Below, piece by piece: positions 1 to 50,081 of a stretch of DNA of 50,081 nt. The translations under genes and the position numbers were made by a program. This stretch comes from Candidatus Thiodiazotropha sp. (ex Epidulcina cf. delphinae) (lineage in GTDB: Bacteria > Pseudomonadota > Gammaproteobacteria > Chromatiales > Chromatiaceae): the NCBI GenBank assembly GCA_025656505.1, contig JAHXHR010000007.1, forward strand, positions 1 to 50,081, written 5' to 3'. Within the stretch, counting starts at the first letter, position 1. Every line of letters begins with the position of its first letter. A model generated the notes under the pieces. The model made no database searches. It worked only from the letters and a program-made list of their open reading frames with translations, and was not told where the DNA came from.

Positions 1-77
1 TAATATACTATTTGATGAAAAACTGGGTCACTTGAATTATTCCGTAAATCCAGTCACATAAATCGGGAAGTTATTAC

Positions 78-395
78 GTGCCCATTCCTTATCCTCATCA
101 CTACTATAATATGAGTATGCAAGGCTTAAAAAACCTGTTTGATAAATTTTTACATATAGAGAAACAAGAGGTAATAGCTAGTGGCTTGCCCATATGGACG
201 TTAACATGGTTTTTGAATAGCTGGTTAAGTGGCTTGGATGATAATGCAAAAAGTGAATTTCTTGGAATGACTGTTGCAGATTTGATTGGTAATCCAATAG
301 ACTATTTTGAACGACAATTCGTTAAAAAACTTTCTATAGAAAAAAATATAGAATTGGCTTGTACTACTTCTCTAATAGCTAAAAAATTATGTTAA
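78..395 (+). CDS. Small hypothetical protein, AT-rich
   Basis: This 105-residue ORF begins at GTG (78-80) after two in-frame stops upstream (33-35 and 45-47). I do not recognise the family. The protein has no obvious signal peptide or membrane segment. It has a run of mixed charged and hydrophobic residues and a short Asn/Asp-rich middle (LSGLDDNAKSEF). Its codons are much more AT-rich than those of the genes from position 3426 onwards, like the rest of the first 500 bases. It is followed 34 bases later by the left end of a decayed insertion sequence. This suggests acquired DNA or a fragment of a longer gene. That it is really expressed is unproven. Confidence 0.4.
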   Translation: MPIPYPHHYYNMSMQGLKNLFDKFLHIEKQEVIASGLPIWTLTWFLNSWLSGLDDNAKSEFLGMTVADLIGNPIDYFERQFVKKLSIEKNIELACTTSLIAKKLC

Positions 396-428
396 TTCAT
401 TGGATATTCAGCCATTGCAGTAGTGATA

Positions 429-1382
429 TGGCAAGACTTTTACTGACAAATAATCACGCAACTTTTCGGTACGTTTTGTCATAGCCCAATGGCGTCTGAT
501 AGCCGATAGTTGAGTGGCGTCTCCGGCGGTTATAAAACACCTCGATATGCTCGAAAATATCTTGCTTAGCTTGTCGGCGTGTCTGATAACGTCTGTGATA
601 GATCAGCTCCGTCTTCAGCGTATGGAAAAAGCGCTCTGAAGGTGCGTTATCCCAACAGTTACCTTTTCGGCTCATGCTGCCAATGAAGCCTTGGTCTTTG
701 ATGGTTTTCTGATAGAGATCAGAAGCATATTGGCTACCACGATCACTGTGGACCATGAGGCATTTAAGTGGTTTGCGCTTCCAGATCGCCATCACCCATG
801 CGTCATTTGCCGGTTGAGCAGGCATGCGCTCCGACATCGCCCAGCCCACAATGGCCCGTGAGTAGGGGTCAATCAAGACCGCAAGGTAGAGCCGGCTCTC
901 ATTGGTCCGGATGTAGGTGATGTCACCCGCATACACGGTATCCGGCTACTCCACCATGAATTCTCGATCCAGCAGATTCGGCACGACAGGGCGGCCATGG
1001 TTGGAATTTGTTGTCGTCCACCAAGTCCTTGAGGATACGCCTGGCTCCGTAGGCTCCACGGCTCTTCTCGTGGCTCTCCTTCACTTTCTCACTCAAGCGC
1101 ATATCTTCAAGACTGCGGGCGCTCTCAGGCCCTTTCAGCCCGTCATAGTAGGCACGCAGGGAGACAGCCATCAGGTCGCACATTCGGGTCACGGTAAATG
1201 TCTCATGATGGCGTTCAATGATGTCACCGATATGGGCCGATCGCTCTCTTTTGCCGGTTTGACCGCTGACTCTTTAAACGCTGAGGTATAGTCGCTCTGT
1301 TTCTTCTGATTACTCATCGGTACACACTCTCCAGTTAGGCCACAAGATTATTTGAGGTTGTGTGTCCGGGATAGTCTAGCCA
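429..1382 (-). mobile_element. Degraded IS3-family insertion sequence with readable terminal inverted repeats
   Basis: The left end TGGCAAGACTTTTACTGACA (429-448) matches the reverse complement of the right end, TGGCTAGACTATCCCGGACA (1382 back to 1363). Counting to 22 bases, 16 positions agree. Both ends have the TG...CA tips usual for IS3 elements. Between them lie remnants of orfA and orfB on the minus strand. The element is about 954 bp, short of the roughly 1.2-1.3 kb of a complete IS3 member, which fits the internal deletions seen in the coding region. I found no convincing direct repeat of the target outside the ends (ATA on the left, CAT on the right). Confidence 0.75.
454..1320 (-). 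pseudogene. IS3-family transposase (orfA/orfB) broken by deletions, a frameshift and a stop
   Basis: The gene starts at the ATG at 1320 as an IS3 orfA (MSNQKKQSDYTSAFKESAVK, then ESDRPIS). Near 1237 the reading jumps to orfB text in another frame (IERHHETFTVTRMCDLM), so the rest of orfA and the start of orfB are missing. A second deletion or frameshift lies near 1025: text up to GARRILKDLV is followed in a different frame by TTNSNHGRPVVPNLLDREF. An in-frame TAG then separates FMVE from PDTVYAGDITYIRT. The DDE integrase end (936-454) is well kept, with DITYIRT, HSDRGSQY, NCWDNAPSERFFHTLK and YNRRRRHSTIGY. No functional transposase can be made from this copy. Confidence 0.85.
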
Positions 1383-1497
1383 CATCAACCCGGATAGACC
1401 CAAAAAAGAAGACAATCGCCATTAGGCACCAGAGTGATGGTAGTATGTTTTGTATCGCCGTGTTTATCCTTTAAGGGTGGGGACAGGGTATTTTTCC

Positions 1498-2424
1498 TTA
1501 TGCTGCTGGCCTATTTTCAGAGCGCAACGAATATTGGCTCAGAAAAAAGAATACAATATCGCCTCCTACCGTGACCAAACGGAATAGTAACGCAAGGATT
1601 AATGCAGGTCCTTCTCCACTGAGTGGCATCAGTAATAGAACCAAAATTGCCTCACGAATCCCAATCCCTGAGGGTGCTCCGGGGGTGATGAAGCCGATTA
1701 ACCAGGAGATGGCAAAGGCACTGAGGAGAAGTGTGTTGTCTGCACTCACAGTGATCCTTCCGGTAACAAAACAGATGAGTGCAAGGGCTAGACCGGAGAT
1801 GAGAAAAAAGAGCAGATAGTACGAAAGAGGTAGAAGCATCGAGACTGGCGGGATTGATGGAATAGCGGGTCGGTGCCTATGCAAAATTGATGGTGTGAAG
1901 AGATAGATGATGAGGATAAACGGCGCGATTATGGGTATCCAGGTAAGCTGATCGAACTGATGGGTGATTGTGTTGCCGCCAACCAGGGTAATGATTAGTG
2001 CGGCACTGAACAAGCCGGTTATTTCGAAGATTGAGGTTAGTGCCAGGCGTGTGTGTGACACGCCGGCTGCCTTGCCCATCGCGTGACGGCCGGCAAGGTG
2101 CGCAATATTTCCCGGAATATATTTGCCGATTTGACTTTTACCATAAATCCGGGTGAGAGTCCTTTGTTTGACGGTGTGTTCACCGCAGAGTCTCAGCAGT
2201 CGTATCCAGGCTGAAGAGAGGGCGAAATTGGCCATTCCATAGATAATCACCCCTACTCCAAGAGTGGCGAAAGAGGGTGCCGAGGGTCTCCATGACAGTA
2301 AGACATCCCGATAGCCCCATAACAGATGGGCTATGTAGAAGAAGGAGAGGAGTACCAGCAGACCGCCCATTATCGAGAGCCATCTTGGGGTGGTTATCTT
2401 ATTCTGAGACGGATCGGACTTCAT
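1498..2424 (-). CDS. UPF0104 / LPG-synthase TM-like integral membrane protein (putative flippase)
   Basis: This 308-residue protein has about eight hydrophobic segments. It matches the membrane half of lysylphosphatidylglycerol synthase-like and glycan-lipid flippase-like proteins. Two motifs of that family are visible: GKSQIGKYIPGNIAHLAGRH in the first third, and TPGAPSGIGIREA near residue 255. In known families such proteins move or modify lipid-linked substrates in the inner membrane. Here the soluble aminoacyl-transfer domain is absent, so a flippase-like role in polysaccharide or glycolipid assembly is the best guess. It lies next to polysaccharide-type pseudogenes and a GT-C-like gene, but on the opposite strand. 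The exact substrate cannot be read from the sequence. Confidence 0.7.
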   Translation of the reverse strand: MKSDPSQNKITTPRWLSIMGGLLVLLSFFYIAHLLWGYRDVLLSWRPSAPSFATLGVGVIIYGMANFALSSAWIRLLRLCGEHTVKQRTLTRIYGKSQIGKYIPGNIAHLAGRHAMGKAAGVSHTRLALTSIFEITGLFSAALIITLVGGNTITHQFDQLTWIPIIAPFILIIYLFTPSILHRHRPAIPSIPPVSMLLPLSYYLLFFLISGLALALICFVTGRITVSADNTLLLSAFAISWLIGFITPGAPSGIGIREAILVLLLMPLSGEGPALILALLFRLVTVGGDIVFFFLSQYSLRSENRPAA

Positions 2425-2506
2425 GGATTTGTCATGTTGCAGGATAGCAAGTCAAGTGATGGACAATCATCGTTGTAGATACGAGTCTGGCTCTTCAGCC
2501 CGACAA

Positions 2507-2917
2507 ATGGATTGGCGTTTTAAACGCGTCCTTTTCCACACAATGGCATTGATGGCGCTGATCGTGATTGCCGTGATGAAAATCCCTTCGTGGGAGAGAC
2601 CATAGCGCCGTTTGATATACTCTCGCGTGTGCCTGGATGGAAGAATACAGGTATCGATGACTCGGTCAAGCACTTGAAGCATTCGGATGTGCTTGACTAC
2701 AAATTTCCATCTTGGCGTTTCGTGCGGGATCGATTGCGAAACGGGGAATTGCCGCTCTGGAATACATTGGTGTTGGGGGGAGCGGCTATCGCTGCTGATG
2801 ACACGCTCCATATTGACACTCATCTTTGCGCGCTATGCGGTAATCGATGATAAAAGCATAGGGCTGTATGTCTCCGTGCCGGTCAACTTGATTATGATTT
2901 CCATCGGTAGCTATTAA
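2507..2917 (+). pseudogene. Remnant of a YfhO-like polytopic membrane protein (N-terminal part)
   Basis: An ATG at 2507 opens MDWRFKRVLFHTMALMALI, a plausible first membrane segment, and runs into a stop at 2605. From about 2595 the text continues in another frame as PFDILSRVPGWKNTGI and then FPSWRFVRDRLRNGELPLWN, followed by GGAA. The latter resembles the first periplasmic loop of YfhO-like and related large membrane glycosyltransferases (D..PW..F..D.L..GE.PLWN...GG). That frame stops at 2848, and a third frame carries hydrophobic text (YVSVPVNLIMISIG) to 2917. At least two frameshifts and the loss of the remaining membrane segments show a decayed gene. Confidence 0.55.
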
Positions 2918-3060
2918 CCCGACATATTAGGTCACCGGGTTAATAAACGTGAATCGTTTGGCCGCCCTATTGGGTGCATTTGCCTGGATTCCAATGGGCT
3001 ACACTAGGCAAATCCCACTGATTGGAAGCAGTATGATCAATAGACTGATTTTGATCTTAG

Positions 3061-3393
3061 GACTGGAATTTTACGGTCATAACCATCTTGGTTTCAGTCG
3101 CCGGATACGATAGACTCTTCGCTTACGCACCCCTGTTGGAAAATTTCTTGCCGGTGTTGTTTGCGCTTCAGGTGTTTGTGGAACCGGTGGTCTGATCCTA
3201 TCCCGGTTGGTCTCTCGCTCATAGTGGAGAGCAGGTTGAGCCGGGGTTGTTCCTGGAAGTCTTGCCTGACGTGCCGGTAAGCGGAAAAGGAGAGATTAAG
3301 TTACTGTTACCTGCCAACAGAATACATCCAGCCGGGTATTGCATCATTGACGAGTATCCTGCTCATGATCGAGATGATTTTTCAGGCAGATAA
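3061..3393 (+). pseudogene. Decayed ORF with an internal TGA, unknown membrane-associated product
   Basis: One frame reads DWNFTVITILVSVAGYDRLF, continues through FLPVLFALQVFVEPVV to a TGA at 3193-3195, and then runs on as YPGWSLAHSGEQVEPGLFLE and GKGEIKLLLPANRIHPAGYC to a TAA at 3391. The amino-acid texture on both sides of the TGA looks coding, with regular hydrophobic and charged spacing. There is no good start codon. I cannot assign a family. It may be the tail of the same ruined membrane protein that begins at 2507, or a separate gene. The bases between 2918 and 3060 show nothing I can interpret. Confidence 0.35.
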
Positions 3394-3425
3394 AGTGAAT
3401 CGATGGTTTCGGTAGGAGGAAAGTA

Positions 3426-5531
3426 GTGTATCGAATTGAAGCGAAAGACTCTGATGCAACATCAATCGATTGGAGTGGCGCAGCGGTGTTGCTGCTGGTT
3501 GTATCGGCCGCACTGTTTCGTTTTATGTTGACCGCAGGTTTGCCGCTGTCCGCCTATGCCGTTCAAGTCTTCGACGACGACCTGTTCATTCGCTTGGCGG
3601 AGAGTGTGGTGGCGGGGGAATGGCTTGGTAATTACGATAAGCTGACCCTGGTCAAGTCTCCGCTCTATCCTCTGTTCATTGCTGCAAACTATTTACTGGG
3701 TTTCCAGTTCAAGGCGATGGAGCACTTGCTCTATATTCTGGCTTGTGTGGTTTTTTATTTCGCGCTGCTGAAAATCTCTGTGAACCGCTATCTGGCGTTA
3801 GTGCCTTTCCTGCTGTTGCTGTTCAGCCCCTACCACCATGGCAGTGTGGAGCGCGGCTGGTTCTATACTGCACTGACCCTTTTGGTTGTTGCGGGTATGT
3901 TCTATCTCACCTCTTTGCGGATGGTGTCAGGCGTGATTAGGCGCCGCTACGCGCTTCTGTTAGGCTTGGGACTGGCCGCTCTCTATCTATCGCGGGAGGA
4001 GACGGTTTGGCTTTACCCGCTCCTCATGGTCGCCTTTGTCCTGCTGTTCTATCAGGCTGACAGGCGCGGTATGGTCATACAAATGGGTAAAACCCTGCCT
4101 TTGATTTTGCTGGGGGCGGCATTTCCCATACTGGTGGTGATGAGCTTGAATTACTTCAATTACGGTCTATTTGGTGTGAAGGATGCCACTTCCAGCCAGT
4201 TCATTTCGGCCATAAAAGCAATGAAAAGTGTGCGCTCCGGTGAGGAGATGCCTTATGTCGATGTCAGTCGTGATGCGCTACGCGAGATGTATAAGGTAAG
4301 TCCAACCTTGTTGGATCTGGACCTCTATCTGAGTGGGAATAACGGCAAAACGTGGGGCAGTTATATGTGTCGCCGGTATGCGTCGGCATGCGGGGAGATC
4401 GGCGGCGGGTACTTTTTCTGGGCCTTGCGAGACGCAGTGGAGGCGAACGGCGGTTTTCAGCAATATGCAGAGACGCAAAGGGTCTTTTCAGACATTCACG
4501 ACGAACTTAGTGCGGCCTGCAATGACAATCGGCTGGATTGTTCGCGGAGTGTCTGGCCGGTTCGTTATCCTATTCGCTGGAACAGAGTGGATAGCTATCT
4601 GGCGAAGCTGCCTGGGATTTTCACCTATATGGTAACAGGGTTACATGGCCGTCTGCCTGGGTATGGCCCTTCCAGGGGGCCGCAGGAAAGGCTCGATGCG
4701 TTCATGCGGCTCTCCAATTCGTTTCTGCTTCCTCAGTCATCTCAGACCTTCACCCTCTCTGGCTGGCTGATTTCCGATGATCCTGACAAATATCTGGCCA
4801 TTGTCCCGAAGGAGCAGAAAAACTATTCCGCCAGTTTCAGCTTAAAAAAGAGCCCGGATTTACCGCACCATTTCCCACAAAACGACTATGCCGGTATCTC
4901 GAGGTTTTCCACACAGGGGCAGTGTGAAAACGGCCAGTGCGAGTTGTTGGTCATGTCAGGCTCCCAGCGCATACGGGTGGATCAGTCGAAGGTCAAACCG
5001 GGTAAGGGTCTGCAGATCGATGGCATGCGTCTGCATATAGATTCTATTGTGAAAGAGAGTATTGACCCTCCGTTGATTTGGAAGATCGAGACGTTTAAAA
5101 AGATCGGTCGGGTTTACAATGCTGCCTTGGTGTATTTGACCGCAGCCGCATCGGTCATTTTTCTCTATGCGCTTTTCGCCCTGGCGTATCGGGGATACAG
5201 GAGCTTGTTGTTCGGTGTGGCCGTGATGAGCCTGTTCGCGATTGGTGGGCGTCTCGCGGTATTGGCGTTGTTTGACGATTTCACCCAAATCCCGATTGTC
5301 GGTCAATTCCGCCATTTCCTGGCGGTAATGCCGTTTCTGCTGATGTTCATCGGGTTGAATATTCTGATGTTGTTCGATCTTATTCCCGGCCTCAAGCGGA
5401 AAAACCATACCCATAGAGCGGAGCAGGAGGCTTTAGGGTCATCGCCTGAGCGTGCGGATTCGGTTGATATTGAAGCGGATGAACGATCTCATAAGGAAGC
5501 CACCTCGACATCACTGCCGGCGACCCACTGA
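3426..5531 (+). CDS. Large polytopic membrane protein, GT-C glycosyltransferase-like
   Basis: This 701-residue protein starts at GTG 3426, with AGGAGG about eight bases upstream. The first 270 residues hold about seven to eight membrane helices. After helix one comes an acidic loop with FDDDLF and then LTLVKSPLYPLF, the layout of the catalytic first loop of GT-C (PMT/ArnT-like) enzymes that use polyprenyl-phosphate sugars. A soluble domain of about 300 residues (around 270-560) follows, with several Cys residues, and then three more helices and a charged tail. It probably glycosylates a lipid-linked or surface glycan from the periplasmic side. No named family is recognised with certainty. The methyltransferase follows 96 bases later in the same direction. 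Confidence 0.6.
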   Translation: MYRIEAKDSDATSIDWSGAAVLLLVVSAALFRFMLTAGLPLSAYAVQVFDDDLFIRLAESVVAGEWLGNYDKLTLVKSPLYPLFIAANYLLGFQFKAMEHLLYILACVVFYFALLKISVNRYLALVPFLLLLFSPYHHGSVERGWFYTALTLLVVAGMFYLTSLRMVSGVIRRRYALLLGLGLAALYLSREETVWLYPLLMVAFVLLFYQADRRGMVIQMGKTLPLILLGAAFPILVVMSLNYFNYGLFGVKDATSSQFISAIKAMKSVRSGEEMPYVDVSRDALREMYKVSPTLLDLDLYLSGNNGKTWGSYMCRRYASACGEIGGGYFFWALRDAVEANGGFQQYAETQRVFSDIHDELSAACNDNRLDCSRSVWPVRYPIRWNRVDSYLAKLPGIFTYMVTGLHGRLPGYGPSRGPQERLDAFMRLSNSFLLPQSSQTFTLSGWLISDDPDKYLAIVPKEQKNYSASFSLKKSPDLPHHFPQNDYAGISRFSTQGQCENGQCELLVMSGSQRIRVDQSKVKPGKGLQIDGMRLHIDSIVKESIDPPLIWKIETFKKIGRVYNAALVYLTAAASVIFLYALFALAYRGYRSLLFGVAVMSLFAIGGRLAVLALFDDFTQIPIVGQFRHFLAVMPFLLMFIGLNILMLFDLIPGLKRKNHTHRAEQEALGSSPERADSVDIEADERSHKEATSTSLPATH

Positions 5532-5627
5532 AATACCCCTCGATAATCTCTTGGAAAGGCTTGAAGTGGTTGTGCTTTTTAAGTTTAACTTCGACAATGG
5601 GTATTTGTTCAATTGCGGAATTTTCCC

Positions 5628-6266
5628 ATGCTGAAACATAACAGAGGGCCGTTGGTTGAAAACGGCATAGTGGTTGGTAATACAACGGACAAGTATGAGT
5701 CCGCAAATCCCATAACCCGCTTTCTGACCGACAACTTCTGCCGTGCTGTGGGTGAGCTTACGGCGCGGATAGCGCCGGAGGATATCTTTGAGGTGGGGTG
5801 TGGCGAAGGGCATGTGACAAAGGTGCTGCTTGAGCGAACGGAGGCAAAAATTCATGCAGTGGATATTTCCGAAACCATACTCGATATCGCCAGGGGCAAT
5901 GTGAATTCTCCACGGGTCGTTTTTGCATGTAAGAATATCTACGCTATCGATAGCGTCACCGAACATGCCGGCTTGGTTGTCTGCTGCGAGGTGCTGGAGC
6001 ATCTGGATGATCCGCAATGTGGCCTGAAGATTCTTGCCGATGCAGCCAAACCCTATGCCATCTTGAGTGTTCCCAGAGAGCCGCTGTGGCGGGTGTTGAA
6101 CATGGTCCGTGGGGCCTATTGGAAGGATCTGGGGAATACTCCCGGACACCTGCAGCATTGGTCCAGAGGGGGGTTTATCCGCTTCGTATCACAGGAGTTC
6201 GAGGTAATGGAGGCCCGGTCAGTGCTGCCTTGGACAATTCTTCTTGCCCGCTCGATGTCCGCGTAA
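5628..6266 (+). CDS. Class I SAM-dependent methyltransferase
   Basis: From the ATG at 5628 this encodes 212 residues. An in-frame TTG at 5613 would add five. Motif I is FEVGCGEGHVT. Motif II is the acidic end IHAVDISE. The post-motif CCEVLEHLDDP is typical of the Methyltransf_11/23-type (UbiG-like) fold. The C-terminal part (PREPLWRVLNMVRG, then GNTPGHLQHWS) resembles methyltransferases found in glycan clusters, which often act on sugars or polyprenyl-linked intermediates. The acceptor is not deducible. The gene follows a GT-C-like gene and is followed by a short hydrophobic ORF and element A1, so this operon is cut short. Confidence 0.75.
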   Translation: MLKHNRGPLVENGIVVGNTTDKYESANPITRFLTDNFCRAVGELTARIAPEDIFEVGCGEGHVTKVLLERTEAKIHAVDISETILDIARGNVNSPRVVFACKNIYAIDSVTEHAGLVVCCEVLEHLDDPQCGLKILADAAKPYAILSVPREPLWRVLNMVRGAYWKDLGNTPGHLQHWSRGGFIRFVSQEFEVMEARSVLPWTILLARSMSA

Positions 6267-6283
6267 GCGTTGGCTCCTGTCTG

Positions 6284-6358
6284 ATGCTGCGCTTTATCCT
6301 GCTTTTCTCCATCATTCTCGTCGGACTGTTCACTCTGGAACTGCTTTCCTTAGGTTGA
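6284..6358 (+). CDS. 24-residue hydrophobic peptide, possibly an exosortase N-terminal remnant
   Basis: An ATG at 6284, 18 bases after the methyltransferase stop, opens a 24-codon ORF that is almost entirely a membrane helix (MLRFILLFSIILVGLFTLEL, then LSLG). The pattern of MLRF, hydrophobic stretch, FTLEL is similar to the start of exosortase H-type proteins as I remember them. If so, this is the stub of a gene whose remainder is lost. It could equally be a small membrane peptide in its own right. No conserved exosortase catalytic Cys, Arg or His region is present anywhere nearby. The call rests on resemblance of about 20 residues only. Confidence 0.25.
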   Translation: MLRFILLFSIILVGLFTLELLSLG

Positions 6359-6420
6359 GGGACGAAAGCTCAAGCCTTGAGGTGCTCTGTCATCCAGTGT
6401 CAAGTCTTGGCTGGAGTTAA

Positions 6421-6657
6421 CCTAAAAACCGCAGTTGGGCGGAGTGAAGTGTGCGCTTGCGGGGGTGCAGGGCAAGGCGCAACGACGCGGAATAGTTATG
6501 CTATTCCAAGGCGTTGCAACGTAGCCATGCGCCGCCGCAAGCGTACAATTCACCCCGTAGCGTGATTCACCCGGCAGGTGAATAGGCCAATCGAAGTCAA
6601 TAGCTTGCCTATCAATAGCTTAGTATCAGGATGGAGCGGTCAACTGCGGTTTTTAGG
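6421..6657 (+). mobile_element. Family A element, copy A1 (core-containing, 237 bp)
   Basis: The ends CCTAAAAACCGCAGTTG (left) and the reverse complement of CCTAAAAACCGCAGTTGACC (right) form terminal inverted repeats. A direct repeat GTTAA lies on each side (6416-6420 and 6658-6662). No ORF is evident. The left arm is short. The core at about 6470-6536 holds AATAGTTATGCTATT and GGCGTTGCAACG. The long right arm contains TTCACCCGGCAGGTGAA. The rest of the 6267-6778 gap (6363-6415 and 6663-6778) shows nothing I can name. Confidence 0.85.
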
Positions 6658-6778
6658 GTTAAGTGTTCCTATGGTTGGTATCGGTATTCATTGGTTTAAG
6701 CGCAGTATCCGCCACTTAATAAGGTGCTCATGCAAGGATGCCGTGAACGGCGCTGCCGCTTAGCTTGCGATATGCTCT

Positions 6779-8656
6779 TCAGGCCGAGACTTGTTCGGAG
6801 CGCGTCTGCCGTCCCTGCCGTTCGCTGTGTTCAGGGACCAGTTGGTTGAGTAGTTTTTTCAGTGCTTCGCTGTCGATCGATTCGCATGCCTCGGACATCT
6901 CCTCCAGGATATTCGTCAGCCACTGCCAGTCCACCTGGCGGTGGCGGGCCAGGAAAACCTTCTCGTGGGCGGTTTTTTCAAGTTGCTCCTTTTCGTGGAA
7001 CAACTCCTCATAGAGTTTTTCGCCGGGACGCAGGCCGATGTATTCGATTTGGATATCGGCGCCGGGGGTTCTGCCCGAGAGATGGATCATCTGCTCCGCC
7101 AGATAGCTGATCCTGACCGGCTCCCCCATGTCCAGGACGAAAATTTCGCCGCCCTGGCTCAGGACCACGGTCTGCATGATCAGCTGGCACGCCTCGGAGA
7201 TGGTCATGAAGTAGCGCTCCATGCGCGGGTCCGTCACGGTGACCGGGCCGCCCGCCTCGATCTGTTTGCGAAACAGCGGGATGACGCTGCCGGCGGAATC
7301 CAGCACATTGCCGAAGCGGACGGTAATGAAGTTGGTCTTGGAGTGGGCATTCAGATTCTGACAAAGGATCTCGGCCGCCCGTTTGCTCGCCCCCATCACA
7401 TTGGCCGGGTTCACCGCCTTGTCGGTGGAGACCAGCACGAACACGCCGCAGCCGAAACGGTCGGCCGCCTGCGCCACATTGCGGGTGCCCAGGACATTGT
7501 TGCGCACCGCCTGGCGCAAACGGTTTTCCAGCATCGGCACATGTTTGTAAGCGGCGGCGTGGAACACCACTTGCGGTTGAAATCGGGCAAACAGATTTTC
7601 CACATAGGGCCTGTCGGTGATATCGCCGAGACGGCATTCGAGGGGCAGATCGGGAAACGCCTTGAGCAGCTCCATTTCGATGGAGTAGAGATTGAACTCG
7701 CTGTTCTCCAACAACACCAGGCGGGCAGGTTTCAGTCCGGCCAGTTGGCGGCAGAGTTCGGAGCCGATCGAACCGCCGGCGCCGGTGACCAGGACGGTTT
7801 TGCCGGAGAGCGCCGCGTCGATGGCCTGCCAGTCGAGGGAGACGGGGTTGCGTCCCAACAGGTCTTCGATGGAGACGGAGCGCAGGTGATTGATCTGGAC
7901 ATTGCCCGACATCAGATCATTCAACTGCGGCACGGACCTGAACGGCGCATCGGCCGCTTCGCACAACTCGACAACTCGCCGCATCTGTCTTGAGGAGGCG
8001 GAGGGGATTGCCAACATAATGATATCGATGGCGAGTTTTTCGGTCAGCTCCGGAATGGCTTCGCAGGTGCCGGCCACGGGTAGGCCGTGAATCTCTCGGC
8101 CCTGACGGCGTAACTTGTCATCGACAAAGGCCACCGGCCGGTAGTCGCCTCGGCGGTTGCGCAGGATATCCCGGGCCAGCATCTCGCCGGCCTTGCCTGA
8201 GCCCACGATCAGCACCCGCTGGCTGGGAGAGAGGTCTAGGTTGCGGTCCTTCAACAAGCGGTAGATCAGGCGTGGTCCACTCAGCAGCATCACCAGCAGG
8301 ATCGCGTAGATGATGGGGACCGAGCGTGGAACGCCCCCGGCCCGGGTGAAGACGAACAGCAGCGCCACACTGACCACCGTGCCGACCAGCACCGCCTTGA
8401 GGATGCGCAGGATGTCGGGCAGCGAGGCAAAGCGCCAGATGCCCCGATAGAGGCCGAACAGGAGAAAGGCGGTGAGCTGGATCGGTAGCACGAAGAGCAG
8501 GGCCAGCAGGGCGTCCTGGTAATACGAGGCGGGGAGAACCTCCAGATTGTAGCGAAACCAGAATGCCAGGAACCAGGCGATGGGCACCATCAGCACATCG
8601 TGCCCGAGCGCTACCGCTTGAGAGCGCAAATGGCGAGGTATGAGTTGTCTGCTCAT
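6779..8656 (-). CDS. WbpM/CapD/FlaA1-type nucleotide-sugar 4,6-dehydratase (UDP-GlcNAc dehydratase-like)
   Basis: This 625-residue protein has four N-terminal membrane helices (about 10-120), a first Rossmann-like domain with VLIVGSGKAGEMLARD, and a C-terminal extended SDR domain (about 285-570). Its NAD-binding motif is TGAGGSIGSE. It carries STDKAVNPANVMGASKR, where Met takes the place of the usual SDR Tyr before Lys, as in WbpM and PglF. Enzymes of this family turn UDP-GlcNAc into UDP-4-keto-6-deoxy-GlcNAc at the inner face of the membrane, a precursor of QuiNAc, FucNAc and bacillosamine. It stands alone on the minus strand, divergent from the T2SS operon. A matching reductase and initiating transferase lie at 43085-45136. 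Confidence 0.88.
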   Translation of the reverse strand: MSRQLIPRHLRSQAVALGHDVLMVPIAWFLAFWFRYNLEVLPASYYQDALLALLFVLPIQLTAFLLFGLYRGIWRFASLPDILRILKAVLVGTVVSVALLFVFTRAGGVPRSVPIIYAILLVMLLSGPRLIYRLLKDRNLDLSPSQRVLIVGSGKAGEMLARDILRNRRGDYRPVAFVDDKLRRQGREIHGLPVAGTCEAIPELTEKLAIDIIMLAIPSASSRQMRRVVELCEAADAPFRSVPQLNDLMSGNVQINHLRSVSIEDLLGRNPVSLDWQAIDAALSGKTVLVTGAGGSIGSELCRQLAGLKPARLVLLENSEFNLYSIEMELLKAFPDLPLECRLGDITDRPYVENLFARFQPQVVFHAAAYKHVPMLENRLRQAVRNNVLGTRNVAQAADRFGCGVFVLVSTDKAVNPANVMGASKRAAEILCQNLNAHSKTNFITVRFGNVLDSAGSVIPLFRKQIEAGGPVTVTDPRMERYFMTISEACQLIMQTVVLSQGGEIFVLDMGEPVRISYLAEQMIHLSGRTPGADIQIEYIGLRPGEKLYEELFHEKEQLEKTAHEKVFLARHRQVDWQWLTNILEEMSEACESIDSEALKKLLNQLVPEHSERQGRQTRSEQVSA

Positions 8657-8815
8657 TCAGGCACTCCTGGATCCCAAAGTGTAGCTTGGACAGCCGACGA
8701 TGGGCCATTCTACCCCATTGTGTGAAACTTGTTGTTTCCCTTATTTCGGTTCGTCTCCGTATCGGGTGGGTTATACTGCAGCCCGGCGCCGTCGATGTCG
8801 ATCCGTGAACACTCC

Positions 8816-8982
8816 CTAGGGGGTGTTCTCAATCATCGTTCGCGGCGTGATTCCGGCCCTTTTCCGCGCCGGCGGCGTTGCGATTCGTTGCAATAGAATG
8901 ACTATTGCGCCTCATCGCGCCTTGCCGGCACGAAAAATGACTCAGAATCACGCTCACTCAGCTAATTGAGAACGCCCCCTAG
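8816..8982 (+). mobile_element. Family B element, copy B1 (with CTAG flanks)
   Basis: CTAG flanks (8816-8819 and 8979-8982) enclose inverted ends GGGGTGTTCTCAAT and, on the other side, the reverse complement of GGGGCGTTCTCAAT (13 of 14 positions agree). The first 92 bases including the CTAG are nearly identical to the sequence after leuS (49990-50081). The interior (about 8871-8928) is homologous to the core of family A in opposite orientation. The element occupies the divergent promoter region between the dehydratase gene and gspE. The rest of 8657-9020 shows no clear feature. Confidence 0.8.
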
Positions 8983-9020
8983 TAACCGCATAAAGTGCGT
9001 AGCCAATTGAAGTCAGTCGT

Positions 9021-10760
<1,740 letters not shown>

Positions 10761-10761
10761 T

Positions 10762-10907
10762 CCTAGAATCCTCAGTTGAACACCGTGAAGCGTGCTATTC
10801 ACGGGGTAGCGCTGCTCACCCAATAGGTAAATTCCATCTGATCTGATAAAGCTCATGTTTTCAAAGCAATTTATTACAGTACATAGCGGTCAACTGAGGA
10901 TTCTAGG
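10762..10907 (+). mobile_element. Family A element, copy A2 (core-less, diverged, 146 bp) between gspE and gspF
   Basis: The ends CCTAGAATCCTCAGTTGA and the reverse complement of CCTAGAATCCTCAGTTGACC form inverted repeats. They are a variant of the family A ends (CCTAAAAACCGCAGTTGACC). Flanking repeats are GTGAT (10757-10761) and GTAAT (10908-10912), four of five bases alike. The short-arm junction is a small hairpin, CCGTGAA to TTCACGG. The AATAGT core of copies A1, A3 and A4 is absent. The element starts one base after the gspE stop and ends three bases before the gspF ATG. Confidence 0.8.
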
Positions 10908-10910
10908 GTA

Positions 10911-12128
10911 ATGGCGCGATTTCTCTACAAGGCCAGTGGCGCGAACGGAGAGGTGCGGCAGGGTGAAATGGAGGCGGAAGACACCAGGCAGGTGATCATT
11001 GAGTTGCAGCGGGAGCAGATGATTCCGCTACAGGTGAAACGTGTGGCCGGCCTGCGCGGCCTATTGCGCTACGGCGCCGCTTCCCGCAGGCGTAAAATCG
11101 GCCAGAAACAGATCCGCTCTTTCGCCAAGGAGCTTGCCACCCTGTTGAAGGCGGGGTTGCCGCTGGAGGGGGCGTTGTCGTTGATGGCGAGGTTGAGCAG
11201 CGACGAGGCGGTGAGCGAGGTGATCGATTCTCTGAATGAGTCGATCAAAGGCGGCGCCACCTTCTCCCGGGCGCTGGAGAAGCATAGGGATGTCTTCCCG
11301 CAGCTATTTGTGAGCATGATCAAGGCCGGTGAGGCAGGCGGCATGCTCGGTGAGGCCCTGGAGCGGATCACGGAATATATGGAACGCTCTCAGGAACTGA
11401 GAGAGAGCGTACGTTCGGCGTTGATCTACCCGACCATTCTGCTGGTGGTCGCTGCGATTTCGGTGATGGTTCTGCTGGTCTTCGTGGTCCCTCAGTTCAG
11501 CCGAATGTTTCAGGATATGGGGCGGGAACTTCCTTTGCCGACCCAGGTCGTACTCGCGGCGGGGGATTTCCTGCAGCAGTATTGGTGGTTGCTGCTGGCC
11601 GGCCTGTTCCTCACCATAGCCCTGTTTCGCGCCTGGTTGGAGAAAGCGGACAACCAGTATCGCTGGGATCGATGGTTGCTGACGATGCCGTTGGCGGGCG
11701 AGTTACTGTTGAAAGTGGAGACCGCCCGGCTTTCACGCACCCTCTCCTCCCTGCTGCACAACGGTCTGACCCTGTTGAGTGCGGTCAACCTGTCACGGGA
11801 GGTGCTCAACAATCGCTATATTGCCCGGGGCGTCGAGCAGGCGGCGCAGAAACTCAAGCAAGGTAAGGGCCTTTCCGCCCCTCTGATAGAGCAGAAGGTT
11901 CTGCCGGAGCGGGCCATTCGCATGCTTCAGGTCGGCGAAGAGTCGGGAGATATCGGCGCCATGCTGGCTGATGTGGCGGATGTCTACGACCGTGAGGTGC
12001 GGGAGACGGTGCAGCGTCTGTTGACCCTGGTGGAGCCGGTGCTGATCGTGGGCCTCGGGCTGGTCATTGCAGGTATAATCATCGCTATTTTGCTGGCGAT
12101 GTTGAGCGTCAATGATCTGGCATTCTAG
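10911..12128 (+). CDS. gspF: Type II secretion inner-membrane protein GspF
   Basis: This 405-residue inner-membrane platform protein works with GspE and the pseudopilus. Two T2SSF repeats are seen: residues about 65-190 (SFAKELATLLKAGLPLEGAL, and SMIKAGEAGGMLGEALERI) and about 265-395 (LSRTLSSLLHNGLTLLSAV, and MLQVGEESGDIGAML). Each repeat is followed by a membrane segment. The length is normal for the family (about 400). The ATG at 10911 lies in the right-hand flanking repeat of element A2. Before the insertion the junction with gspE probably read GAGTGATGG, a stop/start overlap. No good RBS is visible within the element end, so translation may be weaker than in the ancestral arrangement. 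Confidence 0.95.
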   Translation: MARFLYKASGANGEVRQGEMEAEDTRQVIIELQREQMIPLQVKRVAGLRGLLRYGAASRRRKIGQKQIRSFAKELATLLKAGLPLEGALSLMARLSSDEAVSEVIDSLNESIKGGATFSRALEKHRDVFPQLFVSMIKAGEAGGMLGEALERITEYMERSQELRESVRSALIYPTILLVVAAISVMVLLVFVVPQFSRMFQDMGRELPLPTQVVLAAGDFLQQYWWLLLAGLFLTIALFRAWLEKADNQYRWDRWLLTMPLAGELLLKVETARLSRTLSSLLHNGLTLLSAVNLSREVLNNRYIARGVEQAAQKLKQGKGLSAPLIEQKVLPERAIRMLQVGEESGDIGAMLADVADVYDREVRETVQRLLTLVEPVLIVGLGLVIAGIIIAILLAMLSVNDLAF

Positions 12129-12148
12129 CCGTTGATGAAGAGAAACCG

Positions 12149-12583
12149 ATGATGAAATTGAAAACCTGTTTTGTCCGCTGCGGCGGCTTTACCCTGATCG
12201 AACTGTTGGTGGTGATGGCGATCCTGGCCATGTTGGCCGGCCTGGTAGGTCCCAGGGTGATGAATGCCCTGGGCGAATCTAAGAGCAAGACCGCCAGGGT
12301 GCAGTTGGAGGAACTCTCCGCAGCGCTGGATATCTACCGCCTGGATACCGGAAACTACCCGCGTGGCGAGCCGGGTCTGCCGGCCTTGGTGCAGCGCGTC
12401 GATGGTGTGGGTAACTGGAACGGACCCTACTTGAAGAAGCCCAGGCTGCCGAAAGATCCCTGGGGAGCCGACTATATCTACCGCTATCCCGGCGAGCATG
12501 GGGATTATGACCTCTACTCGCTCGGCTCCGACGGCGCCGAAGGAGGTGAGGGCGAGGCTAAGGATATCAATGGTTGGGAGTGA
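12149..12583 (+). CDS. gspG: Major pseudopilin GspG
   Basis: This 144-residue protein is the main subunit of the T2SS pseudopilus. A short positively charged leader ends at a prepilin peptidase site: Gly13 is followed by FTLIELLVVM, with Glu at mature position 5. The hydrophobic helix is followed by the GspG signature (LDIYRLDTGNYPRGEPGLPAL, then DPWGADYIYRYPGEHGDYDL and YSLGSDG). The C-terminal Asp-rich stretch is the calcium-binding region in the family. The start is ATG 12149 or the next ATG at 12152. It lies 20 bases after gspF and overlaps gspH by 14 bases. Confidence 0.95.
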   Translation: MMKLKTCFVRCGGFTLIELLVVMAILAMLAGLVGPRVMNALGESKSKTARVQLEELSAALDIYRLDTGNYPRGEPGLPALVQRVDGVGNWNGPYLKKPRLPKDPWGADYIYRYPGEHGDYDLYSLGSDGAEGGEGEAKDINGWE

Positions 12584-13037
12584 CCCGGCCGGTGTGCTGA
12601 GGAAGCCTGCGGGGTTTACCCTGTTGGAACTGATTGTGGCGCTGAGCATTGCCGGGGCGCTGGCGGCCTTGGTGCCCCCGATGATGGATCGTGTACTCCC
12701 CGGCTTGAAGATCAAGGCAGCCGGTCAGGAGATGGCGGCCTCCTTGCGATTTCTGCGAAGCTGGTCCGTCTCACAGGGTAGCGAGGGTGTCTTTACCCTC
12801 GATCTGCAACAGAAGCGGTACACCATCACCCCGCGCAAGCGATCCTATGACCTGCCTGGGAGCAGCGAATTGACCTTGGTGTCCGCCGGCGACGAGCGTC
12901 GGGGAGAGCGTCAGGGTGCGATCCGTTTTTTTCCCGATGGCAGCTCCAGCGGTGGCCGGATCACCCTTCAGGGCGCCGGGAATACGCACCGGATCGATAT
13001 CGATTGGCTTACCGGCAGGGTTTTTCTTGCACACTGA
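12570..13037 (+). CDS. gspH: Minor pseudopilin GspH
   Basis: This 155-residue minor pseudopilin uses the ATG at 12570, overlapping the gspG end by 14 bases in another frame. The leader MVGSDPAGVLRKPAG is cut before FTLLELIVALSIAGAL; Glu at mature position 5 is present. Downstream segments (EMAASLRFLRSWSVSQG, GAIRFFPDGSSSGGRITL, DIDWLTGRVFL) match the GspH/FimT fold, including the FFPDGSSSGG turn typical of GspH. It sits near the pseudopilus tip complex with I, J and K. A longer in-frame reading from 12498 would add residues encoded inside gspG and is less likely. Confidence 0.9.
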   Translation: MVGSDPAGVLRKPAGFTLLELIVALSIAGALAALVPPMMDRVLPGLKIKAAGQEMAASLRFLRSWSVSQGSEGVFTLDLQQKRYTITPRKRSYDLPGSSELTLVSAGDERRGERQGAIRFFPDGSSSGGRITLQGAGNTHRIDIDWLTGRVFLAH

Positions 13038-13419
13038 GCCGCATACCCCCGCATCGGCGCAGCGGGGGTTTTCCCTGCTGGAAGTACTGGTCGCGTTTAC
13101 TGTGCTGGCGATCTCCCTCGGCGCGGTGATGCAGGCCCTCTCCAGCAATAACCGGGGACTTGCTATCGCCGCCCGGTACTCCGATGCCGCAACCCTGGCG
13201 TCGTCCAAATTGGCTGAGGTCGGCAAGGTCTACCCCCTGCAAGTGTCCGGTCATGAGGGTGAAATGGGGGAAGCCTACCACTGGCGTCTTACGATTCAGG
13301 CGAATCCGGATGAGACCGGCTATCTCAAAGATGCCTCGTTTATCGTGACGGCAAAGGTCTCATGGGAGGTAGGGAGTGCGAGCAGGGAATATGTCTTGTC
13401 GACGCTGCGAAATCGCTAA
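13027..13419 (+). CDS. gspI: Minor pseudopilin GspI
   Basis: This 130-residue protein is read from TTG 13027, which overlaps the gspH stop. The leader HTEPHTPASAQRG ends at the cleavage site before FSLLEVLVAFTVLAISLGAV; Glu at mature position 5 is present. The mature part has the ALSSNNRGLAIAARYSDAAT and LASSKLAEVG regions typical of GspI, which recruits GspJ and GspK at the tip. A longer reading from 12916 would lie inside gspH and is unlikely. Its stop TAA (13417-13419) belongs to a CTAA, followed directly by bases resembling a family C end. Confidence 0.88.
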   Translation: MHTEPHTPASAQRGFSLLEVLVAFTVLAISLGAVMQALSSNNRGLAIAARYSDAATLASSKLAEVGKVYPLQVSGHEGEMGEAYHWRLTIQANPDETGYLKDASFIVTAKVSWEVGSASREYVLSTLRNR

Positions 13420-14107
13420 CCTGCATTTCTCACCAGGCGGCAGTCATGGCTTCACCCTGCTGGAGCTGATGATCGCGCTGGTGCTGATGAGCCTGATCCT
13501 GATGCTGCTGTTTGCCGGTTTGGATCTGGGCAGCCGCAGTTGGCAGAAGAGCAGCGAAAAAGCAGAACGCCAGTCCAGCGAACGGCTCACCTTTGACTAC
13601 CTGCGCCGCACCCTGGGTGGAATGCGCAATGAGCGACTGACAGCGGGGGATAAAATTGAACCGCTCTTTTCAGGCGAGCGCCATTCGCTTCGCTGGGTCG
13701 GACCTACGGCCTCCCAGGCCGGTATGGGGGGCGCCTCCCTGTTTCGTCTCGGGCTGCTCGGCGATGAAGAAGGCAAGGTGCTGTTACTCAAGCGCTGGCT
13801 CTATCACCCGGAGGTGCTGGAGCGGGCGCCAGCCGAGGGCTGGGATTGGCGCACTCATCAGGATGAGGATCGCATACCCGCAGACGAGCAGGTCTCCGGG
13901 GTACGCTACAGTGCGCACCGACTGCTTAGCGGTGTGACCGATATTGAGCTGGATTACTACGGATCGCAGCAAAGAGGCATTCCATCCGCATGGCACAGTG
14001 AATGGAAGGAGCCGAAAAAACTGCCGCTACTGATACGTTTGCGACTGCATTACACTGATCGCGTCACGCCCCCCCTGGTGGTGGCGATTCCGAGGGGGGC
14101 GGCATGA
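13391..14107 (+). CDS. gspJ: Minor pseudopilin GspJ
   Basis: This 238-residue protein is read from ATG 13391, overlapping gspI by 29 bases. GTG 13376 is an alternative. The prepilin site is SHG followed by FTLLELMIALVLMSLILML, with Glu at mature position 5. The mature domain includes SRSWQKSSEKAERQSSERLTF, a pattern seen in GspJ, and later LLSGVTDIELDYYGS. The leader is long (about 24 residues). Its NLHFSPGG part is encoded by bases (13418-13440) that look like the end of a family C element. The gene ends with a four-base overlap into gspK, so the H-I-J-K-L-M run is tightly coupled. Confidence 0.88.
   Translation: MSCRRCEIANLHFSPGGSHGFTLLELMIALVLMSLILMLLFAGLDLGSRSWQKSSEKAERQSSERLTFDYLRRTLGGMRNERLTAGDKIEPLFSGERHSLRWVGPTASQAGMGGASLFRLGLLGDEEGKVLLLKRWLYHPEVLERAPAEGWDWRTHQDEDRIPADEQVSGVRYSAHRLLSGVTDIELDYYGSQQRGIPSAWHSEWKEPKKLPLLIRLRLHYTDRVTPPLVVAIPRGAA
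13416..13440 (+). repeat. Possible solo end of a family C element inside gspJ
   Basis: CTAA followed by CCTGCATTTCTCACCAGGCGG is close to the left end of copies C1 (CTAG, CCCGCATTTCTCACCAGACGG) and C2 (CTAA, CCCGCATTGCTCACCAGACGG). Fourteen bases, GCATTTCTCACCAG, are identical to C1. The CTAA contains the gspI stop codon, and the rest encodes part of the GspJ leader. No matching right end is nearby, so this is either a relic of an excised element or a chance likeness. Confidence 0.5.
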
Positions 14108-14907
14108 GCAGAGTACGACAACGGGGCATAGTGCTGGTGCTGGTGCTCTGGACCCTGGTCCTGTTGATGACCATCGTATCGGCGGTGTCATCGTCAGTCC
14201 ATACGGAATCCACCCTTGCCCACCGTCAGCTTGACCAGGCCCGCTCCAGGGCCTTGGCCGAGGCGGCCTTCCACTACGCTGCCGCCCGCGCCTTCGATCC
14301 CGACAGTGAAATGGCCTGGGAGGCCGATGGTCAGCCTCATGGCTGGCGCTTCGACGGTGTCGAAATGGTGATCCGGCTGCAAAAGGAGCAGGAGCGGTTG
14401 GATCTGAACGGGGCGACGGCACAGCAGTTGGACCGGTTGCTACAGTTTGTCGAAGTGGATGATGAGGTGCGCGACGGGCTGGTGGATGCGATCCTCGATT
14501 GGCGCGATAGCGATTCCCTGCATCGATTGAACGGCGCGGAAGACGAGGCGTATCGTTTGGCCGGCATGCCCTACGGGGCGAAAGACGCGCCTTTCACCAC
14601 CCCGGATGAGATTGGACTGGTGCTGGGTATGACACCGCAACTGCAGGAGCGTCTGATGCCCCACCTCACCCTTACTGTCAGTAGGGGTAGCGGCTTGAAG
14701 CCATCGAGGGTTCTGCCCGGTGGTTTTGGCATGGATGCGGGAAATCATGCACAGATGACAGGCATTCGTGTTCTCGTTGAGATCCCTGGCGAGCAAAGCC
14801 CTTTTCTGGCCGAGGCCGTTGTCACGCGGTCAAAGGACAGGTTGCGGTTCATTACGGTAAACTACGCCGTCTCCCCAACCGCGTGGCCGGTGTTTGAAGA
14901 GGATTGA
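14104..14907 (+). CDS. gspK: Minor pseudopilin GspK
   Basis: This 267-residue protein caps the pseudopilus. The leader MSRVRQRG precedes IVLVLVLWTLVLLMTIVSAV, lacking Glu5 as is usual for GspK. The Ala-rich helix continues with RSRALAEAAFHYAAARAF. Two helix-hairpin-like or SAM-like regions follow (LDLNGATAQQLDRLLQFV, and FTTPDEIGLVLGMTPQLQ), with DAILDWRDSDSLHRLNGAED between them, the conserved GspK WRDxD region. The ATG at 14104 overlaps the gspJ stop, and the end overlaps gspL. It is slightly shorter than E. coli GspK (about 320). Confidence 0.88.
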   Translation: MSRVRQRGIVLVLVLWTLVLLMTIVSAVSSSVHTESTLAHRQLDQARSRALAEAAFHYAAARAFDPDSEMAWEADGQPHGWRFDGVEMVIRLQKEQERLDLNGATAQQLDRLLQFVEVDDEVRDGLVDAILDWRDSDSLHRLNGAEDEAYRLAGMPYGAKDAPFTTPDEIGLVLGMTPQLQERLMPHLTLTVSRGSGLKPSRVLPGGFGMDAGNHAQMTGIRVLVEIPGEQSPFLAEAVVTRSKDRLRFITVNYAVSPTAWPVFEED

Positions 14908-15956
14908 CGGTGTTGAGAGTGGCAGGGCAAAACATCCTAAGGGTGATGCAGGATCGGTTGATCGAGCCCGTGAAGGGCTGTCTGGCGCAGCGCCTGGGCT
15001 ATTCCGCCGATAACGGCTGCCGCCTTACGATTGGCCGATCTTCGGGGGTTTTCTACAGCGCACAGGAGGACCGGGAGGGTGTCGAACTGTCATCGCCCGA
15101 CGCGGACGCCGGCCGGCTCAAGCCCTATCTGCACAACGGTCAGGCAGACGACAGACGACGTATCCGGGTCGAACTCGATCCCGGGTTGCTGCTGGTGCGA
15201 GAGGTGCGACTGCCGGTCTCAGCGAAGAAAAACCTCCGTAATGTGCTCACTTATGAGATGGACCGCCTCTCACCTTTCAGAGACGAAGAGGTCTATTTCC
15301 ATTTCACCCCCCTCGAACAGGACGAAAACAGAGGCAGGATAGTGGGACGCCTGATTGTAGCGCAAAAGCGGAGACTCGACCCCTGGTATGAGTTGCTTGC
15401 CCGCCAAGGCATGGAGATCGGCTTGGTCACCCTGGTTGGGGATTCGGTTCCATTGACCTTGAAGCCCCGTCAAGGCAGCAAGTCGGGCACCATGGGCGGC
15501 AGCTTGAATGCCCTGCTGCTGGGGCTGCTGCTGTTGCTGGCCCTGGCAGGGCCGGTCTGGCAGCAGCGGCAGATCGCCATCGGCCTCGAACAGGCCATGC
15601 AGACGGCCCGGAAAGAGGCCGCCCGGATTATGCAATTACAGGAGAGGCTTACGCTACGTCGTGATGCCGTAGGCATGGTATCGACCGAACGGGAGGACTA
15701 TCTCGCCCTGTCGGATGTGCTGTTGGAGTTGACGCGTGTGATTCCGTCGGGGAGTTGGTCGCACCGGGTAGCGCTGACGCCGGGGCGGGTGGATGTCAGC
15801 GGTGAATCCGGCCAGGCCGCAGAACTGATCACCCTGCTCGAGCGTTCCCCCATGTTTGAAGCGGTTCGTTTCAAATCGCCGGTGGTTCAAAACAGGTTGT
15901 CGGGTAAGGAAAACTTCGATCTCACCATGCATTTGACCCGAGGGATAGCGCAATGA
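14904..15956 (+). CDS. gspL: T2SS assembly protein GspL (PilN-like C-terminal domain)
   Basis: This 350-residue inner-membrane protein links GspE to the periplasmic GspM/GspC. The cytoplasmic N-terminal part (about 1-190) has LLVREVRLPVSAKKNLRNVL and YEMDRLSPF, typical of GspL and related actin-like/PilM-PilN families. One membrane helix follows (LNALLLGLLLLLALAGPV, about 205-222), then a coiled stretch. The C-terminal PilN-like domain has LLELTRVIPSGSW and VDVSGESGQAAELITLLERS, a fit for PF05137. The start is TTG 14904, overlapping the gspK stop. GTG 14910 is also possible. It overlaps gspM by four bases. Confidence 0.82.
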   Translation: MTVLRVAGQNILRVMQDRLIEPVKGCLAQRLGYSADNGCRLTIGRSSGVFYSAQEDREGVELSSPDADAGRLKPYLHNGQADDRRRIRVELDPGLLLVREVRLPVSAKKNLRNVLTYEMDRLSPFRDEEVYFHFTPLEQDENRGRIVGRLIVAQKRRLDPWYELLARQGMEIGLVTLVGDSVPLTLKPRQGSKSGTMGGSLNALLLGLLLLLALAGPVWQQRQIAIGLEQAMQTARKEAARIMQLQERLTLRRDAVGMVSTEREDYLALSDVLLELTRVIPSGSWSHRVALTPGRVDVSGESGQAAELITLLERSPMFEAVRFKSPVVQNRLSGKENFDLTMHLTRGIAQ

Positions 15957-16528
15957 ACGCGGCCGGCTGGTCGAAAAAGCATTGTGACCTGGCGCTGCTC
16001 GGATTGTCGGCAGTCCTGCTGCTGCCCGGATTGGCATTCACCGGACTTTGGCTGAACCTGATGGGCGGCTACAGGGAGGCGGCGGATGACTTCAGGCGCC
16101 GCACCGCCCACTATCTGCGTATTGCTCAACGGGAAGATGCTCTCCAAGCGACGCTGAAGTCACCCCGGCTGAACGATTTCATCAAACGGCACTATCTGAC
16201 CGGTGAGGCTGCCGGTGTGGCCTATGCAGGGCTGCAGCAGCAGGTCAAAGAGGTGATCGAGTCCGCCGGCGGGGCTGCGTTGAGCACGCAGTTGGTTCAG
16301 CCGCCGCAGGAGCAAGAGCGGACGGCGGAAAAGATCATTGTCCGGGTGCGTATGCAGGGAGACAGTTATGCGCTGCAAAAGGTCGTCCATGCACTGGAAG
16401 CGAGACAGCCGCTGTTGTTCTTCGAGCAACTGATGATTCAGGGACCGTCGCGCATCAAGCCCGAGTTGCATGAGAAGTTGGACATACGCTTTGATGTCTA
16501 TGGCTACTTTTGGAAAGAAGCGCTATGA
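15953..16528 (+). CDS. gspM: T2SS assembly protein GspM (GspM/PilO-like)
   Basis: This 191-residue protein has one N-terminal membrane helix (about 12-35, LALLGLSAVLLLPGLAFTGL), a helical segment (AADDFRRRTAHYLRIAQRED), and a ferredoxin-like C-terminal domain (IVRVRMQGDSYALQKVVHAL, then FFEQLMIQGP). This is the GspMb/PilO arrangement, which pairs with GspL in the inner-membrane platform. Its stop (TGA 16526-16528) sits in the repeat ATGAA that flanks element A3. Before that insertion the stop probably overlapped the next ATG directly (CTATGAACGC). Confidence 0.82.
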   Translation: MNAAGWSKKHCDLALLGLSAVLLLPGLAFTGLWLNLMGGYREAADDFRRRTAHYLRIAQREDALQATLKSPRLNDFIKRHYLTGEAAGVAYAGLQQQVKEVIESAGGAALSTQLVQPPQEQERTAEKIIVRVRMQGDSYALQKVVHALEARQPLLFFEQLMIQGPSRIKPELHEKLDIRFDVYGYFWKEAL

Positions 16529-16529
16529 A

Positions 16530-16766
16530 CCTAAAAACCGCAGTTGACCGCTCCATTCTGATACTGAACTATTGATATGCAAGCTATTAACTTCGATTTG
16601 CCTATTCACTGGCCGGGTGAATCACGCTACGGGGCGAATTGCACGCTTGCGGCGGCGCATGGCTGCGTTGCAACGCCTTGGAATAGCATGACTATTCCGC
16701 GTTGCTGCGCCTTGCCGTGTACCCCCGCAAACGCACACTTCACCCTGTCCAACTGTGGTTTTTAGG
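16530..16766 (-). mobile_element. Family A element, copy A3 (core-containing, 237 bp) between gspM and the GspC-like gene
   Basis: The left end is CCTAAAAACCGCAGTTGACC. The right end is the reverse complement of CCTAAAAACCACAGTTGGAC. Perfect flanking repeats ATGAA lie at 16525-16529 and 16767-16771. The element has the same length and layout as A1 but is inserted in the opposite orientation. The core with AATAGCATGACTATT lies at about 16651-16717. No coding capacity is evident. The duplicated ATGAA contains both the TGA of gspM (left) and the ATG of the next gene (right). Confidence 0.88.
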
Positions 16767-17243
16767 ATGAACGCACTGCAAATCATTCTTTTAGCCATCC
16801 TCCTGGCGGTTCTCTCCTTGGAGTGGATAAGCTGGCCTGAGAAGTACCGGCAGGCCCTGTCGGTCACGACTACAGCAGAGGAAAAGGCGGTGGCTGAGAC
16901 GGTATTGACAGCTCGGGCCGGGTGGTTGAAGGATCAGCAGCACTATCGGGAGATTGCCGAACGCACCCTGCTTCGCCAGGATCGGCAAGGATTTCAGATC
17001 GAGGCGGAGAATCAGATCGCCGACACTGCCCGAGCGCAACTGCCCAAGTTTCGCCTGTTGGGTATTATTCTGACTGAACAGGTCGAACCCTCGGCAATGA
17101 TCTTCGATGAACCACGCAAGGAGAACCGCATGCTGCATATCGGTGACGCTATCGGCGATTGGGAGCTGCGGGAGATTATGCCGGGGCATATCGTGTTGGC
17201 CTGGAACGATCAGATCGAGAAGGTTGAACTGCGAAAATTCTGA
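16767..17243 (+). CDS. T2SS GspC/PilP-like periplasmic protein
   Basis: This 158-residue protein starts at ATG 16767, the first base after element A3. One N-terminal membrane helix (MNALQIILLAILLAVLSLEW) is followed by a linker and then an HR-like domain: FRLLGIILTEQVEPSAMIFD, then LHIGDAIGDWELREIMPGHI and VLAWNDQIEKVELR. The (LL)G(I/T)...A.I......  .GD.I..W.L..I....V pattern is that of the GspC homology region, which binds the secretin GspD. PilP and GspN-type names are sometimes used for such proteins. No PDZ domain is present. The secretin itself is not encoded here. yheS follows three bases later. Confidence 0.7.
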   Translation: MNALQIILLAILLAVLSLEWISWPEKYRQALSVTTTAEEKAVAETVLTARAGWLKDQQHYREIAERTLLRQDRQGFQIEAENQIADTARAQLPKFRLLGIILTEQVEPSAMIFDEPRKENRMLHIGDAIGDWELREIMPGHIVLAWNDQIEKVELRKF

Positions 17244-17246
17244 CCC

Positions 17247-19157
17247 ATGCTGCACTTCGACCATCTATCACTCCGACGAGGCAGCAAGCTGCTGTTCCAG
17301 CAGGCGGATTTTACCCTGCATAGGGGTTGGAAAGTCGGTATTACCGGGGGTAACGGAAGCGGTAAATCGAGCCTTTTCAGTCTGATGTTGGGCGAACTGC
17401 AGGCCGACGAAGGAAGTCTCTCCCTGCCCCCGAGGCTGGAGATCGCCCATGTCGCCCAGGAGACCCCGGTATTGGAGCGAACCGCTATCGACTACATCAT
17501 CGACGGTGACCGCGAACTGCGACGGATTGAGCGAGAACTGGCCGAAGCGGAGTCCTCCGGCGACGGCACCGCCCAGGCGAGGTTGCACGAAGCGCTGCAT
17601 ATCGCTGACGGCTACACGGTAAAGGCCCGCGCCGGCGAGTTGATGCATGGCCTGGGTTTTTCCGTTGATGACGAGAAGCGACCGGTCAATCACTTCTCCG
17701 GCGGTTGGCGAATACGCCTCAATCTGGCCCAGGCGCTCATGTGCCGTTCCGATCTGTTGTTGCTCGACGAGCCGACCAATCACCTGGATCTCGACGCGGT
17801 GATCTGGCTTGAGGCCTGGTTGCGCAACTATGCCGGCACGTTGTTGCTGATCTCCCATGATCGGGACTTTCTTGATCAGGTCTCCGAGCATATCGTTCAC
17901 CTGGAAGAGCAACGAGCGAGGCTCTATACCGGCAACTATTCCAGCTTTGAGCAGACCCGAGCGGCCCGGTTGGCCAACCAGCAGGTGGAGTATGAAAAAC
18001 AGCAGCGGGAAATCGCCCATATCCGCGGTTATGTGGATCGTTTCCGCGCCAAGGCCACCAAGGCCCGCCAGGCCCAGAGCCGTCTGAAGGCATTGGAGCG
18101 CATGGAGCTGATCGGCCCCGCCCATGTGGATTCCCCCTTCCGTTTCCGTTTTCGGGAACCGCTGAGGAATCCGCATCCATTACTGCAACTCGATGAGGTT
18201 TGCGCCGGATATGGCGAGCAAATCGTCTTGGAAGAGATACGCTTCACTCTTGAGCCCGGTGACCGCATCGGTCTGCTCGGTCCCAACGGCGCCGGCAAAT
18301 CGACCCTGATCAAGCTGCTTGCCGGTGAACTCGAGCCCCTCTGCGGAGACGCTCTCCCGGCCCAAGGGCTTGCTGTCGGCTATTTCGCCCAGCACCAGAT
18401 GGAGCAGCTTGATCCCGATGCCGGTCCGCTGCTCCATCTACAGCGTCTCGACAGTCGGGCCAGAGAGCAATCCCTGCGTACTCACCTCGGCGGTTTCGGT
18501 TTTCACGGGGACCAGGCAACGGAGCCGGTGGCCCCCTTCTCCGGTGGCGAGAAGGCCCGTCTGGTGCTTGCCCTCCTGGTCTATCAGCGTCCCAATCTAC
18601 TGCTCCTGGATGAGCCGACCAACCATCTCGATCTGGAGATGCGCCATGCCGTCGGTCAAGCCCTGCAGGATTTTCAAGGGGCGATGGTCATCGTCTCCCA
18701 TGACCGCCACCTGTTGCGTATCACCAGTGACAATTTCTGGTTGGTGGATGAGCGGCGGGTGAAACCCTTCAACGGTGATCTGGACGACTATCCGGCCTGG
18801 CTTGCAGGGCGGCGGCGCAGCGGGGAGTGCGTTGCGGGGGAAATCCTCGATGCAGGGCACAGCGCCTCCGCCCGAAAAGACCGAAAACGTCGGCAAGCGG
18901 AGCAGCGCAGACGCCTCCAACCACTGAAGCAGGCACAGGGAAAGCTAGAGAGCGAAATGGAGCGGCTTCATCAAAAACAGCGGGAAATGACCCTGATACT
19001 GGGTGAAACGGCGCTTTACGATCCCTCACGCAAGGAGGAGCTGAAGCGGAGGCTTGGCGAAAAAGCCATGGTTGACCGGCAATTGGGTGAGTGTGAGACG
19101 CAGTGGTTGGAAATCAGTGAACAACTTGAGGCTGTAAAAAATGAAGAAACAGTCTAA
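17247..19157 (+). CDS. yheS: ABC-F family ATP-binding protein YheS
   Basis: This 636-residue soluble protein has two ABC domains and no membrane segments. Domain 1 has Walker A GGNGSGKSS (34-42), signature FSGGWRIRLNLAQAL and Walker B LLLLDEPTNHLDLDAVIWLE. The ABC-F linker with RGYVDRFRAKATKARQAQSR lies at about 255-275. Domain 2 has Walker [11 protein letters not shown], signature FSGGEKARLVLALL and Walker B LLLLDEPTNHLD. A charged coiled-coil tail ends the protein. Similarity to E. coli YheS is strong throughout (CRSDLLLLDEPTNHLDLDAV, ERMELIGPAHVD, LGGFGFHGD). ABC-F proteins bind the ribosomal E site and ease stalled translation. ATG 17247 begins three bases after the GspC-like stop, so it may be read through from the T2SS operon. 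Confidence 0.93.
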   Translation: MLHFDHLSLRRGSKLLFQQADFTLHRGWKVGITGGNGSGKSSLFSLMLGELQADEGSLSLPPRLEIAHVAQETPVLERTAIDYIIDGDRELRRIERELAEAESSGDGTAQARLHEALHIADGYTVKARAGELMHGLGFSVDDEKRPVNHFSGGWRIRLNLAQALMCRSDLLLLDEPTNHLDLDAVIWLEAWLRNYAGTLLLISHDRDFLDQVSEHIVHLEEQRARLYTGNYSSFEQTRAARLANQQVEYEKQQREIAHIRGYVDRFRAKATKARQAQSRLKALERMELIGPAHVDSPFRFRFREPLRNPHPLLQLDEVCAGYGEQIVLEEIRFTLEPGDRIGLLGPNGAGKSTLIKLLAGELEPLCGDALPAQGLAVGYFAQHQMEQLDPDAGPLLHLQRLDSRAREQSLRTHLGGFGFHGDQATEPVAPFSGGEKARLVLALLVYQRPNLLLLDEPTNHLDLEMRHAVGQALQDFQGAMVIVSHDRHLLRITSDNFWLVDERRVKPFNGDLDDYPAWLAGRRRSGECVAGEILDAGHSASARKDRKRRQAEQRRRLQPLKQAQGKLESEMERLHQKQREMTLILGETALYDPSRKEELKRRLGEKAMVDRQLGECETQWLEISEQLEAVKNEETV

Positions 19158-19276
19158 AGTGTCACCCCAGGAGTGATCTGTTTCCTTTCCGGCGCACCCT
19201 GCATCGACGGGCCGGACGGTGGGGGAATGATCGCTCGTTGTTTTATGATCATCATGGATGATCTAGGGGGGAAGTT

Positions 19277-19291
19277 GGCCAATGATTGGCC
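19277..19291. promoter_or_regulatory. Palindrome GGCCAATGATTGGCC upstream of the RRM gene
   Basis: A perfect 7-bp inverted repeat with a one-base centre lies about 80 bases before the RRM protein start. It could be an operator or the stem of a leader hairpin. Nothing in the sequence shows which. Confidence 0.4.
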
Positions 19292-19369
19292 GTTCGCTTT
19301 CGAATGATTAGTGCATTGGGTCATTTGATAGCGAAGTTCGATACATGCACGTTTTATAGAGAGTCGAAG

Positions 19370-19642
19370 ATGAACATCTACGTAGGAAATCTGCCCTGGG
19401 GCGTTAAGGATGACGAATTGCGCCAAATGTTTGCCGAGTTTGGAGATGTCAGCAACGCCAATGTCATCATGGATAAATTTTCCGGCCGATCCAGAGGTTT
19501 CGGTTTTGTCGAAATGTCTGATTCCGGAGATGCCGAGGACGCAATCAAGTCACTGAATGAAAAAGAGGTTAGCGGTCGAAGTCTGCGCGTCAATGAAGCC
19601 AAGCCCCGCGAAGAGCGGCCTCAGCGCAGATTCAGAAACTGA
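19370..19642 (+). CDS. Small RRM-domain RNA-binding protein
   Basis: This is a single RNA recognition motif of 90 residues. RNP2 is MNIYVGNLPWGV at the start, and RNP1 is SRGFGFVEM at about 44-52, with the aromatic residues in place. The helices DDELRQMFAEFGDV and AEDAIKSLNEKEVSGRSL match the canonical fold. A short basic tail (KPREERPQRRFRN) follows. Proteins of this type in bacteria (Rbp-like) are often cold-responsive and bind single-stranded RNA. The ATG at 19370 is preceded by GAGAG about eight bases upstream. The 160-base leader holds the palindrome at 19277, and a strong hairpin follows the gene. Confidence 0.9.
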   Translation: MNIYVGNLPWGVKDDELRQMFAEFGDVSNANVIMDKFSGRSRGFGFVEMSDSGDAEDAIKSLNEKEVSGRSLRVNEAKPREERPQRRFRN

Positions 19643-19673
19643 TATAGTAATCCGAGCGGTTCAATAGCGCCTT

Positions 19674-19704
19674 CATCGGGATTGCGCATAGCGCAATCCC
19701 GATG
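19674..19704. terminator. 14-bp perfect hairpin after the RRM gene
   Basis: CATCGGGATTGCGC, loop ATA, GCGCAATCCCGATG lies 31 bases after the RRM stop. The stem is perfect over 14 pairs. No T-run follows (the next bases are TGGCTC), so it may be a processing or stability element rather than an intrinsic terminator. It lies upstream of the next gene start at 19748. Confidence 0.5.
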
Positions 19705-19747
19705 TGGCTCTATGCGTGTTATGGTGTGGTTTCGGACAGTATTGAAT

Positions 19748-20218
19748 ATGAAGGTTTTTCTCATAGCGGCGTTGCTCGTCGCTGCGGCGTTCCTGATCTG
19801 GCCCTATACGGCAGTCTATCAACTCGATCAGGCGCTGCAGCGGAATGATCATCAGGCGCTTGCCGAATTGATCGATGTAGAGGCGGTCAGGGATCAAATC
19901 AAGCGCAAGCTCAACAAGAACCTGGAGAGCGCCATCGGGGATGTCTCAAATGACTTTGTCGATTGGCTGCAGAACGGCATTCAGCGTCTGGGAGCCGACG
20001 CCGTGGAGCAAATGGTCGATATCGGGTGGATTGTCGCTCAATTGCGCGCCCATAATCGCAAGCCCAGGCAGGGAGGGATCCTCGACCGCATGACCTATGC
20101 CTTCTTTGATGGCCCTGACAGGTTGTTGTTGAGAATCGGGGAGTGGGATGACAACCCGGTGCATGCCCATCTCAGCCTCCAGGGCACCGACTGGCGCATA
20201 ACTGCGGTCTATAACTGA
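19748..20218 (+). CDS. DUF2939 family protein
   Basis: This 156-residue protein has an N-terminal membrane helix or signal (MKVFLIAALLVAAAFLIWPY) followed by TAVYQLDQALQRNDHQALAE and LIDVEAVRDQIKRKLN. This is the DUF2939 hallmark, a Tyr-x-x-hydrophobic start and an Ala/Leu-rich helix ending in DV..VR..L. The family has no known activity. Many members are membrane-anchored in the periplasm. Start is ATG 19748; an in-frame start at 19682 would lie inside the hairpin. Codon use matches the neighbours. Confidence 0.75.
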   Translation: MKVFLIAALLVAAAFLIWPYTAVYQLDQALQRNDHQALAELIDVEAVRDQIKRKLNKNLESAIGDVSNDFVDWLQNGIQRLGADAVEQMVDIGWIVAQLRAHNRKPRQGGILDRMTYAFFDGPDRLLLRIGEWDDNPVHAHLSLQGTDWRITAVYN

Positions 20219-20260
20219 CCTACCTGGTACTCCTTCAAAGTGATATTGTCGGGTTCAGAC

Positions 20261-20333
20261 GTAGGTTAGGTTGACGCGGAGCGGCTACCTGACTCAATGT
20301 GGGGGCGTCACGTAGCTGCGCAACGTGACCTAC
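20261..20333. repeat. Imperfect inverted repeat in the 20219-20626 intergenic gap
   Basis: GTAGGTTAGGTTGACGCGGA at 20261-20280 and onward to 20293 pairs imperfectly with the reverse complement of 20307-20333 (GTAGGTCACGTTGCGCAGCT onward). Together they form a long imperfect hairpin with a loop of about 13 bases. Related GTAGGT...TTGCGCAGC modules occur as dispersed repeats in many proteobacteria. The rest of the gap holds the REP-like unit at 20462 and nothing else I can name. Confidence 0.4.
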
Positions 20334-20461
20334 CGGTTTCTTTCTAAACAGACATCCACTCAAAATTACCTGAGATTTGAATGGGTGATGAGATGGACGT
20401 TCTACTGGTGTCCATAAACAGGACTGTATAACGCAGAGAAAAGTACATTTTATTAAAGCCG

Positions 20462-20491
20462 CGTCATCCCGGCGCATGCCGGTATCCAGGG
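20462..20491 (+). repeat. REP-like unit (GTCATCCCGGCGCATGCCGG)
   Basis: The run GTCATCCCGGCGCATGCCGG followed by TATCCAGGG contains a short CCGGC/GCCGG stem. It matches the common proteobacterial repeat that reads GTCATTCCGGCG.A.GCCGGAATCCAG. A single copy is seen here. Confidence 0.45.
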
Positions 20492-20626
20492 AATTCACCC
20501 CCCCGCCGGACACCGCTAAAGAAATTGCAGGGGCGGCCGCTCTATTGTTTTGAGAAGTGATGTTGTAGAGCGAAAAAACGGGCTGGGACTGAAGCCCGCG
20601 CTCAAGGATAGTGAGAGAATCGAATC

Positions 20627-21424
20627 ATGGCCGAAATCAATTTCAACCAAACGCTTTATGAAGTCTGTCCCACCGGCATGCTGGCCATCGACAACGATGT
20701 CTGTATCCGATGGATGAACCCCGCCCTGGAGGCGATGCTCAATCTGCCCGGGGATGAATTGGTAGGCAAAGATAAAGGCTCGTTGCCCGAGAGCCTGCAT
20801 GCCCTGTTCGAGGAGACCGATATGCTCCACCTCTCTCTGAACGGCGAGGGAGAGCGATGGTTGCATCGGGAAGTGCGCGAAGTGGTCGATGGCGTCAACG
20901 CCAGCTTACGCCTCCATTTCTATCAAGACATCAGCGAGCAGATAGAGGCGCAACAGGAGAGCGACCAACTCCGCCGGCAGGTTGAGGATCTGACCATTAC
21001 CGACGAACTCACCGGTATGGCTAACCGGCACGCCATCTTACAAGCGCTTACCGCACAAGTGACCCGCAGCCGCCGGTATGGCAATCCGCTGACCCTCGGC
21101 GCCATGCGCCTGAGTGATCCCGACCCGGCAGCGCAGCCATTGCCGGACGCCTCTGTCCTGGTAACGGCCCGGTATTTGCGCGAACGCCTGCGCTGGGCCG
21201 ATATCATCGGCCGTTATGAGGCGCAGATGTTTCTTCTCGTCATGCCCGAGACCGGCAAAGAGGATGCGGAAAAGCTGCTCCGGCAGATTATGGATGAGTG
21301 CCGCGAGGGGGCGCTGCAAGCGCTGGGCGGGCATCCCGTCCCCGATCTGGCGATCGGCGTGGCGGGTTGGGCCAAAGGTGATGATCCGCAAAGACTGATC
21401 GCTCGTACGCTCGAACCGCTCTGA
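20627..21424 (+). CDS. PAS plus degenerate GGDEF regulator
   Basis: This 265-residue cytoplasmic protein has a PAS domain (about 5-105) that begins LYEVCPTGMLAIDNDVCIRW. It leads through a coiled-coil (ISEQIEAQQESDQLRRQVED) into a GGDEF-type domain starting TDELTGMANRHAI. The position of the GGDEF signature reads GRYEAQ (RWADIIGRYEAQMFLLVMPE), so the catalytic loop is lost, and residues of the metal and I sites are not evident. It is probably a sensor or binding partner rather than an active diguanylate cyclase. cyaA starts 17 bases after its stop, in the same direction, so both nucleotide-signalling genes form one operon. Confidence 0.82.
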   Translation: MAEINFNQTLYEVCPTGMLAIDNDVCIRWMNPALEAMLNLPGDELVGKDKGSLPESLHALFEETDMLHLSLNGEGERWLHREVREVVDGVNASLRLHFYQDISEQIEAQQESDQLRRQVEDLTITDELTGMANRHAILQALTAQVTRSRRYGNPLTLGAMRLSDPDPAAQPLPDASVLVTARYLRERLRWADIIGRYEAQMFLLVMPETGKEDAEKLLRQIMDECREGALQALGGHPVPDLAIGVAGWAKGDDPQRLIARTLEPL

Positions 21425-21441
21425 CCCCGTGGTGTCTCAGC

Positions 21442-24255
21442 ATGCCCGATTCGCAGCGCATCAGCTTTGACGAGGGTATTAGCCGCAAAGAACTGAATGC
21501 CGTTCGGCAGCGCTTTATGGGTCTGCATCGTGAGCGCCTAAGGCGCATTCAGGCGGAATTGCGTCCCAGCCAGCAGGAGTTCCTTGAGCTGCTGCCGTTG
21601 CTGCTGCATATCAATCACCCGATGCTGCCTGGTTTCGTCAGCAGCGAAACACCTACCGGCATACCCGACTACAGCCCTTCCAGACAGGCATTGGATGCGG
21701 CAAAGAAGCTCAGTCGAAGCTTCGAATACAAGAAACGCGCGCAACGCATCTATCGCATCCACGGCCTCTACCTGATGGGTAGCACGGGCACCATCGGACA
21801 GTCATCCGGGAGCGACTTCGATCTCTGGCTCTGTCACGACCCCGCCTTGAACAGGAAACAGCGGCAACAGTTACAGGGTAAGATCGCACACATCGAAAAG
21901 AGCGCCGCGGAACTTGATCTGGAGCTGCACATCTTTCTCATCGACCCGGAGCGCTTTCGTAAGGGAGAAAAATCCAAGCTGTCCCAAGAGAGCACAGGCA
22001 CCACGCAACACAATCTGCTGCTTGAAGAGTTCTATCGCAGCGCGGTTCTGCTGGCCGGCCGTTATCCCCTGTGGTGGTTGGTCCCGCCGGAGCATGAGGA
22101 TGACTACCAGGCGTATGTCGGCAATCTTCTCTCCCATCGCTTCGTCAAGGCCGCAGAGGTGTTTGACCTCGGGGGATTGGATCATGTGCCGGCCGGTGAG
22201 TTTTTCGGCGCCGCCCTGTGGCAACTCTATAAGGGGATCGATTCGCCCTATAAATCGATACTGAAGATCTTTCTCATGGAGGCCTACAGCCGTCACTATC
22301 CCCATCCGCAGTGGCTGGCGCAGCAGGCAAAGGAGGCGATCTACGCCGGTGAGAGCGATATCGATAAACTGGACGCCTATATCCTGCTTTATCAAAAGGT
22401 GGAAGAGTACCTGAAGCGCAACAGGGACGAAGAGCGGCTCGAACTGGCGCGGCGATGCTTCTATTTCAAGGTCGGCGAGCCCCTGAGTCAGGCGCAGGCC
22501 GGCGGAAACTGGCGCATCCAGGCGATGCTCGGGCTGACCCGCCAATGGGGATGGGGACAGACCCAATTGCAGATGCTCGACACCCGTTCGGAATGGAAGA
22601 TAGACCGGGTGATCAAGGAGCGCAACGCCCTGGTCGCGGTGCTGACCCGTAGCTACCGGTTACTCACCGATTTTGCCCGTAAGTACGCCAAAGAGAGCCA
22701 CATCGACCCCCACGAACTGAATCTGCTCGGACGCAAGCTCTATACCGCCCTGGACCATCGCCCAGGGAAGATCGACCATATCAATCCGGGTATTTCGAAG
22801 AATCTCTCGGAAGAGCAGTTGTCGTTGCATCACCGCCCGACACGGGATGGCATGCCCGCCTGGATGCTCTATCGGGACAAGGTCGGAGAGGCGGATCTGA
22901 TGGAACAGCGGCCTATCAAGATTTCGATCAATTTGATCGAAATCCTGCTCTGGAGTCATGTCAACCAGGTCTGGGTCGGACCCACCAGGGTGAGCCTGTT
23001 TGCCGCTGAGACAGGGCTCTCCCGCAATGAACTGCTTTCGCTGCAAAGGAGTATCAACAGGCTCTTCCCCGCCGGCATGCCGCCATCGGCGCAGATGAAA
23101 ACCCTGGCCCGGCCGGCCTATGCGGTGATGGTGGCGCTATTTATTAATATCGGTACGGACCCGATGGAGCGCCTGACCAAAGAGGGCATGCAGCTCACCA
23201 GTGAGCGGCATGATCCACTGAGTTTCGCCTCCGCCCGCACCAACCTGGCGATCAATCTGGAAAAGCTGTTGCAAACGAGCTGGGGTGAGCTACAGGTCAC
23301 GAAGCATGACGGATCCGAGGGTTTGATGGATGTGCTTTGCAGCGTACTCGACATGCAGCCGCAGGATGAACTCCCGTCAACGCAAGTGCATGCCTACAGC
23401 TACTCGAGTGTGCGGGGCGGCCAGATTGCCAATCGGGTGACGGAACTCTTCAATCACGTCATAGCGCGATTCCGCAGCGGCGCGTTGAGGAACGGTCGCT
23501 ACGCCTTTCGCCTGGGCAAAGAGTTTTTCATTGTCCAACAGCAAGAGAGAGGGTTTGTCTGGCGCAGTCTGGAATCCTTTGCCAGCCTGCTTGACGAGTT
23601 GAAGCAACCACAGCAAGTCTACCGCAAATTGGAATTCGATCCTGAAATACTGGTCAACAGCCCATATCCGGCAATGTACACGAGCAACAAACCGGAAGTG
23701 ATTCAGTTGTTCTTCCAAATCAAGGCGCAGGAGACGGAAATCTACGTACTCGATGAACAGGGCGCATTGTTTCAGCAGACGCTCGCGGCGGACAGCCCGC
23801 GTTTCCTGATGTTGCAGCAGCGGCGATTCCTCAACAGCCTGCAGCAACTGCGAAATCTCGTATTGAGCGGAGAAAGCGACCTATTGGCCGAGCCGGAATT
23901 TCATGAACTGCTCAAGGATAAGGATGGACAGTGGGTTGTCAAGCGTCGCCGCGTACCCCTGATGAGTGCGGATGACTATATGGAGCTGACCCTGGTGAGC
24001 GAGAGCGCCGGAGATGATGCAAGACCAGTGTCATTGATCTGCGGTGAAAGGGAATTTACCCGCTTGGAGTATAGCGATGAACTGTATAGCGCCACGGCGG
24101 AGTATATTCACGGATTTCGTCAGGGTGATGTGAAATATCCGATCTATCTGACATCCGTTCGTCTTAGTGGTGTCCATACGCTTCAGCGATTAGCGACGGC
24201 CGACTTGTTAAACCTGAAGAAGAGGGTGGAAAAACGACTTAATGCGTATAGCTGA
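21442..24255 (+). CDS. cyaA: Class I adenylate cyclase CyaA
   Basis: This 937-residue soluble enzyme makes cAMP from ATP, the signal read by CRP/Vfr proteins. The class I catalytic region is at the N-terminal half. It shows YLMGSTGTIGQSSGSDFDLW (about 111-130), whose GS...D.D pattern is shared with nucleotidyltransferases, then LDLELHIFLIDPERFR and LLLEEFYRSAVLLAGRYPLW. The C-terminal half is regulatory in enterobacterial CyaA. The length is close to the usual 830-950. Start is ATG 21442, 17 bases after the degenerate GGDEF gene. It ends facing the sulfotransferase gene, with 53 bases between the stops. A perfect CRP-type site lies 1.4 kb away at 25668. Confidence 0.93.
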   Translation: MPDSQRISFDEGISRKELNAVRQRFMGLHRERLRRIQAELRPSQQEFLELLPLLLHINHPMLPGFVSSETPTGIPDYSPSRQALDAAKKLSRSFEYKKRAQRIYRIHGLYLMGSTGTIGQSSGSDFDLWLCHDPALNRKQRQQLQGKIAHIEKSAAELDLELHIFLIDPERFRKGEKSKLSQESTGTTQHNLLLEEFYRSAVLLAGRYPLWWLVPPEHEDDYQAYVGNLLSHRFVKAAEVFDLGGLDHVPAGEFFGAALWQLYKGIDSPYKSILKIFLMEAYSRHYPHPQWLAQQAKEAIYAGESDIDKLDAYILLYQKVEEYLKRNRDEERLELARRCFYFKVGEPLSQAQAGGNWRIQAMLGLTRQWGWGQTQLQMLDTRSEWKIDRVIKERNALVAVLTRSYRLLTDFARKYAKESHIDPHELNLLGRKLYTALDHRPGKIDHINPGISKNLSEEQLSLHHRPTRDGMPAWMLYRDKVGEADLMEQRPIKISINLIEILLWSHVNQVWVGPTRVSLFAAETGLSRNELLSLQRSINRLFPAGMPPSAQMKTLARPAYAVMVALFINIGTDPMERLTKEGMQLTSERHDPLSFASARTNLAINLEKLLQTSWGELQVTKHDGSEGLMDVLCSVLDMQPQDELPSTQVHAYSYSSVRGGQIANRVTELFNHVIARFRSGALRNGRYAFRLGKEFFIVQQQERGFVWRSLESFASLLDELKQPQQVYRKLEFDPEILVNSPYPAMYTSNKPEVIQLFFQIKAQETEIYVLDEQGALFQQTLAADSPRFLMLQQRRFLNSLQQLRNLVLSGESDLLAEPEFHELLKDKDGQWVVKRRRVPLMSADDYMELTLVSESAGDDARPVSLICGEREFTRLEYSDELYSATAEYIHGFRQGDVKYPIYLTSVRLSGVHTLQRLATADLLNLKKRVEKRLNAYS

Positions 24256-24308
24256 TTTGTTTGCGGGAATTTGATCCGACTAACGTTATTAATCCGGTGA
24301 CCTAATAT

Positions 24309-25595
24309 TCAGGAATCGTAACCAAAGAGATGTAAGTCATATCTAAAGGCGTCTGTATATTTACCCTGTAATTGTGGCGTTAACTCTTGCTTCCATCGCT
24401 GTACGGAATCTGCAATGGATATACTGGTGATGTGCTGCTGATGTGGCGGATCAACCTTGAACCGGTCACGTATGATTGCTTCCAGTGTTGCTGTGTCCCT
24501 CGGGATATCGAGATATGTGAAGATTGTCTCAAGCGTGGAAGGTGTATCCAGCAGGAGATCTTCATAACGAATTAAAAGCGTATTGTTTTTATGCCGCCTG
24601 TAATATTCGCTGAATTCTTTGACTTCCTTGATAACGTTGAGATACGCAGTTGGCTTCTCATTTTCGATGTCAACGTAGATTCTATTTCTTGCGCCGAAAT
24701 ATAGCGCTGACAATACCATGTCCCGAAAATCGCGCACCAATACGATTTCCTTGGATGTCGGGTATAGTTCGCGGACGACAGAGCTGAGTTGTCTCCAGGT
24801 AGTGGCTCCGTCACCGGAAAAGTAAGGTATCTTTTCAGCAAAATACCTCGCAGTATTGATATTCTGTTCGCTGCTTACCTGGAGGTAATAGTCTTCAATT
24901 GCCTGTTGGCAAAAGTTTGTAGCGCGCGAATAGTATTCATTATGGAACCAGGATCTCTTCTGCTCGTTGCACAAAAAATCGCGCTTGAAACGCTTTTGGT
25001 CAACTGGTGTGAGAAATGTGTGCGGAGCTTGAAGTTGATCATTAACCAGATGCAACCAAAACTCCAGTGCAAAGGTTTCATACGGATGTTGATTGGCGAC
25101 AGTGATCGAGGGATGCATCGCCAGCAGCCGCATAAGCCATGTTGACCCTGTTCTACCCAGAGTTGTGATGATTATCGGGTGTATTTTGGGACAAAAGTTG
25201 ATGTTGGCGGGCGCGCGTTTTAATTTTATCTCGCAAAGAGAAATATTCCTTCCGGAAACGGTTTGTGCGTTTACCGACAGCTTTGCGATGTCCGGTAATC
25301 CAACTAGTGTGTTATTGGTGGTAAAGCCACATTTCTGATCTATGCCATGATCGCGTAGATGGCTGACCACATCAGGCCTCTCATTGTTTAGCGGGAAAGA
25401 GTGAATACAACAAGAAGCTTTGCTGCTGTGGTCCCTGATTTCAAGGTGGGAAATGGGCTCCTCGTTGCCGACGACCCAGCCGCTTATGACAAGTTGATCG
25501 CTTGAGTCAAAAAGACCTACGGTGGGGGCATCAAGATGGAAACCCTCAATATGGCTGCAGGCGAATGTCCGTATGTCGAAAACGCTATACGACAA
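24309..25595 (-). CDS. Sulfotransferase-family protein with N-terminal beta domain
   Basis: This 428-residue protein has an N-terminal beta-rich region (about 1-130, VISGWVVGNEEPISHLEIRD). The sulfotransferase domain follows: the PAPS phosphosulfate loop is PIIITTLGRTGSTWLMRLL (about 140-158), and the 3-prime phosphate motif is IVLVRDFRDMVLSALYFGA. The domain would use PAPS to sulfate a sugar or other acceptor, plausibly the surface glycan made by this region. The annotated start is a weak TTG at 25595 with no RBS. An ATG with a better context lies at about 25634 but in a different frame. The codons are visibly AT-richer than in cyaA, which suggests transfer. A perfect CRP-type site precedes it. 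Confidence 0.78.
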   Translation of the reverse strand: MSYSVFDIRTFACSHIEGFHLDAPTVGLFDSSDQLVISGWVVGNEEPISHLEIRDHSSKASCCIHSFPLNNERPDVVSHLRDHGIDQKCGFTTNNTLVGLPDIAKLSVNAQTVSGRNISLCEIKLKRAPANINFCPKIHPIIITTLGRTGSTWLMRLLAMHPSITVANQHPYETFALEFWLHLVNDQLQAPHTFLTPVDQKRFKRDFLCNEQKRSWFHNEYYSRATNFCQQAIEDYYLQVSSEQNINTARYFAEKIPYFSGDGATTWRQLSSVVRELYPTSKEIVLVRDFRDMVLSALYFGARNRIYVDIENEKPTAYLNVIKEVKEFSEYYRRHKNNTLLIRYEDLLLDTPSTLETIFTYLDIPRDTATLEAIIRDRFKVDPPHQQHITSISIADSVQRWKQELTPQLQGKYTDAFRYDLHLFGYDS

Positions 25596-25667
25596 AATAG
25601 TGCGAGTCCGGTCTGAGAGTAAAAGGTTTCATTCATGTTCCCTAATGAAAAATCCTATCCCTTGTCT

Positions 25668-25683
25668 TGTGATCATGGTCACA
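25668..25683. promoter_or_regulatory. Perfect CRP/Vfr-type site TGTGATCATGGTCACA
   Basis: The consensus half sites TGTGA and TCACA with a six-base spacer match exactly. The centre lies about 80 bases upstream of the sulfotransferase start. No clear sigma-70 promoter can be placed at the standard distance. The 25596-25976 gap otherwise holds only the hairpin at 25917. Confidence 0.6.
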
Positions 25684-25916
25684 TTATAGCAATTATCAAA
25701 GATAATTTCTCATATACGCAGTCAATTCTCGGGGAAATCCAATAGAGATTATCAATGAGTGCATCCAGCCGATCCGGCAGCTTAGGGCTCCGGAAAAAAT
25801 AACCATTCGATTCTACTTGTTTTTTTGGGCCGGGCTTCTTTGTTGTAGCGAGAGTTACAACGCGACTATGCGGCCCTGATCAGAATTTTTCCCTGCTGCG
25901 GATAACGCGCATCCGT

Positions 25917-25949
25917 CTCTGATCTATTCAGGAACTGAATAGATCAGAG
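25917..25949. terminator. 15-bp perfect hairpin after the FKBP gene
   Basis: CTCTGATCTATTCAG, loop GAA, CTGAATAGATCAGAG lies 28 bases beyond the FKBP stop on the minus strand. It is a likely transcript end or barrier between the two minus-strand genes. No T-run is present on either side, so an intrinsic terminator is not certain. Confidence 0.55.
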
Positions 25950-25976
25950 AGACTCAGAATCAAGTATGGCGCTGTG

Positions 25977-26669
25977 CTATTTCGCTAACGGCGTTGTTAC
26001 AAGACCGATATACTCGATTTCGAAGATCAGCGTTTCGTTGGGACCGATTTTTTTTCCGGTTCCTCCCTCGCCATAGGCTAGCGTCGGGGGCATCACCACG
26101 CGCCACTTGGCGCCTGGTTTCATACGCGTAATGGCCTCCCTGAAACCTGGAACGACCCTATTCAGATTAAACTGAGCGGGTTTTTCCCGAGTGTGCGAAC
26201 TATCGAACACAGAGCCGTCGATAAGCGCGCCCTTGTAATGAACTTCCACCCTGTCTTCCTTTTGCGGGGAAGCGCCGTCTCCCGGCTCAAGCACCTCATA
26301 CTGTAATCCATTCTCAAGAGTGGTTACGCCATGCCGTTTAGCATTTTCCTCTCTAAATTCAGCGCCCCTGGTAAGGTTCTCCTTCGCTAGTTTGTTGCGT
26401 TCCGACTGCATATTTTCGTAATGATATTTCAAGGCGGCGCGCATTTTTTCCTGGCTTAGTTGGATTGGTTTATCACCGAGATAGTCTGCAATTGCTGCTG
26501 AGAAAGCATCGATATCCAATGCGCCGCTATCTTGCGCACGAAGCATTTGTCCAACCTGGATACCCATGGTGTAGCTGTACTGTTGCTTTGTCGTTGATAG
26601 ATCAACGGCAAAAGTACCGTGCGATAAAAAAAGAAATCCACTCAATACTAAAAACTTATAACGTCTCAT
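25977..26669 (-). CDS. FKBP-type peptidyl-prolyl isomerase, FkpA/Mip-like
   Basis: This 230-residue periplasmic protein has a signal peptide (MRRYKFLVLSGFLFLSHGTF, with AVD at the cut). The N-terminal helical dimerisation domain starts TKQQYSYTMGIQVGQMLRAQ and runs to about residue 115, with a long charged helix. The FKBP catalytic domain has VEVHYKGALIDGSVFDSS, then NRVVPGFREAITRMKPGAKW and RVVMPPTLAYGEGG, with the expected Tyr, Asp, Phe, Val, Trp and Tyr residues. It helps proline-limited folding of exported proteins. The length is typical of FkpA/Mip. ATG 26669 is the natural start. The 142 bases before the gene hold no clear promoter. Confidence 0.9.
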   Translation of the reverse strand: MRRYKFLVLSGFLFLSHGTFAVDLSTTKQQYSYTMGIQVGQMLRAQDSGALDIDAFSAAIADYLGDKPIQLSQEKMRAALKYHYENMQSERNKLAKENLTRGAEFREENAKRHGVTTLENGLQYEVLEPGDGASPQKEDRVEVHYKGALIDGSVFDSSHTREKPAQFNLNRVVPGFREAITRMKPGAKWRVVMPPTLAYGEGGTGKKIGPNETLIFEIEYIGLVTTPLAK

Positions 26670-26810
26670 AACGAAGAATCAACCTCCCAATTGGTTATTT
26701 GATACGGAGGATAAATGGAATCCGTGCTCTGCTAATTAACAAAAGATTGTTAGACTTACTGTTTCCGCAATTGGTTCACTGTGACGGGTTAGTAATTACC
26801 CACGCCCGCG

Positions 26811-27803
26811 CTATGTCGAATGCCCGGATTTTATCTGGTCATGGCTGTCAGATTCTTCCTGGTTGCTGCTGCAGGATGGCGCAATGGATTGCGATATGAT
26901 ATAGCTCGGCCTGTGTTTGACCTCCCAATAGATCTCAGCGATGTACTCTCCGATCAGGCCCAGGCCGAGCAGAGTCATACTACCCATCCCTAGAATGAGG
27001 AGAATTACGGTAGGAAATCCTTCCTCGGCAAATCCTTGCCATTTATACCAGAGTGTCTGTAGTGTAAATCCAATACTGAATAGTACACCGAGACCGCCAA
27101 GCCAGGTGAGAGACCTCAGTGGCAGTGACGAAAAGCTGATAATACTGGATCGGGCCAGATCCAATAATTTGCCAATGCTCCACCGGCTTCGACCGATTTG
27201 TCTTTGCGGAGGGTCGAACTCCATGGCGACTGCATGAAAGCCAAGCCAGGCGGTTAGACCGCGAAAATAACGGCCCACCTCAGGAAGTGCGATGTATTGA
27301 TCCACCACACGCCGATCGAGCAGCTTGAAGTCGCTGGAGTCACCGATATTCAACCCGCTGGACAGGTTGAACGTGCGATAGTAGAGTTTGGCGCTGAATC
27401 TGTGAAGTAGTGATTCATTCTGACGCCTGCGTTTTACCGCTTCTACAATCTCGACCTTGCCATTGTCCCAAATGGACAGCATCTGAGGAATCATGGATGG
27501 AGGGTGTTGTAGATCGGCATCCATTACAATAGCGGCATTACCCGATGCCTGGTGAAGGCCGGCCAGGATCGCTGCCTCTTTTCCAAAGTTTCTGCTGAGG
27601 CGCAAGCCATACACTCGAACAGCGTCACTGTCGGTGTGAGTCAGTGCTGTGATGGACTGCCAGGATTTATCCGTTGAACCATCATCGACCAATATGACTT
27701 CAAACTTTTGTTCACAATTGTTGAGGATTTCGGCCAGGGTTTGCCAGAGTTGAGCTAAACCAGGCTGTTCATTATAGATTGGAATGATCAATGAGATAAG
27801 CAT
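26811..27803 (-). CDS. GtrB/DPM1-like family 2 glycosyltransferase
   Basis: This 330-residue enzyme has an N-terminal GT-A domain starting MLISLIIPIYNEQPGLAQLW. The UDP-binding aspartates are VILVDDGSTD and the DXD-like motif is VMDADLQHPP. Two C-terminal membrane helices follow (LGGLGVLFSIGFTLQTLWY and FPTVILLILGMGSMTLLGLG). This is the layout of undecaprenyl-phosphate glucosyl/mannosyl transferases (GtrB, ArnC, DPM1). It would load a sugar onto a polyprenyl carrier at the inner face. The ATG at 27803 lies 13 bases after the gtrA stop. With gtrA and the large membrane protein at 28230 it forms a gtrABC-type set. Confidence 0.85.
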   Translation of the reverse strand: MLISLIIPIYNEQPGLAQLWQTLAEILNNCEQKFEVILVDDGSTDKSWQSITALTHTDSDAVRVYGLRLSRNFGKEAAILAGLHQASGNAAIVMDADLQHPPSMIPQMLSIWDNGKVEIVEAVKRRRQNESLLHRFSAKLYYRTFNLSSGLNIGDSSDFKLLDRRVVDQYIALPEVGRYFRGLTAWLGFHAVAMEFDPPQRQIGRSRWSIGKLLDLARSSIISFSSLPLRSLTWLGGLGVLFSIGFTLQTLWYKWQGFAEEGFPTVILLILGMGSMTLLGLGLIGEYIAEIYWEVKHRPSYIISQSIAPSCSSNQEESDSHDQIKSGHST

Positions 27804-27816
27804 GAATAACTCCGGC

Positions 27817-28233
27817 TTATGGGGAGAAGATGATCCGCCTCATCGTAAGAAAATTGATACAAATAATGATCGCTTCCGTGATCAGTTTTGACGGTATCGG
27901 TTGAATCATGAGTAAATCAACAAGGAGGATAAGACTGCCGATACTGATAGCATACGATAGTAACCAGAGTAACAGATACAGAAACGCCTGTTGGCGAAGT
28001 GCATGCCGGCTAAATTTAAAATCATTAAAAACGAATATCTTATGTCCCATAAAAGAGACCAGTGCCCCGGTGATCCTGGCTGCTGTCTGCGCCCAAACAA
28101 TGCCGATGATTGAATAGAATACTATAAAAATCACAAAATCAACCACCCATGCGCTTGCGCCAACCAAAAGATACCTTAAAAATTGGCGTGAGAGTATTTT
28201 AGTCCGTAGTGATCGTAGCGAGGAAAAATTCAT
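27817..28233 (-). CDS. gtrA: GtrA-family lipid-linked sugar flippase
   Basis: This 138-residue protein has four membrane helices (FLRYLLVGASAWVVDFVIFI, WAQTAARITGALVSFMGHKI, FLYLLLWLLSYAISIGSLIL, ITEAIIICINFLTMRRIIF). This is the GtrA/DPMS fold, including the FLRYLLVG start and the NF...R..IF end. Such proteins are thought to flip undecaprenyl-phosphate sugars. ATG 28233 overlaps the upstream stop (ATGA), showing translational coupling. An in-frame start at 28260 would add nine residues. Confidence 0.85.
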   Translation of the reverse strand: MNFSSLRSLRTKILSRQFLRYLLVGASAWVVDFVIFIVFYSIIGIVWAQTAARITGALVSFMGHKIFVFNDFKFSRHALRQQAFLYLLLWLLSYAISIGSLILLVDLLMIQPIPSKLITEAIIICINFLTMRRIIFSP

Positions 28234-29993
28234 TGGCTGGTGGTTAAAAATCCTTGGCACATAGATTGATTGTCGTCAGACAGCAGCTTTATCGGTGTTA
28301 AGGCTGATCTTATCAGCAGACACGATTGATTTGCGGCTAAGCCTGCTGACTCTTTATCCGGGTAAGTCAGCGATAATCGGAACTCAAAAGCGGACAAATG
28401 CGCCGGATCATCCACTAGGGAATTAGCTTTGATATCATAGCTGCCGGGTCTGGTAGGGGTGATCAAAATCAACTGCTGCTCGAGATCATCGCTTGGTTGA
28501 ACAGACCATCCATCGATATGCAGATCGCTTCCGTTAAGCAGTCTATGTTCAATTTTGCCGTCAGCGTATTCAAACAAGGGTGGGTAGGGCGGAGAAACCG
28601 GGACGATAAGAAGCTCCGGCGCTGTTGTTGATCTGAGTGAGGCGTCGGCGGTGGCAAGCTCGTTGCTGATATCCAGCATACAGTTACAGAAATCGTCATA
28701 CCGCCAGACCGAATGGCGTGTGGTATCGACTGATTTCAAGTTTTCCTGACGCACAATAATACCAATCCGTCCCGTAGGAATGCCGCGCCGTCTCGCCAGT
28801 GTATTTCTGGCTCCATTCAACACGGTATCCAGGTAATAGGCATCCTTGATCCCTGCCGAGTAGAAAATACGTTCGGATGGCGATGTCATGAAAAAGTTGT
28901 ATATTGTATCGAACCGGTCAAGCTTGGGTTGTATGCGCGCTTGTTCCTGCCAGGCATGGGCCGCAATGCCGGTAATGAAGAGTGTGCCGATAAGCAGTCT
29001 TATAGCGGTACTGAGGGATGCTAAGCCGGCTAAACTTGTAGCCAGCGTCATCGAAATAAGCCACCAGGGGAGAAGCAAATAGCGGTTTGGTTGAGTGATT
29101 CCCGGGAAGTTGGTCAATGGGACCAGTGGCAATGACACGGCAAGTAATCCGACGATAAGCAGTGGAATGTTGATCTTCTTGTTTTTTGCGGCATATCCCA
29201 GGAGAACAAGGAAAACCAGAGTGACCGTCAGACCCAGGTAATCATCACCGAAAAGCAGGGAGGGAATTGTGGAAAACGCCTGCAAGGATTTGATTATCGA
29301 AAAAGTCCGGTCACCCGAATCATACCCGCCGACGAACGAGCCAAGCACTATGAACCGCCAGAAAAGGTAACCGGCTGACCAAGCGACCAGTGGGAAAGCG
29401 TGATAGAGGCGGGTAGAAAGCCTGCCCCGCTGAAAGAACGGCAACACAAACGGTAGAGGGAAATAGATCTCCTTGCATGTGGTTGCGAGAAAATAGAAAA
29501 GGGTCGCGAGGGCGGTTAACCACCAATTTTGTCTGTCTACACTGTGTAAATAGGCATAGATAGCGAGAATGGAAAAAAACAGCCCGGCAAGATAGTGCCC
29601 AACCATGAGTTGTTGGGAGACGAATAGGGATGGCGCTCCAACTAGAAATGCTACAGCGCCGAGGAAAGCAAAAACGGGGGGTGCCCAAATCCGTAACAAA
29701 AGAAAGCCGGCGATTGCACAGCCCGCCAGGCTTGTTACATGTTGGAAGTAAAATCCCCTTGGCGAAAGCCCGAAAAGCCACAGATTGAGATCATAGACGA
29801 AGGGGTTGAACGGCGTCAGATTGTTGAGCGAGTAGCCGCGGGTTATTGCCGGGTTCAGGAAATAGTCCCGGGGCGAAAAGCGGCTTGCAAAGTCCAGAAG
29901 CCAGCCGTCATCGAATCTCCAATAACCGGACAGTGCGCCTTGGTGGATGAAAAAGGACAACGCCAGCAACCCGAGCAGATAAGCTGAGGTCAT
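28230..29993 (-). CDS. Large polytopic glycosyltransferase-like membrane protein (gtr operon)
   Basis: From the ATG at 29993 this is 587 residues. About ten membrane helices occupy the first 380 residues. An acidic first loop holds GYWRFDDGWLLDF, typical of GT-C and GtrC-like enzymes. A soluble C-terminal region of about 200 residues ends the protein. It would transfer a polyprenyl-linked sugar made by GtrB and flipped by GtrA to a surface glycan. A much longer in-frame reading upstream (to 30245) would add 84 residues that lack features of a membrane protein. It would also overlap the start of the divergent permease gene. The stop overlaps gtrA by four bases. Confidence 0.65.
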   Translation of the reverse strand: MTSAYLLGLLALSFFIHQGALSGYWRFDDGWLLDFASRFSPRDYFLNPAITRGYSLNNLTPFNPFVYDLNLWLFGLSPRGFYFQHVTSLAGCAIAGFLLLRIWAPPVFAFLGAVAFLVGAPSLFVSQQLMVGHYLAGLFFSILAIYAYLHSVDRQNWWLTALATLFYFLATTCKEIYFPLPFVLPFFQRGRLSTRLYHAFPLVAWSAGYLFWRFIVLGSFVGGYDSGDRTFSIIKSLQAFSTIPSLLFGDDYLGLTVTLVFLVLLGYAAKNKKINIPLLIVGLLAVSLPLVPLTNFPGITQPNRYLLLPWWLISMTLATSLAGLASLSTAIRLLIGTLFITGIAAHAWQEQARIQPKLDRFDTIYNFFMTSPSERIFYSAGIKDAYYLDTVLNGARNTLARRRGIPTGRIGIIVRQENLKSVDTTRHSVWRYDDFCNCMLDISNELATADASLRSTTAPELLIVPVSPPYPPLFEYADGKIEHRLLNGSDLHIDGWSVQPSDDLEQQLILITPTRPGSYDIKANSLVDDPAHLSAFEFRLSLTYPDKESAGLAANQSCLLIRSALTPIKLLSDDNQSMCQGFLTTSQ

Positions 29994-30172
29994 CGCATAG
30001 GGGCGGAATATCAGTATTGACCTGGGCAACTTTTTCTCGTGTCCGTGGCAGCGGCTCAAGCCGCGACAGCTCGTTAAATCAATGCCTTGTGACGGATAAG
30101 CCCGCTCCTGCTTCGTGGCAGACGTTACCACGAAAAATGCCTTCATGGCGACCGCCCGAGGGTTAAGGCATC

Positions 30173-31066
30173 TTGGATGCCGGCAGCCAACCAACCCAGG
30201 AGGGCTCTGCTCGGCATGGGGAATCAACTGATGTATTATACTCATCGATCCATTCGACGGGAATCAACAAGCGATTGTTCAAGCTCTATCTCGATCTCTA
30301 TCGTCATCGCCAAAGTCTTTTTTTAATGGTGCGGCGCGATACCTTGCTGAGAATCAAAGGCACCTTGCTGGGGCCGTTATGGCTACTGGCGCAGCCGTTG
30401 TTTCTGCTGCTGGTGTACAGTTTTGTCTTCTCGGGGATACTGAAGATCAGCTTCCGCCCGGATGGAGGCAGCGGTGACTTCGCACTCTATCTGTTTGCCG
30501 CCCTGGTGCCCTTCAGTGCGCTTCAGGACGGGTTACAGCGCGCCAGCAGCAGTCTGCTGGAGAATCGCGATCTATTGCTGAAGACGCAGATGCCGGCCAT
30601 GGTTTTTCCGGCGGTAGCGTCACTAGGAACGTTGGTCCAGGAGGTTATCGGTCTCTCGATACTGATTCTGACAGCCTGGTTCATGGGGTACGCCCCGGCC
30701 AGGACGCTGCTCTTGCTGCCGCTGATCGTCGGCCTGAGGTTGTTGCTGACGTTCGCCTTGGCCCCAATGGTGGCGGTCCTCTCGGTGTTCATCAAGGACG
30801 TGGGGCAGCTGTTGCCGATGCTGATGACCGCTCTTTTCTTTACCACCCCGATCATCTATCCGATGGAGATGATTCCAGCGGATTATCGCTTCATCATCGA
30901 AAGTAATCCGATCACTTGGCTGGTTCAAGCCTACCGATCGGTCATCCTGGAAAATGAGTGGCCTGTTGACGATCTGTTGGTTCTCGGTTTGGCCTGCCTG
31001 ATTCTACTGGCGATGACCGGTGCGATTTTCATGCGTCTGCAACATCGCGCAAAGGATTTTCTGTGA
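30173..31066 (+). CDS. wzm: ABC-2 polysaccharide exporter permease (Wzm/KpsM-like)
   Basis: This protein is up to 297 residues with six membrane helices. The hallmark VRRDTLLRIKGTLLGPLWLL precedes helix one, and IIYPMEMIPADYR, ESNPITWLVQAYRS lies near the end. This is the ABC2_membrane fold of O-antigen and capsule exporters. The start is uncertain. ATG 30173 leaves a 50-residue soluble N-terminus and overlaps the longest reading of the divergent gene; a TTG at about 30275 would give a more usual N-terminus. The stop overlaps the next gene by four bases. It forms the channel with Wzt for glycan export across the inner membrane. Confidence 0.88.
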   Translation: MDAGSQPTQEGSARHGESTDVLYSSIHSTGINKRLFKLYLDLYRHRQSLFLMVRRDTLLRIKGTLLGPLWLLAQPLFLLLVYSFVFSGILKISFRPDGGSGDFALYLFAALVPFSALQDGLQRASSSLLENRDLLLKTQMPAMVFPAVASLGTLVQEVIGLSILILTAWFMGYAPARTLLLLPLIVGLRLLLTFALAPMVAVLSVFIKDVGQLLPMLMTALFFTTPIIYPMEMIPADYRFIIESNPITWLVQAYRSVILENEWPVDDLLVLGLACLILLAMTGAIFMRLQHRAKDFL

Positions 31067-32262
31067 TCGCGATCGAGGCCAAACAACTGTCGAAACAGTA
31101 CCGGCAGTACGTCAGGCCGATGGATCTTTTCAAGGAGTGGCTGTTGAGGAGGCCCTTTCATACCGAAGTCAATGCCTTGGCGCCGATTGATCTGAATATA
31201 GAGAAAGGTGCGACATTCGGTGTTATCGGAGATAACGGGGCCGGTAAATCCACCTTGCTAAAGCTGCTTGCCGGTACCCTGCCGCCTTCAACAGGCACGC
31301 TGCAGATCGAGGGTCGAAAGTCTGCCATTCTCGAACTGGGTTCGGGGTTTCACCCGGAATTTTCAGGCCTGGAAAATATTCGTCTGGCCTGCTCCATGCT
31401 CGGACTCTCTTCAACGGAAACCAAGGAGCGCACCCCGGATATCATCGCCTTTTCCGAGCTTGGCGATGCGATCAACAGGCCGGTCAAGTCCTACTCGTCC
31501 GGTATGTTCGTGCGTCTGGCTTTTTCTGTGGTCACCTCAATCGAACCCGATGTGCTTATCGTGGATGAGGCCCTATCTGTCGGTGATGCCCTGTTCCAGA
31601 AAAAAAGCATGGACCGGATGATGCGGTTTCGTGATGAGCAGCGAACGCTGGTGTTTTGTTCCCACAATCTCTATCAGGTCAAGGAATTGTGTGAACAGGC
31701 CATCTGGCTTGATGGCGGCGTGCTCAAGGCGCAAGGCGATTCGGCGACGGTAGTCGATGACTATCAGGATTATGTTCGGGCCAGACAGAGCGCCAAACCG
31801 GACAATCAGAGGGTGTCGCCGGAGATGGAAGCTGTCAGTGATGTCTACCTACAGGAAGTTTCCTTGGAAGGTGGCATCGATAGCGCCGAAGGAATCCCGC
31901 TATTCCGCTTGGGAGATCCTTTTGCGGTCAGGGTTCGCGCGGAAATCGGATCGCAGCCCGCTGAGGATGTTCATATCGGACTGATACTGATTCGGAACGA
32001 CGGCCTGCAAGTCTACGGCGTGTCGACCTTGATCGACCAGTGCAATCTATCGCCCATTGAGGGAGCGACCTACGGGGTTCGCCTGGTATTCGATCCTCTC
32101 GCACTGATGTCCGGCGACTATGCCCTGGAGGCCTGGTTGCTGGATCGCAGTGGGCTGCATGTTTACGATTCACGCCCCATATGCTGCCGGTTCCGGGTGC
32201 GGCATGAGTCCAGCGAAGTGGGGTTGGTCAAAATGGCGCATCAGTGGGAGCCGGTTGTCTAG
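31063..32262 (+). CDS. wzt: ABC polysaccharide exporter ATPase with C-terminal glycan-binding domain (Wzt-like)
   Basis: This 399-residue protein has an N-terminal ABC domain: Walker [37 protein letters not shown], signature [15 protein letters not shown], Walker [13 protein letters not shown], and the switch His in [11 protein letters not shown]-terminal beta-rich domain (about 250-390) resembles the Wzt_C glycan-binding module, which in O8/O9a-type systems reads the capped chain end before export. Start is GTG 31063, overlapping the permease stop. Its presence implies export of a finished, undecaprenyl-linked chain rather than a Wzy-dependent route. Confidence 0.9.
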
Positions 32263-32329
32263 CCCGGAAACATGTCTTAATGTACTCAATAAATTCAGTT
32301 CCGCCTGGTGAATGAGGCGGATTAGACTC

Positions 32330-33247
32330 ATGCAATCTCCATTCGAACACGGGGATCTCCAGCTTAAGTACAGGCTGCTTTTTCCTGCATTATCCCGCCT
32401 GCCTCGCCGTTTCTCCTATCGACTGGCGAGTCTATACGGTAGATGGGAGTACGCAAGGCACGAAGCGCTGGCCACGCAGATCGCCCATCAGATGCGCCGC
32501 GCACTGCCTGGCCATGCCGATGCGCAATATCGGCAATGGACGCGCTATTTCTACGGGTTGCAGCAAAGAGAGATCCTGGATACCTGGTACTATCCACGGT
32601 TGAGGACAGCCGAACAGGTAGGTCGATCGATCGAGGTGGAGAATTTCGACCAGGTGCTGGCTGTGAGGAGGGAGGGGCGGCCGCTGATATTCAGCGGCGC
32701 TCATCTGGGGCGTTTCTGGATGCTGGGTGTCGCCGTCGCGGCTTATGGCATAGCCACGGGTGCTTTGGCCAGGGATGATGAACAGGAAAACACCTGGGGG
32801 TTGCCAGCGCCGGAATTCAGCTACCGCAAGCTCAAGCTCTCCCGTCTGCGGCAATGTTACAGGGGGGATTTTCTGATGCCGGGCGCGGCGAATATGCGCC
32901 CCCTGCTTCAAGCCCTGCGGCAAAACCCGGTGGCGATCCTGCTTGATGTTCCCTATGGCAAGGGGAGTCCTGGTTTGGCGGGCGTCCCTTTTTTTGGCAG
33001 AGAGGCCTATTTCCCCGAGGGCACGATCAAAATCGCTAAAAAAACAGGGGCGGTGATTCAGCCCTTCTGCGTTGACGAACATCGTCAGGGATTGACCCTC
33101 AGGTTTTTGCCTGCGCACGAGACGGAAGGAAAGTCGAGCGAAGAACTGCTGGCTGTGCTGGTGCACGGCATTGAACGCCGGATTCGGCAAAACCCAGGGA
33201 AATGGTGGCAGTGGCAGGCGCTGCCGATGTTCTGGGGAGAGGTCTGA
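32330..33247 (+). CDS. LpxL/HtrB-like lysophospholipid acyltransferase family protein
   Basis: This protein of about 305 residues is read from ATG 32330; ATG 32312 adds six. The LPLAT fold shows the His motif IFSGAHLGRFWMLGVAVA in place of HxGxWE, a central PVAILLDVPYGKGSPGLAGV with the GVPFFGREAYF strand, and QNPGKWWQWQALPMFWGE at the end. This is the R.P.QW.W pattern of lipid A late acyltransferases. The Asp/Glu partner after His is not the usual one, so catalysis may differ. It may acylate lipid A or another membrane-linked glycan. It follows wzt by 67 bases in the same direction and probably shares its operon. Confidence 0.72.
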   Translation: MQSPFEHGDLQLKYRLLFPALSRLPRRFSYRLASLYGRWEYARHEALATQIAHQMRRALPGHADAQYRQWTRYFYGLQQREILDTWYYPRLRTAEQVGRSIEVENFDQVLAVRREGRPLIFSGAHLGRFWMLGVAVAAYGIATGALARDDEQENTWGLPAPEFSYRKLKLSRLRQCYRGDFLMPGAANMRPLLQALRQNPVAILLDVPYGKGSPGLAGVPFFGREAYFPEGTIKIAKKTGAVIQPFCVDEHRQGLTLRFLPAHETEGKSSEELLAVLVHGIERRIRQNPGKWWQWQALPMFWGEV

Positions 33248-33266
33248 GAGGTCGTGAGGGATTGAA

Positions 33267-33555
33267 CCCAAAAACCGCAGTTGACCGCTTCATTCTGATA
33301 CTGAACTATTGATAGGCAAACGATTGACTTCGATTTGCCTATTCACCGGTTGGGTGAATCAGGTTACGGGGTAAAGTGTGCGCTTGCTGGGGTGCGGGGC
33401 AAGGGTTGCTCCTGCACATCCCTGTGCTTGCGACACTTGTGCATCCCTGCACGGCGCGCAACAACGCGGAATCGTCATGCTATTCCAAGGCGTTGCAACG
33501 CAGCCATGCGCCGCCGCAAGCGTGCCATTCGCCCCGTCCAACTGCGGTTTTTAGG
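33267..33555 (-). mobile_element. Family A element, copy A4 (core inverted, 289 bp)
   Basis: The ends CCCAAAAACCGCAGTTGACC and the reverse complement of CCTAAAAACCGCAGTTGGAC are flanked by perfect repeats TTGAA (33262-33266 and 33556-33560). The long arm lies on the left as in A3, but the central segment (about 33372-33530) reads in the orientation of A1. The core is therefore inverted relative to the arms. About 50 extra bases (about 33404-33453) interrupt the core and contain GCACATCCCTGTGC and GTGCATCCCTGCAC, two hairpins with a TCCC loop. The rest of 33248-33629 shows nothing else. Confidence 0.85.
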
Positions 33556-33629
33556 TTGAAGCATACCCTGTGCTTTCGTAGAATCCGCATCCTTTAACAT
33601 GATTTCTAGGGCCTGTTGAGGTGATTTTT

Positions 33630-34052
33630 ATGCATCAGATGAAATGGTTGGTTGCCGCAATATTGGTGTCTCTGCTGATGACGGGGTGTGCCACGGGGCT
33701 TGTGGACGGGGCTCTCTCGGATCAGCAACGGGTCACCAAGCGGGCCCATGAGAGGTGGGGACTGTTGATCGAAGGGCGGTTGGAGTCGGCCTATGATTAC
33801 CTGGCAACGGGGTATCGCCAGGTAACGCCATTCCCCCACTATCTGAAGACGGTGAAAGGTGTGGGTTTGTGGAAATTCGCCCAGGTGGAGGAGGTGGCGT
33901 GCGAGGCCGATGCCTGCCGAGTCGAGGTGCGTATCAGAATGGAGATCCATCATCTGATGATGAAGAGCCCGGTCAGAACGGATAGTGTCGTGCGCGAGCA
34001 GTGGGTGAAGGGGCGGGACGGGGTTTGGGGCTATCTTCCCGCAGCTAAGTAG
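33630..34052 (+). CDS. Small lipoprotein of unknown function
   Basis: This 140-residue protein is read from ATG 33630 (GAGGTG seven bases upstream). The lipoprotein signal is MKWLVAAILVSLLMTGCATG with the lipobox LMTGC, so the mature Cys would be lipidated. The residue after Cys is Ala, which favours the outer membrane. The mature part has helical ERWGLLIEGRLESAYDYLAT and a beta part with Cys pairs (EEVACEADACRVEVRI). No family is assigned. It follows element A4 and may have lost its original upstream partner. Confidence 0.7.
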   Translation: MHQMKWLVAAILVSLLMTGCATGLVDGALSDQQRVTKRAHERWGLLIEGRLESAYDYLATGYRQVTPFPHYLKTVKGVGLWKFAQVEEVACEADACRVEVRIRMEIHHLMMKSPVRTDSVVREQWVKGRDGVWGYLPAAK

Positions 34053-34289
34053 CCATCGCCGGTTCGGTCTGTTGCATTTTTGATACATATTTATATATTT
34101 CCTTAATTTTCAGTAAGTTATAACATCAAGCTTTCTGGCTATCTATTATCTGGCATTAAAGCTGCTGTTTGCCTTGAAAATTAGGCATTATTTGCTGACG
34201 GATCTGGAGAGTGACCGGGTTGCTGATAAGGCTGTGGTTGAAAGTGTTTTATTTTATATTTCAGTAGGTTGTAGATATTTTTGGTAAAT

Positions 34290-34320
34290 TTGCAACATTT
34301 TTCCTTTTTTTTGCTACAAT
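34290..34320 (+). promoter_or_regulatory. Predicted sigma-70 promoter for the 599-residue secreted protein
   Basis: A -35-like TTGCAA (34290-34295) and a -10 TACAAT (34315-34320) with an extended TG at 34312-34313 are separated by 19 bases. The region around it is rich in A and T (34053-34340), unlike the flanking genes. A start near 34327 would leave a leader of about 230 bases. Confidence 0.55.
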
Positions 34321-34412
34321 AGCGCTTGTTAGTCTGAGTGTTTATGGTAGACTTCCTGGCGTGAGATTGGGGATTGCAGGATAACTTTGTGCTGAGACCT
34401 CCCTCACAAAAA

Positions 34413-34435
34413 GGAATGATCATTCCCTTGCAAGG
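34413..34435. promoter_or_regulatory. Tandem palindromes GGAATGATCATTCC and CCTTGCAAGG in the leader
   Basis: A 14-bp perfect palindrome (34413-34426) overlaps a 10-bp perfect palindrome. They lie midway through the predicted leader, downstream of the promoter. Such sites can bind dimeric regulators or, as RNA, form a hairpin. No known operator is recognised. Confidence 0.4.
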
Positions 34436-34559
34436 TTTTGGGTTTGGGTCGATAATCCATCCAAAGCGCCTGGACTCAAGGCTTTTAAGCTGGCCGCACA
34501 AATTAGGCTCAGTTAGTTTTTTAGTGTTAACACGCCAAAGATATATAGGAGACACAACT

Positions 34560-36359
34560 GTGTTGAGAAAATCTAAGATCGCTGCAGCCATGCTAATGGC
34601 TACCGCTACTGCCGGAGTCAATGCGGCCTACGTCAATACCGACGGAACAGGTCAAGTTGCGCTGCTGCCGTATTACAACGTAAACAACAGTTTCATCACC
34701 AACATCAACATCACCAACACCACCGGCCTCTATAAGGCGGTCAAGGTGCGTTTTCGTGAGTCGCGGATCTCTGCCGACGTGCTCGACTTTAATGTCTATA
34801 TGTCTCCCTTTGACGTGTGGAACGGCACCATCCGCCTTAACGGCACAGTGGCCAACATCATCACCGAGGATGAGACCTGCACCTTCCCGGGCAAGGCTGC
34901 GCTGCAGGCCGGTGTTGACTTCCGTAATATCTACACGGCGACCAACGATGCCGATCTGACCGAAGGTTATGTCGAGATCATCGAGATGGGCGTTATCGCC
35001 GATGGCGCAGGCCCCGCCGTTGACGGCGGCCTGACGGCTGAGATCGATTCCGATACCACCGCTGATGCTGATGGGGCCGTGCTTGCAGCGGATATCGCCG
35101 CTGGTGATCGCTCCATCATCGCCGGCCTCCTGCATGATGCAGCCGGTATGCCGGGCGACTGCTCCGTCGTGAGTGACGCATGGACCGCCGGTGCAGTGAA
35201 TGCCTTCGCCAACGGTTTCGAGCCGGGCGCCATGGCCGCGACCGGGGTGGCAAGCGATGCCGTACCTGCTCTTCCCTATCCCAACGCTACCAATGCCGGA
35301 CTGGTTGCGCCCACCGGCGGCCTCAACGCCTACGCGATCATGATTAACGTCGGCACCGGCGCGGCATTCGTCGAGCAGGGAACCCACATCAACGATTACA
35401 CAACCGTGCCTCAGCACTACCGCTCCAATGACCCTTCCAACTACCTGCTGCCGTCTTTGGCCTCCGGCGATGTACAGACCGCCAGCATGCTGGACGCAAC
35501 CGGCCTCGGGGTGAAGACCATCGCCGCCGCGCCTCTGGTCGAGTATGATACCGGCGCTCTCAACGACATCGCACCGAACCCGTCGATCCCCATGGGCTCC
35601 AACCCGTTCCCGATGGCAATCATCCTCAGCGCTGATGCAGTCTCCGCGCCTTACTTCGTGGAAGCCGGGATCAACGGCGAGACCGATATCGTGATGACCT
35701 TCCCAATGCGTAAGCACGGCATCTACAACAGTGGCACCTTGACCAACGACCTTGATGGCGTTGGCCCCTTGGTTGCTTGTGCCGGCACGTTGAACGATAT
35801 CGTCAGTGACGGCGCCGCCGTCCCCGTGCCGACCGTGGGTACGACCGGCAATGACTATCCTAACGATGGTGGCGGCGCATATTGTGCCAACGCCGGCTAT
35901 GCCGATAATGCCACTCCCGATGTGCAGGTCGGACTGAACTACTTCGACTACGAAGAGCGGACTGCTTCGGTTGTCGCGGGTAGTGATGACTTCTCTCCTG
36001 TGCCGATCGATGCGCCTACGGTCATCGCCCTGGAGCGCGAAGTCAATGTGATCTCGGTCAATCGCTCCACCCTGGATAACGTCTCCGTGCTCGGTACGCC
36101 TGCGGCCAACGTCTTCAACTGGACTCTTGATACTGGTTTCGAGGCTGGTTGGGTGACCATTACTAGCGCGGCCATATACGACTACAACACCAATGCCAGT
36201 ATTGCAGCGATGACTGAGGTTGTCGGTGGCTTGGACGGTGCCGGCGCCGGTGTCTGGACAGGCGTTCCGGTGATTGGTTTCTCCGCCATGGCGGGTGATG
36301 TCGGTCCCGCCCAGTTGGGTGAGACGGTTGACCTGATCCGTAGCGTTAACCGTAACTAA
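34560..36359 (+). CDS. Secreted 599-residue protein of unknown function
   Basis: The start is GTG 34560, with AGGAGA seven bases upstream; TTG 34563 is possible. A cleavable signal peptide (LRKSKIAAAMLMATATAGVNA) precedes AYVNTDGTGQVALLPYYNVN. The mature protein is Asp-, Ala- and Gly-rich and acidic, with few Cys and many beta-type repeats (NITNTTGLYKAVKVRFRESR, LDFNVYMSPFDVW). I recall similar proteins widely in gammaproteobacteria, but not a name or function. There is no PEP-CTERM or LPXTG tail; it ends IRSVNRN. It may be a surface or T2SS-exported protein. It has its own promoter and terminator, and a periplasmic parvulin gene follows. Confidence 0.72.
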   Translation: MLRKSKIAAAMLMATATAGVNAAYVNTDGTGQVALLPYYNVNNSFITNINITNTTGLYKAVKVRFRESRISADVLDFNVYMSPFDVWNGTIRLNGTVANIITEDETCTFPGKAALQAGVDFRNIYTATNDADLTEGYVEIIEMGVIADGAGPAVDGGLTAEIDSDTTADADGAVLAADIAAGDRSIIAGLLHDAAGMPGDCSVVSDAWTAGAVNAFANGFEPGAMAATGVASDAVPALPYPNATNAGLVAPTGGLNAYAIMINVGTGAAFVEQGTHINDYTTVPQHYRSNDPSNYLLPSLASGDVQTASMLDATGLGVKTIAAAPLVEYDTGALNDIAPNPSIPMGSNPFPMAIILSADAVSAPYFVEAGINGETDIVMTFPMRKHGIYNSGTLTNDLDGVGPLVACAGTLNDIVSDGAAVPVPTVGTTGNDYPNDGGGAYCANAGYADNATPDVQVGLNYFDYEERTASVVAGSDDFSPVPIDAPTVIALEREVNVISVNRSTLDNVSVLGTPAANVFNWTLDTGFEAGWVTITSAAIYDYNTNASIAAMTEVVGGLDGAGAGVWTGVPVIGFSAMAGDVGPAQLGETVDLIRSVNRN

Positions 36360-36385
36360 TCACAGCTCGCGCAAGCGAACCGTGG

Positions 36386-36416
36386 AAAAGGCAGGCCGGA
36401 AGGCCTGCCTTTTTTT
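36386..36416 (+). terminator. Rho-independent terminator after the secreted protein
   Basis: AAAAGGCAGGCC, loop GGAA, GGCCTGCC and then seven Ts lie 27 bases after the stop. The stem is GC-rich and perfect over eight to twelve pairs. The 36417-36540 region after it holds nothing I can name. Confidence 0.9.
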
Positions 36417-36545
36417 ATGTGCGCCCGGCAGGGCGGGGCACTGATGGGTAGGCCCTAAGGCAATCTTTTCTTGGCGTGCTTTGCGAGAGAAGCGATAGGG
36501 CGAGTGACAGTCAACGGATTGGTTGCGTATAATCCAATGCTTCAT

Positions 36546-36682
36546 CCTGAAAACCGTAGTTGGATGGGGCGCAATTCGCCCCGTGGCGTGTTCACCCGGC
36601 CGGTGAATAGGTAAATCGAAGTCAATGATTTGCCTATCAGTAGGTTAGTATCGGAATGGAGCGGTTAACTGCGGTTTTTAGG
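36546..36682 (+). mobile_element. Family A element, copy A5 (core-less, 137 bp)
   Basis: The ends CCTGAAAACCGTAGTTGG and the reverse complement of CCTAAAAACCGCAGTTAACC are flanked by perfect repeats TTCAT (36541-36545 and 36683-36687). The long arm lies on the right, as in A1. Where A1 has the core, A5 has only GGGGCGCAATTCGCCCC, a small palindrome. It lies about 40 bases upstream of the parvulin start. Confidence 0.85.
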
Positions 36683-36722
36683 TTCATTATGCCGTGGATG
36701 CATTTTTTGTATGAGGTGTTCG

Positions 36723-37628
36723 ATGAGACTTATTTGGGTCTGGGTTTGGGTATTGGCCTTTGTTGTAATCCCGTCATTGTATGCGGCGGACGATGTTTTG
36801 ATGTTCGGCGGTGATATCGAAGTCGAGCGTGTCGACATCGACGCCTTGTTGGCCGATGGTCCGGCCAAGGCGCAGAAGGATGTGCTCAATAACCAAAAGC
36901 AGATGTTGCAGCTTTTGCGTCAGGCCTACCTGATCCGGGCCATGGCGTCAGAGGCGCTTGAGCGGGGATTATCCGAAGATAAGATTTTTCAAGCCAGACT
37001 TCGCCGGCAAAGGGAACGCATGCTTTATCTTGAACGTCTGAAGCAGATCGATGATCAGCCTTTGCCGGATTTTGAGCAGGCGGCAAAAGAGCAATACCGG
37101 GGGAGCCCGGAGGCTTACACCATTCCGGAGCGGGTTGGCGCAAAACACATATTGATCGCGACGACCGACAGGCTGCCTCAGTACCATTCGAAAGAGGAGG
37201 CATTGGAAATCATCGAAAAGGTAAAAGCCGAGGCCGATAGCGGACGTTCCTTCGAAGACCTGGTCGCGGCCTATTCGGAAGATCCCGCTTCGAAGAAAAA
37301 TCAGGGTTCACTCGGTCTGTTCGGCCGGGGGGGCATGGTCAAGCCGGTTGAGGAAGCCGCTTTCGCCATGCGCAAGCCGGGCCAGATCAGCGACATTGTG
37401 GAAAGCCGGTTCGGTTACCATCTGGTCAAGCTGGTCGGCCGCTATGCCGCGCAAAAACTCCCCTTTGAGCAGGCAAAGGAGAACATTGTCGAGCAATTGA
37501 AAAAGAATTTTATTCAACAGCGACGCGAAGTCTATTTCGATGAATTGTTGAAAAAGAACAAGGCGAGCATCTATGAAGATCTACTTGAAGAGTATGTTTC
37601 AAAGCGTCTGCAGCAGATCGAGGAATAA
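36723..37628 (+). CDS. Parvulin-type periplasmic peptidyl-prolyl isomerase
   Basis: This 301-residue protein is read from ATG 36723 with a signal peptide (MRLIWVWVWVLAFVVIPSLY, cut near AADD). An N-terminal helical SurA/PrsA-like region is followed by a parvulin domain (about 140-245) with VGAKHILIATTDR, FEDLVAAYSEDPASKKNQGS and SLGLFGRGGMVKPVEEAAFA, then GYHLVKLVGR. The catalytic residues of the fold (His, Cys or Asp, Phe, Met) largely fit. The C-terminal tail is long and charged. It probably assists folding of exported proteins and may serve the secreted 599-residue protein encoded just upstream. An alternative start at 36711 adds four residues. Confidence 0.88.
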   Translation: MRLIWVWVWVLAFVVIPSLYAADDVLMFGGDIEVERVDIDALLADGPAKAQKDVLNNQKQMLQLLRQAYLIRAMASEALERGLSEDKIFQARLRRQRERMLYLERLKQIDDQPLPDFEQAAKEQYRGSPEAYTIPERVGAKHILIATTDRLPQYHSKEEALEIIEKVKAEADSGRSFEDLVAAYSEDPASKKNQGSLGLFGRGGMVKPVEEAAFAMRKPGQISDIVESRFGYHLVKLVGRYAAQKLPFEQAKENIVEQLKKNFIQQRREVYFDELLKKNKASIYEDLLEEYVSKRLQQIEE

Positions 37629-37764
37629 TCTGGTGGCTGGTACAGCGGGAAGTTCACGATTGTAAATCGATATGGCATTGATTGATGTAAATGATGCCCC
37701 CTCACTAGCCGTGATAGAAATACGATTCACTCTACAGGGTCAATAAGCCGGGAAGAATCTCCTT

Positions 37765-40700
37765 GTGGCGGAATACGATTTCAAACTCGATTTGCGCGTT
37801 GAGAATAACTCACACACCCAGTTAGTGCGGCGCATCCCGCCGGGGAGCCGGGTGCTTGAGCTGGGTTGCGCCACTGGCTATATGTCGGATTACTTGCGCC
37901 GTGAACGGGATTGCTACGTGGTTGGCGTGGAGATCGATCGGGCCATGGCCCGCAAAGCCGAATCGGTATGTGACCGGGTCATCGTCGGCGATGTACAAAA
38001 GGGACACTGGCGCAAGAGTCTCGGGGATGAGCGCTTCGATATCATTACCTGCGCCGATATCCTGGAGCATCTGCGTGATCCGGTCGGGCTGCTGAAAACA
38101 CTCCCAAAGCTGCTGAATCATGATGGCCGTCTATTGGCCTCTTTGCCCAACGGCGCCCATGCCGCTTTACGCCTCGAACTGCTTGAGGGACGTTTTAGCT
38201 ACGAAGATACCGGCCTGCTCGACCGGACTCACCTGCACCTGTTTACCTATCACTCACTGCGGGAGCTTTTTACACGCGGCGGATTCAGGGTAGAGGAACT
38301 CTCTTATACCTTCCATGATATGGCTGATTCCGAGGTCAAGAATCGTCTTCAACGTCTTGGTTTCGAGGTCAGTGAGCGTGGCCTGGCTCTGTTCCATACT
38401 CCAGAGGCAGCGGCATTTCAGTTTATTGTATCTGCCGCGCCGGATAGCGAGGTCTCTGCGGAAGATTTTCCCGCATTGACGGATAAGCCGATGGCGTCCT
38501 CCATGGAGGTCTACCGAAATCTGCTTGAGGCGTTGCATCAGGCGGGAACCACGGCGGCGACTCGCCTGGAGATGGTCGAGGAGAGGGATCGTCTGCTGCA
38601 AGAACAGCAGGAACACCTGACCACACTGCATAATATACGTGATCAATTGACCACCCATGGGGAAGCGCTGAACAAGGCCTTGCAGGAGACCCGAAATGGA
38701 TTGAATGAGACTCAGAACGCATTGGCTGAAGAATCCCGTGTGCGTGGTGAACTGGAAAAGCGGGTTTATGCCCTCGACACAAATCTGCAATCGATAAATC
38801 AAGAGCGAAATCGACTGACACGGGAGTTGCAGCGGCTGAAAGAGCATCTTGGGCATGTGCTGAACAGTCGTGGGTGGCGGGGTTATATGGCGTTAACCTT
38901 GCCACTGCGTGTTTGGCGCAATCTGGCCCCCCATTTAAAGCGCTTGCTCCATGAGCCGCGCCTTCTGCTCATTTGGGGCAGAGAAGCCGGGCGTCTCTGG
39001 AAAGCGGGTGGCATATCCGCCATCGGCAATCGGCTGGCAGCGAAATCCACGCCGACCTATAACTATTCGCTTTGGATCAGGGATGTGGAGCCGGTCGGGT
39101 TGCCCACCCGTGAGGTGATCGAGGCCCTCAATGAACGAAGTGACGCGCCGCTCATCTCTATTGTCATGCCTGTCTACAATGTGGATGAGCCCTGGTTGCG
39201 CGCCGCCATTGACTCCGTGATGGGGCAGACTTACCACCATTGGGAACTCTGTGTTGCCGATGATGCGTCAACGGAGCCGCATGTCAAACGGGTGCTGGAG
39301 GAGTATGTGCGCCGCTTTAAACGCATCAAAGTCGCATATCGAGAGAAGAACGGACATATCTCCGCTGCGACGAATTCCGCGCTTGCCCTGGCCGTCGGAG
39401 ATTATGCCGGATTCATGGATCATGACGACAGGTTGGCGCCCCATGCCCTCTTCTTCATCGCTCAGGAGATCGTGCTCAATCCTCAGGCCGAATTGATCTA
39501 TTCGGACGAAGACAAACTGAATGAAGAGGGTGTTCGCTGCGATCACTATTTCAAACCGGATTTTAGTCCCGACCTGATGCGTTCACACAACATGATCTGT
39601 CACTTCGGCGTTTATCGCCGGTCTTTGGTGGAAAAGGTCGGTGGTATCAGGGAAGGGTTTGAAGGGGCGCAAGACTATGATTTCGCCTTGCGCTGCCTGC
39701 GGGAAATCGATCCCCGCAAGCAAGTACGCCATATCCCTTGGGTGCTGTATCACTGGCGGGCGATTCCGGAGAGCACCGCATCGGGGGCGGAGGCCAAGTC
39801 CTATGCCTTGGATGCGGCCATACGTGCGGTGAAGGATGACTTGAATGTTCGCGGTGTTGAGGCCGATGTAACGGAATCCGACCTGATCGAAGGTATGATC
39901 AGGGTGTGCTACCGGTTACCGGAGAGATCGCCATTGGTTTCGATCATTATCCCGACCCGCAACGGTGAAAAACTATTGCGTCAATGTATCGACAGCATCC
40001 GTAACCGAACCGAATATGACGCTTATGAAATTATAGTGGTGGATAATCAGAGTGATGATCCGAACACGCAAGCATATCTCTCCCGCCTAGAGAATGAGGC
40101 GGGTGTCACGGTATTGCACTATGATCACCCGTTTAACTTTTCGGCAATCAACAACTTTGCGGTTGAACATGCCCGGGGTGAACTGTTCTGCTTCATGAAC
40201 GACGACATTGAAGTGATTAACCCTGATTGGCTGGGCGAAATGGTCAGCCACGGCATCCGGCCGGAGATTGGGGCCGTAGGGGCAAGGTTGTGGTATCCCG
40301 ACGACCACCTGCAGCATGGCGGCGTGGTGCTGGGGTTGGGCGGCGTGGCCGGTCACGCAATGAAATACAGTCCCAAGGGCGATAGAGGGTACATGGGGCG
40401 CTCGGTGCTGATCCAGAACTACACGGCTGTGACCGCGGCTTGTTTACTGGTGCGGCGGGATGTGTACGATGCCGTTTCCGGCTTCGACAGCGAACATCTG
40501 GCGGTGGCCTTCAATGACGTGGACTTTTGCATACGCATTTACCAGCAGGGCTATTATAATCTTTGGACCCCGTATGCGGAACTCTATCATCACGAGTCTG
40601 CTTCCCGAGGCGCTGAGGATACGCCTGAGAAACAGCATCGTTTCAGCCGCGAAGCGGCATACATGCTGGAGAAATGGGGTCCTCTGTTGGCGAGGGATCC

Positions 40701-40779
40701 CGCGTACAATCCTAACCTAACCCGATGCCATGAAGATTTCTCTCTCAATTGGAAGGGTGTTGTGGATGGAATTGACTGA
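37765..40779 (+). CDS. Three-domain protein: methyltransferase, GT2 and GT2 fusion
   Basis: This 1004-residue protein starts at GTG 37765. Residues about 25-190 are a SAM methyltransferase with VLELGCATGYMSDYLRRE and ITCADILEHLRDP. Residues about 240-370 form a coiled coil. Two family 2 glycosyltransferase domains follow: the first from about 464 with SIVMPVYNVDEPWL and FMDHDDRLAP, the second from about 725 with SIIIPTRNGEKLL, CFMNDDIEVINPDW and VAFNDVDFCIRIYQQG. No membrane segment is visible. The fusion suggests a cytoplasmic polymerase or chain-length and capping enzyme for the surface glycan, in the manner of WbdD-WbdA type systems; this is inference. The next ATG overlaps its TGA. Confidence 0.88.
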   Translation: MAEYDFKLDLRVENNSHTQLVRRIPPGSRVLELGCATGYMSDYLRRERDCYVVGVEIDRAMARKAESVCDRVIVGDVQKGHWRKSLGDERFDIITCADILEHLRDPVGLLKTLPKLLNHDGRLLASLPNGAHAALRLELLEGRFSYEDTGLLDRTHLHLFTYHSLRELFTRGGFRVEELSYTFHDMADSEVKNRLQRLGFEVSERGLALFHTPEAAAFQFIVSAAPDSEVSAEDFPALTDKPMASSMEVYRNLLEALHQAGTTAATRLEMVEERDRLLQEQQEHLTTLHNIRDQLTTHGEALNKALQETRNGLNETQNALAEESRVRGELEKRVYALDTNLQSINQERNRLTRELQRLKEHLGHVLNSRGWRGYMALTLPLRVWRNLAPHLKRLLHEPRLLLIWGREAGRLWKAGGISAIGNRLAAKSTPTYNYSLWIRDVEPVGLPTREVIEALNERSDAPLISIVMPVYNVDEPWLRAAIDSVMGQTYHHWELCVADDASTEPHVKRVLEEYVRRFKRIKVAYREKNGHISAATNSALALAVGDYAGFMDHDDRLAPHALFFIAQEIVLNPQAELIYSDEDKLNEEGVRCDHYFKPDFSPDLMRSHNMICHFGVYRRSLVEKVGGIREGFEGAQDYDFALRCLREIDPRKQVRHIPWVLYHWRAIPESTASGAEAKSYALDAAIRAVKDDLNVRGVEADVTESDLIEGMIRVCYRLPERSPLVSIIIPTRNGEKLLRQCIDSIRNRTEYDAYEIIVVDNQSDDPNTQAYLSRLENEAGVTVLHYDHPFNFSAINNFAVEHARGELFCFMNDDIEVINPDWLGEMVSHGIRPEIGAVGARLWYPDDHLQHGGVVLGLGGVAGHAMKYSPKGDRGYMGRSVLIQNYTAVTAACLLVRRDVYDAVSGFDSEHLAVAFNDVDFCIRIYQQGYYNLWTPYAELYHHESASRGAEDTPEKQHRFSREAAYMLEKWGPLLARDPAYNPNLTRCHEDFSLNWKGVVDGID

Positions 40780-41066
40780 TGTCGGATAAAACAGAGCAAC
40801 TGGCCGAATTTACTGCCTTGGTTGAACGCTTCGTTCAACTGGCCAATGAGATGAAAGGCGCCGGAAAGCCTTTACCGATGATCAATGCCGCCTTGATGTC
40901 GGCCTCGGCAACCTATGGCACTTATGTCGCGGCGGGCAATGATGGCTGCCTGAGGCCGAGCGGGGTCGACAAAGTGGTGGATGCGTATCGCAACCAAGTG
41001 ATCAAAATTCAGGAGCTAAAACGCCAAACCATCCACAGTGAAGGTAAAGACATACCCACCGAATAA
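40779..41066 (+). CDS. DUF3144-family small protein
   Basis: This 95-residue soluble protein has its ATG overlapping the stop of the fusion gene, which indicates translational coupling. It is all-helical in appearance (EFTALVERFVQLANEM, then VDKVVDAYRNQVIKIQELKR), with the middle INAALMSASATYGTYVAAG. This fits the DUF3144 family, which has no known activity. Its tight coupling to the glycosyltransferase fusion suggests a partner or regulator of that enzyme. The gene ends 48 bases before the next start. Confidence 0.6.
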   Translation: MSDKTEQLAEFTALVERFVQLANEMKGAGKPLPMINAALMSASATYGTYVAAGNDGCLRPSGVDKVVDAYRNQVIKIQELKRQTIHSEGKDIPTE

Positions 41067-41114
41067 GGGTATTGGATGTGCTTTTCTTGCCTGATCGAAA
41101 GTCCTGGTATTTCA

Positions 41115-41930
41115 ATGAAATTGGTTATCTCTATTGTCTACTATGATAGCGGTCTACCCACGCTGGAAGATACGCTGAAGAGTATTGTGGCGGCCCTTGA
41201 CCATGCCGTTGATAATACCAATGACCTCAGCGCCAAGGTCGTCGTCGTCGATAACGGCGGCATTCTCAACCGGGTGAAGGGGCTGGCGTCACAGGTCGTC
41301 GGCGCGAGCCGGCATGGCTGGATGGTGCTTGGGACCGGGGGCAATATCGGTTACGGCGCCGCGCATAATCTGGTGATCCTGAATGAACCGAGCGATTACC
41401 ACTTGGTGATCAATCCCGATGTGGAGGTGCTTGAAGATGCCTTCACCAAGGCGATCGACTATATGCAGCAGCACTCGGACGTCGGTTTGCTGTCGCCCTA
41501 TTCGGAAGACCCTGAAGGCTTTAAGCTCTATCTCTGTAAGCGCTATCCCGCCGTGTTGGACCTGTTCCTTCGCGGTTTCGCGCCACGGTTTGTCAAGCAT
41601 TTTTTTTCAGCACGGCTGCAGGAATACGAAATGCGCTGTGAACTGGAGCATCAGGCGCTCAGCAAGGAGGTCATGGCGAGCGGCTGTTTCATGTTCGTGC
41701 GGCATAGCGTTTTGGATACAGTGAGAGGCTTTTCACCCGATTTCTTTGTCTATTTCGAGGATTTCGATCTCTCCATCAGGATCGCCAAGCGCTCGATAAT
41801 CGCCTATGTGCCTGAAGTGCGTATCGTACATGGGGGGGGGAACGCCTCGAAAAAAGGGCTCAAACACATCATCATGTTCGCCAAGTCGGCCTTCGTGTTT
41901 TATCACAAACACGGTTGGCGCTGGGCTTGA
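41115..41930 (+). CDS. Family 2 glycosyltransferase (rhamnosyltransferase-like)
   Basis: This 271-residue protein is read from ATG 41115; an in-frame ATG at 41076 is possible but less suited. The GT-A fold starts MKLVISIVYYDSGLPTLEDT, with VVVVDNGG, GTGGNIGYGAAHNL and the DXD-like VINPDVEV. Further motifs GCFMFVRHSVLDTVRGFSPD and FFVYFEDFDLSIRIAKR match WbbL/RfbN-like rhamnosyltransferases. It would add a sugar from a nucleotide donor on the cytoplasmic side. It lies in the polysaccharide block. The remnant of a family C element starts at its stop codon. Confidence 0.85.
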   Translation: MKLVISIVYYDSGLPTLEDTLKSIVAALDHAVDNTNDLSAKVVVVDNGGILNRVKGLASQVVGASRHGWMVLGTGGNIGYGAAHNLVILNEPSDYHLVINPDVEVLEDAFTKAIDYMQQHSDVGLLSPYSEDPEGFKLYLCKRYPAVLDLFLRGFAPRFVKHFFSARLQEYEMRCELEHQALSKEVMASGCFMFVRHSVLDTVRGFSPDFFVYFEDFDLSIRIAKRSIIAYVPEVRIVHGGGNASKKGLKHIIMFAKSAFVFYHKHGWRWA

Positions 41931-41960
41931 AAATTCAAATCCTGGTGAGAAATGCGGGCT
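41930..41960 (+). repeat. Solo right end of a family C element (C3) carrying an RBS and start codon
   Basis: TCCTGGTGAGAAATGCGGG, followed by CTAG, matches the right end of C1 (TCCTGGTGAGAAATGCGGGC). Upstream bases AAATTCAAA also match. GGTGAG and ATG (41952) give a start signal for the GT4 gene. The left part of the element is missing. Confidence 0.7.
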
Positions 41961-43088
41961 AGCAATCGCCTTATCCTGTTTGTCGTGAATGACCCAGGTT
42001 TTTTTCTTTCCCATCGCTTGCCGCTGGCGATCGCCGCCAGGGAGCAGGGGTATGAGGTCTGTGTCGCTACACCGTCAGGCGATGGGGTGGAGCAGATCAG
42101 GGCGGAAGGACTCAGCTACCGCAGGGTCTCGCTGAGCCGGAGCGGCGCAAACCCCTTTGCCGAACTGCGGACCATCTGGGGCCTCTACAAACTCTATCGT
42201 GAGCTGCGGCCTTCGCTGGTCCATCACGTGACCATCAAGCCGGTGCTCTACGGCACTTTGGCGGCGCGTCTGGCGAAGGTGCCGGCGGTGGTCAACGCCA
42301 TCTCCGGCCTCGGCTTCGTGTTTCTGGCGCAAGGCTGGTTCAGCGCCATGGCGCGTTCAGCCGTATTGACCAGCTATCGCTGGTTGTTTTCACGCAGGCG
42401 GCTTTGGGTAATTGTGCAGAACAAGGATGATTACGGCTATCTGCTGGAGCAGGGGTGCCTGAGCCGGGAAAAGATTGAGCTGATACGGGGATCCGGGGTC
42501 GATACCGAACATTTCACCATGCGCCCGGAAACGGATGATGCGCCGTTGGTGGTGTTGCCTGCCCGCATGCTCTGGGACAAAGGGGTTGAGGAGTTTGTCG
42601 AAGCGGCCCGGCAGTTACGCCGGATGGGCGTCAAGGCGCGGTTTGCCCTGGTGGGAGGGATTGACCCGGACAACCCCGAATCGGTGCCGGCGGGTCGTTT
42701 GGCGGAGTGGGCGCGGCAGGGGATTGTGGAGTGGTGGGGCAATCGGCAGGATATGCCGGTCGTCTTCAGTCTTGCACACATTATCTGTTTGCCCTCCTAT
42801 CGTGAGGGGTTGCCGAAAGTGTTGTTGGAGGCGGCAGCGTGCGGCCGATCGATCGTCACCACCGATGTGCCGGGTTGCCGGGAAGTGGTGATCGAGGGGG
42901 AGAACGGCCTCCTGATACCCGCCAGACAGAGCAAGCCCTTGGCCGAGGCGTTACGACAACTGATCGACAACCCTGAAAAACGCCGCGCCATGGGGCGAAG
43001 GGCGAGGGCCATGGCCGAAGCGGAATTTTCCATTCATCAGGTGGTTGAGCGCCATCTGGACATCTACCGGCGAGCATTCGATTCGTGA
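41952..43088 (+). CDS. GT4-family glycosyltransferase
   Basis: This 378-residue GT-B enzyme has the donor site in the C-terminal half: VLPARMLWDKGVEEFVEAAR, then ALVGGIDPDNPESVP and YREGLPKVLLEAAACGRSIV, the E-x7-E motif. The N-terminal part has FVVNDPGFFLSHRLPLAIAA and VHHVTIKPVLYGTLAARLAK, which resembles PglA/WbpH-type transferases. The start ATG 41952 lies within the solo end of a family C element; an in-frame TGA precedes it by two codons, so the N-terminal MRAS comes from that element. The gene overlaps the next start by four bases. Confidence 0.88.
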   Translation: MRASNRLILFVVNDPGFFLSHRLPLAIAAREQGYEVCVATPSGDGVEQIRAEGLSYRRVSLSRSGANPFAELRTIWGLYKLYRELRPSLVHHVTIKPVLYGTLAARLAKVPAVVNAISGLGFVFLAQGWFSAMARSAVLTSYRWLFSRRRLWVIVQNKDDYGYLLEQGCLSREKIELIRGSGVDTEHFTMRPETDDAPLVVLPARMLWDKGVEEFVEAARQLRRMGVKARFALVGGIDPDNPESVPAGRLAEWARQGIVEWWGNRQDMPVVFSLAHIICLPSYREGLPKVLLEAAACGRSIVTTDVPGCREVVIEGENGLLIPARQSKPLAEALRQLIDNPEKRRAMGRRARAMAEAEFSIHQVVERHLDIYRRAFDS

Positions 43089-44029
43089 ACAGCGTGCTGG
43101 TCACCGGCGCCAACGGATTTGTCGGCCGGCGCCTCTGTCGTTATCTGCTCTCTCGGGGTCGCACGGTGCGTGGCGCGTTTAGGCGTTACAGCCCTGATTG
43201 GGTCCTGTGTGAGCCGGTTGCTATCGGTGGCGTCGACGGTGATACGGATTGGAAAACCGCCCTGGAGGGTGTGGATACGGTCATCCATCTGGCGGCGCGG
43301 GTGCATGTCATGCAGGAGTCCGAGGCCGATCCGTTAGCCGCTTTCCGCCGGGTCAATGTGGCGGGCAGCGCTGCCCTTGCCAGGCAGGCGGCGGTTGCCG
43401 GGGTGAGGCGTCTGATCTATCTGAGCAGCATCAAGGTGAATGGTGAGAGGACCGCTGGGACGCCGTTTCGTGCGGATGATCCGCCCAGGCCGGAAGACCC
43501 TTACGGACAGTCCAAGTGGGAGGCGGAGCTGGCCTTGAAACAGATCGCCGCAGAGACGGGGCTTGAGCTGGTGATCATTCGCCCGGTGCTGATCTACGGC
43601 GGCGGTGTGAAAGGCAATCTACAGCGATTAATCGGGCTGATCCGGCGTGGTTTGCCCCTGCCTCTGGCAAGAGTGAATAATCGGCGCAGTCTGTTGAGTA
43701 TCCGGAACCTGCTCGATTTCCTGGATTGCTGTATCGACCATCCTACTGCGGCCGGTGAGGTGTTTTTACTGGCGGACGGCAGTGATCTGTCGACGCCGCA
43801 ACTGCTTCGCAAGCTGGCGGGCGCGATGGGGCTGTCCGTCCGTCTGATCCCTGTGCCGGTGGGTTTGCTGCGGTTTGCCGGGCGCTTGACGGGGCGCTCC
43901 GCCGTGATTGAACGATTAACGGGTGATTTGCAGGTGGATATCGAAAAAAACAGGGAACTGTTGGGATGGTTGCCGGTGATCGACGTGGATGAGGCCCTGG
44001 CGGCAATGGTGAAAGATGCGCCTGAATGA
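43085..44029 (+). CDS. NAD-dependent epimerase/reductase, WbpV-like
   Basis: This 314-residue extended SDR protein has the NAD site VLVTGANGFVGRRLCR, YLSSIKVNGE with the catalytic Ser, and YGQSK with Tyr and Lys. The remainder fits the WbpV/WbfT group, in which the enzyme reduces the 4-keto sugar made by WbpM to UDP-QuiNAc or a FucNAc form. Gene neighbours support this: a WbpL-like transferase follows, and a WbpM-like dehydratase lies at 6779-8656. The start is a GTG at 43085 overlapping the GT4 stop. The substrate and product stereochemistry cannot be read from the sequence. Confidence 0.8.
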   Translation: MNSVLVTGANGFVGRRLCRYLLSRGRTVRGAFRRYSPDWVLCEPVAIGGVDGDTDWKTALEGVDTVIHLAARVHVMQESEADPLAAFRRVNVAGSAALARQAAVAGVRRLIYLSSIKVNGERTAGTPFRADDPPRPEDPYGQSKWEAELALKQIAAETGLELVIIRPVLIYGGGVKGNLQRLIGLIRRGLPLPLARVNNRRSLLSIRNLLDFLDCCIDHPTAAGEVFLLADGSDLSTPQLLRKLAGAMGLSVRLIPVPVGLLRFAGRLTGRSAVIERLTGDLQVDIEKNRELLGWLPVIDVDEALAAMVKDAPE

Positions 44030-44053
44030 ATCGCTTCACCAGGGAGTCCGGTT

Positions 44054-45136
44054 TTGTTTTGGGTGACGGCGCTGGTTTTCTTATTCTCGGCGGCCTTGAC
44101 CGGCGTGGCGCGCGCCTATGCCCTTCGCCGGGGCTTGATGGATCGGCCCAACAGTCGCAGCGCCCACACGATTGCAACCCCTCGCGGTGGCGGTGTGGCG
44201 TTTGTCCTCGTCTACCTGTCTGCGCTGATAGGGTCATTTTTCTTTCCCCTTGACGGGGTGCGCCTTGCTGAGGAGTTTCTTGTCGCATTGCTGTTCGGCG
44301 GTGGGCTGGTCGCGTTGATCGGTTTTATCGATGATCATCGGCATCTCCCGGCCAGACTGCGATTTCCGGTTCATGTGGCGGCGGCGGTGGTTGCGGTTTG
44401 GGTCTTGGGTGTGCCGCCGATCACTATCGCAACCTGGATAGCAACCGATGGCTGGTGGTTGAGGGTGCTGTTTGTGGTCGCCCTGGCATGGCTATTGAAT
44501 CTCTATAATTTCATGGACGGCATCGACGGCATCGCCGGCCTGCAGGCGATTGCCGTTCTTTGCGAGGGCGCGGCCATCCTGATGCTGAACCAATCCGCTC
44601 TTGAGGCGGCGTACTGGCTGTTGCTGCCGGCGTCGGCGGTAGCCGGCTTTCTGCTTTGGAACTGGCCGCCGGCGAAGATTTTCATGGGTGATGCGGCGAG
44701 CGGCTTCATAGGCTTTTCCCTGGGGGTTTTCGCGCTTTACACAGCGAACCATTACCCCATTTCGATCTGGAGTTGGCTGATACTGCTCGGGGTATTCGCG
44801 GTGGATGCAACCTGGACCCTGGGGGTGAGAGTGTTGAGGGGAGAACGATGGTATGAAGCGCATGCCGACCATGCCTATCAGATCTTAGCGCGACGCCGTC
44901 AGGCCCTCAACGACGATGCCGGTATGCCCATCGAGCAAGCCCGGGCGGAAGCGCATAAATGGGTCGTTCTGAGGATGCTTCTGATCAACCTTTTCTGGCT
45001 GTTGCCGTTGGCATGGCTGGCGTCCGTCGCGCCTTCCTACGGATGGCTCTTGACGCTTATCGCATTTCTACCGTTGTCGCTACTGGCTTGGCGGCTAGCC
45101 CGCATTTCTCACCAGACGGACCGGAAGAACGGATAA
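44054..45136 (+). CDS. WecA/WbpL-family undecaprenyl-phosphate sugar-1-phosphate transferase
   Basis: This 360-residue protein has about ten membrane helices. The family motifs are present: LMDRPNSRSAHTIATPRGGG, GFIDDHRHLPARLR, LYNFMDGIDGIAGLQAIA, KIFMGDAASGF, and the C-terminal HADHAYQILARRRQ, the HAHH-type box. The enzyme starts glycan synthesis by linking a sugar phosphate to undecaprenyl phosphate. Its small size and motifs suit WbpL, which uses UDP-QuiNAc/FucNAc. The start is TTG 44054 with AGGGAG upstream. The last residues (RISHQTDRKNG) and stop come from the left end of element C1, so the native tail has been replaced or extended. Confidence 0.88.
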   Translation: MFWVTALVFLFSAALTGVARAYALRRGLMDRPNSRSAHTIATPRGGGVAFVLVYLSALIGSFFFPLDGVRLAEEFLVALLFGGGLVALIGFIDDHRHLPARLRFPVHVAAAVVAVWVLGVPPITIATWIATDGWWLRVLFVVALAWLLNLYNFMDGIDGIAGLQAIAVLCEGAAILMLNQSALEAAYWLLLPASAVAGFLLWNWPPAKIFMGDAASGFIGFSLGVFALYTANHYPISIWSWLILLGVFAVDATWTLGVRVLRGERWYEAHADHAYQILARRRQALNDDAGMPIEQARAEAHKWVVLRMLLINLFWLLPLAWLASVAPSYGWLLTLIAFLPLSLLAWRLARISHQTDRKNG

Positions 45137-45369
45137 CATGATGAAATTTAACCGACTTAGCATCGAAAAATGATGGTAGTACATTTACACCCTGTCCTAT
45201 TTGGTTTTTGGAGCAATCCGGCTTCGCACCCCAAGGGCACTTCCTGCGGGGCGCATCTTGAACGATTAGCCTTGAACCATGGTGATGGCTATGCTCCGGC
45301 GGCTAATCGTCCAACCTTCTTCGCCGGTTTACCTCAAAAATCCAAATCCTGGTGAGAAATGCGGGCTGG
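45095..45369 (+). mobile_element. Family C element, copy C1
   Basis: The left end is CTAG followed by CCCGCATTTCTCACCAGACG. The right end is the reverse complement of CCCGCATTTCTCACCAGGAT, with CTGG beyond it. The 17-base inverted ends enclose an interior with ACGATTAGCC and GGCTAATCGT, which pair to form a stem. The element covers the end of the WbpL-like gene. Bases 45370-45425 show nothing else apart from a weak likeness to a family A end. Confidence 0.8.
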
Positions 45370-45425
45370 GCGCAGGCCGGGATGGGTGATTTCAGTTTTT
45401 TGCCCGGCGATCACGGTTTTTAGGT

Positions 45426-46379
45426 TTATTTGCCATGCTCCGGTTGCGACTCCAGTTTTCTCAGCCGGTACTGCACCTCTTCAAGCAGCTTACGGTTCAC
45501 GCTCAGCAGATCCGCGACGAAGGCCACCAGAAAGGTCTGAAAGCCGATGCCCATCATCACCCCGGCGAGGATGACGGATTGAATATGTCCCTGTCCGTCT
45601 CCGCTCAGGTAGAAGTAAAGGAACCGCAGGCCCAGCGCCAGGCCCAGACTGAACAGCACCAGACTTATCGTCAGAAAAAAGCGAAACGGCTTGTAGACGA
45701 CAAAGATCCGCAGCATGGTGATGATCGATTTTTTGATATAGCTGCTGATGCTCTTGACCAGTTTGGAAGGCCGGAGATCCTCGTTGACCTCTACCGGCAC
45801 CGAGGTGACCGCCATCTGTTTCATGCCTGCTTGGATGATGGTTTCAAGGGTGTAGGTGTATTCGTTGAAAACGTTCAGTTTCATGGCGGCGTCACGGCTG
45901 AAGGCGCGAAAGCCGCTGGGGGCGTCAGGGATGTCCGTGTGGCTGATCTTGCGCACAACGCTGCTTCCCAGGCGTTGTAACATCTTTTTACTGAAAGAGA
46001 AGTGCTCGATCATCCGGATGGGTCTGGCGCCGATGACCATGTCCGCCTTGCCATCCAGAATCGGTTGGGTAAGGCTGGGTATAAAGCCGGTGTCGTACTG
46101 ATTGTCGGCATCCGTGTTGACGATCACATCCGCGCCATGTCTGACGCAGGCGTCCAGGCCGAACATGAAGCCCCTGGCCAGCCCTTGGTTCCGGGTATAG
46201 CCCACGATATGGTCGACCCCCTGCTGATGGGCGACACGGCGGGTGGCGTCGGTGCTGCCGTCATCGATAATCAGCCATTCGACCTGATCGAATCCCGGGA
46301 CTTCTCGTGGGAGTTCCGCCAGCGCCAGGGCCAGGGTCTTTTCTTCGTTGTAGCAGGGGATCTGAATTATCAGCTTCAT
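45426..46379 (-). CDS. GT2 glycosyltransferase, DPM1/GtrB-like with membrane anchor
   Basis: This 317-residue protein is read from ATG 46379; the longer in-frame reading from 46493 adds unlike residues. The GT-A domain starts MKLIIQIPCYNEEKTLALAL, with WLIIDDGSTDATR and the DXD motif VNTDADNQYD. PDAPSGFRAFSRDAAMKLNV and the C-terminal helices (FFLTISLVLFSLGLALGLRF and VILAGVMMGIGFQTFLVAFV) place it with polyprenyl-phosphate mannose/glucose synthases. It is a second enzyme of the kind at 26811. It faces the WbpL-like gene and diverges from the globin gene. Confidence 0.85.
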   Translation of the reverse strand: MKLIIQIPCYNEEKTLALALAELPREVPGFDQVEWLIIDDGSTDATRRVAHQQGVDHIVGYTRNQGLARGFMFGLDACVRHGADVIVNTDADNQYDTGFIPSLTQPILDGKADMVIGARPIRMIEHFSFSKKMLQRLGSSVVRKISHTDIPDAPSGFRAFSRDAAMKLNVFNEYTYTLETIIQAGMKQMAVTSVPVEVNEDLRPSKLVKSISSYIKKSIITMLRIFVVYKPFRFFLTISLVLFSLGLALGLRFLYFYLSGDGQGHIQSVILAGVMMGIGFQTFLVAFVADLLSVNRKLLEEVQYRLRKLESQPEHGK

Positions 46380-46470
46380 TTTCGGACAAACTGGGAATTT
46401 AATGCTCAGCAAGCTAAGGTTCGGGGTATGGAGGCCGTTAACCGTGCAAAGGGGTCGATGGATATCCGCT

Positions 46471-46902
46471 ATGCTACGCTTGCAACTCGACAATCTTGAA
46501 CTATTTCGGCAGAGCCTTCAACGGGTGACTGCCAAGCCGGGCTTTTACGACGGTTTTTACCACAATTTCATCGATCAGTCAGAGGAAATCACCGCTCTTT
46601 TTCGTAACAGGGACATGCCGCAGTTGAAACGTAAATTGCGCAATACGCTGCAGATGCTGGTGGAAACTGTGGAGGGAAAACCCGGTCTTGAACTCTATAT
46701 CGAGATGCTGGGGCGCGTGCATCGGCGATTGAATATACAACGCAGGCATTTCACCATGTGGGAGGACGCCCTGCTGGAGGCAGTGCGGGTGTATGACGAA
46801 GAGTACAGCAAACAGGTCCTGGCCGCTTGGCTGCTGGTGATCGGCATGGTGGCAGAGCGTATGTTCATCGCCTTGGACGGGGTGGAGAAGGTGGCTTTCT
46901 GA
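46471..46902 (+). CDS. Globin-family protein
   Basis: This 143-residue protein is read from ATG 46471 (residues MLRLQLDNLELFRQ). It matches the bacterial globin/sensor-globin fold: an E-helix region FRNRDMPQLKRKLRNTLQML, then VHRRLNIQRRHFTMWEDALL with the expected proximal His in VHRRLNI, and LAAWLLVIGMVAERMF near the end. No second domain is attached. It could bind oxygen or NO, or serve as a heme-based sensor or detoxifier. A start at 46402 adds 23 residues that overlap the region divergent to the GT2 gene. It stands between the glycan genes and leuS with no obvious partner. Confidence 0.75.
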   Translation: MLRLQLDNLELFRQSLQRVTAKPGFYDGFYHNFIDQSEEITALFRNRDMPQLKRKLRNTLQMLVETVEGKPGLELYIEMLGRVHRRLNIQRRHFTMWEDALLEAVRVYDEEYSKQVLAAWLLVIGMVAERMFIALDGVEKVAF

Positions 46903-46939
46903 CCTGTCCGTCACGCCGGGCCTCCCTGCGGGAGAGATG

Positions 46940-47189
46940 CTAACCCGCATTGCTCACCAGACGGACCGTACTAACAGGAAAACTTATGAAAGTTGAACAG
47001 GTTAGTATCTCTCACCGTATGGCATTCATCGGACAATCTGTCCTATTTGGTTTTTGGAACAACCAGGCCGAGCCTCTTGAATGATCGGGCTTGAACCATA
47101 GGCCCGGCTATGCTTCTGCGCCCGATCATCCAACCTGCTTCGGCCTGGTTGCACCAAAAATCCAAATCTTGGTGAGAAATGCGGGCTAA
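46940..47189 (+). mobile_element. Family C element, copy C2
   Basis: The left end is CTAA followed by CCCGCATTGCTCACCAGACG. The right end is the reverse complement of CCCGCATTTCTCACCAAGAT, followed by CTAA (47186-47189). A perfect 4-bp duplication CTAA therefore flanks it. The interior pairs CAACCAGGCCGA with TCGGCCTGGTTG, and ATGATCGGGC with GCCCGATCAT. It lies between the globin and leuS. The remaining bases before leuS (47190-47335) show no other feature. Confidence 0.85.
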
Positions 47190-47335
47190 GCCTCCACCTG
47201 CGTTGTTGCGTTGCTCGGAAAGGGCGCGCCATTCCCGGCGTAACGCAGGTCATTGCAGCATCCGCCTTTCTGTAACGGGCCGGGTGCGGTATCCTTCCGC
47301 GATTGTCGCACATAACCATCCGTTCGGGCCAGATC

Positions 47336-49993
47336 ATGCAGAATCTCTACGACCCTGCCGTCATCGAGGCAGAGGTCCAGTCACACTGGGAACATGCCAA
47401 GACCTTCGAGGTCAGCGAAAACTCGCGCAAGGAGAAGTTTTACTGCCTCTCCATGTTTCCCTACCCCAGCGGCAAGCTGCATATGGGGCATGTGCGCAAC
47501 TACACCATCGGCGATGTGATCGCCCGTTACCAGCGCATGCTCGGCAAGAATGTGCTCCAGCCCATGGGATGGGATGCCTTCGGCCTGCCGGCGGAGAATG
47601 CCGCCCTCAAGAACAAGGTGGCCCCGGCCGGATGGACTTATGACAACATTGCCTATATGAAAGGGCAGCTCAACCGGCTTGGTTTCGGCTATGACTGGCG
47701 GCGCGAGCTGGCCACCTGCCGGCCCGACTATTACAAGTGGGAGCAGTGGCTGTTCATCGAGCTTTATAAGAAAGGCTTGGTTTATCGTAAAAATGCGCTG
47801 GTCAATTGGGATCCGGTCGACCGGACGGTGCTGGCCAATGAGCAGGTCATCGATGGCCGTGGCTGGCGCTCTGGCGCCTTGGTGGAGCGCCGCGAGATTC
47901 CCCAATGGTTCGTCAAGATCACCGACTATGCCGATGAGTTGCTTGACGAAATCGATAACCTGGAGGGCTGGCCCGAGCAGGTGCGCGCCATGCAGCGCAA
48001 CTGGATCGGTCGCTCATTCGGTGTGCGGATGAGGTTCGGGATCGAGGGTTCGGATGAGACCCTGTCCATCTACACCACTCGCCCCGATACGCTGATGGGG
48101 GTCACCTATGTCGCGGTGGCGGGGGAACACCCGTTGGCCCTGGGGGCCGCTGTCGGCAATCCCGCGCTGACCGAGTTCATCGAAGCGTGCCGCCGGGGGG
48201 GGATGTCGGAAGCGGAACTGGAGACCATCGAGAAGAAGGGCATGCCCCTGGGCATCAATGCCGTCCACCCGGTGAGCGGTGAGGCGGTGCCGGTCTATGC
48301 GGCCAACTTCGTGCTGACGGGTTACGGCACCGGCGCGGTGATGGCCGTCCCCGGCCATGATGAACGGGATCATGCATTCGCCAGGCAGTATGGTATCCCG
48401 ATCAAACAGGTGATCCATCCGCGGGACGGCTCTCATGTGGATATCCAACACGCCGCCTATACCGAGAAAGGTGTGTTGCAGGCGTCCGGTCCGTTCGACG
48501 GTCTCACATCCGAGGCCGCTTTCGACGCCATTGCCGAGTGGTTGCAGGCGCGCGGCAAGGGCGAGAAAACCAAACAGTATCGTATACGCGACTGGGGGGT
48601 TTCGCGCCAGCGCTACTGGGGGGCGCCGATCCCGATGATTCACTGTGAGAAGTGCGGTCTCGTGCCGGTCCCGCCGGCGGATCTGCCGGTGCGTCTCCCG
48701 GAGGATATCGTCTACGACGAACACACCATCAATCCGCTCAAGGACAACCCCGCCTTTGCTGACTGTCGTTGTCCCCAGTGTGGCGATGTGGCGCAACGGG
48801 AGACCGACACCTTCGACACCTTTATGGAGTCGAGCTGGTACTACGCCCGCTATACCTGTCCGGGCGCCGGCGCCATGCTCGATGAGCGCGCCGACTACTG
48901 GCTGCCGGTGGACCACTACATCGGCGGCATCGAGCATGCGGTGCTGCATCTGCTCTATGCCCGCTTCTACCACAAACTGCTGCGCGATGCGGGACTGGTG
49001 AAGAGCGACGAGCCGTTCACCCGTCTGCTGACCCAGGGGATGGTGGTGGCCGAAACCTACTACCGGGAACAGGGTGACGGCGCCAAACACTGGCATAATC
49101 CGACCGAAGTCGAGGTGGAGCGTGATGAGAAGGGCCGGCCGCTATCGGCCCGGCTGCCGGCGGATGGCGGGGCGGTGGTGATCGGCGGTATCGAGAAGAT
49201 GTCGAAGTCGAAAAACAACGGCGTCGATCCGCAGGGCCTGATCGATCGCTACGGCGCCGATACGGTGAGGCTCTACACCATGTTCACCTCACCGCCGGAC
49301 CAGTCCCTGGAGTGGAATGATGAGGGGGTGGAGGGAGCCCATCGGTTTCTAAAAAGGTTGTGGTTATTTGCAGCTGAGAAAGCTGAAATAATCAAGGCTG
49401 TTAACGCTTCATGTCATTTGGCCAAGAATAGGCTTGAGCCTGATTGGAGTAATTTGATTGATGAGCAAAGGGAAGCGCGCAGAGAAATGCATAGCGTACT
49501 GAGGCAAGCGCTCTTTGATTACGACCGGCAACATTTTAATACGGTTGTCGCCGCTTGTATGAAAATACTGAATCTTACAATTAGGCTACCCGGGGTGACT
49601 CCCTATCATCCTAACGCAGAGAGCAAAGCACCAAACTTGCGTGTGTGGATGTGGATGGTACATGAGTCTATGGGGTTCATACTGCGGCTGTTGGGTCCCA
49701 TCGCCCCCCATATTACGCATCTGCTGTGGCGCGAGCTGGCGTATGGCAGTGAGATCCTTGAGAGCGATTGGCCGCAACCCGACGAAGCCGCCCTCAAACA
49801 GGAGAGCCTGTCCTATGTGGTGCAGGTCAACGGCAAGGTGCGGGCAACCATCCAGGCGCCGGCGGATACCGACAAATCGGTGGTTGAGCGTATCGCCCTG
49901 GAGAATGACAAAGTGCAGCGCTTTATCGGTGAAGGGAGGGTGAGGAAGGTGATTGTGGTGCCGAACAAACTGGTGAATGTCGTTGCTAACTAG
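47336..49993 (+). CDS. leuS: Leucyl-tRNA synthetase
   Basis: This 885-residue class I enzyme charges tRNA-Leu. The start ATG 47336 gives [20 protein letters not shown], as expected. HMGH is at 49-52 ([19 protein letters not shown]). The editing CP1 domain has [35 protein letters not shown]. The KMSKS loop is [13 protein letters not shown] (621-625). The anticodon-binding domain follows. Residues about 670-787 (49345-49695) are encoded by visibly AT-richer, differently used codons than the rest, though the reading frame is intact. The stop TAG (49991-49993) is the start of element B2. Confidence 0.97.
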
Positions 49994-50081
49994 GGGGTGT
50001 TCTCAATCATCGTTCGCGGCGTGATTCCGGCCCTTTTCCGCGTTGGCGGCGTTGCGATTCGTTGCAATAGAATGACTATTA
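49990..50081 (+). mobile_element. Family B element, copy B2 (partial, runs off the window)
   Basis: CTAG followed by GGGGTGTTCTCAAT begins at 49990. The next bases match B1 (8816 onward) almost exactly up to the window end (the first 92 bases show about three differences, near 50041 and at the end). The CTAG includes the leuS stop codon. The right end lies outside the window. Confidence 0.85.

Follow-up and report, generated by a model that had tools for sequence, protein, structure and literature searches.

Bacterial MITEs are usually sorted by their ends and taken as deletion relics of single IS families. The 2007 review of these elements covers Correia, ERIC, RUP, RPE, CIR, YPAL and RU-3 (PMC2229807) and, in the parts on which we draw, presents NEMIS transcripts as proposed substrates of RNase III and ERIC (also called IRU or RU-1), a 127-bp repeat of enterobacteria with TA at its ends, as acting on mRNA in an orientation-dependent manner. 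Those parts, and the parts of PMC10969869 and PMC4853749 used here, make no mention of a core common to these MITEs, and a limited literature search found no report of one; absence from print is not claimed. Here we show that two element families of a Candidatus Thiodiazotropha genome, A and B, are members of a large group of palindromic, non-autonomous elements, usually 155–165 bp in length, that are built round one conserved stem-loop.

The window, that is, the whole stretch of 50,081 nucleotides that was analysed, belongs to a genome of 3.43 Mb in 159 contigs (the own genome). Its A and B elements are MITEs, being short and multicopy, with terminal inverted repeats and a target duplication and without a transposase gene; no ORF of 100 codons lies inside the first copies, A1 and B1. 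Scores in the following list refer to R1, a covariance model built from 32 cores:

6421–6657, plus strand: element A1, 237 bp, ends CCTAAAAACCGCAGTTG; target duplication GTTAA at 6416–6420 and 6658–6662
6457–6540, plus strand: hairpin core of A1, 84 nt, CAAGGCG..AATAGT..CTATT..TTGCAACG; 78.4 bits
6559–6657, plus strand: right extension of A1, beyond the hairpin; exact match to WATCAANNNNTTR at 6610–6622
8819–8979, minus strand: element B1, 161 bp, ends GGGGGYGTTCTCAATTA; TA duplication at 8817–8818 and 8980–8981, in CTAG context
8857–8940, minus strand: hairpin core of B1; 85.7 bits
10762–10907, plus strand: A-type copy without core, diverged ends CCTAGAATCCTCAG
16530–16766, minus strand: A copy, core at 16647–16730 (minus strand); 69.3 bits
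33267–33555, no strand assigned: A copy, its 5′ arm lengthened by a 51-bp insert, with TTGAA on either side and its core (33439–33519, plus strand) inverted relative to its own element ends; 47.1 bits
36546–36682, plus strand: A copy without core, TTCAT on either side
49993–50081, minus strand: B copy ending inside the core at the contig end; core match at 50031–50081, 40.9 bits

All R1 matches in the window fall in A and B copies. The core-less copy at 36546–36682 and the inverted-core copy at 33267–33555 show that the core module can be lost or flipped within A, and the existence of core-less copies with flanking direct repeats means that an element does not strictly require its core in order to reside in the genome, with deletion after insertion as a possible alternative account of such copies.

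The initial annotation had reported that the A1 core and the reverse complement of the B1 core align over some 55 bases. This similarity persists in a proper local alignment of A1 (6420–6658) with the reverse complement of B1 (8816–8983), which gives one ungapped 51-bp block, 39/51 identical (6471–6521 and 8876–8926), with a score of 47 against a mean of 18.2 (sd 2.3, maximum 33) in 2000 dinucleotide shuffles of B, the better of the two strands being taken for each shuffle. The cores are therefore homologous, and the letters and coordinates given for them were right, but the homologous unit is bigger than the annotated stretch and comprises the entire 84-nt bulged hairpin (6457–6540, plus strand; 8857–8940, minus strand). 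The target sizes had been given as 5 bp for A and CTAG for B; the former stands (5 bp in 40/65 end pairs, none in 19 and two in 6), whereas B duplicates exactly TA, in CTAG context, in 45 of 52 end pairs (none in 7) and not the 4-bp CTAG. Throughout the own genome, AATAGTNATNCTATT occurs with at most one mismatch at 154 sites, compared with 7 for the reversed control, and 73 matches to A and 51 to B were obtained at E ≤ 0.001, the best 40 candidates of each family being scored. Among the matches listed, full B copies are 98–100% identical to B1 and full-length A copies 78–100% identical to A1.

The core is not confined to these two families. A pattern scan of public genomes yielded at least 70 core loci, in whose flanks the same core is joined to quite different ends (CCTAGAATCCGCAGTTG, GGGGGCGTTCTCAATTA, GTGTGGTGTTGCATGC, GGGCGTAGACCTATAAACC, TATACCCAACGGATTTG, GGGCACCTCTATTAATTC and others), and further carriers were found among plasmid matches to the core. 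The scan records are mostly Gamma-, Beta- and Alphaproteobacteria; one Saprospiraceae-titled MAG and two Polarisedimenticolaceae-titled records may be misbinned. In the window's class R1 matches 141 of 369 genomes and in its phylum 107 of 398 (overlapping sets, both including the own genome), as well as 8 of 296 genomes of another phylum, that of G770, which is itself one of the eight and was picked for having matches. Weak matches in this other phylum (G937, at most 31 bits) may be due to chance, and copy numbers from R1 are lower bounds because at most 11–15 candidates were scored per genome. A simple score cut on the 52-nt outer arms sorts the carriers into 35 groups, some with related ends (C and C2; D and M), and between groups the outer arms fall below the cut for alignment while the core remains alignable. 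Thus, the sharing of a core by A1 and B1 is confirmed as real and general, and it reaches wider than the initial annotation had proposed. Rfam gave no match at gathering score for 20 sources, and in the window at 6400–9000 four sub-threshold matches, one of which (8783–8880; 22.7 bits, cut-off 75) extends into B1; the whole of A1 had no match in the phage and plasmid collections.

The core is a bulged hairpin of ~84 nt placed in the middle of MITEs of ~160 bp. In typical carriers of 155–165 bp it lies 34–41 bp from either end, and this length was found in 45 of the 50 non-A rows with both ends among those listed (the others measure 134, 181, 250, 261 and 261 bp; 9 rows were left out of the length and centring analysis). 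A right extension is present in the long forms, namely A (236–237 bp) and the long D and M (250–263 bp). Two IHF-like sites lie in the right extension of A. The outer stem of the hairpin is followed inwards by the internal loop AAG/N and a short helix of GCG/CGC; next come the bulge CAA on the 3′ side, a variable helix, a loop rich in purines and finally the apical stem (A/G/C)ATAG/CTAT(T/C/G). The conserved unpaired features are AAG on the 5′ side, CAA on the 3′ side and the purine loop below the apical stem. Loop counts, from which the last 12 of 114 rows of alignment A3 and the last 5 of 42 of A4 were left out as weakest or reverse-strand, gave AGGC(A/G) in the 5′ arm of 61 of 68 non-redundant cores and CAACGC in the 3′ arm of 53 of 68, part of the latter letters being set by the pattern scan. 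AATAGT, CTATT and parts of the 3′ arm were prescribed by the scan pattern, so in 23 of the 32 rows of alignment A2 the invariance of these letters follows from the way the rows were selected.

The stems covary. In the 32 core sequences 88.3% of cells are paired, compared with 70.0% in shuffles and at most 43.0% in slid alignments, and double-change cells number 161 against 59.4 ± 5.9 in shuffles (0 of 500 shuffles as high); counting the pairs that show at least one double change separates the two less clearly (16 against 13.6, 13 of 500). The apical stem itself alternates between AATAG/CTATT, GATAG/CTATC and CATAG/CTATG. We regard common ancestry and a conserved structure of the core as practically certain. 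Template-switch correction of quasi-palindromes, it should be noted, would yield double changes without selection, and the core might then be the inherited relic of one ancient MITE that diversified. Such correction should also have wiped out the AAG and CAA bulges, yet both persist across carriers, and the outer arms have become unalignable between groups while the core has not, so we consider this origin improbable. Least probable of all, in our view, is a site bound as double-stranded DNA, by IHF for instance, where bending would bring the two ends of the element together. A short element must indeed bend to pair its own ends; the IHF site WATCAANNNNTTR, searched for with up to one mismatch, is absent from the A1 and B1 cores, and stem letters vary while pairing is kept. 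In the relevant parts of PMC2229807, 155-bp Correia elements bind IHF in vitro and the IHF site is reported only for that form.

A role as double-stranded DNA would lead one to expect equal numbers of G.T and A.C mismatches in the stems, because each becomes the other on the opposite strand. The modelled stems hold G.T and A.C at 109:23 and 60:15 (49 and 33 non-redundant rows; two pairs supply 48 and 25 of these G.T, respectively), and the outer arms beyond the model at 109:21 (56 rows). With one row per outer-arm group the ratio is 66:11, with 20 groups leaning to G.T, 4 to A.C and 11 ties among the 35. All these counts leave out the last 12 of the 114 rows of A3 and the last 5 of the 42 of A4, taken as weakest or reverse-strand, of which at least L107 and L130 look genuine. 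Mutation since insertion is reflected by the sister copies within the own genome, which gave G.T:A.C at 9:10 distinct sites in A (13 copies; 15:14 cells) and 2:1 in B (30 copies; 6:14 cells), and the contrast between 66:11 among carriers and 11:11 sites among sister copies has a Fisher p of 0.001. These 13 A and 30 B copies replaced a first neutral control of 34 A copies, which leaned slightly to G.T (70:54 cells, 25:16 sites, p 0.18) and whose consensus still included the 51-bp insert and folded poorly. Mutation thus looks even-handed, and the excess between carriers points towards selection acting on the fold. Among the roles that the initial annotation had offered for the core, which include a protein site and a hairpin RNA, a double-stranded DNA site fits worse, as it leaves the strand asymmetry unexplained, and a folded single strand fits better; the relic origin, too, predicts no excess of G.T over A.C. 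Judged from sequence variation, it is very probable that the fold of the plus strand (the strand reading CAAGGCG...TTGCAACG) is under selection.

The tolerance of G.T suggests RNA, short of proof. G.T is milder than A.C in DNA too, so single-stranded DNA is compatible with the excess. The hairpin could accordingly form in single-stranded DNA, either of the donor or incoming, and be bound there by a HUH-type protein or one of replication or repair, since the asymmetry suits any single-strand fold, and the pairs of cores standing head to head ~20 bp apart in L107, L223, L237, L244, L247 and L250 recall the layout of REPINs. REP/REPIN are likewise hairpins, but the carriers described here have terminal inverted repeats and target duplications, as in DDE elements, and no GTAG head was noticed in them by eye, unlike the GTAG-headed sequences listed in the REP table of PMC2817692, in the part consulted. 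Local GC skew showed no bias with respect to copy orientation (53:55, a weak test), which speaks weakly against a lagging-strand role. Taken together, we think single-stranded DNA rather unlikely as the selected form, and on the pattern of mismatches somewhat favour RNA over it. Nor was there any bias of orientation against genes, counted as simple ORFs of at least 110 codons: 47 against 56 copies upstream and 51 against 45 downstream for 135 copies of other genomes, 8:12 and 9:11 for 27 A copies and 15:9 and 9:14 for 30 B copies of the own genome (orientation and GC-skew tests omitted the last 12 of 114 rows of A3 and 5 of 42 of A4). This speaks against a cis effect on neighbouring host mRNA.

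The ends behave differently from the core. TA duplications, a feature of IS630 and of its MITEs such as RUP, are found not only in B but also in C (8/8 end pairs), C2 (11/12, overlapping those of C) and D (5/8), whereas A duplicates 5 bp and F (2/3) and G (4/9, two of the four being one copy) duplicate 4 bp. Separate duplication classes imply more than one type of transposase, or three if the thin 4-bp class holds. IS630 is the only type observed with carrier ends: genome G728 holds a 1.19-kb element, the one autonomous element found, whose ends agree with those of the 165-bp C2 MITE of the same genome for 18 letters counting the TA, and whose open gene encodes a 365-aa IS630 transposase (NF033545 at 284.9 bits, cut-off 100; PF13358). 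The core was not found in this element. With ends shared and core absent, the ends look like recognition sites for a resident transposase, which, along with the many other ends, agrees with the earlier suggestion that the ends are carriers and the core the conserved part.

No B-ended pair of IS size was noticed among the first listed places of the 165 end matches in the own genome. The IS1380 family is characterised by a 5-bp duplication and a CCT start, both of which A shares, but no intact element with A ends was found in the own genome or at the PF13701 loci of 39 relatives. As a partner of A, IS1380 was represented in the own genome by only one truncated PF13701 gene, which adjoins an A right end, and none of the 9 PF13701 loci in relatives (5 of the 39 had matches) carried an A-type end. 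PF01609 was rejected as the C-type partner, the match lying next to the actual partner, which is an IS630. End-only blastn with the D and C ends gave no match in plasmids, and the Cupriavidus-type end was found on one further element, in Diaphorobacter.

Could the core be a passenger that hops between carriers, as the initial annotation had considered? On a tree of 97 cores (85 columns with little resolution; 4 rows left out, rows with one recognised end taken in), the end types, set by hand with both ends of one type in 73 of 143 rows and none in 34, change 19 times, against a least possible 16 and a shuffled mean of 62.9. So few changes mean that cores and ends mostly travel together. Three loci with A-type ends, L214, L219 and L224, are placed apart from the main A clade (28 rows). 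They are the best candidates for a swap, their cores being nearer to B; for L214 and L219 the means are 0.831 and 0.819 to B, against 0.685 and 0.656 to A elements with both ends. A single A clade is nevertheless not rejected (AU p 0.722). Repeated movement of the core by recombination, the core itself being the selfish unit, would account for L214 and L219 and for the 35 outer-arm groups, but the near-monophyly of end types and the single A clade make it unlikely. The better fit, compared with frequent hopping, is long descent of an old lineage of elements in which the ends diverged or were occasionally replaced. The same near-monophyly would suit the relic origin.

Comparison with Correia (CREE/NEMIS, of Neisseria) and ERIC may extend the group. 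A repeat on a viral contig (L285), which we take to be Correia from its end and whose host is presumably Neisseria, matches R1 at 23.8 bits (E 5.7e-7 in 451 bases, R1 E-values being rough; next match 3.5 bits). CAAGGCG...CAACGC(C/T)G occurs in 4 of 5 Correia-type loci, which represent two sites, each in two related contigs; the fifth locus has only 3 nt between the halves. Correia elements are likewise short palindromic MITEs with TA ends and carry this signature in the same register, but they measure ~105 bp instead of ~160, with other ends and a shorter apical stem. Their size variants arise through an internal block of ~50 bp, according to the part of PMC2229807 used here, as in family A. 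Two E. coli ERIC copies each give the best R1 match of their locus, placed exactly on the repeat through its two loop halves, albeit a weak one (10.0 and 7.3 bits), and as an unrelated hairpin in one of these loci scores 8.2 bits, the case for ERIC rests on shared letters: AAGGCG...CAACGCA is present in both loci, one copy reading GAAGGCG and CAACGCAT, and by chance 86 of 200000 random 140-mers with the composition of ERIC contain the signature. ERIC has these letters in common with the carriers described here, and TA at its ends, whereas its inner part is unrelated (60 nt compared with 37 here). The core is common to many differently-ended elements across Proteobacteria, Correia and ERIC apparently among them.

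The explanation we prefer overall, at a probability of roughly 0.55, is that the ends match a resident transposase, the core is selected as a folded plus strand, and a host factor recognises its loops. The ends would then be recognition sites for whichever transposase is resident, with the core conserved independently of them; the plus strand would fold as a single strand, most likely as a transcript, and its conserved loops would be the target of a host RNA-binding or processing factor that is itself conserved widely; this may help the copies to persist or multiply. More tentatively, and against the odds as we judge them, Correia and ERIC might form one superfamily with dozens, probably hundreds, of unnamed MITE families of Proteobacteria, defined by a strand-specific folded core rather than by the ends. 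Through a universal host factor bound by this core, such elements might parasitise unrelated transposases (IS630, a 4-bp class and a 5-bp class) by changing only ~20 terminal bases. A core common to several end types and duplication classes means that the inside of these elements is the constant part and has a job. Correia, ERIC and dozens of unnamed families would join under one testable model; the covariance model of the core can be used for finding more families, and the binder of AAG and CAA becomes a direct biochemical question.

In the own genome, about half of the 40 A places scored with the A1 query carry a 51-bp insert that interrupts them at query position 58; it reads GGTCGCTCC...CACGGCGC and sits in the 5′ arm, adjoining CAAG. 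Besides one copy in the window, the insert was found in further A copies at loci L015, L016, L019-L022, L024 and L027-L030, and it recalls the 50-bp block by which Correia 107 and 155 differ. An A copy in L019 has beside it letters resembling a separate dispersed repeat (AAATCCTGGTGAGAAATGCGGGCT and CCCGCATTTCTCACCAG) that lies near genes in the window. The window features are:

6595-6622, two IHF-like sites in the right extension of A, one of them exact (TATCAATAGCTTA)
33267-33555, A copy with its core oriented opposite to its own ends
33404-33456, 51-bp insert in an A copy
41916-41960, AAATCCTGGTGAGAAATGCGGGCT/CCCGCATTTCTCACCAG repeat
45094-45222, the same repeat
45323-45367, the same repeat
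46939-47068, the same repeat
47143-47187, the same repeat
49993-50081, B copy at the contig edge

The flipped core at 33267-33555 is the outcome expected of recombination between the inverted arms of that copy. Near matches to the IHF-like sites were present in other A copies of the window. Two cores stand head to head, about 20 bp apart, at six loci (L223, L237, L244, L247, L250 and L107), a layout similar to that of REPINs, with CCGAAGGG or its complement between them in three (L237, L244 and L250). By eye, a second core, decayed and oppositely oriented, seems to lie in the right extension of the long Rhodobacterales forms (L188-L190, L098 and L102).

Single B ends lie about 85 bases from the edge at the starts of contigs C1, C11, C25, C42, C43, C48 and C72; there, as at 49993-50081, contigs seem to terminate inside B copies, and the real number of B copies is therefore probably higher than observed. 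Furthermore, inserted B copies interrupt A copies at L167, L173 and L179, consistent with B being younger than A.
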